Both the position numbers and the translations under genes were made by a program. The notes beneath the pieces are model-generated. The model saw only the letters and a list, made by a program, of their open reading frames with translations. It ran no database searches and was not told the DNA's origin. Of a stretch of 38,043 nt of DNA, positions 1 through 38,043 are shown one piece after another. This DNA comes from Spartobacteria bacterium. GTDB taxonomy: Bacteria > Verrucomicrobiota > Verrucomicrobiia > Chthoniobacterales > UBA10450. Where the stretch lies: contig PMSN01000015.1 of the NCBI GenBank assembly GCA_003167555.1, positions 1-38,043 of the forward strand, written 5' to 3'. The stretch's first letter is position 1. Every line of letters begins with the position of its first letter.

Positions 1-41
1 ACTTAGTTTGTGAATTCGCGGGGCCCGGCACGCCGCATCCG

Positions 42-920
42 ATGGGAACCATCACCGATCCATTTGACTCGGTGGATTTTTCCGATTTGCCTCAGCTTTC
101 CAGGTTCACGGCTCGGGACGGAACAAAGCTGGCCTACCGATCTTATGCGCTCGCGACCTCAGCTCCGAGTCAGGGCAGCGTGGTGTTGATTCATGGCTCA
201 TCGGCCACCAGCTCCAGCATGCACCCGATGGCTAAGGAACTGAGCGCCGCTGGGTTCACGACCTATGCGCTGGATATCCGGGGCCATGGTGGTTCCGGCG
301 ACAAGGGCCAGATTGGCTATATCGGACAATTGGAAGATGATCTCACTGACTTCATGCGTGCAGTTTCACCGCCAGCGCCTGTGACCTTGGCCGGCTTCTC
401 TTCCGGTGGCGGATTTGTCCTACGGTGTGCGGGCGGCAGTGGGCAGGATCTTTTTCAAAGCTATTTGTTTATGGCTCCGTTTCTGAGTCAGGATTCACCG
501 AGCATACGGCCGGCCGGCGGAGGTTGGGCGAGTGTGGGTGTTCCGCGCATCGTCGCGCTTTCGATTCTAAATGGATTCGGTGTCCGCAACTTCAATTCGC
601 TCCCCGTTCTCCGCTTCGCCGTGAGCGAAAAGACCAAGGCGATTTTGACCTCGGAATATTCCTTTGCGCTGCAAACCAACTTTCGGCCGCACCAAGACTA
701 TCTGGCCGACCTGCGCAACATGCGCCAGCCGTTCCGACTTCTGATCGGCGAGAACGACGAGGTCTATTATCCAAACCGTTTCGCCGAGGTTCTGAAGCAG
801 GCCGGGAAAGATGTGCCGGTGACAATTATACCTGCGGTAGATCACATCCATTTGATCGTGTCACCGGCAGCGATTCAAAATGGGGTGGAAGCCGTCAGGA
901 GCTTGCATGCGAGCCGGTAG
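42..920 (+). CDS. alpha/beta-fold hydrolase (lysophospholipase-like), possibly 5' partial
   Basis: The 292-residue product has the alpha/beta-hydrolase layout: an oxyanion-hole HG at about residues 51-52 (VLIHGSSATSS), an RGHGGSG loop near 80-86, and a GFSSG nucleophile elbow with the candidate catalytic Ser120. An acidic GENDE segment follows near 235, and a late DHIHL His sits near 268. The substrate cannot be read from the sequence. The frame stays open upstream of ATG 42 to the window edge, and from memory relatives carry an N-terminal membrane anchor before the GTITDPF segment, so the true start may lie outside the window. The stop abuts an IS110 transposase remnant on the other strand, so the extreme C-terminus may have been altered. 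It lies on the same strand as the cassette genes that follow. Confidence 0.85.
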   Translation: MGTITDPFDSVDFSDLPQLSRFTARDGTKLAYRSYALATSAPSQGSVVLIHGSSATSSSMHPMAKELSAAGFTTYALDIRGHGGSGDKGQIGYIGQLEDDLTDFMRAVSPPAPVTLAGFSSGGGFVLRCAGGSGQDLFQSYLFMAPFLSQDSPSIRPAGGGWASVGVPRIVALSILNGFGVRNFNSLPVLRFAVSEKTKAILTSEYSFALQTNFRPHQDYLADLRNMRQPFRLLIGENDEVYYPNRFAEVLKQAGKDVPVTIIPAVDHIHLIVSPAAIQNGVEAVRSLHASR

Positions 921-1170
921 TTTCGGCAGATGATGTAGACCGCGTGGATCTCCCCGCCGCTTTTTTGCTTGAGCTGGGCGCCGCCCAACTCAAAAACGCT
1001 TCCTTCTTGAAGCGCTGCGCCGGCTTCGGGTTGCTCCCTCCCTCCTGACAGACCACCACGTAAAACTCCTGGTACACATCGATTCCAAGCTTGATCGTTC
1101 TCTTGCCCGGATTAAACTCCGAGCGGGTTCCCTCGTGTGAGGACAACTCAGTGTGTAAACACTTATTCAT
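900..1170 (-). pseudogene. IS110-family transposase, decayed N-terminal fragment
   Basis: On the minus strand, from an ATG at 1170, the translation contains KLGIDVYQEFYVVV, QEGG and PKPAQRFKKEAFLSWAA. This is the N-terminus of IS110-family DEDD transposases, with the first catalytic Asp in GIDV. Near position 980 the frame breaks: the continuation (QLKQK, then GGEIHAVY) is in another frame. Homology fades around 900, where the hydrolase gene ends. About 90 of roughly 330-400 family residues remain and the rest of the transposase is absent, so it is inactive. Members of the IS1111/IS110 group are known to insert into integron attC sites, and this relic lies directly beside the first attC-like repeat. 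No element ends were recognised. Confidence 0.75.
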
Positions 1171-1228
1171 ATTGTCGGGTGTAGGTCCCAGACCCGCACC
1201 CGACAACTCCTTACATGTCATCTAGGCG

Positions 1229-1607
1229 ATGCCGTTTCGACAGGCTCAACGTCCTGAGCGTGCCGAAGGACAGCGAACGGATGGCCGCGCCGTGAAAAGT
1301 AGAAATTGAGAAGTAGAATGGAGCGAATGGAGTGAGCGACATAGAAGGTAAAGCTGTGCAGGGTAACAGCGAGAGAGTGTGGGAAACGAACGAGTTTCAA
1401 AGTAGAAAACTTTCGAGGAAGATGCTCGCTTCCGGTAGCCGTCGCTGATCTTATTGATTCGCTTATGTCATTCACTCACCCTTCGGGCTTGACTCTTTCG
1501 CTCCCGCTCACTCGGCCTCTCGGCTTGCCCATCTACGTCGCTCGCGTCCCCGCGGCTCCGTTCCAGTCTATGTCGTGGCTTGCCAGTCCACTCCATTCTC
1601 GTTAGAC
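1229..1607 (+). repeat. attC-like cassette repeat, copy 1
   Basis: This is the first of three long, closely related repeats plus one degraded copy. It opens with a GC-rich imperfect hairpin (CCGTTTCGACAGGCTC onward, also present in copy 2). The conserved body follows (GTAGAATGGAGCGAATG, GCGACATAGAAGGTAAAGC, GTGCAGGGTAACAGCGAGAG, then CGCTGATCTTATTGATTCGC). The end is TGCCAGTCCACTCCATTCTC followed by GTTAGAC at 1601-1607, which fits the integron R' core GTTRRRY. It carries about 80 bp (around 1491-1565) missing from copies 2 and 3 but partly shared with copy 4. No clear R'' partner was found on its left. The VOC gene starts 43 bp after it. Confidence 0.7.
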
Positions 1608-1650
1608 AGGCGAGCAATTTTCGCAGGCAATTACAAGGGCCACCGTCAAT

Positions 1651-2154
1651 ATGAATCACCCGGGACGCTTCCACCACGGCCTTTACGAGGTCCATCTTCC
1701 CGTGACTGATCTAAATCGGGCAATTGATTTCTACGTTGGCAAGCTCGGCTTCGAGGTGGGCTTTACCGGCAGAGGTCAATCGAGCGTTCTGCTCATGTAC
1801 ACGGACGGCGCCGTGCGCTGGATGCTCGGGCTTTTCGTTGTCGATGTTGTCATGCACCGCCATCCCGCCGAGTATCACATCTCCTTTCGCGTGGCCGAAG
1901 CGGACGTCGACCGGATGGTGCCTTACCTCCGCGAGCGCGGGATTGATCCCGTCCATCCACCAGCCGCGCCTGTGCAGGGCCCAATGAACGAGCCGATCGT
2001 GCATGGCTGGATGCCAGCGGCATCTGTATTTTTCCACGATCCCGACGGCCACCTGCTCGAGCTAATCGCCGACCTGAGCGACGCGCCGCGCCCCGAAATT
2101 CTGTACCGGCCCCTCAGTGAGTGGCGTGCGCTTGTCGCAAGAGTGGCACGCTAA
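1651..2154 (+). CDS. VOC-family (glyoxalase/bleomycin-resistance-like) protein
   Basis: The 167-residue protein is a single vicinal-oxygen-chelate domain. It opens with EVHLPVTDLNRAIDFYVGKLGF (His15 as the first likely metal ligand), has an EYHISFRV strand with a second His, and ends with FFHDPDGHLLELIA, whose Glu is the usual last ligand. VOC proteins include glyoxalases, ring-cleavage dioxygenases and fosfomycin or bleomycin resistance proteins; I cannot choose between these here. It sits as a single gene between two attC-like repeats in the same orientation, as in an integron gene cassette. No strong Shine-Dalgarno sequence is visible; ATG 1651 is the first start after the GTTAGAC boundary. 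Confidence 0.85.
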   Translation: MNHPGRFHHGLYEVHLPVTDLNRAIDFYVGKLGFEVGFTGRGQSSVLLMYTDGAVRWMLGLFVVDVVMHRHPAEYHISFRVAEADVDRMVPYLRERGIDPVHPPAAPVQGPMNEPIVHGWMPAASVFFHDPDGHLLELIADLSDAPRPEILYRPLSEWRALVARVAR

Positions 2155-2192
2155 AAATGCTACAGCAGGAGATTTGGACACACGAACGGGCT

Positions 2193-2507
2193 GCCTAACC
2201 AGGGAGCTGCCGTTTCGACGGGCTCAAGGTCCCGAGCCTGCCGAGGGACAGCGAACGGCTACCCGCTTTGAAAATTAGAAATTAGGAAGTAGAATGGAGC
2301 GAATGGGGTGAGCGACATAGAAGGTAAAGCTGTGCAGGGTAACAGCGAGAGAGTGTGGGAACGAACGAGTTTCAAAGTAGAAAACACATGAGAACGCTCG
2401 GTCCCGCCAGCCGTCGCTGATCTTATTGATTCACTCATGCCATTCGTTCACCCTTCGGGCTTCCCGTCTATGTCACGGCTTGGCAGTCCGTTCCATTCTC
2501 GTTAGGC
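2193..2507 (+). repeat. attC-like cassette repeat, copy 2 (315 bp)
   Basis: It begins with GCCTAAC at 2193-2199, matching the R'' core RYYYAAC, and ends with GTTAGGC at 2501-2507, an exact reverse complement and a match to R' GTTRRRY. Just inside, TGCC on the left faces GGCA on the right, so the ends can pair. The interior shares the body seen in copies 1 and 3, including an arm (AGAATGGAGCGAATGGGG) that also resembles the reverse complement of the right end. At about 315 bp it is far longer than usual attC sites (roughly 60-150 bp). The beta-lactamase ATG follows 11 bp after GTTAGGC, a classic cassette spacing. Confidence 0.75.
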
Positions 2508-2518
2508 GTCAAAGAATC

Positions 2519-3316
2519 ATGAAACTCCAAATTCTAGGCATATGTATTGCGGCTGTTGCGTTCTCACCCATTTGTTCAGCAGAGGAAAAGCAGCAGGAGC
2601 GTCCTGATTGGGCGCGTTTTTTTAAGGAGTCCGGCGCCGAGGGGACGATCGTAGTGGCAGATGAGCGAGCAGATGGCGGGGCTACAGGAATCTATGATCA
2701 AGCACGCGCCCGAAGACGCTACCCGCCTGCCTCGACCTTCAAAATTCCGCATGCCCTCTTCGCGCTTGATGCCGGGGTCGTTCGTGACGAGTTCCAAGTC
2801 TTCAAATGGGATGGCACCGTTAGAAACATCGAGACTTGGAACCGCGATCAAGACCTGCGCTCGTCGATGCGGTACTCGGTGGTGTGGGTGTATCAGCACT
2901 TTGCGCGAGAGATCGGCACGGAGAAAGAGGGTCTCTACCTGCGAAAAATAGACTATGGAAACGCCGATCCCTCCGGCGCGGATCCATTCTGGGTGGAAGG
3001 AAATCTAAGCATTTCCGCGCAAGAGCAGATTACGTTTCTTCGCCATCTCTACCGAAACGAACTGCCTTTTCGAGTCGAGCATCAGCGACTGGTCAAGGAT
3101 ATCATGATCGTGGAAGCGGGCCGGGATTGGATTCTGCGCGCCAAGACCGGCTGGAGCGGGACAGTGGGTTGGTGGGTTGGGTGGGTCGAGTGGCCGACTG
3201 GCCCGGTCTTCTTCGCTCTGAATATCGACACGCCCAAAAGACTTGACGACCTACCCAAGCGGGAGACGGTGGTACGAGCGATTCTAAGCTCGATCAAAGC
3301 ATTGCCATCGAGATAG
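2519..3316 (+). CDS. blaOXA: class D beta-lactamase, OXA-2-like
   Basis: ATG 2519 gives a 265-residue preprotein with a signal peptide (MKLQILGICIAAVAF, likely cleaved after about residue 21). An upstream in-frame start at 2426 lies inside the repeat and is rejected. All class D motifs are present: STFK with Ser72 nucleophile and Lys75, S-x-V at 120-122, YGN at 146-148 and KTG at 209-211, followed by GWWVGWVEWPTG. From memory the protein closely resembles the OXA-2 subgroup, with shared stretches such as RNELPFRVEHQRLVKD and EAGRDWILRAKTGW; a percent identity was not computed. It should be a periplasmic serine hydrolase of beta-lactams. It lies between an attC-like repeat and a second GTTAGGC boundary, so it has the layout of an integron gene cassette. 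Its spectrum cannot be predicted. Confidence 0.96.
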   Translation: MKLQILGICIAAVAFSPICSAEEKQQERPDWARFFKESGAEGTIVVADERADGGATGIYDQARARRRYPPASTFKIPHALFALDAGVVRDEFQVFKWDGTVRNIETWNRDQDLRSSMRYSVVWVYQHFAREIGTEKEGLYLRKIDYGNADPSGADPFWVEGNLSISAQEQITFLRHLYRNELPFRVEHQRLVKDIMIVEAGRDWILRAKTGWSGTVGWWVGWVEWPTGPVFFALNIDTPKRLDDLPKRETVVRAILSSIKALPSR

Positions 3317-3366
3317 GAACGAATCCAGACGCACCAGATTCCGCCGCTGAGCTTTGGCCGTTAGGC
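3317..3366 (+). other. short degenerate attC-like cassette end after blaOXA
   Basis: The gap after the beta-lactamase stop ends in GGCCGTTAGGCG, with GTTAGGC at 3360-3366, the same R' core that ends the long repeats. The next reading frame starts 4 bp later. A weak internal pairing exists (GGAACGAATC with GATTCC), but no convincing RYYYAAC partner was found. It is much shorter than the other sites and does not contain the long repeat body. Confidence 0.45.
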
Positions 3367-3370
3367 GAAA

Positions 3371-3764
3371 ATGCCTGCACCTCCGTCTTGCAAGATGAAC
3401 CCAAAAGAGAAATACCTCTACCACCAGATCCATCCACTCAAGCTCCTCACCGATATCCGGCGCGGCCTTTGGTTCATTATGTCTTTTGTGGCGCCACCAA
3501 CTCGCCTTCGCCCTTGTCGTCATGCTCGCCCCACCCCTTTTAGTCTCCCTTCTCCTCATGCGATACGCCGATTTGGAGCCGTATCGCCAATCTGCCTTCG
3601 GTAAATACATTGCGCGCTCTATGTCGCATGCAATGGAAGCCGTTCGCCTGGCCGGAATGGCTGTCACGGCGCTGGGCGCATGGCATCAATCGCTCTGGAT
3701 TATCGTCGCCGGAAGCGCAATAGTTCTATTTGGTTGGCTTCGCGGGAAAATCAGCAACGCTTAA
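3371..3764 (+). pseudogene. small membrane protein of a cassette, frameshifted
   Basis: Two overlapping frames read as one protein. The first (ATG 3371 or 3395) gives KEKYLYHQIHPLKLLTD and a hydrophobic start. The second gives WRHQLAFALVVMLAPPLLVS, an LEPYRQSAFGKYIAR loop, and a C-terminal helix WIIVAGSAIVLFGWL. Removing one T from the run TTTT at 3484-3487 joins them as IMSLWRHQLAF, so a one-base insertion (or a homopolymer sequencing error) is the likely cause. The intact product would have about 130 residues and two or three membrane helices. Function is unknown. The TAA stop lies within GCTTAAC, the R''-like start of the next repeat, as is common in integron cassettes. Confidence 0.6.
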
Positions 3765-4038
3765 CCATGGAATGCAGCGAACCGCTGGCCGCTTTGAAAA
3801 GTAGAAATTGAGAAGTAGAATGGAGCGAATGGGGTGAGCGACATAGAAGGTAAAGCTGTGCAGGGTAACAGCGAGAGAGTGTGGGAAACGAACGAGTTTC
3901 AAAGTAGAAAACTTGAGAAGATTGCTCGTCGTGCTCGCCAGCGGTGGCTGATCTTATTGATTCGCTTATGTCATTCACTCACCCTTCGGGCTTCCAGTCT
4001 ATGTCGTGGCTTGCCAGTCCACTCCATTCTCGTTAGGC
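3759..4038 (+). repeat. attC-like cassette repeat, copy 3 (280 bp)
   Basis: This is the clearest site. The left arm starts GCTTAAC (3759-3765, R'' RYYYAAC) and continues ATGGAATGCAG to GCTGGC. The right arm ends GCCAGTCCACTCCATTCTC then GTTAGGC (4032-4038, R'). The reverse complement of the right arm, GCCTAACGAGAATGGAGTGG..., aligns with the left arm with few mismatches and some unpaired bases, as in attC hairpins. The roughly 220 bp between the arms is the conserved repeat body shared with copies 1 and 2, which is unusual for attC. The next gene starts 11 bp after GTTAGGC. Confidence 0.78.
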
Positions 4039-4048
4039 GAAGAATTCT

Positions 4049-4756
4049 ATGACCACAAAACAAATTCTGGAAGAACTGAAGCCGCTGGGCAGCGATAGCT
4101 ACAAAAGGGTGATCTTCAACCACGGCGTGAAGGAGCCGTGCTTCGGCGTTAAGGTCAGCGACCTGCAAAAGATCCAGAAGCGCATCACGAAGGATTACCA
4201 ACTTGCACTCGACCTTTACGACACCGGTAACTACGATGCGATGTATTTGGCCGGGTTGATCGCCGATGATGTGCGCATGACCAGGAAGGATCTCCAGAGC
4301 TGGGTAGCCAAGGCATATAGCCGCCCGCTGTGCGGAGCGACGGTGCCATGGGTAGCGGCGGGCAGCACGCATGGGTGGGAGCTGGCCTTGGAGTGAATCG
4401 ACTCGAAGAGGGCTCTGGCCGCCGCCGCCGGCTGGGCGACGTTGGGGAGCCTCGTGTCCATCAAGGACGACTCCGAGCTCGACCTGGCGGAATTGAAACG
4501 GCTTCTGGAGCGGGTGCGGAAGAGCATTCATGCGGCACCGGACGATGTGCGCCGCCAAATGAACTTGTTTGTCATTGCAGTAGGTTCCTACGTCCAACCG
4601 CTGACGGACACTGCCATCGAGATCGGCGAAAAGATCGGCCCAGTCACCGCGGACATGGGCAATACCTCATGTCAGGTGCCCTTTTCGCCGGACTACATCC
4701 GAAAGGTGCAGAAACGCGGCGCCATCGGGAAGAAGCGCAAGACGGCGAAATGCTGA
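4049..4756 (+). pseudogene. DNA alkylation repair-like (HEAT-like repeat) protein, interrupted by an in-frame TGA
   Basis: The frame from ATG 4049 matches from memory the widespread DNA alkylation repair family: KQILEELKPLGSDSYKR, HGVKEPCFGVKVSDLQKI and DTGNYDAMYLAGLIADD near the N-terminus. After ELALE it meets TGA at 4394-4396. The very same frame then continues as IDSKRALAAAAGWATLGSLV and on to QKRGAIGKKRKTAKC at 4756. Relatives, as I recall, have Trp at the stop position (ELALEWIDSK), so TGG to TGA is the simplest explanation. The full protein would be 235 residues. Without readthrough only a 115-residue N-terminal piece is made. It is the last cassette-like gene of the left array. Confidence 0.75.
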
Positions 4757-4797
4757 ACGACTGAGGTGCCTGGCCACACTACCTAAACCCGGCGATG

Positions 4798-4992
4798 CAG
4801 CCGGGAAGAAAGTGCAAAGTAGAAGTTAGAAAGTAGAAAACTTGAGAAGAATGCTCGTCGTGCTCGCCAGCGGTGGCTGATCTTGTTGATTGACTCGTGC
4901 GTTCCCACTTACTCGGCTTCCCGGCTTGCCCATCTATGTCGCTCGTATCCCTGCGGCTCCATTCACTCATGCTAATCGTTCAACCGCTAGTG
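4798..4992 (+). repeat. attC-like cassette repeat, copy 4 (degraded), in the gene-free stretch 4757-5059
   Basis: The segment keeps AAAGTAGAAGTTAG, GTAGAAAACTTGAGAAGA, ATGCTCGTCGTGCTCGCCAG and GGTGGCTGATCTTGTTGATT, all shared with copy 3, and CGGCTTGCCCATCTATGTCG shared with the extra part of copy 1. It lacks the inner arm with GAATGGAGCG and the CTCGTTAGGC end; instead it ends near CTAATCGTTCAACCG. A small perfect hairpin, CCCGGC-GATGCA-GCCGGG, lies just before it near 4787-4804. It marks the decayed end of the array. Nothing else was recognised in 4757-5059. Confidence 0.65.
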
Positions 4993-5059
4993 CACTGGAA
5001 GGAGATTCGATATGGGAAAGTTCGTTATCGTTGCTCCCTCCGGATGTTACCGGGCTGGC

Positions 5060-8000
5060 CTACTGTAGCGCGTACATTTCCACGACTGCTACGCCGGTCG
5101 AGTTATTCACGCCACGCACGATGGCGGTGTAATGCGCGCCACTTGCGGGCAAGGTCGCCACGATCGCGGACTCCAAGTCATTCGTCGGCGGGATAGTGCT
5201 ATCGATAATGGCTTGCTTATTCAGTGAGTCTTTCCAGTTATCGTTAGAGTCGATGAGGTTTCCGTTTACGTCGCGTAGCTCCAGGGTAGGATCGGCTAGC
5301 TTGCCGGGGACGTTCAAGGAAGGACCTAGCGCCCGCACGATTACCTTCTGCGGTGTCTGGCCCAGCACGATGGTTCCCGCGATCAAGATGTTGTCGCCGG
5401 TTTGCACCAGCCCGCGGGTCGAGATATTGGCCAGCTTCGAATCGACTGTGGAATCCAAGTCATACGCTTCCACCAGTCCGATGCCGGTCCCGTTATTCAC
5501 CCCGCGCACGATCGCGGTGTAACCCGCGCTATTGGCCGGCAAGGTCGCCACGATGGCCGACTCGAGATCGTTGGTGGGCGGTACGCCGGAGGCATTGATG
5601 GCCGCTTCCTGGTCGCTCCGCCAGTTATCGTTTGTGATCGTGGCAAACCCGTTCGGGCCGTGCAGCTCCAGGATGGGATCGGCCAGAGCTCCCGCCACCG
5701 GCACCGATGGACCAAGCGCGCGCACAATCACCCTCTTCGGCTGCGTGCCGGTGATAATGAATCCGCCAATCAGCGCATTGTCGCCAGTCTCGACTCGAAG
5801 ACGCGTCGAGATGTTGGCAAGGATGGTGGGCGGCGTTTGCCCTCCTTTTGACTCGAAGGCCCCGATGTCCCGGCCATCGGCCGCATTGGGAATCGTTAGC
5901 TCATCGTAGATCGCAAGTCCGCGCTGGTCCCTGATATTCAAGAAGCTGTTTCCCTTATCGATGGCGGGGCTGCCGGTCAGTAATGCCATCGTGTCGGTTT
6001 GGCCTCCATTGTTCTGCAAGGAACCAAGCTGTGCATCCAGGAGCGCCGCATCGGTGCCGGTCTGATCGGCCGTCGCAGTAAAACCGCTGCTGTGATCGGC
6101 TGTGCCAATCAAGTTGTAACCGCCGGAGCTAAAGCTTCCGTCAACGTCGAGGCCAGCTCCGCTGCCTGTGTTACCCGCGCTAATAGTGCTGCGAATAGTG
6201 CTTGTGTTGTTTGTGCTGGCCAGGCCGCCACTGCCCTTGCCGGCGCTGCCGCCACTGAACCTACTGCTGCCTGTCCCCCCTGGGCCTCCAGTGCCGCCGT
6301 TACCGCTCAAGGTGACCGAAGTGACCGTCATCGCTCCGGCGTTGACCACGCCGCCGGTCGCGTTGCCGCCATTGCCGCCGATAGGACCATTACCTCCGGC
6401 GCCACCCGTGGCGTGGTTAGCTACCAGCGTGCAGTTGGTGATGACCAGGGTACCGGTGGTATCGTTGAAAATGGCGCCGCCCTGGGCCGCACCGCCGTCG
6501 CCGCCGTGAACGTTGCCGCCGATGGCGCTGCTGCCATCGCCGCCGCGTCCGCCGAATGCGAAGTTGCTGTTCAGGGTGCAATTACTGAGTGTCAGCGTTC
6601 CGCTATTGTTAATGGCGCCGCCGTTGCCGTTTCCGCCCACGGAAGCCACCGTCGCGCTATCAGCGCCCTGCGCGCGATTGTTGGTGAAGGCGCAATCGGA
6701 AATCGTCAGCGTCGCATTTTGCGCGTTGAAGATGCCCCCGCCTGTCGTCGTGCGACCGGAACCTGCCGCGTCTGTCTTGGACCCATCACGGATAGTAAGA
6801 CCGGAGATGGCGTTGCTTCCGCTGTTGAAAGAGAAGACGCGGATGGTCCCATTACCGCTCACGCTTAAGAGCCGCGCACCGGGGCCGACGATGATGACGG
6901 AGTCGGTAACCATTAACGGGCCCAGCGCCGGTTGCAAAGTGATGGTTCCGCTCAGGCCGCTGGCAAAAAGAATGCTGTTTGTTCCGTTGGCGGCATTGGC
7001 GGCATTGATCGCTTCGCGGAGCGTGCAATCGCCTCCGGCGCAAGATCCGTCGTCGTGATCCGCCGTGGTGGTGACGATGAGCGGCGCGATGCTAGTCATC
7101 TCAACCGCACCAATGTCGGTGCCGTCCCCGCCGCTTGCATTAGGAACACTCGGAAGGTCCGTAGTCCGCTGCAACCCGCGTTGGTCGGTCGCGGTCGGCC
7201 CGTTGAAGTTCTTCCCCTGGTCCTGGGCGGGACTGTTCGGAAGCAAAGCCATCGTCTTGGTAGGGCCGCCGTTGTCCTGGAGCGGCCCGAGCTGGGGGTT
7301 GATATTCTTCTGATCGCCGGCGGCGGTAAGGAATCCGCCTCCGTCGTCACTACTCAGATTGTATCCCTGTGACGTGATACTTGTGCCCAAACCGTCGTTG
7401 ACGAGGTTGGCGCCGAGGTCTGCGCCAGTGCTGTAGAGAATGGTATTGCCTAGCTGCACGAACGAATTGCCAGCGTTAGTGCCGGTATTATAGATACCGC
7501 CGCCGTTAGGGGCCGCGTTCCGGCTAAACGTGCTGCTGGTGACCGTGGCGGTTCCGGCAAAGCCATTTCCATCGCCTTGATTGTGGATGCCGCCACCAGT
7601 CTGGGAGGCGGTGTTGTTCGCCAGGGTGCAGTTAGTCAGGAGCAAAGCTCCGTTTTGGTTAAAGATTCCGCCGCCGCCATTGCTGGCTGTGTTGTTAGCG
7701 AAAGTGCAGTTATCCAGAGTGTAGCCTCCAAAAAAACCGGCCAGCGCGCCCCCTGACTGCGCGGAAGATGTGTTGCCGGTGAAAGTGCTGTCGCGCACCG
7801 TCGTCGTCTGCGTCGCGCCCGCGACACAAACGTTATAGATGGCACCTCCGAACCCCTGGGCGCTGTTTTGACTGAAAGTGCAATTGGTCACGGTCAGCGG
7901 ATTATTTCCGGAGTTATAAATAGCGCCGCCGCTGCCGCTCGCTTGGTTTCCGTTGAAGGTGCATGAGGCCACCGTCGTGTCGCTAGAGCTGGCCTGGATT

Positions 8001-8554
8001 GCCCCGCCTCCCTGCGCCGTGGTGTTATTGGCAAAAGTGCAGTTCGTCACCTTCAAAATGGAGGACTCCGAGTCAATAGCGCCCGCCCCTCCACTCGCGC
8101 CGCGGTTGCCGCTGAAGACGCAGTTACTTACCGTGAGAGTGCTTCCGTCGACGTTGCTGATCGCACCGCCCTGTACGACAAAATTGGAATTAACGCCGAA
8201 GCCGTTGGTGACTGTTATCCCCGAGATCGAAACGATAGAATGGACATTGATAATAAAGATGCCGAAGGCTCCCGCCTGGCGTGTCACTTCCAGCTGACTT
8301 GGCCCCGGACCGTTGATCGTGATACTTCTGGTGATGGTCAGCGGGCCGCTGGTGAGATTGATCTTGGTGACCGAAAAAGTAATGATGTCGCCATCGCCTG
8401 AAGCGGCGATCGTATCCCGCAACGTGCCGGCGCCACTGTCGCCAAGATTGTTGACGATGCGCGTCGTGGCTCGGGCGACGGAGGGCGGGAGAATCACGGC
8501 TAGAACGGCGAGCGCCACGAGGAAGCTCGGATTTCGGAACGGGTAGAGGCGCAT
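5060..8554 (-). CDS. secreted beta-helix protein with CTLREA and choice-of-anchor-Q-like domains and ANISTR-type C-terminal repeats
   Basis: ATG 8554 is chosen because it opens with MRLYPFRNPSF and a hydrophobic stretch ending PPSVARA, a signal peptide; the frame extends 24 codons further up without support. The 1164-residue protein has a first right-handed beta-helix region of repeated NCTF.NN and GGAI.N units (about 40-420), an anchor-Q-like module (LGPLQDNGGPTKTMALLPNS), a CTLREAINAAN segment near 505, a second Gly-rich beta-helix, a second anchor-Q-like module, and two C-terminal repeats starting LANISTR near 911 and 1041 (GDN..I.G, PK.VIVRALGPS, TNDLESAIVATLP). Such proteins are exported and probably surface-exposed; no enzymatic motif is visible. 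It lies 71 bp downstream of a same-strand relative, so the two probably form a transcript of duplicated genes. Confidence 0.85.
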   Translation of the reverse strand: MRLYPFRNPSFLVALAVLAVILPPSVARATTRIVNNLGDSGAGTLRDTIAASGDGDIITFSVTKINLTSGPLTITRSITINGPGPSQLEVTRQAGAFGIFIINVHSIVSISGITVTNGFGVNSNFVVQGGAISNVDGSTLTVSNCVFSGNRGASGGAGAIDSESSILKVTNCTFANNTTAQGGGAIQASSSDTTVASCTFNGNQASGSGGAIYNSGNNPLTVTNCTFSQNSAQGFGGAIYNVCVAGATQTTTVRDSTFTGNTSSAQSGGALAGFFGGYTLDNCTFANNTASNGGGGIFNQNGALLLTNCTLANNTASQTGGGIHNQGDGNGFAGTATVTSSTFSRNAAPNGGGIYNTGTNAGNSFVQLGNTILYSTGADLGANLVNDGLGTSITSQGYNLSSDDGGGFLTAAGDQKNINPQLGPLQDNGGPTKTMALLPNSPAQDQGKNFNGPTATDQRGLQRTTDLPSVPNASGGDGTDIGAVEMTSIAPLIVTTTADHDDGSCAGGDCTLREAINAANAANGTNSILFASGLSGTITLQPALGPLMVTDSVIIVGPGARLLSVSGNGTIRVFSFNSGSNAISGLTIRDGSKTDAAGSGRTTTGGGIFNAQNATLTISDCAFTNNRAQGADSATVASVGGNGNGGAINNSGTLTLSNCTLNSNFAFGGRGGDGSSAIGGNVHGGDGGAAQGGAIFNDTTGTLVITNCTLVANHATGGAGGNGPIGGNGGNATGGVVNAGAMTVTSVTLSGNGGTGGPGGTGSSRFSGGSAGKGSGGLASTNNTSTIRSTISAGNTGSGAGLDVDGSFSSGGYNLIGTADHSSGFTATADQTGTDAALLDAQLGSLQNNGGQTDTMALLTGSPAIDKGNSFLNIRDQRGLAIYDELTIPNAADGRDIGAFESKGGQTPPTILANISTRLRVETGDNALIGGFIITGTQPKRVIVRALGPSVPVAGALADPILELHGPNGFATITNDNWRSDQEAAINASGVPPTNDLESAIVATLPANSAGYTAIVRGVNNGTGIGLVEAYDLDSTVDSKLANISTRGLVQTGDNILIAGTIVLGQTPQKVIVRALGPSLNVPGKLADPTLELRDVNGNLIDSNDNWKDSLNKQAIIDSTIPPTNDLESAIVATLPASGAHYTAIVRGVNNSTGVAVVEMYALQ

Positions 8555-8625
8555 ATGTTTTAAGGAAGCTGTTTTTGGAAGCAGACCGGTTGGACCTCGA
8601 ACATGAGTGCCTTGTAACCGGCTCA

Positions 8626-10713
8626 CTAATTCAACCCGTAGATTTCGACGACGGCGATGCCTGTTGTTCCGCCTGCCCCACGCAGGATCGCGGTATAGTT
8701 CGCAGGCGTCAGGGTGCGCACGATGGCTGACTCCAGGTCGTTCGAGGGCGGGATCGTGCTGTCGATGATGGCCTGCTTGTTCGGGCTATCGACCCAGTTG
8801 TCGTTCGCCTCCAGCAAGGCCCCGTTACTGTCACGGAGTTCCAGGGTCGGATCAGCCAGTTTACCCGGCAGCATTAGAGAAGGACCTATCCCGCGCACGA
8901 CTACCGTCTCACTGTCCGGCCCGAGAACGATGTAACCGCCGATGAGAATGTTGTCGCCAGTCTGGACAACTCCACGCGTCGAGATGTTAGCAAATTTGCT
9001 GTTGACGGTGCGATCCAGATCGTAACCCTCGACTACGGCCAGGCCAGTGGCGCCAAGCACTCCCCGCACCACTGCGGTGAAATTGCCGGGACTAACTGTA
9101 CTTATCAAGACGGATTCGAGATCATTCGTCGGGGCAAGGCCGGCATCGATGATCTCCTGCCGATTGGTGTTTGTGCGCCAGTTGTCGTTGGATGCCACGA
9201 GCTGGCCGTTGCCGTTGTGAAACTCGAGGAAAGGATCGGCGAGCGCGTTCGGCAGGGGCAAGGAAGGCCCAATGGCACGGAGCGCCAAATGCTTCGGCTG
9301 GGTACCGGTAATAATAAATCCCGCGATGAGCACGTTATCGCCATCCAGAACCAGTCCACGCGTGGAAATGTTAGCTAACGTTACCGGAATAGTGCCAAGA
9401 AACTCAAACGCACCGATGTCAGCTACATCGGGGCGAACGTAATTACGCTGGTCCCGAGGTGGGGCGTTGGGATCGTTAGCGGCATTAATCGCCGGGCTGC
9501 CTGTCAGCAAGGCCATCGTATCGGTGCCGCCGCCGTTGTCCTGTAACGGACCAAGCATGGGATCGAGCGGCGCGATATCGGTGCCGGCCTTGTCACTTTT
9601 GGCGGTGAACCCGCTGCTGTGATCAGCGCTGCCAATCAGATTGAAACCGTGGGAAATGAAGGTGCCATCCACATCTGCGCCTCCGCCCTGGCCAGTGTTG
9701 CCGGCCACGATGGAATCGCCGACGGTGCCGGTTCCGCCCCTACCGAGGCCGCCACCGATATTGGCCAGGCCGCCGCCGTTGCCGGGACCCGTTCCGCCGT
9801 TGTTGATCGCAGCGCTGCCTTTTCCGCCCGCGCCGCCCGCTGCCTTATTGGCGTTAAAGGTCGCGGCCACTAAGGTCATTGTGCCCTGATTGAATATTCC
9901 ACCTCCGATGCCTGCCCCGCCGGTACCGCCGAAGTGGCCATCGCCGCCAGCGTCGCCACTCGCGTTATTGTTGAAGAAGGTGCAGTTCGTAATCGTTAAG
10001 CTCCGGCCGGTATCATTATAGATGGCGCCGCCTTTTCCTGCTCCACCGGTTCCGCCCGTGGTCACTGCGCCGGGATTGGCGCCGCCCAGGCCGCCAAACG
10101 CGCCATTGTTACTCAAGGTGCAGTTACTGAGTGTCAGCACCCCTTGATTATGGATGGCACCTCCTTGACCCTCTCCGCCACTGCCACCCGGCATATTGTT
10201 ATCGCCGCCAAACGCGATGTTAGAGATGAGCGCGCAATCAGTCAGAGTCAGGGTCGCTTGATTCAGGATGCCTCCGCCGGCGCCCAGTCCGCCGCCGGGA
10301 CCGATGACAGAGCCTTCACGAATCGTAATCCCGGAGACCCGGTTGATGCCAGCGTCACTAGTGAAAATGAAAACTCGATTCGGAAGAGCGCCTCTCAGCG
10401 CCAGCCAACGGGTCCCGGGACCAACGATTGTAGTGGGACCGGTGATAGTAAAAGGTCCAGGGCCCGATTGCAGAGTAATGGTGCCGGTTACCCCGTAGGC
10501 GAAGGTAATAGTGTTGGGCCCGGCCGCGCCGTTGGCGGCGGAAATTGCTTCGCGCAAGGTGCAGTCACTCACTCCACAGACCTCGTCGTTGTGATCCGCA
10601 GTGTTTGTGACAGTGAACGTGGGACCGGTTTGGGGCGTGTCCGCCGCTACCGTAGCGGAATGAAATAGAATCCAGCCTGCAATCAGTGACAATGAGAAGA
10701 AGCGAAGAGACAT
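8626..10713 (-). CDS. secreted beta-helix protein, paralogue of the downstream gene
   Basis: ATG 10713 has a strong GGAGG five bases upstream (complement of 10719-10723) and opens a signal peptide MSLRFFSLSLIAGWILF...VAA; the in-frame start at 10737 is therefore rejected. The 695-residue protein contains a DCTLREAISAANGA motif near 50, one Gly-rich beta-helix region with NCT and GGAI repeats, an anchor-Q-like module (LGPLQDNGGGTDTMALLTGS) near 365-437, and two C-terminal ANISTRG repeats near 446 and 576. It has a single beta-helix block where the downstream paralogue has two. It is probably exported to the outer surface; its partner or ligand is unknown. It is the first gene of the pair, with a 152 bp spacer to a truncated third copy upstream. 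Confidence 0.87.
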   Translation of the reverse strand: MSLRFFSLSLIAGWILFHSATVAADTPQTGPTFTVTNTADHNDEVCGVSDCTLREAISAANGAAGPNTITFAYGVTGTITLQSGPGPFTITGPTTIVGPGTRWLALRGALPNRVFIFTSDAGINRVSGITIREGSVIGPGGGLGAGGGILNQATLTLTDCALISNIAFGGDNNMPGGSGGEGQGGAIHNQGVLTLSNCTLSNNGAFGGLGGANPGAVTTGGTGGAGKGGAIYNDTGRSLTITNCTFFNNNASGDAGGDGHFGGTGGAGIGGGIFNQGTMTLVAATFNANKAAGGAGGKGSAAINNGGTGPGNGGGLANIGGGLGRGGTGTVGDSIVAGNTGQGGGADVDGTFISHGFNLIGSADHSSGFTAKSDKAGTDIAPLDPMLGPLQDNGGGTDTMALLTGSPAINAANDPNAPPRDQRNYVRPDVADIGAFEFLGTIPVTLANISTRGLVLDGDNVLIAGFIITGTQPKHLALRAIGPSLPLPNALADPFLEFHNGNGQLVASNDNWRTNTNRQEIIDAGLAPTNDLESVLISTVSPGNFTAVVRGVLGATGLAVVEGYDLDRTVNSKFANISTRGVVQTGDNILIGGYIVLGPDSETVVVRGIGPSLMLPGKLADPTLELRDSNGALLEANDNWVDSPNKQAIIDSTIPPSNDLESAIVRTLTPANYTAILRGAGGTTGIAVVEIYGLN

Positions 10714-10862
10714 GGTGACCTCCGTGAACCGATTCAATTTGCGCGGAATTCAAAACACAAGATCAATCGTCTATTATCAGCTTTCACTGCGGTGGGGAAG
10801 ACGCTCCTTTGCCTGCCACCGCGGCCGAGATTGAGCGCGACGGCACACTCGCAATAGTCGGA

Positions 10863-10877
10863 CGCCTCGGAGAGGCG
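10863..10877. repeat. small palindrome CGCCTC-GGA-GAGGCG
   Basis: A perfect 6-bp stem with a 3-nt loop lies in the 172 bp gap between the beta-helix gene and the truncated paralogue. The flanking GGCTCTACC resembles the outer arm of larger palindromic repeats elsewhere in the window. It is a fragment or minimal form of such an element. Nothing else was seen in this gap. Confidence 0.4.
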
Positions 10878-10885
10878 GCTCTACC

Positions 10886-11188
10886 TTAATTAAGTGCGTA
10901 AATTTCGACGACTGCTACGCCGGTAGTGTTATTCACGCCGCGGACGATGGCGGTGTAATGCGTGCCGCTGGAAGGCAAGGTCGCAACGATGGCTGATTCC
11001 AAATTGTTCGTCGGCGGGATCGTGCTGTCGATGATGGCTTGCTTGTTCGGGCTATCCACCCAGTTGTCGTTCGAGTCAAGGAGGCCGCCGTTCCCATCAT
11101 GCAACTCCAGAGTAGGATCGGCCAGCTTGCTGGGGACGTTCAAGGATGGACCTATCGCGCGCACGATTACCTTTCGGGTCCCGGGCAT
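10886..11188 (-). pseudogene. truncated C-terminal fragment of the beta-helix/ANISTR family
   Basis: The 100 codons encode only the end of an ANISTR-type repeat: RKVIVRAIGPSLNVPSKLAD, DSNDNWVDSPNKQAI and LESAIVATLP to EIYALN. They are very similar to the last repeat of the gene at 5060-8554 and also to that of 8626-10713. The ATG at 11188 lies mid-domain and lacks the ANISTRG start, a signal peptide and the beta-helix. The sequence above 11188 has no family similarity. It is best read as the surviving 3' end of a third tandem copy, or a local duplication of the repeat; an expressed 100-residue protein is unlikely. Confidence 0.7.
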
Positions 11189-11249
11189 GTAAAGAGTGCA
11201 TTACCGGGAGCTGTCGGAGTGAGCAAGGGCATGCGAAAGATAAGGTGCC

Positions 11250-11283
11250 GATCTTTCTTGTTTGCTTATGCTCATTCGCTAGC
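11250..11283 (+). repeat. isolated fragment resembling the attC-like repeat body
   Basis: GATCTTTCTTGTTTGCTTATGCTCATTCGCT-like sequence here resembles the segment GATCTTATTGATTCGCTTATG then TCATTCACT found in copies 1-3 at the left end. It lies between the truncated beta-helix fragment and the glycosyltransferase gene. The match is short and imperfect. Confidence 0.3.
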
Positions 11284-11306
11284 TGGTTTCATAGATCGCG
11301 ACATTC

Positions 11307-12056
11307 GTGGAAATGATACAGACAGATCTCCGGCAAACGCTGGTCATTCCGGCGCACAACGAAGAAGCGCTCCTGCCACGCTTGCTCGAGACCGTGGACG
11401 TCGCGCGAGCGCGTTATTCTTTCGGGGCGGGCGCAATCGAAGTGATCGTGGCGGATAATGCGTCCACGGATCGCACCGCTGAGATCGCGGCGGCCCGCGG
11501 CTGTCGCGTGGTCCCAGTCGTGAAGCGAGCGATTGCCGCCGCCCGTAACGGAGGCGCCGCGCACGCCACTAGCCCGATCCTGGCATTTGTGGATGCGGAC
11601 TCACAGATTCATCCCGATACCTTCAACGGGATCGAGCGCGCATTAGCGGATGGGCGCATCGTGGGCGGCGCTACTGGCGTGACCCTGGAGCGCTGGTCGT
11701 TAGGCCTGGCCGCGTCCTATGCAATGATCGTCCCGATCGTGCTCCTCACGGGAATGGATACCGGCGTTGTCTTTTGCCGGCGGAGGGATTTCATCGAGAT
11801 CGGGGGTTACGACGAACGGAGGCGGGTCGCGGAGGATGTCGCGTTTCTCTGGGCTTTGAAACGACTGGGCTGGTCGCGTCGCCAACGGCTCACTCGGCTC
11901 CGCTCCGTGAAGGCGATCGCCTCGACTCGGAAGTTCGATCGCCATGGGGATTGGCATTACTTTCGCGAGATGACGCGTCTCGCGGTCGTGCGATTATGGA
12001 ATGCTAACGCGACCGAGGAATTAATTCGGAAATACTGGTACGACGATCGAGGGTAA
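11307..12056 (+). CDS. family 2 glycosyltransferase (GT-A fold)
   Basis: The product has the GT2 N-terminal signature LVIPAHNEEALLPRLLETV, then VIVADNASTDRTAEIA for nucleotide-sugar binding, and a DxD-type AFVDADSQIHPDTF motif that would bind the metal and the sugar nucleotide. A late GGYDERRRVAEDVAF segment gives the acidic ED catalytic region. A short hydrophobic span (SYAMIVPIVLLTGM) may touch the membrane. Acceptor and sugar are unknown. The GTG at 11307 and the ATG at 11313 are both possible starts; the ATG is more conventional, and neither has a strong Shine-Dalgarno sequence. The gene is followed after 60 bp by coaE. Confidence 0.88.
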   Translation: MEMIQTDLRQTLVIPAHNEEALLPRLLETVDVARARYSFGAGAIEVIVADNASTDRTAEIAAARGCRVVPVVKRAIAAARNGGAAHATSPILAFVDADSQIHPDTFNGIERALADGRIVGGATGVTLERWSLGLAASYAMIVPIVLLTGMDTGVVFCRRRDFIEIGGYDERRRVAEDVAFLWALKRLGWSRRQRLTRLRSVKAIASTRKFDRHGDWHYFREMTRLAVVRLWNANATEELIRKYWYDDRG

Positions 12057-12116
12057 TTGCAGCCGTAGCGCCTGAAAGCCGTTGCGGCGGCGAAGCGAGG
12101 TGTTCATATCTAGGCC

Positions 12117-12716
12117 ATGCCGGCAATAGGAATCACGGGTGGAATTTCCACGGGGAAGACGACCTTCTGCGAGTGTCTGCGCGAGATCGTCCCGGCGGCC
12201 ACGTTCTTTAATGCGGACCAGGCGGCGCGCGATCTGGCGGAGCACGACCCGGAGGTGCGGGACTTGATTGCGCGCGAATTTGGGCCGGCGATCTATTCTG
12301 AAAACGGCGACTTGAACCGGGCGCAGATTCGCTCGATAGTCTTCGCCGACGCGGAAAAGAAACGCGCGCTGGAGCAAATCCTGCATCCGCGCATCCGTCG
12401 TCAGTGGAGCCTCGAAGCCGAGAGCCGCAGAAACTCCACCGATTTTTTCTTTGCTGACATTCCACTTCTCTATGAAACCGGCGGTGAAACCTTGTGCGAT
12501 TGCGTCGTGGTCGTGGCGTGCTCGTCCAGTGTCCAGCTCGAGCGCCTCCTGGCGCGCACGAAACTCGATCGCGCCGCCGCCGAAAAAATGATCCACGCGC
12601 AAATGCCACTCACAGAAAAAATTCGCCGAGCCGACCACGTCGTCTGGAATAACGATGGGCGCGGTGTCCTCGCGGCCCAGGCAGGGTTGCTGGTGCAGTA
12701 TTGGCAGCAGGGCTAG
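12117..12716 (+). CDS. coaE: dephospho-CoA kinase
   Basis: The 199-residue protein phosphorylates the 3'-OH of dephospho-CoA, the last step of coenzyme A synthesis in the cytoplasm. It has a P-loop GGISTGKTT at residues 8-16 (many relatives have GSGKS), the family segment FFNADQAARDL with its conserved Asp, EKKRALEQILHPRIR, and DIPLLYETGGETLCD. The size fits the family. The stop overlaps the possible TTG start of rho at 12701; with the preferred rho ATG at 12719 the two genes are 2 bp apart, so they are probably co-transcribed. Confidence 0.95.
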   Translation: MPAIGITGGISTGKTTFCECLREIVPAATFFNADQAARDLAEHDPEVRDLIAREFGPAIYSENGDLNRAQIRSIVFADAEKKRALEQILHPRIRRQWSLEAESRRNSTDFFFADIPLLYETGGETLCDCVVVVACSSSVQLERLLARTKLDRAAAEKMIHAQMPLTEKIRRADHVVWNNDGRGVLAAQAGLLVQYWQQG

Positions 12717-12718
12717 AG

Positions 12719-14092
12719 ATGGACGAGCGCGATTCAGCCCAGGTTGAGCCGGCAGTGGAAAATCCTTCTGCCCCGCAAGCTGTCGAAGCAGCGCCACCTG
12801 AGGCGGCCGCAGTCCCAGCCGTCGCGTCGCTTCCTGCCTCGCTGGACGTGAATGAACTTCAATCGCTCGGGCCGGAGGAGATCGAGAAGCTTTGCCGCGA
12901 TTTCGAATTGCGCGTTAATCCCGCCAGAACGCGGCATCACCATATTCTCGATTTGATTCGCACTGCGCTCGGCCTTGGAATTCCGGTCACGGCCACGGGA
13001 TTTTTCGATCAGGTCGCTGATTCCTTCGGCGTGCTGCGCTGGCCGCGGCTCAACTTTCTCGCGGTCCCGGAAGACGTGGGAGTATCGCGCTCTCTCATCC
13101 AAAAATTTCATCTCAAGCCCGCGCAAAAAATCAGCGGCACTTTGCGGTTGCCGCGCGATCGCGAAAAAATTCCGATGCTCGACGAAGTGCTCGCGATCGA
13201 AGACCTTCCCGCCGCCGAATGGACGGAGCCGATGGACTTCGAGCAGCTCACACCGCTGTATCCGGAAGGCCGGATCATGCTGGAGAATTCGACAACGAAT
13301 TCGATCAGCGCGCGGGCGGTCGATTTGTTGACGCCGCTCGGCCGGGGACAACGGGGCTTGATCGTGGCCGCGCCGCGCGTCGGCAAAACGATCCTGTTAA
13401 AAGAAATCGCGAAAGCGATCCGAGTGAATCATCCGGAGATTGTCCTGATCATTCTCCTGGTGGACGAACGGCCGGAAGAGGTGACCGATCTCCAGCGTGA
13501 AGTGGATTGCGACGTTTACAATTCCACCTTCGACGAAAATTCGCGGCGGCACGTCGAAGTGGCAGAGCTGGTCCTCGAGCGCGCGAAACGCCTCGTCGAA
13601 ATGAAAAAAGACGTCGTCGTCCTGCTCGACAGCATCACGCGGCTGGCGCGGGGTTACAATTCGCTCCAGCCGGGCAAAGGCCGGACGATGTCGGGCGGCG
13701 TGGAAGCGAAAGCGCTCCTGAAACCGAAAAGATTCTTCGGCGCGGCGCGCAATTGCGAGGAGGGCGGCAGCCTCACGATCCTGGCGACGGCGCTCGTCGA
13801 TACCGGGAGCAAAATGGACCAGGTGATTTTTGAAGAGTTCAAGGGGACGGGAAACATGGAGCTGCATTTGGACCGGTCGCTGGTGGAGAAGCGGCTCTAT
13901 CCGGCGATCCATTGCACGCAATCGGCGACGCGCCGGGAGGATTTGCTTTACCACCCCGAGGAATGGGAGCGGGTGCAGCTTCTGCGCAAAGCGATGGCCG
14001 CGCTGCCGCCGATCGAGGCGATGGAAAAACTGATCGAAAATTTACAGGCGACGAAGACAAATGCGGAGCTGCTCCTGAGTGGATTGAAATGA
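12719..14092 (+). CDS. rho: transcription termination factor Rho
   Basis: This 457-residue protein is the hexameric RNA helicase that ends transcription. After an Ala/Pro/Glu-rich leader of about 45 residues come the N-terminal helical domain ([13 protein letters not shown]), a cold-shock-like RNA-binding region, and the RecA-like ATPase. Its P-loop reads AAPRVGKT with Lys223, whereas E. coli has PPKAGKT. Other conserved parts are [30 protein letters not shown], the secondary RNA-binding loop [12 protein letters not shown], and [15 protein letters not shown]-like text near the end. ATG 12719 is chosen over TTG 12701, which lies inside coaE. Its TGA stop overlaps the ATG of the RNase D gene (ATGA), which implies translational coupling. 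Confidence 0.97.
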
Positions 14093-15138
14093 TCGAGACG
14101 GATTCCCAACTGGCCGAGCTGCTCCCGAAGCTGGGAGAAGTCGATCGCATCGCAGTCGATACCGAGGCGGACAGTCTGCATTGTTATTATGAGAAGCTTT
14201 GCCTCGTGCAGATCAGTTTCGGTGGGAACGATTACCTGATCGATCCACTCGCGCAGATTGATCTGGCGCCGCTGGCCGCGGCGCTCGCGGAAAAGGAAAT
14301 CGTATTGCAGGGAGCTGATTTCGATCTGCGCCTTCTCCGCCGGAGCCTTAATTTTGTCGCGACCCGGATTTTCGACACGGTGATCGCGGCGCGATTACTG
14401 GGGATTCGCGCGTTCAGCCTGGCGGCGCTGGTCGAGCAATATTTCGGCGTCGGCCTAACGAAAGGTTCGCAAAAGGCGAACTGGGCGAAGCGGCCTTTGC
14501 CGAAACACATGGCGGAGTACGCGATGAACGACACCCGCTACCTTTTGCCGCTCGCGGAAAAGCTGGAGGCGCAGTTGCACGAGCGCGGCCGGCTCGAGTG
14601 GTTCCGGCAATCGTGTCAGCGCGCGTTAGAGCAAACGGCGGTGCAACGAGTGCGTGATGAAGACGAAACGTGGCGCATCACCGGGGCGGGAACGCTCGAT
14701 GGGCGCACGTCCGCCGTCTTACGCGAACTCTGGCAATGGCGCGATAAGGAAGCACAAGCGGCGGACCGTCCGCCGTTCCATATCCTGCAAAATCATTTAT
14801 TGCTGCGCGCGGCGCAGGATTTCGCCGCCGGCGAAACTCCGGACTTCCGTCATTTCTCGACGCGCCGGCGTGAAGGCTTTCGCGCGGCGGCGGAGAAAGC
14901 GTTGCAGTTGCCGGAATCCGAGTGGCCCGTGCGCCGCCGCCGGCATGGGACACGGCCGACCCGGGAAATGGAGCGCCTTGCTGAGGAATTGCGACGCCGG
15001 CGAGATGCGGTCGCGGACGAGCACGGTCTCGATCCTTCCTTCATCGCGCCGCGAGGCGCACTTGACGCGCTCGCCGCGGATGAGAGCCGCAGCACGACCT
15101 TGCTCGTGCCGTGGCAGCGCAGTCTGTTGGAATTGTAG
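14089..15138 (+). CDS. rnd: ribonuclease D-like 3'-5' exonuclease
   Basis: The 349-residue protein has a DEDDy exonuclease domain: VDTEAD with Asp24 and Glu26 (Exo I), GADFD with Asp79 (Exo II) and YAMNDTRYL (Exo III Tyr and Asp). A C-terminal region with AVLRELWQWRDKEAQ, RPPFHILQN and a second helical block fits the HRDC domain of RNase D. The enzyme trims 3' ends of tRNA and other structured RNA precursors. ATG 14089 is used because it forms the ATGA overlap with rho and starts right before the exonuclease fold. The longer frame that begins at 13912 lies wholly within rho. Confidence 0.92.
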   Translation: MIETDSQLAELLPKLGEVDRIAVDTEADSLHCYYEKLCLVQISFGGNDYLIDPLAQIDLAPLAAALAEKEIVLQGADFDLRLLRRSLNFVATRIFDTVIAARLLGIRAFSLAALVEQYFGVGLTKGSQKANWAKRPLPKHMAEYAMNDTRYLLPLAEKLEAQLHERGRLEWFRQSCQRALEQTAVQRVRDEDETWRITGAGTLDGRTSAVLRELWQWRDKEAQAADRPPFHILQNHLLLRAAQDFAAGETPDFRHFSTRRREGFRAAAEKALQLPESEWPVRRRRHGTRPTREMERLAEELRRRRDAVADEHGLDPSFIAPRGALDALAADESRSTTLLVPWQRSLLEL

Positions 15139-15193
15139 TAACGTTTAACTGCTTGACGCGTGGAATCCGGGGCGGCACAACTAGACGCTCTCA

Positions 15194-16165
15194 ATGCCCC
15201 GTATTTTCGAACTGGCCCGTGCTCGTCTTCTGGCTGCTTTGCTCTCAGGCGGCGCGATCGTCGTCGTCGTCGCGGCGGCCCGCGCCCAAACCCCGAGTCA
15301 GGATGTCGATCGCGCGCAGTTTTTGCGCAACCAGGCGCTGATGCACAACGATCCGTACTCGATGGAAAACGGGGTGGACGAAGGCCACGCGGTCGAGAGT
15401 CCGAATAATCCGGACCTCGGCGAGCAGGAGATTCTCAAGCGAGTCGAGCGTTACCAGCCGTTCACGGCCTCGTTCGGGATGCCGTTTTATTACACATCGA
15501 ACGTGGCGCTCGCGAAAACCGGCGAGCAAAGCGACGTCCTCATCGCGCCGGCCGCCAGTGTCACTTATGCGCCGCGGATCTCGCAAACGTTTTTTGCCTC
15601 GATCACCGTCCAGCAGCAATTTTTCTACTACGATCGCTTTAGCGAACTCAATTTCGGCAGCACCGATTTCCGGGCCGGCGTCACTTATGTTTTGCCGAAG
15701 CTGCACAACTTGAGTTTGCGCGCCGAGTACGATTACAACCGCCTCACCTTCGACAGCAGCTTCAACGATTTCTTCTCGAATCATTCGCTCTTCGTCAGCG
15801 CCGAGCTTCCTTTTCGTTTCGGCCGGGCGCAGCAGCTCTCGATTGGCACGGACGCGAACGTGAGCATTCACGCCGAGCCCGATGCGCCGCGCCGGAATGA
15901 TTTCGATTTCTACGCCGGTTACGCCGTCAACCTGACGCGTTGCCTTTCGCTCGACGCCGTCGGCCGTCTCTTCGTGCGCAATTACTACGATGGCGATCGC
16001 GTGGATGTGAGCGAGGTCTTCGCGCTCAGCGCCAATGTCCGGGTGACGAAATGTTTCAGCGCGAGCGCAGCGAGCACGTTCGCCTGGAGCCAATCGAACC
16101 ACAGTGTCTTTGATTACAGCGTAGCAAACGTCGGCGGTGCGGTATCGTTCTCATTCCACTTTTAA
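15194..16165 (+). CDS. predicted outer-membrane beta-barrel protein
   Basis: The 323-residue protein opens with a signal peptide (LLAALLSGGAIVVVVAAARAQ) and a short polar region. From about residue 85 it shows alternating aromatic/hydrophobic strands such as QTFFASITVQQQFFYYDRF, AEYDYNRLTF and DFDFYAGYAVNL. It ends SFSFHF with a terminal Phe, the usual signal for outer-membrane barrel insertion. About ten to twelve strands can be drawn. No known transporter domain (POTRA, TonB plug) is seen. It lies 6 bp upstream of the giant FecR-domain gene on the same strand, so a joint role in placing that protein at the surface is plausible but unproven. Confidence 0.8.
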   Translation: MPRIFELARARLLAALLSGGAIVVVVAAARAQTPSQDVDRAQFLRNQALMHNDPYSMENGVDEGHAVESPNNPDLGEQEILKRVERYQPFTASFGMPFYYTSNVALAKTGEQSDVLIAPAASVTYAPRISQTFFASITVQQQFFYYDRFSELNFGSTDFRAGVTYVLPKLHNLSLRAEYDYNRLTFDSSFNDFFSNHSLFVSAELPFRFGRAQQLSIGTDANVSIHAEPDAPRRNDFDFYAGYAVNLTRCLSLDAVGRLFVRNYYDGDRVDVSEVFALSANVRVTKCFSASAASTFAWSQSNHSVFDYSVANVGGAVSFSFHF

Positions 16166-16171
16166 CTCGAG

Positions 16172-19100
16172 ATGAAAACGCTTTTTGAATTCGCGGCATG
16201 GAAGAGGCGGCTCGCCGGAGCCGCGTTAGCGGTGGGAATCTCTTTTGCAATTTCGCCGGCCGATGGCGGTGTGCTGAAGGAAGCGCGCGTCACCCAGGTG
16301 ATCAAGGATGTAAAACTCCTCCCGGGCCGGGCCGCACCGAGAGCGGCGGCGGTGAGCGACGACGTGCGCGGCGACACGGCCGTGCGCACCGGCGCCGATT
16401 CGCGGGCCGAGCTTACCTTCACCGATCTGACGATCGCGCGCCTGGGCGCGAACACGATTTTCAGTTTCAACGAGGGCACGCGCACGATCTCGCTGACCGA
16501 CGGCGCCATCCTTCTGCGCGTGCCGAAAGATTCTGGCGGCGCGAAGATCCAGACCGCCGCGGTCACCGCCGCGATCACCGGAACGACGGTGATGGCGGAA
16601 TATCATCCCAAGAGTTACGCGAAATACATCGTCCTCGAAGGCGTGATGCGCCTCTATTTGAAGGGCCGGCTGGGCGAATCCATTTTGATGGGGCCCGGCC
16701 AGATGATGATGGTCAAGCCGGATGCGACCCGGTTGTCGGAACCGGTCGATGTGGATTTGAAGCGGCTGATTGAGACCTCTCTCTTTTTCCAGGGCTTTCG
16801 TCCACTCGGCAGTGAACCGCTCCTGGCCGATGCCCAACACGTGCAGTTGGAAAAAAAAGCTGCCGGTGAATTGATCGACACCAACCTCGTCATCTTCGGG
16901 CGCGGAACGTTGGTGACGTTGACCGATCCGCAGTCGCTCGATGTGATCGACCGCAAGATCGCAGCTACGACTCTGCCCGTGGTGTTGCCCGTTAAGCCCA
17001 CCCCAACACCGACACCATCGCCTTCGCCGACCGCGACACCGAGCCCGAGTCCATCACCGACGCCACAGCCGACGCCTTCCAAATTCGGCACGCCACCGGT
17101 AATCGTCTCGTCAGTTCCTTACGTGATCGACAACAGCACCCAGATCCAAACCGATCCGGCGATCACGAAAGGCACGACCACCGATTTCGGGAAAATCTAC
17201 CGCGATGGGACGCAGGATGGGCCCTTCTCCACCTGGGCGTTCACCGCCACTTCGGCGTTCGATACCACCAGCGGCATCGATGCGTTCTACGGTCCGAATG
17301 TGCCCGTGGCCGCCTTCAAGTTTGCGGCTTTGCAGCTTTCCGGGAATCCCACCATTTCCATCGCGAACGGCGGCGCGACGAATCTTGCTTTGATCTCGGT
17401 GGGACCGATCACTTCCGCGTCCGCGGGGAACGCGACCTTCACATTCACCGGGCTGCAAAGCGTCCTCATCGCGACCCAACTCGGATCGATCGACATCTCG
17501 GGGCCCGATATCGTTTTCCAGGGAATTCCGTCACTCTATTTCTATGCGCGCGGCACAGGCTCGAATCTCACTCTGGGCGGGATGGGGATCTTCAATGTCG
17601 GCACGCTTCGTCTGGTGGCGGAAAACAATGTCCAGGTCAATGCGCCCGAAGATCTGAGAGTGGGGGCATCGGGCGGGACTCTGCTGGGAACAGCGGGCGC
17701 TGCTTTTGCGGTCAATTCGCCGATCACAGCCACGACAGGCTTCATCAACCCGGCGGCGGGATTTTCCGGCGCGGGCGGCAACGTTTCGCTTTCCGCTTTG
17801 GGTGGAGCGCTCACGATTAATTCGCTCATCCAGGTTTCGTCGAACGATCCAGATGCCGCCCAAGTCCAGCGCAGCGCGAGCGGCGGATCGATTTCGCTTT
17901 TCAGTAATCTCACCTCAGGCAGTGGGATCACGCTGGGCACGAATGCACGTCTGTTCTCGCTGCTGAGTAACGCCGCTCCTGGACCTGGCGGTTCGATCAC
18001 TTTGAACGCCAGGGGAAGCGACATCGTCAGCCAGGGGGCAGCGTTGCAAGCGGATAGAGGAACAATCTCAATACAGACCGCGGCGGCTTCGACCGGGACG
18101 GCGCAGATCACACTCAACGGCGGCTCGGTCCAAAGCGAGACGCTGCTGGCTTCGGCTCAAGGCAATTTGAATATCGGCACGACCACGCCTGTTAATCTTT
18201 CCGCCATCACCCTCTCGCTGCTGGCGAGTAACAACATCTCGTGGAGCGGCGGGACCTACGTGGCGAGCGCAAGCGCTTCTACCGGCACCGTAATTGTCCA
18301 GGCCGGCAACGATATTTCCATCGCGAATGCTCTCGACATCGAGAGGTCCAGCAGCGGCACGACAGTCGGCCTGGGCCTCCGCATCGATGCCGGCCGGAAC
18401 TTGCAGGTAAACCAGGGATTGACGCTCCGGACGGATGGCAGCGGCCTGGCGAACGGAGGAGACATTACGGTTCACGCGGGCGGGCTGCTTACAGTGGGCG
18501 GAATCGTAACGCTGCAGACCGGGCCCGTGACTGCTGACCAGACAACCGGCAGCGGCATAGACATCAATGCAGGCGGCCCGATCTCAGTGGCCGATCTATC
18601 CGCGACTGTCCAGATCGGCGCCGGTCGGACGCTCACCAACATAGGTCAAATCGTGTTCAACGGCCTGGGCTCGTATCTAGCCACGGCGGGAGACGGGGGT
18701 CTCTCTCTCCAGATTAATAACTCGGCGGCGGGCCTCATCAACACCGGCGGAAATATCTTTCTGACGTTAACTGGAAACCTAACGACGGGAACCGCCGGTC
18801 TTTTCAACCTGCGAATCGATAATTCCAATGGCGGTCGGATTTTTACGGGCGCGAGCATCACTTCCTCGGTCGGCGGCAACCTGAACGCGAATCAGGTCAA
18901 TGTGGTGATCGACAATCGGTTCAAAGGATCCATCGGCACTGGTGGCAACATAAACTTCACCGTATCCGGAACCCTCACGACGGCGAACGACGCCAACTTC
19001 GAAGTCCTCAACGCCCAGTTGGGAACGACCGGTGGGACAATTGCCTCGGACATAGCCATCAAACTGACCTTGAGCGACACGAATATCGGCGGCAACCTGA

Positions 19101-20443
19101 ACGCCTTTATCGATAACACCGACGGAACGATTGGCGGCACCGGAGGCCAGGTCACGTTGCAGCTCACCGGCAAGCTGACCGTGACCGGGCGGCTGAATGT
19201 TTTCGGAACGCTGAACAGCAACAGCACGGTCACTGCCGGCACGCTCTCGGTCACAAATCTCATCACGCCCGCCGCCGTCACCGCGATGGCAGGCGGCATC
19301 ACGCGCTTTTCATTTCCCGGTGAAATAACGATCAATCCTTTGCACACGCTCTCGGTCGGCGCTCTCAAATCGTCCGGCGGAATTAATTTCAACGGGCCCG
19401 ACCAGGACACGCCTCCCGGCTTCGGACCGTTCGATGGCGGACAGCTCACCATCAATGTCCCGACTTTGAGTTTCGGGTCGTCCGCCGCCGATGACATTCA
19501 GGGTGTGATTACATTTGATGGGGGAGCGAGTAACTCGGCGGCAACGGCCGGCAGCGGCGGGACGCTCAACGTCAACACAACTGCGGACATCAACGTCAAC
19601 TCGAACATCGACGCGACCACCGGTTTGCAGCCGGTGTCGAACCTCCCGAGCGGGAATGGCGGCACGGTCAATCTGAACTCGACGGGTGGAGCAGTGAACG
19701 TGACTTCGCGCGTGCAGGTTTCTTCGGCTGACGCGGCGGCCGGGACGGCTCGTCGTCGCAGTGCGTCCGGTGGGAACATCAATCTCCAGAGCGGCGCGGC
19801 GACCGGTGTAGCCATCAGTGTGACCGACACGGCCCAGCTCCTTTCGTTGCTCGATGCCGCCGCTCCAGGTCCCGGCGGCAAAATCACGATTCTTGCCACG
19901 GGTGCGAGCAGTAGTATCAACGTCACCGGCGGCGCTAACATCAACGGGGTCGCTCCGCCGGATTCCATCCGCGCCGATCGCGGTTCGATCGACATCCGCC
20001 ATACTGGCGCGGGCGGTCAGATCACTCTAACGAATTCAAATATCCGCGCTGACATCGTGAAGGTGGGCGCGCTCGGAAACAACGGCGTCTTGACGATCGG
20101 AGGTGGGACGATCTCGGCGGACACCACTTTGAAATTGTATGCAGCCGGCAGCAACGGGTCCGTCAATTTCATCAGCAACGTCACGCTCAGCGGTAACAGC
20201 GTGAAAACGATCGCGGGAAATTCTGTGACCGTTTTTAACAATGTCATCGTCACTATCGGTGGCGGAAAACCGGCCGATGTTTACGTGCTCGATCGGACGA
20301 AGGCGAATTACTCGGGATTCAATGGCGGAAATGGCTCGACCAACGGAATGTTCCTTCTCTCCGGTTCCAACTCGCCGACCTCGGGCGCCGTGACCCATCT
20401 CGGTGTGGCCCCGCCCGCCTTCGGCTCGCCCGGCGGACCGTAG
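16172..20443 (+). CDS. giant FecR-domain surface protein, adhesin-like
   Basis: The 1423-residue protein has a signal peptide (RLAGAALAVGISFAIS) and a FecR-type domain (about 35-200: RGDTAVRTGADSRAELTF, LTIARLGANTIFSF, TTVMAEYHP, MGPGQMMMV). A Pro/Thr/Ser linker at about 274-310 (PTPTPTPSPSPTATPSPSP) and a very long Gly/Asn/Thr/Ser-rich region with filamentous-haemagglutinin-like strands follow. Two blocks are homologous: about 530-690 and 1160-1330 share QVSS.D, R.SASGG, LLS.AAPGPGG and ADRG.I.I motifs. FecR domains often occur outside iron signalling in such large exported proteins. No catalytic motif is visible. A TpsB-type transporter is absent nearby; the only partner is the barrel gene 6 bp upstream. 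Confidence 0.82.
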   Translation: MKTLFEFAAWKRRLAGAALAVGISFAISPADGGVLKEARVTQVIKDVKLLPGRAAPRAAAVSDDVRGDTAVRTGADSRAELTFTDLTIARLGANTIFSFNEGTRTISLTDGAILLRVPKDSGGAKIQTAAVTAAITGTTVMAEYHPKSYAKYIVLEGVMRLYLKGRLGESILMGPGQMMMVKPDATRLSEPVDVDLKRLIETSLFFQGFRPLGSEPLLADAQHVQLEKKAAGELIDTNLVIFGRGTLVTLTDPQSLDVIDRKIAATTLPVVLPVKPTPTPTPSPSPTATPSPSPSPTPQPTPSKFGTPPVIVSSVPYVIDNSTQIQTDPAITKGTTTDFGKIYRDGTQDGPFSTWAFTATSAFDTTSGIDAFYGPNVPVAAFKFAALQLSGNPTISIANGGATNLALISVGPITSASAGNATFTFTGLQSVLIATQLGSIDISGPDIVFQGIPSLYFYARGTGSNLTLGGMGIFNVGTLRLVAENNVQVNAPEDLRVGASGGTLLGTAGAAFAVNSPITATTGFINPAAGFSGAGGNVSLSALGGALTINSLIQVSSNDPDAAQVQRSASGGSISLFSNLTSGSGITLGTNARLFSLLSNAAPGPGGSITLNARGSDIVSQGAALQADRGTISIQTAAASTGTAQITLNGGSVQSETLLASAQGNLNIGTTTPVNLSAITLSLLASNNISWSGGTYVASASASTGTVIVQAGNDISIANALDIERSSSGTTVGLGLRIDAGRNLQVNQGLTLRTDGSGLANGGDITVHAGGLLTVGGIVTLQTGPVTADQTTGSGIDINAGGPISVADLSATVQIGAGRTLTNIGQIVFNGLGSYLATAGDGGLSLQINNSAAGLINTGGNIFLTLTGNLTTGTAGLFNLRIDNSNGGRIFTGASITSSVGGNLNANQVNVVIDNRFKGSIGTGGNINFTVSGTLTTANDANFEVLNAQLGTTGGTIASDIAIKLTLSDTNIGGNLNAFIDNTDGTIGGTGGQVTLQLTGKLTVTGRLNVFGTLNSNSTVTAGTLSVTNLITPAAVTAMAGGITRFSFPGEITINPLHTLSVGALKSSGGINFNGPDQDTPPGFGPFDGGQLTINVPTLSFGSSAADDIQGVITFDGGASNSAATAGSGGTLNVNTTADINVNSNIDATTGLQPVSNLPSGNGGTVNLNSTGGAVNVTSRVQVSSADAAAGTARRRSASGGNINLQSGAATGVAISVTDTAQLLSLLDAAAPGPGGKITILATGASSSINVTGGANINGVAPPDSIRADRGSIDIRHTGAGGQITLTNSNIRADIVKVGALGNNGVLTIGGGTISADTTLKLYAAGSNGSVNFISNVTLSGNSVKTIAGNSVTVFNNVIVTIGGGKPADVYVLDRTKANYSGFNGGNGSTNGMFLLSGSNSPTSGAVTHLGVAPPAFGSPGGP

Positions 20444-20446
20444 TGT

Positions 20447-20553
20447 CGTCATTCCGAGCGAAGTCGAGGAACGCCGCTGCAGAACGATCGGGCGCCGAAT
20501 AGACAAGGAGTCCACGGGGTCTTTCGACTCCGCTTCGCTCCGCTCAAGATGAC
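20447..20553. repeat. dispersed repeat with imperfect inverted ends (GTCATTCCGAGCG ... CGCTCAAGATGAC)
   Basis: The segment between the convergent giant surface-protein gene and the MBL gene starts GTCATTCCGAGCGAAGTCGA and ends CGCTCCGCTCAAGATGAC, whose reverse complement is GTCATCTTGAGCG. This GTCATTCCGAGCGAAG-type element occurs in many bacterial genomes as an intergenic repeat. It could fold into a hairpin between two convergent transcripts. Confidence 0.6.
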
Positions 20554-20584
20554 AAAGGGGAAGAGCGACGAAGCCTCGATCCAA

Positions 20585-21493
20585 CTATTTCCGCCGCTGA
20601 TCGTCGAGATATCCGGCGCCGAGCGCAACGCCGGCGAGAATGAGCGCCGCCGCCGTCGCGAATGGCACCGGATCGAACGGCGCGGGTGGAAGCGAGACGA
20701 CGCCGTTTTCATCGGTGCGCGCCGGTCGCCGCACGTAACGTCCAGAGCGCGGCGCGCGAAATTTTTCCGAGAAATTTTCCAGACGCGCCGGCAAATCCGC
20801 GTCGCATCGTGGAATCCCGTGTCCACATCCGGCGAATTTCGGCCGGAGCTTCGCCAATTCTTTCACCGACAACCGGGTCGCTTCCCAGTCCGTGTTATAA
20901 GGCGAGTTGGCGCGCGCGAGGGTGCGCTTGCCGGTGATCAAGCCGCTCCACGAATCCATGTTCATGGTCGCGAATGCGTCGCCCGCGAGCACGACCCGAT
21001 CCGACGGACGGAAAAGTGAGACGTGACCCGGCGAATGTCCCGGCGTGGCGAGCCATTCCCAACCCGGCGCGCCCGGCACTTCATTCGGTTTCAATTCGCG
21101 CACGCGGGTGGCCAGATTCCGTGCGCGCGACGGCGTAAAGCGCGAGAGAAAAGCCATCGCGCCGCCGACGGTCGGATCTGGCGGCGGATAATCCGACAGG
21201 CCGGTAAGGTAAGGAAGTTCGAGCCGGTGCGCATAAACCGGCACGTCCCATTGCACGGCGAGGGGCAAGACAGAACCGGCGTGATCGAAATGTCCGTGAG
21301 TCAGCACGATCGCCTCCGGCCGCGCGCCCGCGCCGAAGCGCGCCTCAGCCGCTTCCAGAATTTGATTTGCGCGGCCCGGCAGTCCGGCGTCCACGAGGAT
21401 CCACGGGCCGCCTGGCCGCCCGATGAAGTAGACGTTCACAAAGCTGATCGGCAACCAGCCGACATCCGGTGCGATGCGAGTGATGATTCTCAT
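20585..21493 (-). CDS. MBL-fold metallohydrolase with C-terminal membrane segment
   Basis: The 302-residue protein has the metallo-beta-lactamase-fold metal motif THGHFDHAG (His66, His68, Asp70, His71), a later LATPGHSPGHVSLF with the third-ligand His, VLAGDAF with the bridging Asp, and a final GCGHG His. The order fits a generic MBL hydrolase of the glyoxalase II or lactonase type. A C-terminal hydrophobic stretch (FATAAALILAGVALGAGYL) followed by DDQRRK suggests a tail anchor. The substrate is unknown. The start is the ATG at 21493, directly before a conserved-looking strand. It lies downstream of the LysM lipoprotein gene on the same strand with a 70 bp gap. Confidence 0.87.
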   Translation of the reverse strand: MRIITRIAPDVGWLPISFVNVYFIGRPGGPWILVDAGLPGRANQILEAAEARFGAGARPEAIVLTHGHFDHAGSVLPLAVQWDVPVYAHRLELPYLTGLSDYPPPDPTVGGAMAFLSRFTPSRARNLATRVRELKPNEVPGAPGWEWLATPGHSPGHVSLFRPSDRVVLAGDAFATMNMDSWSGLITGKRTLARANSPYNTDWEATRLSVKELAKLRPKFAGCGHGIPRCDADLPARLENFSEKFRAPRSGRYVRRPARTDENGVVSLPPAPFDPVPFATAAALILAGVALGAGYLDDQRRK

Positions 21494-21563
21494 TGGTTAG
21501 GGAAGGCGCGCGCTTGCACTGCAATTTGACATGGAGCACGCGAACTTGCCGCCAGATTTTTCT

Positions 21564-22259
21564 TCACGGAATGGTCAGCGTTTGGCCGGGCTTCAGTTTT
21601 GTCGGGTCGTCGAGAATATTTCTGTTGGCCTCGCGAATTTTTTTCCAGCGGCCGGATGATTTGTAAAACTTCCGCGAAATCGAGGCGAGCGTATCGCCTT
21701 CCCGCACCACATAAGTGCGCGATTTATTCGACGTCTTCTTGTTGGCGTCCGCCGCTTTGTCGCTCGCGGGAGTTTTGTCCGTGGCCGCGCTGTGAACTTG
21801 CGACCGCTGATCTTCCAGTTGTTTGCGCAAGGCAGCGTTCTCATTTTTTAACTTGGCCGCTTCCGCGCGGCTCACGACCGAATCACCCGACAAACTTGTC
21901 CCGAGAGCCAGCTCGTCTTTCTTCATGAAATTCTTCGCGTCATTCGCGTGCGGGCCGGCCGGGGCCAGGGTGAGGTAACGTTTGAAATGATGAAGGGCAT
22001 GGAGCGGATCGTTCATCTTGTCGTCGTAAAGAAGCGCGAGCCGGTAATGGATGTCGGCGGATTTCTCCGAGCCATCGAGCGCGCTTTCGTAAAGTGTAAT
22101 CGCACGCAGATAATTGCCGTCCGCCGTTTTCGCTTCGGCGTCCTTGATGACCTGCGTGTTGCGCGAGCTGATCATTCGGTCGCAGCCCGCGGCGCCAACG
22201 GCAAGGCCGAGGCAAAGGGCAGCCGCGAAGTTTTTCCAGAGACGAAACTTTAAGAGCAT
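21564..22259 (-). CDS. TPR/coiled-coil lipoprotein with C-terminal LysM domain
   Basis: ATG 22259 gives a lipoprotein signal (LCLGLAVGAAGC, lipidated Cys26); the upstream in-frame start adds 16 residues that spoil it. The mature part has TPR-like helices (NYLRAITLYESAL, ADIHYRLALLYDD, DPLHALHHFKRYLTLAP), a coiled coil (KLKNENAALRKQLEDQ), a Lys/Ala-rich spacer and a LysM domain (YVVREGDTLASISRKFY to LKPGQTLTIP). It should sit in the outer membrane or periplasm and bind peptidoglycan glycan chains. The divergent gene begins only 18 bp away, so the two promoters must overlap the opposite coding starts or one start is mis-set. Confidence 0.9.
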   Translation of the reverse strand: MLLKFRLWKNFAAALCLGLAVGAAGCDRMISSRNTQVIKDAEAKTADGNYLRAITLYESALDGSEKSADIHYRLALLYDDKMNDPLHALHHFKRYLTLAPAGPHANDAKNFMKKDELALGTSLSGDSVVSRAEAAKLKNENAALRKQLEDQRSQVHSAATDKTPASDKAADANKKTSNKSRTYVVREGDTLASISRKFYKSSGRWKKIREANRNILDDPTKLKPGQTLTIP

Positions 22260-22277
22260 GGAACGAGTAACTGCTGC

Positions 22278-22898
22278 ATGAACATCCACCGTCGCACAAC
22301 GCTTCATCGTTGCCCAAGGTCCTTATGCGTGTTCGCCCGAGCGCTGCAATATTTTTCCATCGCTCTCGCCGCCACCGCTTCCTCGCCCGCAGCCGCGAAT
22401 GAAATACGGCCCGGAAATATTTATCAACTGACGTTCACGGACGTCGACCGGCAGCAGCTTTCCACCGCCGACGGGCACGTCAGCGTCATCACCGTGGTGA
22501 CGAGAAGGGACGAGCAAAAAGCACAGACGATCGGCGACAACTTTCCGCGGGCTTACATGGGCGATCCCAAGTACCGTTTGATTCAGCTGGTGAATTTCCA
22601 GCAGAATATCCTTCCGCCCTTTCGCGGAATGGTAGGCGCGATTATCCGAAGCCGATTGAACGCGGAAGCGAAGGAGTTGCAAAAAACGTACGCCGCAAAA
22701 CACATCAACCGCGACGCGCGCCACGATATTTTTGTCATAGCGGATTTCGACGGGAAAGCGGTCTCGCAGTTGAGCATCGCGCCCACGTCGAGCGAGTTTG
22801 CCGTTTTTGTTTTCGACGGACACGGCCGGTTGCTCCGACGCTGGAGTGACGTGCCTCCGGCCGATGCGCTGGCCGCGGCGATGAACGAAGCGCGGTAA
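22278..22898 (+). CDS. secreted hypothetical protein, possibly thioredoxin-like fold
   Basis: The 206-residue product has an N-terminal hydrophobic stretch (LQYFSIALAATASSPAAANE) that fits a signal peptide. The mature part has strands and helices in an order that resembles thioredoxin-like proteins of the YtfJ type (HVSVITVVTRRDEQ, DIFVIADFDGKAV, FAVFVFDGHGRLLRRW), but no CxxC is present, so no redox function should be assumed. Starts at ATG 22278 or a later GTG near 22329 are both possible; the later one gives a shorter signal peptide and a wider divergent gap. Its role is unknown. Confidence 0.7.
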   Translation: MNIHRRTTLHRCPRSLCVFARALQYFSIALAATASSPAAANEIRPGNIYQLTFTDVDRQQLSTADGHVSVITVVTRRDEQKAQTIGDNFPRAYMGDPKYRLIQLVNFQQNILPPFRGMVGAIIRSRLNAEAKELQKTYAAKHINRDARHDIFVIADFDGKAVSQLSIAPTSSEFAVFVFDGHGRLLRRWSDVPPADALAAAMNEAR

Positions 22899-22905
22899 TG
22901 TCAGA

Positions 22906-22977
22906 CCTGTAGCGGCGGTCTCTGACCGCCGACGCTTTCACGTTACTCGTTCGGCGGTCATAGACCGCCGCTACAGG
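22906..22977. repeat. near-perfect 27-bp inverted repeat (CCTGTAGCGGCGGTC ... GACCGCCGCTACAGG)
   Basis: The two arms of 27 bp differ at one position and enclose an 18-bp loop. The element fills the gap between convergent genes ending at 22898 and 22988, so it could end transcription from both sides. Each arm is itself palindromic (GGCGGTC..TGACCGCC). A half copy occurs at 36059-36083, which shows that it is a dispersed family. Confidence 0.85.
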
Positions 22978-22987
22978 CAGACAGCTC

Positions 22988-24178
22988 CTAATATCTTGGC
23001 ACCGCCGAATCTACCTCGTTCGACCACGCCTCGATCCCTCCCGCGAGATTGTAGACGTTTTCGAATCCAGCCTGCTGGAGCAATTGCGCTCCGCGTTCGC
23101 TCCGCATGCCGCTGTGGCATTGCATCACGATCATTCTCTCCCGCGGAATTTCGTCGAGCCGCGTTTCCAGTTCGCCGAGCGGGATCAACTTCGATCCTTC
23201 GATCCGCGCGATCTCATATTCATAGGGCTCGCGCACATCGACCAACGTGAGCGGCTCGCGCGAATCCATCTTGCGCTTCAATTCCACCACTGAGATCGAC
23301 GGCACGGAATCGGCCGGCTCCTCGGCGTCGAAGAAATTTCTCGCGCCGCAAAATTGCTCGTAATCGATTGGGGCAAAAATCGTCGGGTTCTCGCCGCAAA
23401 CGGGACACTGCGGATCGCGGCGCAGATTGAATTCGCGGAACTTCATTTTCAACGCATCGAAATGAAGCAAACGGCCGACGAGCGCTTCGCCCGCGCCGAT
23501 GATCAGCTTGATCGCTTCTGTCGCCTGAATGAGGCCGACGATTCCCGGCAGCACGCCGAGCACGCCCGCTTCCGCGCAACTCGGCGCGGCGCCCGGCGGC
23601 GGCGGCTCCGGAAACAGGCAGCGGTAACACGGTCCGCCCAAGTGCGGCGCGAAGACGCTGGCCTGTCCTTCAAAGCGAAAAACGGAACCGTAGATGTTCG
23701 GTTTGCGCGCGAAGACGCAAACGTCGTTCGAGAGATAGCGCGTGGGAAAATTATCGGAGCCGTCGATCACCAGATCGTAGGGCGCCAGGATCCCCTGCGC
23801 GTTCTCGCTGCTGAACCGGCATTCGTGCAGGACGACTTCCACGCCCGGGTTCGTGTCGCGGATGCGCGCTCTGGCTGCTTCCAATTTCTTTCTTCCGACA
23901 TCGTCGGTGCCGTAAAGAATCTGCCGTTGCAGGTTCGAGAGATCGACTCGATCGAAATCGACCAGGCCGATCGTGCCGACACCGGCCGCCGCGAGATAGA
24001 GCGCCGCCGGTGCGCCCAGCCCTCCGGTGCCGATGCACAAAACGCGCGCGGCCCGGATGCGGCGTTGTCCCGCCGCGCTTACTTCCGGCAGGATGAGATG
24101 CCGGGAATAACGAGTGAGGTCGTCTGCGCTCAGCGCGATCCGCGAAAGTCTTTCCTCGTCGATGATGCTGGCGCTCAT
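22988..24178 (-). CDS. MoeB/ThiF-type adenylyltransferase fused to rhodanese (MoeZ-like)
   Basis: ATG 24178 is preferred to the GTG one codon upstream. Residues 1-250 form a MoeB/ThiF E1-like domain with ATP-binding GTGGLG (50-55), NLQRQILYG and the SCAEAGVLG catalytic-Cys loop near 200. Two CxxC pairs (CYRC, CPVC) bind zinc. Residues from about 295 form a rhodanese domain with active-site Cys in QCHSGMRS. Such fusions adenylate and then sulfurate the C-terminal glycine of a ubiquitin-like sulfur carrier (MoaD, ThiS or CysO types), so this protein supplies sulfur for molybdopterin, thiamine or cysteine routes. No carrier gene is present in the window. It begins 3 bp after the stop of a 95-residue gene. 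Confidence 0.93.
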   Translation of the reverse strand: MSASIIDEERLSRIALSADDLTRYSRHLILPEVSAAGQRRIRAARVLCIGTGGLGAPAALYLAAAGVGTIGLVDFDRVDLSNLQRQILYGTDDVGRKKLEAARARIRDTNPGVEVVLHECRFSSENAQGILAPYDLVIDGSDNFPTRYLSNDVCVFARKPNIYGSVFRFEGQASVFAPHLGGPCYRCLFPEPPPPGAAPSCAEAGVLGVLPGIVGLIQATEAIKLIIGAGEALVGRLLHFDALKMKFREFNLRRDPQCPVCGENPTIFAPIDYEQFCGARNFFDAEEPADSVPSISVVELKRKMDSREPLTLVDVREPYEYEIARIEGSKLIPLGELETRLDEIPRERMIVMQCHSGMRSERGAQLLQQAGFENVYNLAGGIEAWSNEVDSAVPRY

Positions 24179-24181
24179 CAC

Positions 24182-24469
24182 TCAAGTCTGCACCAGCAGC
24201 CAATCGATCCCGATGATGCGCTGGCCTTCGAACCGCTTCAGCGATTTGGGGAACGCTAGGTATCTCGCATTCTTTTCCTTGTGGAAACCGACGACGCCGA
24301 ATTCGGTGCCGGTCTCGCTCGCTCTGATAGTCATGACGCGGTTGTTTCGCACCATCATTTGAAAACGCCGGTCCGCCTTCGGTTTTATCCAGAGCGTGTA
24401 GACTTCCGGCCGGCCGCATTGGTCGACCACGACGCGAAAGCGCGCTGTCTTCACTTTCAGCAGTTTCAT
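24182..24469 (-). CDS. small conserved hypothetical protein coupled to the MoeZ-like gene
   Basis: The 95-residue basic protein (KLLKVKTARFRVVVDQCG, YTLWIKPKADRRFQ, FGVVGFHKEKNARYLAFPKS) has no signal peptide or membrane segment and no catalytic motif I recognise. I recall similar small proteins in other Verrucomicrobia but not a function. It ends 3 bp before the MoeB-rhodanese start, so the two are probably translated together. The alternation of charged strands suggests a small beta-rich domain. Confidence 0.7.
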   Translation of the reverse strand: MKLLKVKTARFRVVVDQCGRPEVYTLWIKPKADRRFQMMVRNNRVMTIRASETGTEFGVVGFHKEKNARYLAFPKSLKRFEGQRIIGIDWLLVQT

Positions 24470-24510
24470 TTCGGTGCGTCCTCAAATCGGGCGCGAATCA
24501 TTTTCAAAAA

Positions 24511-24618
24511 AAAAGTCCGCCAGAGAACTACGGCAAGGAGGATCAGACTACCGTTGCTGCATTCCTGCTCTGGCGGGGTTCGTAAGTCCTCAGTCCATAG
24601 TCCCTGACGGAGACAGAC
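24511..24618 (-). ncRNA. ffs: signal recognition particle RNA (small bacterial type, 4.5S-like) with its terminator
   Basis: Read on the minus strand, the region folds into one long hairpin. The apex CAGAGCAGGAATGCAGCAACGG has a GGAA tetraloop closed by GCA/TGC and the AGCA asymmetric side expected of SRP helix 8. The CCCCGCC just before it and CGG after it match the bacterial consensus. The outer strands TCCGTCAGGGACTATGG and CCGTAGTTCTCTGGCGGA pair along their length, and AGGA pairs with TCCT between. A run of nine T (complement of 24506-24514) follows directly, giving a terminator. The RNA binds Ffh and directs membrane and secreted proteins to the translocon. Exact ends are approximate; the 5' end is near 24614-24618. 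Confidence 0.88.
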
Positions 24619-24693
24619 TCTTCGCGAAAGATCGCTCCCGCGCAATCGCCTTTTCCGCCTCGGCTTCCGCTCGACACCCTGGCGCCCATTTGC

Positions 24694-24894
24694 TTGCATC
24701 GAATTGTGAAATGCTTCCTTGCGTGCCTGGCCTTGCTCGCCTGCGCCGCCTGCAACACCCTGGAAAATCGGCGCGACCTTTACAGCCCCGATTCCTATTT
24801 CTATCGGGAGCGGCCGGTGACCACCACCGTGCGTCAGACGACGACCACGAAGACGGCGCCGGTCGAGTTCCGTCCGCACGCCGATCAAGAGTAA
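24694..24894 (+). CDS. small putative lipoprotein
   Basis: The 66-residue frame has a short lipoprotein-type signal (VKCFLACLALLACAAC) with a lipobox-like Cys before NTLENRRDLYSPDS, then a Thr-rich tail (RPVTTTVRQTTTTKTAP). The TTG at 24694 is the first start; GTG at 24706 (VKCFLA) is equally possible. It lies 76-80 bp from the divergent SRP RNA start, and ends before a palindromic repeat. No function is assigned. The clean signal peptide argues that it is real despite its size. Confidence 0.55.
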   Translation: MHRIVKCFLACLALLACAACNTLENRRDLYSPDSYFYRERPVTTTVRQTTTTKTAPVEFRPHADQE

Positions 24895-24908
24895 GCGCGG
24901 CTATCTCC

Positions 24909-24995
24909 TGGTAGGGCGAGACTCTGTCGAGCCGCCGGAATGCAGGGACGCTAAATGGTTTCGCGATAGCGGCTCCGCAGAGCGTCGCCCTACCA
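24909..24995. repeat. imperfect inverted repeat (GGTAGGGCGAGACTC ... GAGCGTCGCCCTACC)
   Basis: Arms of about 26 bp (GGTAGGGCGA..CTGTCGAGCCGC against GCGGCTC.GCAGAG..TCGCCCTACC) with four mismatches flank a loop of about 34 bp. The element lies between the convergent small lipoprotein and rpmI genes. Confidence 0.8.
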
Positions 24996-25007
24996 AGCCA
25001 AACACGC

Positions 25008-25217
25008 TCAGGCGAACGGCATGTTCGACTTGATCCGATAGGTATCGGTCTTGTCGACTTCGGCCGACTTCGCCATGTGGCGCTTGCGTTTCGCGCTCTT
25101 CGAGGAGAGCAAATGTCTGCGCGAGGCATGTTGACGCATGACCTTGCCCGTTCCGGTGATCTTGAATCGTTTCGAGACGGACTTTCGGGTCTTGCTGCGC
25201 GAGATCGGTTTCGGCAT
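25008..25217 (-). CDS. rpmI: 50S ribosomal protein L35
   Basis: ATG 25217 starts MPKPISRSKTRKSVSKRFKI, followed by TGTGKV, RRHLLSSKSAKRKR and MAKSAEV, the L35 pattern; the product has 69 residues, normal for the family with a short C-terminal tail. The in-frame start at 25289 adds 24 unsupported residues. In most bacteria rpmI is next to infC and rplT; here neither neighbour is present. It is divergent from the NADH dehydrogenase gene (111 bp gap), which leaves space for two promoters. Confidence 0.92.
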   Translation of the reverse strand: MPKPISRSKTRKSVSKRFKITGTGKVMRQHASRRHLLSSKSAKRKRHMAKSAEVDKTDTYRIKSNMPFA

Positions 25218-25328
25218 AAGGCGCGCAAGATAGCGCAGTTTCTCCGGGTGACAAACGCTTTCAGTCCGGCTGCCGACGTCCGGCAACAAAGTGCTCGCTT
25301 CCGATTCTCAACATAGGAAATTGCGCCG

Positions 25329-26609
25329 ATGGAAAACGCGACTGCTCCGAAACCGCACGTCGTGATTGTCGGCGCCGGCTTCGGTGGGCTCGAGGCTGCG
25401 CAGAAGCTCGGCAAAGAAGAAGTCCGCGTCACCGTGATCGATCGGACCAATCATCATCTCTTTCAGCCGTTGCTGTATGAGGTCGCGACGGCGGCGCTTT
25501 CGCCGGCGGATATAGCCGCGCCCATCCGTGGCATTCTGAATCGATTCGCGAACACAGAAGTGATTCTCGGCGAAGTGAAATCGGTCAACGTCGCTGCTAA
25601 AACCCTCAGCACGGGCGATGGGGACATTGCCTACGATTACCTGATTCTCGCGACTGGATCACGGCACTCTTATTTCGGCCACGACGAATGGGAAAAGCTC
25701 GCGCCGGGTTTGAAGAGCCTCGAGGACGCGGTCGAAATCCGGCGGCGCTTACTCCTCGCCTTTGAGTATGCGGAGAAGATTACCGACGAAGCTGCGAAGG
25801 TCGCGGCCATGACTTTCGTCATCATCGGCGGCGGCCCGACGGGAGTGGAAATCGCAGGCGCGATCGCGGAGATTTCGCGTTACACGCTGGCGAAAGACTT
25901 CCGGCACATCGATCCGTCAAGCGCCCGTGTCGTTTTGGTGGAGGGCGATCAGCGTGTCCTCTCCGGTTTTCCGGAGGATTTGTCCGCGAGCGCCATGAAG
26001 CAATTGAAGGATCTGGGCGTCGAAGTGCGCACCGGGATTCACGCGAAGAATCTCACCGACGCCGGCCTCGAAGTGGGCAACGAATTTATTCCCTGCCGGG
26101 TGAAAATCTGGGCGGCGGGCAATGTCGCTTCCTTTGTCGGAAAGACGCTGGGCGTCCCCGCGGACAAGGCAGGGCGTGTCATCGTGAATGAGGACCTGAC
26201 GATTCCCGGCCATCCCGAGGTGCAAGTGATCGGCGATCTGGCAAATTTTTCGCATCAAGGGGGCAAACCGCTCCCCGGCGTGTCGCCGGTCGCGATGCAG
26301 CAAGGGCGACATGCCGTGCGGAATATTTTGGCGATGATCGAGGGCCGCAAGCCGCAGCGCTTTCGTTACTGGGACAAAGGCAGCATGGCGACGATTGGCC
26401 GGAACAAGGCCGTGGCCGATTTGAATTTCCTCCATCTCAGCGGTCTGCCCGCGTGGCTGGTGTGGCTTTTCATCCACATCATTTTCCTGGTCGGTTTCCG
26501 CAGTCGCATCGTCGTGCTCCTGCAATGGGCCTGGGCGTATGTGACGTTCAATAAAGGCGCGCGGCTCATCACGCGAAACTTCCAGGCGGAATCACGTCCG
26601 CTCAATTAA
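25329..26609 (+). CDS. ndh: type II NADH dehydrogenase (NDH-2), FAD-dependent
   Basis: The 426-residue protein has an N-terminal FAD-binding GAGFGGLEAAQKL motif (about 16-28), NHHLFQPLLYEVATAALSP, a second Rossmann motif IIGGGPTGVEIAGAIAE near 167 for NADH, and VIGDLA near 307 for FAD. A C-terminal membrane-contact region contains LPAWLVWLFIHIIFLVGF. NDH-2 moves electrons from NADH to quinone without pumping protons, at the inner face of the cytoplasmic membrane. A weak AGGAAA lies about 10 bp before the ATG. It stands alone on its transcript, bounded by rpmI (divergent) and a palindromic repeat. Confidence 0.93.
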   Translation: MENATAPKPHVVIVGAGFGGLEAAQKLGKEEVRVTVIDRTNHHLFQPLLYEVATAALSPADIAAPIRGILNRFANTEVILGEVKSVNVAAKTLSTGDGDIAYDYLILATGSRHSYFGHDEWEKLAPGLKSLEDAVEIRRRLLLAFEYAEKITDEAAKVAAMTFVIIGGGPTGVEIAGAIAEISRYTLAKDFRHIDPSSARVVLVEGDQRVLSGFPEDLSASAMKQLKDLGVEVRTGIHAKNLTDAGLEVGNEFIPCRVKIWAAGNVASFVGKTLGVPADKAGRVIVNEDLTIPGHPEVQVIGDLANFSHQGGKPLPGVSPVAMQQGRHAVRNILAMIEGRKPQRFRYWDKGSMATIGRNKAVADLNFLHLSGLPAWLVWLFIHIIFLVGFRSRIVVLLQWAWAYVTFNKGARLITRNFQAESRPLN

Positions 26610-26612
26610 TTC

Positions 26613-26702
26613 CCGCGGATTACGCGGATGACACGGATGCAGAGAGGAACAGACAATTCACGGGAGGGCTTCTGCCATCCGTGTTATCCGCGTAATCCGC
26701 GG
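26613..26702. repeat. near-perfect 27-bp inverted repeat (CCGCGGATTACGCGGATG ... CATCCGTG...GCGG)
   Basis: The arms CCGCGGATTACGCGGATGAC and GTTATCCGCGTAATCCGCGG, extended by ACGGATG/CATCCGT, differ at one of 27 positions. The loop is about 36 bp. The element fills almost the entire gap between ndh and the panE-ybeY frame, leaving about 15 bp before the next ATG, so it probably supplies both a terminator-like hairpin and the leader of the next gene. Confidence 0.85.
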
Positions 26703-26717
26703 TAAACTCTGCTTTTA

Positions 26718-28175
26718 ATGAGACCAACGTTTCGCATCGCCGTTGTCGGCTCCGGCGCCATCGGTTGCTATTACGGGGCCAAGCTAGTCGCCGCCGGACG
26801 CGACGTGCATTTCTTGATGCGGGGCGACATCAGGGAGATCGATCGCTGCGGCATTCGCATCCGCGGCCAGGGACAGAATCTGCATGTCAGGAAAATCAAA
26901 CACTACCAGTCGACACAGGAAATCCGGCCTTGCGATCTCGTTCTCATCGCGGTGAAGACCACGTCGAACCGGGACCTGTTGAAACTGCTTCCGCCGCTTC
27001 TTCATGAGAAGACGATGCTCCTGACGCTCCAGAACGGGCTCGGCAATGAAAAATTTCTCGCGCAAAATTTCGGCGCGGCACGCGTGCTCGGGGGACTCTG
27101 TTTCATTTGCATCAATCGGATCTCGCCCGGTGTGATCGACTGTTACGATCGTGGACGTGTCGCGATCGGAGAATACAAGGGTGGCCCCCGGCCGCGGACA
27201 CGTCAGGTCGCGGCGGAATTCAAACGGAGCGGCGTGATTTGCGGCGTGGTGGAGAATCTTGTTCTCGAGCGGTGGCGCAAATTGGTTTGGAACATTCCCT
27301 TCAACGGTCTCTCGGTTACCGCGGGTGGAATCGATACCGCGGCGATTCTTGCGAATGAGCGTCTCCGCGCCGAGACGTTCGCGTTGATGGACGAAGTCAT
27401 CACGGCCGCGAACAAGTGCGGCTTACCTCTGCCGCGCACCGAGGCGCGCAAGCAAATCAAACGCACGGAATCGGTGGGCGCCTTCAAGCCTTCGACGCTG
27501 ATTGATTTTGAAGCAGGCCGGCCGTTGGAGATCGAGGCGATCTGGGGCGAACCGATGCGCCAGGCTGCGGCCGCCGGTGCTGCAACGCCGCGGCTGCGGA
27601 AACTATATTCGGCGCTGAAAGCGCTCGATGAGAAGCGACAGAGTGATGTGCTTAGCATTCCGGCGATCACCGTGCATAACCGGCAACGCGCCCTACGCGT
27701 GAGCCTCGAGGCGCTGCAAAGTTTTGCGCAACACGCGTTGCGGGCGTGCTTCAAGATCCCGCAAAAGGAGAACGGCGTCCTGGCGAAACTATCGGAGGTG
27801 GATGTGATCCTGGTTTCAGACCGGCGCATGTCGGAGTTGCATCGCCGCTTCCTTCATCAGCCCGGGCCCACGGATGTGATCACGTTTCAGCACGGCGAGA
27901 TTTTCGTGAGCACCGAGACTGCGCGCAAGCAGGCGCGGCATTTTGGAAACTCAGTCGAGCAGGAGATGCGTTTATACATTATGCATGGCCTTCTTCATCT
28001 GCACGGCTTTGACGATAAGGATCGCCGCGCCGTGGCCGAAATGAAACGCACTCAAGAAACGCTGGTGGCGAGGGTGGATCGAGCGCTCCGCCGCTCGATT
28101 CTACAGTGGCGGGGAGGCCGCATTCATAAACATCGAGCGACGGAGCGCGCGATCCACCCTCGCCGGTTGAACTGA
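26718..28175 (+). CDS. fused ketopantoate reductase (PanE) - endoribonuclease YbeY reading frame
   Basis: Residues 1-310 are PanE/ApbA-like: GSGAIG Rossmann motif (11-16), VLIAVKTT, LLTLQNGLGNE, WRKLVWNIPFNGLSV with the catalytic-Lys region, and LEIEAIWGEP. PanE reduces ketopantoate to pantoate for coenzyme A synthesis. Residues from about 311 are YbeY: VDVILVSDRRMSELHRRFL, GPTDVITFQHGEI and the zinc motif HGLLHLHGFDD (His423, His427), where the third ligand, usually His, is Asp433. YbeY processes rRNA ends. The frame is continuous, but GTG 27648 (VLSIPAITV) sits just where YbeY should begin, and a TGA lies in another frame at the junction. Either a true fusion or two genes joined by a small indel is possible. 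The last 35 codons run into a palindromic repeat. Confidence 0.85.
   Translation: MRPTFRIAVVGSGAIGCYYGAKLVAAGRDVHFLMRGDIREIDRCGIRIRGQGQNLHVRKIKHYQSTQEIRPCDLVLIAVKTTSNRDLLKLLPPLLHEKTMLLTLQNGLGNEKFLAQNFGAARVLGGLCFICINRISPGVIDCYDRGRVAIGEYKGGPRPRTRQVAAEFKRSGVICGVVENLVLERWRKLVWNIPFNGLSVTAGGIDTAAILANERLRAETFALMDEVITAANKCGLPLPRTEARKQIKRTESVGAFKPSTLIDFEAGRPLEIEAIWGEPMRQAAAAGAATPRLRKLYSALKALDEKRQSDVLSIPAITVHNRQRALRVSLEALQSFAQHALRACFKIPQKENGVLAKLSEVDVILVSDRRMSELHRRFLHQPGPTDVITFQHGEIFVSTETARKQARHFGNSVEQEMRLYIMHGLLHLHGFDDKDRRAVAEMKRTQETLVARVDRALRRSILQWRGGRIHKHRATERAIHPRRLN
28067..28164. repeat. inverted repeat overlapping the 3' end of ybeY
   Basis: Arms of about 33 bp (GGCGAGGGTGGATCGAGCGC... and ...GCGCGATCCACCCTCGCC) with three mismatches enclose a loop of about 32 bp. 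Unlike the other elements it lies inside a coding frame and supplies the last 35 residues (rich in Arg and His) of the YbeY part, up to close to the stop. Confidence 0.85.
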
Positions 28176-28274
28176 GATCAGCCTATGGTAGCGTTCCCCT
28201 CATGAGTGGGCAGCCACGCGAGAGAGGGCAACGGTGGCGCCAGGAGGGCCGGTGAAATCCGCGTGTTCGCTGCG

Positions 28275-28580
28275 ATGCACAGTTCCTTCGAGTCGGCAGT
28301 GGAAAATCCGGTAATCGAGCAGGAGACTCGCGCCGCCGAAGAACTCGATCTCCCCTGGCAGGTGATCGTGCACAACGACCCAGTGAACCTGATGAGTTAC
28401 GTGACCATGGTTTTCCAAAAGGTGTTTGGCTTCCCCCGCGAAAAAGCCGAGAAGCATATGCTCGAAGTCCATCAGCAAGGGCGTTCCATTGTGTGGAGCG
28501 GAATGCGGGAGCGGGCCGAGCTTTACGTCCAGCAACTGCACGGATATCTCCTCCTCGCGACGCTCGAGCGCACCAACTGA
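28275..28580 (+). CDS. clpS: Clp protease adaptor ClpS
   Basis: ATG 28275 gives 101 residues: a flexible N-terminal extension (about 1-26) and the ClpS core PWQVIVHNDPVNLMSYV, VFGFPREKAEKHMLEVHQQG and ERAELYVQQLHGYLL. The N-degron pocket residues are present with E. coli-like numbering (Asn34, Asp35, His66). ClpS hands N-end-rule substrates to ClpA- or ClpC-type unfoldases. A longer frame begins at GTG 28206 but adds low-quality residues. Its stop is followed one base later by the ATG of the DUF2017 gene, so the two are coupled. Confidence 0.95.
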   Translation: MHSSFESAVENPVIEQETRAAEELDLPWQVIVHNDPVNLMSYVTMVFQKVFGFPREKAEKHMLEVHQQGRSIVWSGMRERAELYVQQLHGYLLLATLERTN

Positions 28581-28581
28581 T

Positions 28582-29073
28582 ATGGAGATCCGGCGCCAGG
28601 ACGATTGTCTCGAGATTTCCGAGCTCGATCCTTTTCTGGCCGAACTTCTCCGGCAAATCCCAGACAGCACCAGGACCGAGGGCGCGGAAACGGCCCAGCA
28701 ACGTTTGTTTAGTTTGCCGGCCCAGGCTTCCGAGCGCGAAATTTGCGCGGAGTGGAAAGTTTACGTCGAACCGGAACTTCGGCGCCTGTTTCAAACCGCG
28801 ACGGAAACGGTCGCGACGGATTTGCAGCAGCTTAACGGAAGCACGAAGCCCTTTGCCAACTGCACCCTGCGAATTCCCACCCAAAACGTCGAGGCATGGC
28901 TGAACGCGCTGAATCAGGCGCGGCTGGTCATCGCAGCGAAGTATAATTTCAGCGACGTCGACCTCTGCGACCATTACCGGTCGCCGATCGGTTCGCGCCG
29001 CGACCTCGGTTTGTTCCAGGTGAACTTCTATGGGTTCTTGCAGGAATTCATCCTGCACGAGATGGACTTGTAG
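28582..29073 (+). CDS. DUF2017-like protein paired with ClpS
   Basis: The 163-residue helical protein begins 1 bp after clpS. It has an LDPFLAELLRQIPD segment near the N-terminus, RLFSLPAQASEREICAEW in the middle and the stretch VEAWLNALNQARLVIAAK that recalls the most conserved part of DUF2017 (WL.ALND.RL). In actinobacteria DUF2017 lies next to clpS; its function is unknown. The neighbouring order here is the same. No signal peptide or metal motif is seen. The TAG stop falls inside the arm of a palindromic repeat. Confidence 0.72.
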   Translation: MEIRRQDDCLEISELDPFLAELLRQIPDSTRTEGAETAQQRLFSLPAQASEREICAEWKVYVEPELRRLFQTATETVATDLQQLNGSTKPFANCTLRIPTQNVEAWLNALNQARLVIAAKYNFSDVDLCDHYRSPIGSRRDLGLFQVNFYGFLQEFILHEMDL

Positions 29074-29163
29074 GTAGGGACGGCGCGCTGCGCCGTCCGC
29101 TCAAAGCAGCGCTGAATTCGCAATTATGGTCAGCGGACGCCGCAGCGCGGCGTCCCTACCTAC
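29070..29163. repeat. inverted repeat (GTAGGTAGGGACGGCG ... CGTCCCTACCTAC)
   Basis: Arms of 32 bp with two mismatches, each with an inner GC-rich palindrome (GGCGCGCTGCGCC), enclose a loop of 30 bp. It lies between the convergent DUF2017 and anti-sigma-like genes and provides the stop codon of the former. It probably ends transcription on both sides. Confidence 0.87.
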
Positions 29164-29176
29164 CTTGGAAAATGCG

Positions 29177-29413
29177 TCACGTCTTCTGCCGATTCCGCAC
29201 CATCGACATGAGCCGTTCCTTCAAGGCGTCGGACGACTTCGCCGGCCGCAAACTCAGGGCGAACGCCTCATGCATACTGTAGCAATTGCCGATGAAATCC
29301 TCCGCCTTTTGTCCGAACTTTTTTCGAGCCAGCTCGAACTCTTCGGTCTCGTTGGTTTCCAGCGCGCCAATGACATACAGCCGCGCCTGATTTTGGAATT
29401 CCTCAAAGCTCAT
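29177..29413 (-). CDS. minimal anti-sigma-like protein (anti-sigma domain only)
   Basis: The 78-residue protein FEEFQNQARLYVIGALETNE, then ELARKKFGQKAEDFI, resembles the N-terminal anti-sigma domain of RskA-type proteins (Y..GAL...E...FE). It lacks the membrane helix and the extracytoplasmic sensor domain of that family and ends with a basic tail. Its ATG lies 11 bases before the end of the sigma gene (GATGAGCTTTGA), so it is translationally coupled, as sigma/anti-sigma pairs are. A cytoplasmic inhibitor of the sigma factor is the natural inference; no zinc-binding HxxxCxxC motif is present. Confidence 0.7.
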   Translation of the reverse strand: MSFEEFQNQARLYVIGALETNETEEFELARKKFGQKAEDFIGNCYSMHEAFALSLRPAKSSDALKERLMSMVRNRQKT

Positions 29414-30068
29414 CTCGCAGTTCCTTCAGGCCGTCGTAGATCTTTTTCAGCCCTAATTCCAGCCGCGTCTTGACCGTGCCCAATGGTGTATTCGTTTTTG
29501 CGGCGATTTCGCGCTGACTCATTCCGCGAAAAAATGCGAGATTTATTGCCTCCTGCTGGGCGACCGGGAGGGTATCGATGACCCGGCGCACTAGCACGCG
29601 GGTGTCGCCGAAGGTGATTTCTTCCTCGGTGGTGTTGTGCACCCAGGCGTCAGGTTGCTGCTCGGTTTCGCTCTGGAGGCGTTCTCCGGCACGCGCATAG
29701 GCCTGCTTCTTACGCAATCCATCAATCGCGCGGCGGCGGGCCAGCGTAACCATCCAGCCGAGCGGTTTGCCTTTTTGCGCCGAGAAATTCTTCGCCTGGT
29801 TCCAGATCTCCATGAAAATCTCCTGCAAGAGGTCGTCCGCTTCCGCCTCGTTGTGGATCACCCGGAGGATGAGCGCTTTTAGAATGCCGTTGTAGCGATC
29901 ATACAAAATCGAAAGCGCCTCAGAATCTTCCTTCTGGATCCCGTGCATCAGCTCGAGATCGGTCGGCGCGCCCGGCTCTAGCTCCACCGCGGAGGCTGGG
30001 AGGCGTGCCCCCGGCGTTCTGATTGGCTCGTCCGCCGCTCCGTTGCTGGATGAAAAGTCGATGGCCAT
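29403..30068 (-). CDS. ECF-type RNA polymerase sigma factor (SigK-like)
   Basis: The 221-residue protein has an N-terminal extension rich in Ala and Pro, region 2 with DSEALSILYDRYNGIL, ADDLLQEIFMEIWNQA and LGWMVTLARRRAIDGLRKK, and region 4 with LPVAQQEAINLAFFRGMSQREIA and NTPLGTVKTRLELGLKKI. This is the group-4 (ECF) layout, closest to SigK/RpoE-like factors. AAGGATC lies just before the ATG at 30068. It overlaps its putative anti-sigma gene by 11 bp and is divergent from an outer-membrane protein gene (159 bp gap), which is therefore a candidate target. Confidence 0.93.
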   Translation of the reverse strand: MAIDFSSSNGAADEPIRTPGARLPASAVELEPGAPTDLELMHGIQKEDSEALSILYDRYNGILKALILRVIHNEAEADDLLQEIFMEIWNQAKNFSAQKGKPLGWMVTLARRRAIDGLRKKQAYARAGERLQSETEQQPDAWVHNTTEEEITFGDTRVLVRRVIDTLPVAQQEAINLAFFRGMSQREIAAKTNTPLGTVKTRLELGLKKIYDGLKELRDEL

Positions 30069-30227
30069 TGATCCTTGCTATGCGCCCTTCCGCTTTACGA
30101 TCCATTCTTTCATGAGGTAGGGAAATCATTTAGCGGCAACGGCCTCGTTCGTCCAACTGATTTGGCTTTTCTCAGTGTGAAAGCATTAACGGCTTGTCAC
30201 TTCATTGGTCATGTGAAAAATACCGCG
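30069..30227. promoter_or_regulatory. divergent control region between the sigma factor and an outer-membrane protein
   Basis: No coding region is supported in this 159 bp. On the plus strand a GGAAAT is followed after about 19 bp by CGTTCG, which is loosely like an ECF -35/-10 pair, but the spacing is long and the match is weak. An in-frame start at 30075 would cover this region, but the product from there lacks a signal peptide at its N-terminus. Confidence 0.3.
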
Positions 30228-30896
30228 ATGGGTAAGAAAGCGCTTTGGCTGGTGCTGTTCGCGTTCATCTTCGGAGCGGTCAATTGTGCTTTCGCGACGA
30301 CCAAAGGCCTGAGCCAGATCGTGACGCCCGATTTGCAACCGGAGGGCGATCTTTCTCTCAGTCTGCAAGTCGAGGACAAGCTCATCGGCAATCCTTACCA
30401 ATTTCAGACTGAGCTGGGCCTGACGAGCTGGGCGGAAGTCGCGGCCTTCAAAGGTTTCAAGCCTAACGAGTTGATTTTCGCCACGGAGATCGGGCTTTTG
30501 AAGAAGGAGCCGTACCTGTTATCGGTCGGCTTTGCGAACTGGTCGCCGCACAGTCACGTCGACCCGCAGCCCTACCTCGAGGCGGGTTATTACACGACGC
30601 ACCAAAAATTCATCGTCGGCGCTGTTCATGTCGGCTATCGGAACGAAGCCATCCTCGGTTACGCCTACGACTTCAACAAAACGTGGCGTGCGCAAGTCGA
30701 CTTTCAAAGCGGCTCCGGCAACTCATCCACGATCGGAGTTACTTGGAACATCACCCCAGACTTCCAGATGAATCCCGCGCTTTACGTCACGAACGACAAA
30801 CCGCACGACATTCTCGGATACGTCGTCTTCACCTACACATTTCATCTTTGGGCGAAGGACAAACCCAAAGAAGACCTGACGGTTCCCGGGAGCTGA
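30228..30896 (+). CDS. predicted outer-membrane beta-barrel protein
   Basis: ATG 30228 gives a signal peptide (MGKKALWLVLFAFIFGAVNC..FA). The mature 200 residues show alternating strands typical of barrels: DLSLSLQVEDKL, PYLLSVGFANWS, QPYLEAGYYTT, FIVGAVHVGYRNEAILGYAY, TWRAQVDFQSGS and SSTIGVTWNI, with HDILGYVVFTYTFHLW near the end. About ten strands fit. No specific family was recognised. Its divergent position next to an ECF sigma gene suggests envelope-stress control. Confidence 0.75.
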   Translation: MGKKALWLVLFAFIFGAVNCAFATTKGLSQIVTPDLQPEGDLSLSLQVEDKLIGNPYQFQTELGLTSWAEVAAFKGFKPNELIFATEIGLLKKEPYLLSVGFANWSPHSHVDPQPYLEAGYYTTHQKFIVGAVHVGYRNEAILGYAYDFNKTWRAQVDFQSGSGNSSTIGVTWNITPDFQMNPALYVTNDKPHDILGYVVFTYTFHLWAKDKPKEDLTVPGS

Positions 30897-31010
30897 CGCC
30901 CTCGAGCTTCTTCGTCAATGGCAGCGCGCCGGCAAGGTATTGCTCTTGACCCGGCGGACAAACGCGCGCTAGCGTCGGCCAAAGAAATTTTTCTCAGGAG
31001 AAATACTACC

Positions 31011-31829
31011 ATGCGCTTCCTCGTCACCGCGATCGTGTTCCTTGCCGCCGCGCAATTTTTGCGCGCGCAGGACGCGGCCTCTACTCCTTTTCTGCAAACG
31101 AGCCCGACCGTGGAAGAATCGCCGACCCCCACGCCGAAACCGACTCCCAGTGCGACGGAAACGATGACGCCTAAGCCGACACCGATCGCCACCCCAAGAC
31201 CAACGCCCAAACCAACCGCGACTCCGACGCCGACTCCCAAACCGACGCCGAAGCCGACTGCAACTGCCACGCCCACACCGAAACCGACGGCCACTCCCAC
31301 TCCAAAGCCGACGGCAACTCCGACACCGAAACCGACCGCAACGCCAACACCGAAACCAAAACCAACCGCAACGCCGAAGCCGACGCCGAAACCCACGCCA
31401 ATTCCGACCCCGCGGCCCACGCCTGCCCCTTCACCCGTTGTCGAGGAAAGCGGATCCGCTGCGAAATTGAAGGAACTCGAACAAAGTTGGGAAGGCTCGC
31501 TCCTGACGCACGACGCTGCCGTCATAGAGAGAATCGTCGCGGACGATTTCGTCGGCATATCATCGAGCGGGAAGATCGGCAACAAAGCGACGCTGCTGAG
31601 TGAGGCGCGAACCGATAAGAGCGTCTACAAATCCGCCGTCTCGGAAGAGATTTCCGTGCACTCCTTCGGACCGAACGTCGCGGTGGTCACGGGCATCGCG
31701 CGGGAAACCGGCAAGAACGCGGCGGGAAAATCGTTTTCGCACGCTTATCGTTTCACCGACACGTGGGTGGAGCGGAACGGCGAGTGGCAATGCGTCGCCG
31801 CGCACGCTATGGCCCTCCCAAAGAAGTAG
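31011..31829 (+). CDS. secreted NTF2-like (DUF4440-type) protein with Pro/Thr/Lys repeat linker
   Basis: ATG 31011 is preceded by AGGAG about 10 bp upstream and opens a signal peptide ([19 protein letters not shown]). Residues about 35-145 are a repetitive [13 protein letters not shown]-type linker (31110-31430 in DNA). The C-terminal 125 residues form an NTF2/SnoaL-like cone ([61 protein letters not shown]), which matches DUF4440. Such domains may bind or convert small ligands; no catalytic residue can be named. The linker suggests a wall- or envelope-spanning spacer. Confidence 0.85.
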
Positions 31830-31832
31830 AGC

Positions 31833-31907
31833 CGCTTCGCTGTGCGAAGCGCTTTCAAGGAAGGGCGATTTGAAATCGCCCATGGCGGTTGCAAACCGCC
31901 GCTCCTT
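31833..31907. repeat. cloverleaf-like cluster of three hairpins
   Basis: Three perfect hairpins follow one another: CGCTTCGC-TGT-GCGAAGCG (31833-31851), GGGCGATTTGAAATCGCCC (31863-31881) and GGCGGTTGCAAACCGCC (31884-31900). The latter two are enclosed by CAAGGA (31856-31861) and TCCTTG (31902-31907). The element fills the gap between the DUF4440 gene and treS. Its hairpin CGCTTCGC-n3-GCGAAGCG recurs at 35296-35314. Confidence 0.8.
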
Positions 31908-31949
31908 GGCGATTGCGCCACGTCCATTGTTGCGCCAACTGTTAGCCTC

Positions 31950-34900
31950 ATGTCGAACGCGACGCCTGATCCAGCCGTGGATGCGCTTTGGTACAAAGAC
32001 GCCATCATCTACGAGCTCCATGTCAAAACATTTCACGATAGCAACGGCGACGGCATCGGCGACTTCCGCGGCCTGATCGAGAAGCTCGATTACCTCCAGG
32101 AACTCGGCGTCACCGCGCTCTGGCTCCTGCCGTTTTATCCGTCGCCCATGCGCGATGACGGCTACGACATTGCCGATTATTACGACGTCAATCCGAACTT
32201 CGGCACGCTCGACGATTTCCGCGCCTTCCTCGCCGCGGCGCATGAGCGCGGCCTGCGCGTCATCACCGAACTCGTCATCAATCACACCTCGGATCAAAAT
32301 CCGTGGTTCCAGAAATCGCGCCGGGCCGCGCCCGGTTCGCGCGAACGAGAGATGTATGTCTGGAGCGATACGCCGGAGAAATACCAAGAGGCGCGCATCA
32401 TCTTCAAAGACTTCGAGACTTCCAACTGGTCGTGGGACCCGGTGGCGAAAGCGTATTACTGGCACCGGTTTTATTCGCATCAGCCCGATCTGAATTTCGA
32501 CAACCCGGAAGTGCATGAAGCTCTCGAGAAGGTGCTCGATTTCTGGCTGAGCATGGGCGTCGACGGCCTGCGCCTCGATGCCGTTCCCTACCTCTACGAG
32601 CGGGAAGGAACGATCTGCGAAAACTTGCGCGAGACCCACGAATACCTCGTGAAACTGCGCGCGCACGTCGATGCGAAATTCAGCGGCCGCATGTTGCTCG
32701 CGGAAGCGAATCAATGGCCGGAGGACGCCGTCGCCTATTTCGGCAAGGGCGACGAGTCCCACATGAATTTCCATTTCCCGCTCATGCCGCGGATGTTCAT
32801 GTCGCTTCAGATGGAGGACCGCTTTCCGATCATCGACATTCTCGACCAAACGCCGCCGATTCCCGAGACCTGCCAGTGGGCGATGTTCCTGCGCAACCAC
32901 GACGAGTTGACGCTCGAAATGGTGACCGACGAAGAGCGCGATTACATGTGGCGCGTTTACGCGAACGATCCGACCGCGCGCATCAATCTTGGCATCCGCC
33001 GCCGTCTCGCGCCGCTCCTCGCGAACAGCCGCCGCAAAATCGAGCTGCTCAACATCCTGCTCTTCTCGATGCCGGGCACGCCGGTCCTTTATTACGGCGA
33101 TGAGATCGGGATGGGCGACAATTTCTATCTCGGCGATCGCAACGGTGTCCGCACTCCAATGCAATGGAGCCCGGACCGCAACGCCGGTTTCTCCAAGGCG
33201 AATCCGCAGCAGCTCTATCTGCCGATCACGATCGACCCGGAGTATCACTACGAAGCGATCAACGTCGAGAACCAGCAGAAGAACCTTTCTTCGCTTCTCT
33301 GGTGGACGCGCCGGGTCATTGCGATGCGGAAGAATTTCCGCGCCTTCTCGCGCGGCTCGCTCGAGTTCCTTCTGCCGGAGAACAACAAGGTGCTCGCGTT
33401 TCTTCGCCGGCATGAGGACGAGACGATCCTGGTCGTCGTGAACCTGTCGCGCTTCGCGCAGGCCGCCGAGCTTGACCTCTCTCGCTTCAGCGGCTGTTCA
33501 CTGATGGAGGTCTTTAGCCAGAATTATTTTCCGCGCATCAAGAAATCGCCTTACGTCATCACTCTCGGGCCTCATTCGCATTACTGGTTTGTCCTCCGAT
33601 CGGAAACCGCTGCATCCGTCGCCTCGAAGAAACGCAAGATTCCCATCCTGGCGTCTGCCACGACTGTTGGTGCACTCCTCAACAGCCAGCGCGGCAGCAT
33701 CGAGCGCGAAGTGCTGCCGGCATACATTCGCAGCTGCCGATGGTTCGGCGCGAAGGCGCGGACGTTACGCGACATGCGGATCGTCGAGGAAATTCCTATC
33801 TCCGATAAAGAGCTGGCCCCGCAAGTTTGGTTCGTCGAAGTCAGTTATCTCGATGGACCGACCGAGACTTATGCGCTGCCTGTGCAGATCGCGAGAAACG
33901 ATGCCGCCCGCGCCTTGGAGCGCTCTGCCCCTCACGCGGTGATCGCGCGATTGCACGGCGACGGCGATGCGATCTTGCACGATGCGGTTTACGACAAGTC
34001 GTTCCGAGAGGATCTCTTCGCGCTCATGACCGCCGCTCAGTCCGTGCGCGGACAAAAAGGGAACATCGTCGGCCTAACGAGCAGTGCGTTTCCGAAAGAC
34101 GCGCGCTCCGGCGTGCCCGCCTCGCAAGTGCTCAGCGCCGAGCAGAGCAATTCATCGATGCTTTTCGAGAACAAATTTTTCCTGAAGCTTTTCCGGAAAC
34201 TTGAAGACGGCGTGAATCCGGATGTCGAGGTCACGCGTTTTCTGACCGAGCGCGCGCAGTTCCCCAACGTCCCGGCGTTTCTCGGCGCGATCGAATATCG
34301 CCGGACCAAAACTGAACCCACCGTTGTCTGTCTGCTTCAGAGCGCCGTAGCGAACGAAGGCGATGCCTGGACGCTGACGCTCGATGCGGTCGGCCGCTAT
34401 TACGAGCGGGTCCTGACGCGAAAGGCGGATTTGCAGAACCAGACCACTCCGCCCGGTCCACTTCTGGAGGAATTGATCGGGGGAGTTTATCGCGAGAAAG
34501 CCAAACTGCTCGGCCAGCGCACCGGCGAACTGCATCGCGCTCTCGCCATCAGCCCCGACGAGCGCGGCTTCGCGCCGGAGCAATTCAACGCCATGGCGCA
34601 ACGCTCCGTTTATCAAAACATGCGCGCCTCGTTGCGCCGCGCCTTCGCCTTGCTCGAAAAGAAACTGCCCACGCTGCCCGACGCTTTTCGCGACGAAGCC
34701 GCGCAAGTTCTCGCCTCGGAAAAACGAATCCTCGCGCAGGAAAAGCGCATCCTCGATCGCCGGTCGAACGCGACCAAGATCCGGATTCACGGCGACTACC
34801 ACCTCGGCCAGGTTCTCTACACCGGAAAAGATTTCATCATTCTCGATTTCGAAGGCGAACCCGCTCGCGCATTAGCCGAACGCAAATTGAAGCGGTCCGC

Positions 34901-35231
34901 GTTGCGCGATGTCGCCGGCATGATGCGCTCCTTCCAATACGCCGCTTACAGCGCGCTCTGGCAACCCGCGATGCGCGTCGAGGACGTGCCCTTCCTCGAA
35001 CACTGGGCCGATCTCTGGTATCGCCAGATGAGCAGCGTCTTTTTGCAAAGTTATCTCGAGGCCACCGGCGGCGCCGCGTTCATTCCGCCCGATGAAGGCG
35101 ATTTCCAGATCCTCCTCGAAGCCTATCTGCTCGACAAAGCCGTCTACGAGGTCGGCTACGAATTGAACAATCGCCCGAGCTGGGTTGTCATCCCCATTCG
35201 CGGCATTAAACACATCTTAGGTGCGATGTAG
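31950..35231 (+). CDS. treS: trehalose synthase - maltokinase fusion
   Basis: ATG 31950 ([17 protein letters not shown]) is used; the longer frame to 31842 reads through a palindromic repeat. Residues 1-555 are a GH13 trehalose synthase (maltose alpha-D-glucosyltransferase) with nucleophile Asp210 ([10 protein letters not shown]), acid/base Glu252 (LLAEANQWP) and Asp318 (FLRNHDEL), plus [12 protein letters not shown]. Residues from about 570 to 1093 form a maltokinase: [30 protein letters not shown], and the phosphotransferase core [14 protein letters not shown] followed by [10 protein letters not shown]. The enzyme links trehalose to maltose-1-phosphate, the substrate of GlgE for alpha-glucan synthesis. 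The two activities are fused in many bacteria. GlgE is not in the window. Confidence 0.96.
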
Positions 35232-35243
35232 AAAGCCGACCTC

Positions 35244-35321
35244 CTGTAGCCGCCGCCCTGTGGGCGGCGTCCTCTCTGCACAACGCGTTTTCTCGCGCTT
35301 CGCATAGCGAAGCGGCTACAG
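35244..35321. repeat. cloverleaf-like palindromic element (CTGTAGCCGC ... GCGGCTACAG)
   Basis: The outer stem CTGTAGC/GCTACAG encloses two perfect hairpins: CGCCGCCC-TGT-GGGCGGCG (35251-35269) and CGCTTCGC-ATA-GCGAAGCG (35296-35314). It sits between treS and the CADD gene. The same plan, an outer stem with inner hairpins, is seen at 31833-31907, and its outer arm matches those of 22906-22977 and 36059-36083. Confidence 0.82.
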
Positions 35322-35378
35322 AAAAAAGATTCGCAGTTCCTCAACCTCGCCATTAAAACCAACCATTCAGAGAACCAT

Positions 35379-36053
35379 ATGAACCAACACCTCGACTCCA
35401 TCGATCGCCAGATCGCCGCGAAACATCTTCTGACTCATCCTTTCTATCTCGCCTGGACCCGCGGCGAATTGAGCATGGCCGCGCTCGCTGATTACGCGCG
35501 CCAATATTATCACCACGTCGCCGCCTTCCCTACCTATCTCTCCGCTGTGCATGCGAGGTGCGACGATCAGCCGACCCGCCGCCAACTCCTCGATAACCTC
35601 ATCGACGAAGAAGCCGGCACGCCGAACCATCCCGAACTCTGGCTCCAATTCGCCGAAGGCCTCGGTGTTTCGAAGGAGGATGTGCAGTCTTCCGAAAAAT
35701 GGAATGAGACTTCGAATCTCATCGGCACGTTCCGCTCTGTCTGCTCCGGAGGCACGACCGCCGATGGCCTCGCCGCGCTCTACGCCTACGAAAGCCAGAT
35801 TCCCGCCGTCTCCGAATCGAAGATCAAAGGCCTCGTCGAGAACTACAACATGACCGAGCCGCGCGATTACGAATACTTCACCGTCCACGTCGAAGCCGAT
35901 CGCGAACACGCCGCCGCCGAACGCGCGATGCTTTCTCAGTATGTCACCGACGACAACGCCGCGCCCACTGCGAATGCTGTCGATCGCATCCTCGATGCTC
36001 TCTGGGAAATGCTCTCCGGCGTCTGCCGCCGCCACGCCATCGCCTGCGCGTGA
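35379..36053 (+). CDS. CADD-family protein, predicted self-sacrificing p-aminobenzoate synthase
   Basis: The 224-residue helical protein matches the CADD family (TenA/PqqC-like diiron fold). All residues I recall from chlamydial CT610 are present with a constant offset of four: metal ligands Glu77, His84, Glu138, His170, Asp174, His177; the sacrificed Tyr as Tyr23 (HPFYLAWTRGELS); the Lys amino donor as Lys148; and Tyr39. In Chlamydia the protein makes p-aminobenzoate for folate from its own Tyr side chain, using oxygen and a metal pair. The same chemistry is inferred here. SD-like AGAGAA precedes the ATG weakly. No other folate genes are in the window. Confidence 0.88.
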   Translation: MNQHLDSIDRQIAAKHLLTHPFYLAWTRGELSMAALADYARQYYHHVAAFPTYLSAVHARCDDQPTRRQLLDNLIDEEAGTPNHPELWLQFAEGLGVSKEDVQSSEKWNETSNLIGTFRSVCSGGTTADGLAALYAYESQIPAVSESKIKGLVENYNMTEPRDYEYFTVHVEADREHAAAERAMLSQYVTDDNAAPTANAVDRILDALWEMLSGVCRRHAIACA

Positions 36054-36058
36054 TTCTT

Positions 36059-36083
36059 CTGTAGCGGCGGTCATAGACCGGCT
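36059..36083. repeat. half copy of the CTGTAGCGGCGGTC palindrome
   Basis: CTGTAGCGGCGGTCATAGACCG matches one arm of the inverted repeat at 22906-22977, including the inner small palindrome GGTCATAGACC. The second arm is missing downstream. It lies in the 110 bp gap between the CADD gene and the next lipoprotein gene. Confidence 0.7.
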
Positions 36084-36163
36084 GCTCCAAGCATCGACGG
36101 AATCTTGCCGCATTAAATTGGCCTCGACGCGCCTCGCGCCAATCGATAATAATCGCGCTGCCG

Positions 36164-37429
36164 ATGAAGTCCCCCTTTGGTTCGCTCGTTGCCGCATCGC
36201 TCCTTTGCAGTTGCGGACATCTCAACCCGCTTTACCAAAACACCAGCGCGCACCCGACGAACTCGATTGTGCCGAAGACCGGCTGCGAACTGGCCTTCAT
36301 CGAGTTCGGTGAACAGGGATCCTATCAGGATCCCAGCCAGCTGCAGAATGCGGTCGACCTGATCAAGCGCACGCCGCGGCCGCTCGTCATCACTTACGTT
36401 CACGGCTGGCACAACGATGCCGGCTCGGCCGATGTCGCCAAATTCTCGGATTGGTTATCAGAGATCAGTCAGACGCAACTCATCCGCAGCAGCGGTTTTC
36501 ACCTGATCGGCGTTTATCTCGGATGGCGCGGCGAAATCACGAGCGTGCCAGTCGTTCGGCAATTGACCTTCTACAACCGGAAAGCTGCCGCGGAACGCCT
36601 GGCGAGCAATTTCGATTGTTACGACGCCATCGCTGCCATTTCCCAGGCTGCGCGCGAAGCGCACGGAGCGGGTGAGCAATACACGGTCCTGATCGGTCAC
36701 TCCTTTGGCGGCCTCGTGGTGGAGCGCGCGGTCGCTCACGCCATCAACGCCGAAATGCACGGACATGCGGCCGCGGACCGCAGCCTTCCGGCGGATTTGA
36801 TTCTCATGGTGAACCCCGCCTCCGATTCCATCCTAGCCCGGCAGATGATCGCGGCCCTCTATTCCCGGCACACGGAGAACTCTCGTCCTTTTCTCGTTTC
36901 GCTCACTTCGACCGCGGACGCGGCCACTGGAATCGCTTTCCCTGTGAGCACCTCGCTCGCGGCCACGACCAAAGTTTTTAACGAAGTCCCGGTGCCGGGC
37001 GCGGACCAGCGCGAGAGCGAACGCCGTTTTTATACCGCCACGCCTGGGCACAATGAATTTCTGATCAACCATGAAACCGTGAAGTTGCCGCAGACGATCC
37101 AGGCGCCCGGTGGTTTGAACGCGCTCCAAACCAACCTATCGCACAACCTGATAGCCGACGTTTTTGCGACGGACGGTCCGAATGGAACGTTGGAGCTGTG
37201 GCAGATCAAGCAAACTGGGAATGTCGATGTGCCTTATTGGGACGTGAAAGTCGATCCGAGCATCATCAAGGATCACGGCGACATTTGGAATCGGAAGGCG
37301 CAGGCGATGATGGCTGCGGTTTTTCGGATGACGAATCCCCTTATGAATCCGGGGAAGGTCAAGGCCCGCGCCATTTTGCAAAAACCGCCGGCGCGCGCAA
37401 AGCTGAAGCCGGAAATTAACGGACGATAA
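36164..37429 (+). CDS. alpha/beta-hydrolase-fold lipoprotein
   Basis: The 421-residue product has a short lipoprotein-type signal (LVAASLLCSCGHLNP; lipidated Cys15 or Cys17). The hydrolase part shows ITYVHGWHNDAG with the oxyanion-hole HG and a DxG-like turn, GVYLGWRGE, and VLIGHSFGGLVVERAV with the nucleophile Ser in GHSFGG. A later His cannot be assigned firmly (the DHGD near 360 is a candidate). It resembles lipase-like proteins of unknown substrate. Its C-terminus is basic. It is separated from the cassette-like right end by 248 bp. Confidence 0.82.
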   Translation: MKSPFGSLVAASLLCSCGHLNPLYQNTSAHPTNSIVPKTGCELAFIEFGEQGSYQDPSQLQNAVDLIKRTPRPLVITYVHGWHNDAGSADVAKFSDWLSEISQTQLIRSSGFHLIGVYLGWRGEITSVPVVRQLTFYNRKAAAERLASNFDCYDAIAAISQAAREAHGAGEQYTVLIGHSFGGLVVERAVAHAINAEMHGHAAADRSLPADLILMVNPASDSILARQMIAALYSRHTENSRPFLVSLTSTADAATGIAFPVSTSLAATTKVFNEVPVPGADQRESERRFYTATPGHNEFLINHETVKLPQTIQAPGGLNALQTNLSHNLIADVFATDGPNGTLELWQIKQTGNVDVPYWDVKVDPSIIKDHGDIWNRKAQAMMAAVFRMTNPLMNPGKVKARAILQKPPARAKLKPEINGR

Positions 37430-37633
37430 CGCCGTTCCGATCACGAGCGCCGTCGAGCGTCTGCCGCCACCACGCCATCGCGTGCGTTTGATCCTGCTCT
37501 AGAACGACATCCGGCTGTGCCGAATCCGGCCCACACCTTCGAGTTCTCCCCCGCATTCCGCATTGCCGGCCTCGGCGCGATCCGATACATTTCGGAGGAT
37601 GCATCCTCCCATTCCAACCCACCCCAATTCCGA

Positions 37634-37669
37634 GTTAGACGAAACTTTTTCGTCTAATTCTCGTTAGGC
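37634..37669 (+). other. attC-like boundary with adjoining hairpin, right edge
   Basis: The sequence ends CTAATTCTCGTTAGGCGG with GTTAGGC at 37663-37669, which repeats the ATTCTCGTTAGGC end of the left-array repeats 34 kb away. The next gene starts 8 bp later. Just before it is a perfect 10-bp hairpin, TTAGACGAAA-CTT-TTTCGTCTAA (37635-37657), preceded by G to give a second GTTAGAC core at 37634. The long repeat body is absent. The rest of 37430-37633 holds nothing I could identify. Confidence 0.6.
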
Positions 37670-37677
37670 GGTAAGCC

Positions 37678-38028
37678 ATGCGTCCCGGACAGCTTCAGCC
37701 GAATGAGTTCGAGCGTGCGATTCTTTGTAGCTTCGCCTCGGTGCTACCGTCCTTACTTCCGCGCATAGACAGTCTTCATGTCCTCAGTCGCAAGTTTACC
37801 GGCGTCGGCAGCTTCACCCACTTTGAGCACGATGACAGTGAGCCTACTGCGGACGAGCCGCAGTTGGGCCTCAATCATGCGGAGATCCACCTGCCGACGG
37901 TTCCGAGTGGCCTCGGAGCTGTTCTCTCTTGCCGTGGCGAGTATCCGACGTGTCTTGAGCTTTTCACATATGGAGACGAGGCTTGGGATGGCGTTTATGA
38001 TGGCTTCTCGATACACCCAACCGCCTAG
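37678..38028 (+). CDS. hypothetical cassette-type protein
   Basis: The 116-residue protein (QPNEFERAILCSFASVLPSL, LHVLSRKFTGVGSFTHF, GLGAVLSCRGEYPTCLELF, TYGDEAWDGVYDGFSI) is typical of small orphan proteins carried by integron cassettes and resembles, from memory, a conserved family of unknown function with a FTGVGS segment and an YGD.WDG end. It has no signal peptide or membrane segment. It begins 8 bp after the GTTAGGC boundary, and GCTCAAC at 38029-38035, right behind the TAG stop, could be an R''-like site. The frame on the opposite strand at 37753-38034 is a shadow. Confidence 0.72.
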   Translation: MRPGQLQPNEFERAILCSFASVLPSLLPRIDSLHVLSRKFTGVGSFTHFEHDDSEPTADEPQLGLNHAEIHLPTVPSGLGAVLSCRGEYPTCLELFTYGDEAWDGVYDGFSIHPTA

Positions 38029-38043
38029 GCTCAACTTTGTAGT

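Follow-up and report, generated by a model that had tools for sequence, protein, structure and literature searches.

A CADD/PabS-type gene downstream of treS

The window analyzed here is a whole stretch of 38,043 nt from contig PMSN01000015.1 of a Spartobacteria bacterium. The features under study, all on the forward strand, are as follows.

31842..35231, +: treS-maltokinase fusion directly upstream of the CADD gene (Pfam alpha-amylase, Malt_amylase_C and Mak_N_cap); the true start is probably at ~31950
35232..35378, +: 147-bp gap between treS and CADD; comparison within the genus shows variable hairpin-forming repeats in the distal part and partial conservation of the proximal ~60 bp
35379..36053, +: predicted gene for a CADD/PabS-type self-sacrificing p-aminobenzoate (pABA) synthase (TIGR04305, PDB match to CADD, AlphaFold model)
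35445..35447, +: codon of Tyr23, aligned with the sacrificed Tyr27 of CADD and Tyr25 of NePabS; invariant in 41 relatives
35493..35495, +: codon of Tyr39, mapped to the essential Tyr41 of NePabS and Tyr43 of CADD (role from PMC11965152)
35607..35909, +: stretch with the codons of six metal ligands, Glu77, His84, Glu138, His170, Asp174 and His177, matched to CADD at an offset of four and invariant among the relatives
35787..35876, +: stretch from the Tyr137 codon to the Tyr166 codon, mapped to Tyr141 and Tyr170 of CADD, the positions of Mn/Fe preference (role from PMC11965152)
35820..35822, +: codon of Lys148, aligned with the amine donor Lys152 of CADD and Lys159 of NePabS; invariant in 41 relatives

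The ORF at 35379-36053 (+) runs without interruption from an ATG and codes for 224 aa. Its product had been named a CADD protein in the original prediction, and database searches agreed: it scored 287.2 bits against TIGR04305 (fol_rel_CADD, 'CADD family putative folate metabolism protein'; curated cut-off, 200 bits), and its best solved relative by sequence was CADD of Chlamydia trachomatis (1rcw, E = 2.5e-59; 8va9, E = 3.7e-59), with which it shares 44-45% identity. It also matched 9pj4, a 4-aminobenzoate synthase (E = 2.2e-50), in whose sequence the published Tyr25 and Lys159 peptides of the Nitrosomonas enzyme are found. Membership of the PqqC and BesC families was rejected at 58 bits (cut-off 240) and 44.9 bits (cut-off 500), respectively. 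Comparison with three members of the genus gave a dN/dS of ~0.08-0.10, indicating purifying selection on the gene. A second open frame of 276 aa runs along the reverse strand, but it was rejected as a gene because the family match, conservation and dN/dS all fit the forward strand. We conclude that the ORF encodes a real CADD/PabS enzyme, whose function we infer from characterized homologs.

The predicted structure led to the same family. An AlphaFold model built with an alignment of 41 sequences reached a pLDDT of 97.2 (a model built without an alignment had a pLDDT of 47 and was discarded) and showed a seven-helix heme-oxygenase-like fold nearest to CADD, on which it superposed at 1.0-1.1 Å. 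The closest solved structure among the matches listed was 1rcw (Foldseek TM 0.92/0.96; VIA-align Z 33.6, rmsd 1.0 Å over 214 residues, 44% identity), while PqqC scored lower (Z 27.5, 17% identity).

Upstream of treS, positions 30918-31829 (+) encode a DUF4440 protein whose long linker is built of Pro/Thr/Lys repeats, and this linker also yields long spurious ORFs on the opposite strand.

Sacrificial residues and the predicted metal center

The original prediction held that all ligands and the Tyr/Lys pair are kept at a constant offset of four, and the residue map to C. trachomatis CADD agreed throughout: Tyr23 corresponds to Tyr27, Tyr39 to Tyr43, Tyr43 to Tyr47, Glu77 to Glu81, His84 to His88, Trp88 to Trp92, Tyr137 to Tyr141, Glu138 to Glu142, Lys148 to Lys152, Tyr166 to Tyr170, His170 to His174, Asp174 to Asp178 and His177 to His181. 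A misaligned key residue was rejected by the pairwise alignments and by the alignment of 41 relatives from Verrucomicrobiota, Acidobacteriota, Armatimonadota, Chlamydiota, Cyanobacteriota, other phyla and archaea. The six metal ligands comprise three His and three carboxylates, and Tyr39, Tyr43 and Trp88 are the counterparts of Tyr41, Tyr45 and Trp99 of NePabS, that is, the second essential Tyr and the radical-path residues. The six ligands, Tyr23, Tyr39, Tyr43, Trp88, Tyr137 and Lys148 are invariant in the 41 relatives, which were fetched with peptide patterns that exclude Tyr23 and Lys148; one pattern includes the position of Tyr137 and allows Tyr or Phe there. The residue set is not due to chance because it is invariant in these relatives, whereas PqqC-type paralogs of the same fold in Verrucomicrobiota carry His and Arg at the positions of the sacrificial Tyr and Lys. 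Taken together with the low dN/dS, this argues that the gene has been kept as a complete self-sacrificing enzyme.

By analogy with its characterized homologs, the window protein would be a CADD/PabS-family dimetal oxidase with a heme-oxygenase-like fold, building pABA from its own side chains. A two-metal center, most likely Mn/Fe, would react with O2 and a reductant, and a radical would reach Tyr23 through a path of conserved aromatic residues. The Tyr23 side chain would be cleaved off to become the pABA ring, with Lys148 donating the amino group; each chain would yield one pABA and then be spent. In the characterized homologs, metals, O2 and reductant suffice, the reaction leaves Gly in place of Tyr and aminoadipate in place of Lys, and O2 supplies both oxygens of the pABA carboxylate (PMC11965152; PMC13108848). 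The BesC, UndA and FlcD dimetal oxidases share the heme-oxygenase-like fold and the O2-activating metal center with the window protein but act on outside substrates, and PqqC, the pyrroloquinoline-quinone synthase, shares the fold, whereas PqqC-type paralogs are devoid of the sacrificial pair. As protein synthesis costs about four ATP per residue, one pABA would cost ~900 ATP if one 224-aa chain is used per product. This estimate bears out the costly process foreseen in the original prediction, for which the single turnover itself is taken from the homologs.

Two characterized systems stand closest to the window protein. It shares with CADD (CT610) of C. trachomatis the fold, all ligands, the sacrificial Tyr and Lys, the second Tyr that is essential, and the pair of metal-adjacent Tyr residues; it differs in that its host is free-living in soil, its gene lies by treS and not in a folate cluster, and no host interaction is known. 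With NePabS (NE1434) of Nitrosomonas europaea (9pj4) it shares the sacrificial Tyr/Lys, the ligands, a free-living host and a gene outside any folate cluster, but a comparison at the sequence level shows that NePabS has Phe148/Phe177 (Fe/Fe) and an extra loop of ~10 residues, whereas the window protein has Tyr/Tyr and no loop. Biochemical work has established NePabS as a pABA synthase, and an E. coli pabABC deletion is complemented by the NePabS gene (PMC11965152). The view of a free-living bacterium using this route, put forward in the original prediction, is thus supported but not new in kind.

Fe/Fe use in NePabS is associated with Phe148/Phe177, and changing both residues to Tyr shifts the enzyme to Mn/Fe (PMC11965152). 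Since Tyr137 and Tyr166 are both present in the window protein, a Mn/Fe cofactor is predicted. We consider it rather unlikely that the enzyme uses Fe/Fe instead: the host is a free-living aerobe like Nitrosomonas and the ligands alone do not dictate the metal (PMC13108848), but the metal-choice residues are those of CADD and not those of NePabS. The Tyr/Tyr state was found in 50 of the 51 sequences of the own family, 13/14 Acidobacteriota and 4/4 Armatimonadota, counts that describe the closest relatives of the query and not population frequencies; in this sample it is the commonest state in free-living groups too. The use of Mn/Fe has been proposed to reflect iron restriction within host cells (PMC11965152). 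The common occurrence of Tyr/Tyr among free-living bacteria speaks against linking Mn/Fe to an intracellular lifestyle; it also makes the proposed link testable.

A third state, Tyr/Phe, occurred in all five cyanobacteria (L135, L136, L139, L140 and L142) and in two marine archaea (L128 and L131). It resembles, as a natural state, the cambialistic F148Y variant of NePabS.

Conserved pairing of CADD with treS

The location of the gene near treS had been described as unexplained. It is no one-off: of the 42 family genomes that carry the main CADD type and whose upstream DNA is readable, 37 have treS directly upstream of CADD on the same strand. The pairing is thus conserved, and it is probably an old trait of the family. 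The two genes are usually 30-250 bp and sometimes 600-830 bp apart. Upstream of CADD, treS is absent in G207, G169, G181 and G184, and was not seen within the 0.9 kb available in G163.

In the window, positions 35240-35325 consist of GC-rich hairpin-forming repeats that differ between species of the genus. These variable repeats, followed by better conserved DNA immediately ahead of the ATG, leave room for a separate CADD promoter. A riboswitch or other known RNA upstream of CADD was rejected, as Rfam contained no RNA family matching the gap.

One genus of the own family, g85, carries a divergent CADD type with 41% identity to the window protein (L055:5044-5730, L056:4789-5472 and L058). It does not adjoin treS, and all sacrificial residues and ligands are present. 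In the protein tree it sits on a long branch next to a Micrarchaeota sequence (moderate support), and it seems to have displaced the copy native to the family.

Sources of pABA in the host and its family

The original prediction proposed to look for complete pab genes in the host genome, a 4.2-Mb draft of 29 contigs that is 98.1% complete. This genome contains one CADD and one chorismate-binding gene (PF00425). The latter lies beside trpG and is trpE, scoring 570.1 bits against the trpE_most cut-off of 517.7 and falling under every pabB cut-off; a hidden pabB was rejected on this basis, and no pabB was found in the draft. Among three class-IV aminotransferases, two pass branched-chain aminotransferase cut-offs and the third passes none; as none exceeds any curated pabC cut-off, a hidden pabC was also rejected. 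GTP cyclohydrolase I (folE), HPPK (folK) and DHPS (folP) are encoded, so the pathway that requires pABA is present, and the CADD gene is not located with these folate genes. With neither pabB nor pabC above cut-off, CADD is the only visible source of pABA in the host, although TrpE/TrpG might make some aminodeoxychorismate. Together with the alignment of all key residues, this outcome of the genomic check favors the original prediction.

We extended the comparison to 83 genomes of the family (Chthoniobacterales/'Udaeobacter'), 30 of which are good. The Chthoniobacterales/Candidatus Udaeobacter/Spartobacteria group lives in soil. CADD was matched in 72/83 genomes and in 24 of the 30 good ones (six were without a match), and DHPS in all 30. 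A single chorismate-binding gene was present in 23 of the good genomes, none in seven and two in none. Five of the seven genomes devoid of chorismate-binding genes retain CADD and DHPS (G013, G175, G181, G183 and G210); G013 is 100% complete, and CADD of G210 is a fragment at a contig end. In G176 and G177 of the same family, DHPS is present, but CADD and chorismate-binding genes are both missing. An even sampling of Verrucomicrobiota beyond the family showed at least two chorismate-binding genes in 86 of 142 genomes and no CADD above the cut-off in any genome. CADD thus replaces the chorismate route throughout much of the family, and is likely the sole pABA source of this free-living soil bacterium and of most of its relatives there.

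A missing pabB is by itself no proof that pABA comes from CADD, because four other families (f14, f19, f21 and f30) have DHPS, mostly zero or one chorismate-binding gene and no CADD (e.g. G002, G009, G011, G016 and G022 among f14, f19 and f21). These families, as well as G176 and G177, may import pABA or use a bifunctional TrpE or another enzyme. In other phyla, CADD occurs alongside a single chorismate-binding gene in a Silvibacterium, a complete Parachlamydiaceae genome and two Acidobacteriaceae, one of which has a complete genome. Each of three CADD-bearing cyanobacteria has two chorismate-binding genes, the second of which could serve phylloquinone synthesis.

Considering all these data, it is highly probable that the window protein makes pABA from its own residues, takes the place of PabA/PabB/PabC and supplies DHPS for folate synthesis, by analogy with the characterized enzymes. 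A CADD-like protein with another main job, for instance as a redox or stress enzyme or a partner of trehalose metabolism by treS, would leave pABA to come from the soil or from a promiscuous TrpE/TrpG. The conserved treS pairing, the Verrucomicrobiota lineages living without PabB and CADD, and a second role reported for C. trachomatis CADD (PMC11965152) speak for it, yet we hold it to be very unlikely: an ordinary oxidase could dispense with Tyr23 and Lys148, which are invariant in the relatives and missing from the PqqC-type paralogs, the divergent g85 type keeps all sacrificial residues away from treS, and CADD persists alongside DHPS even where a genome has no chorismate-binding enzyme at all. 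That pabB sits in the missing ~2% of the draft, making CADD redundant, is scarcely credible, as none of the 30 good genomes has a second chorismate-binding gene and, among the 83, two full-length copies occur only in G214, which is 6% contaminated and in which both score like trpE.

If pABA is made by self-sacrifice, an oddity known from chlamydiae and Nitrosomonas extends to a whole bacterial family. Because the route is the only visible pABA source across a common soil family, it would be no quirk of host-dependent or iron-starved life. Pipelines seeking only pabA, pabB and pabC would label such bacteria folate auxotrophs, and the genomes devoid of any chorismate-binding enzyme are natural tests of the route. 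More speculatively, the soil family may have lost the chorismate route and rely for its folate on a single-turnover Mn/Fe protein. The tie of the gene to that of trehalose synthase would couple pABA supply to the stress or storage state, and Mn/Fe would be the common state of this enzyme family in free-living bacteria and not an adaptation to intracellular iron starvation. As far as the cited papers show, three findings are new: replacement across the family, the conserved pairing with treS and how widely Tyr/Tyr is spread among free-living bacteria.

In the CADD protein tree, the family is placed beside environmental chlamydiae. We claim no direction of transfer because the support is only moderate (91/89). 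Several sequences depart from the main type. A CADD-like protein at L057:1988-2635 (G178:C18) aligns at both sacrificial residues, lacks the last His ligand at its place and has several short deletions; it is possibly another subfamily or a decaying copy. In a CADD of the family at L099:5780-6400, an in-frame gap of ~17 residues removes the sacrificial Lys, by either a real loss or an assembly error. The archaeal CADDs (L128 and L131) represent a further group with the full residue set.
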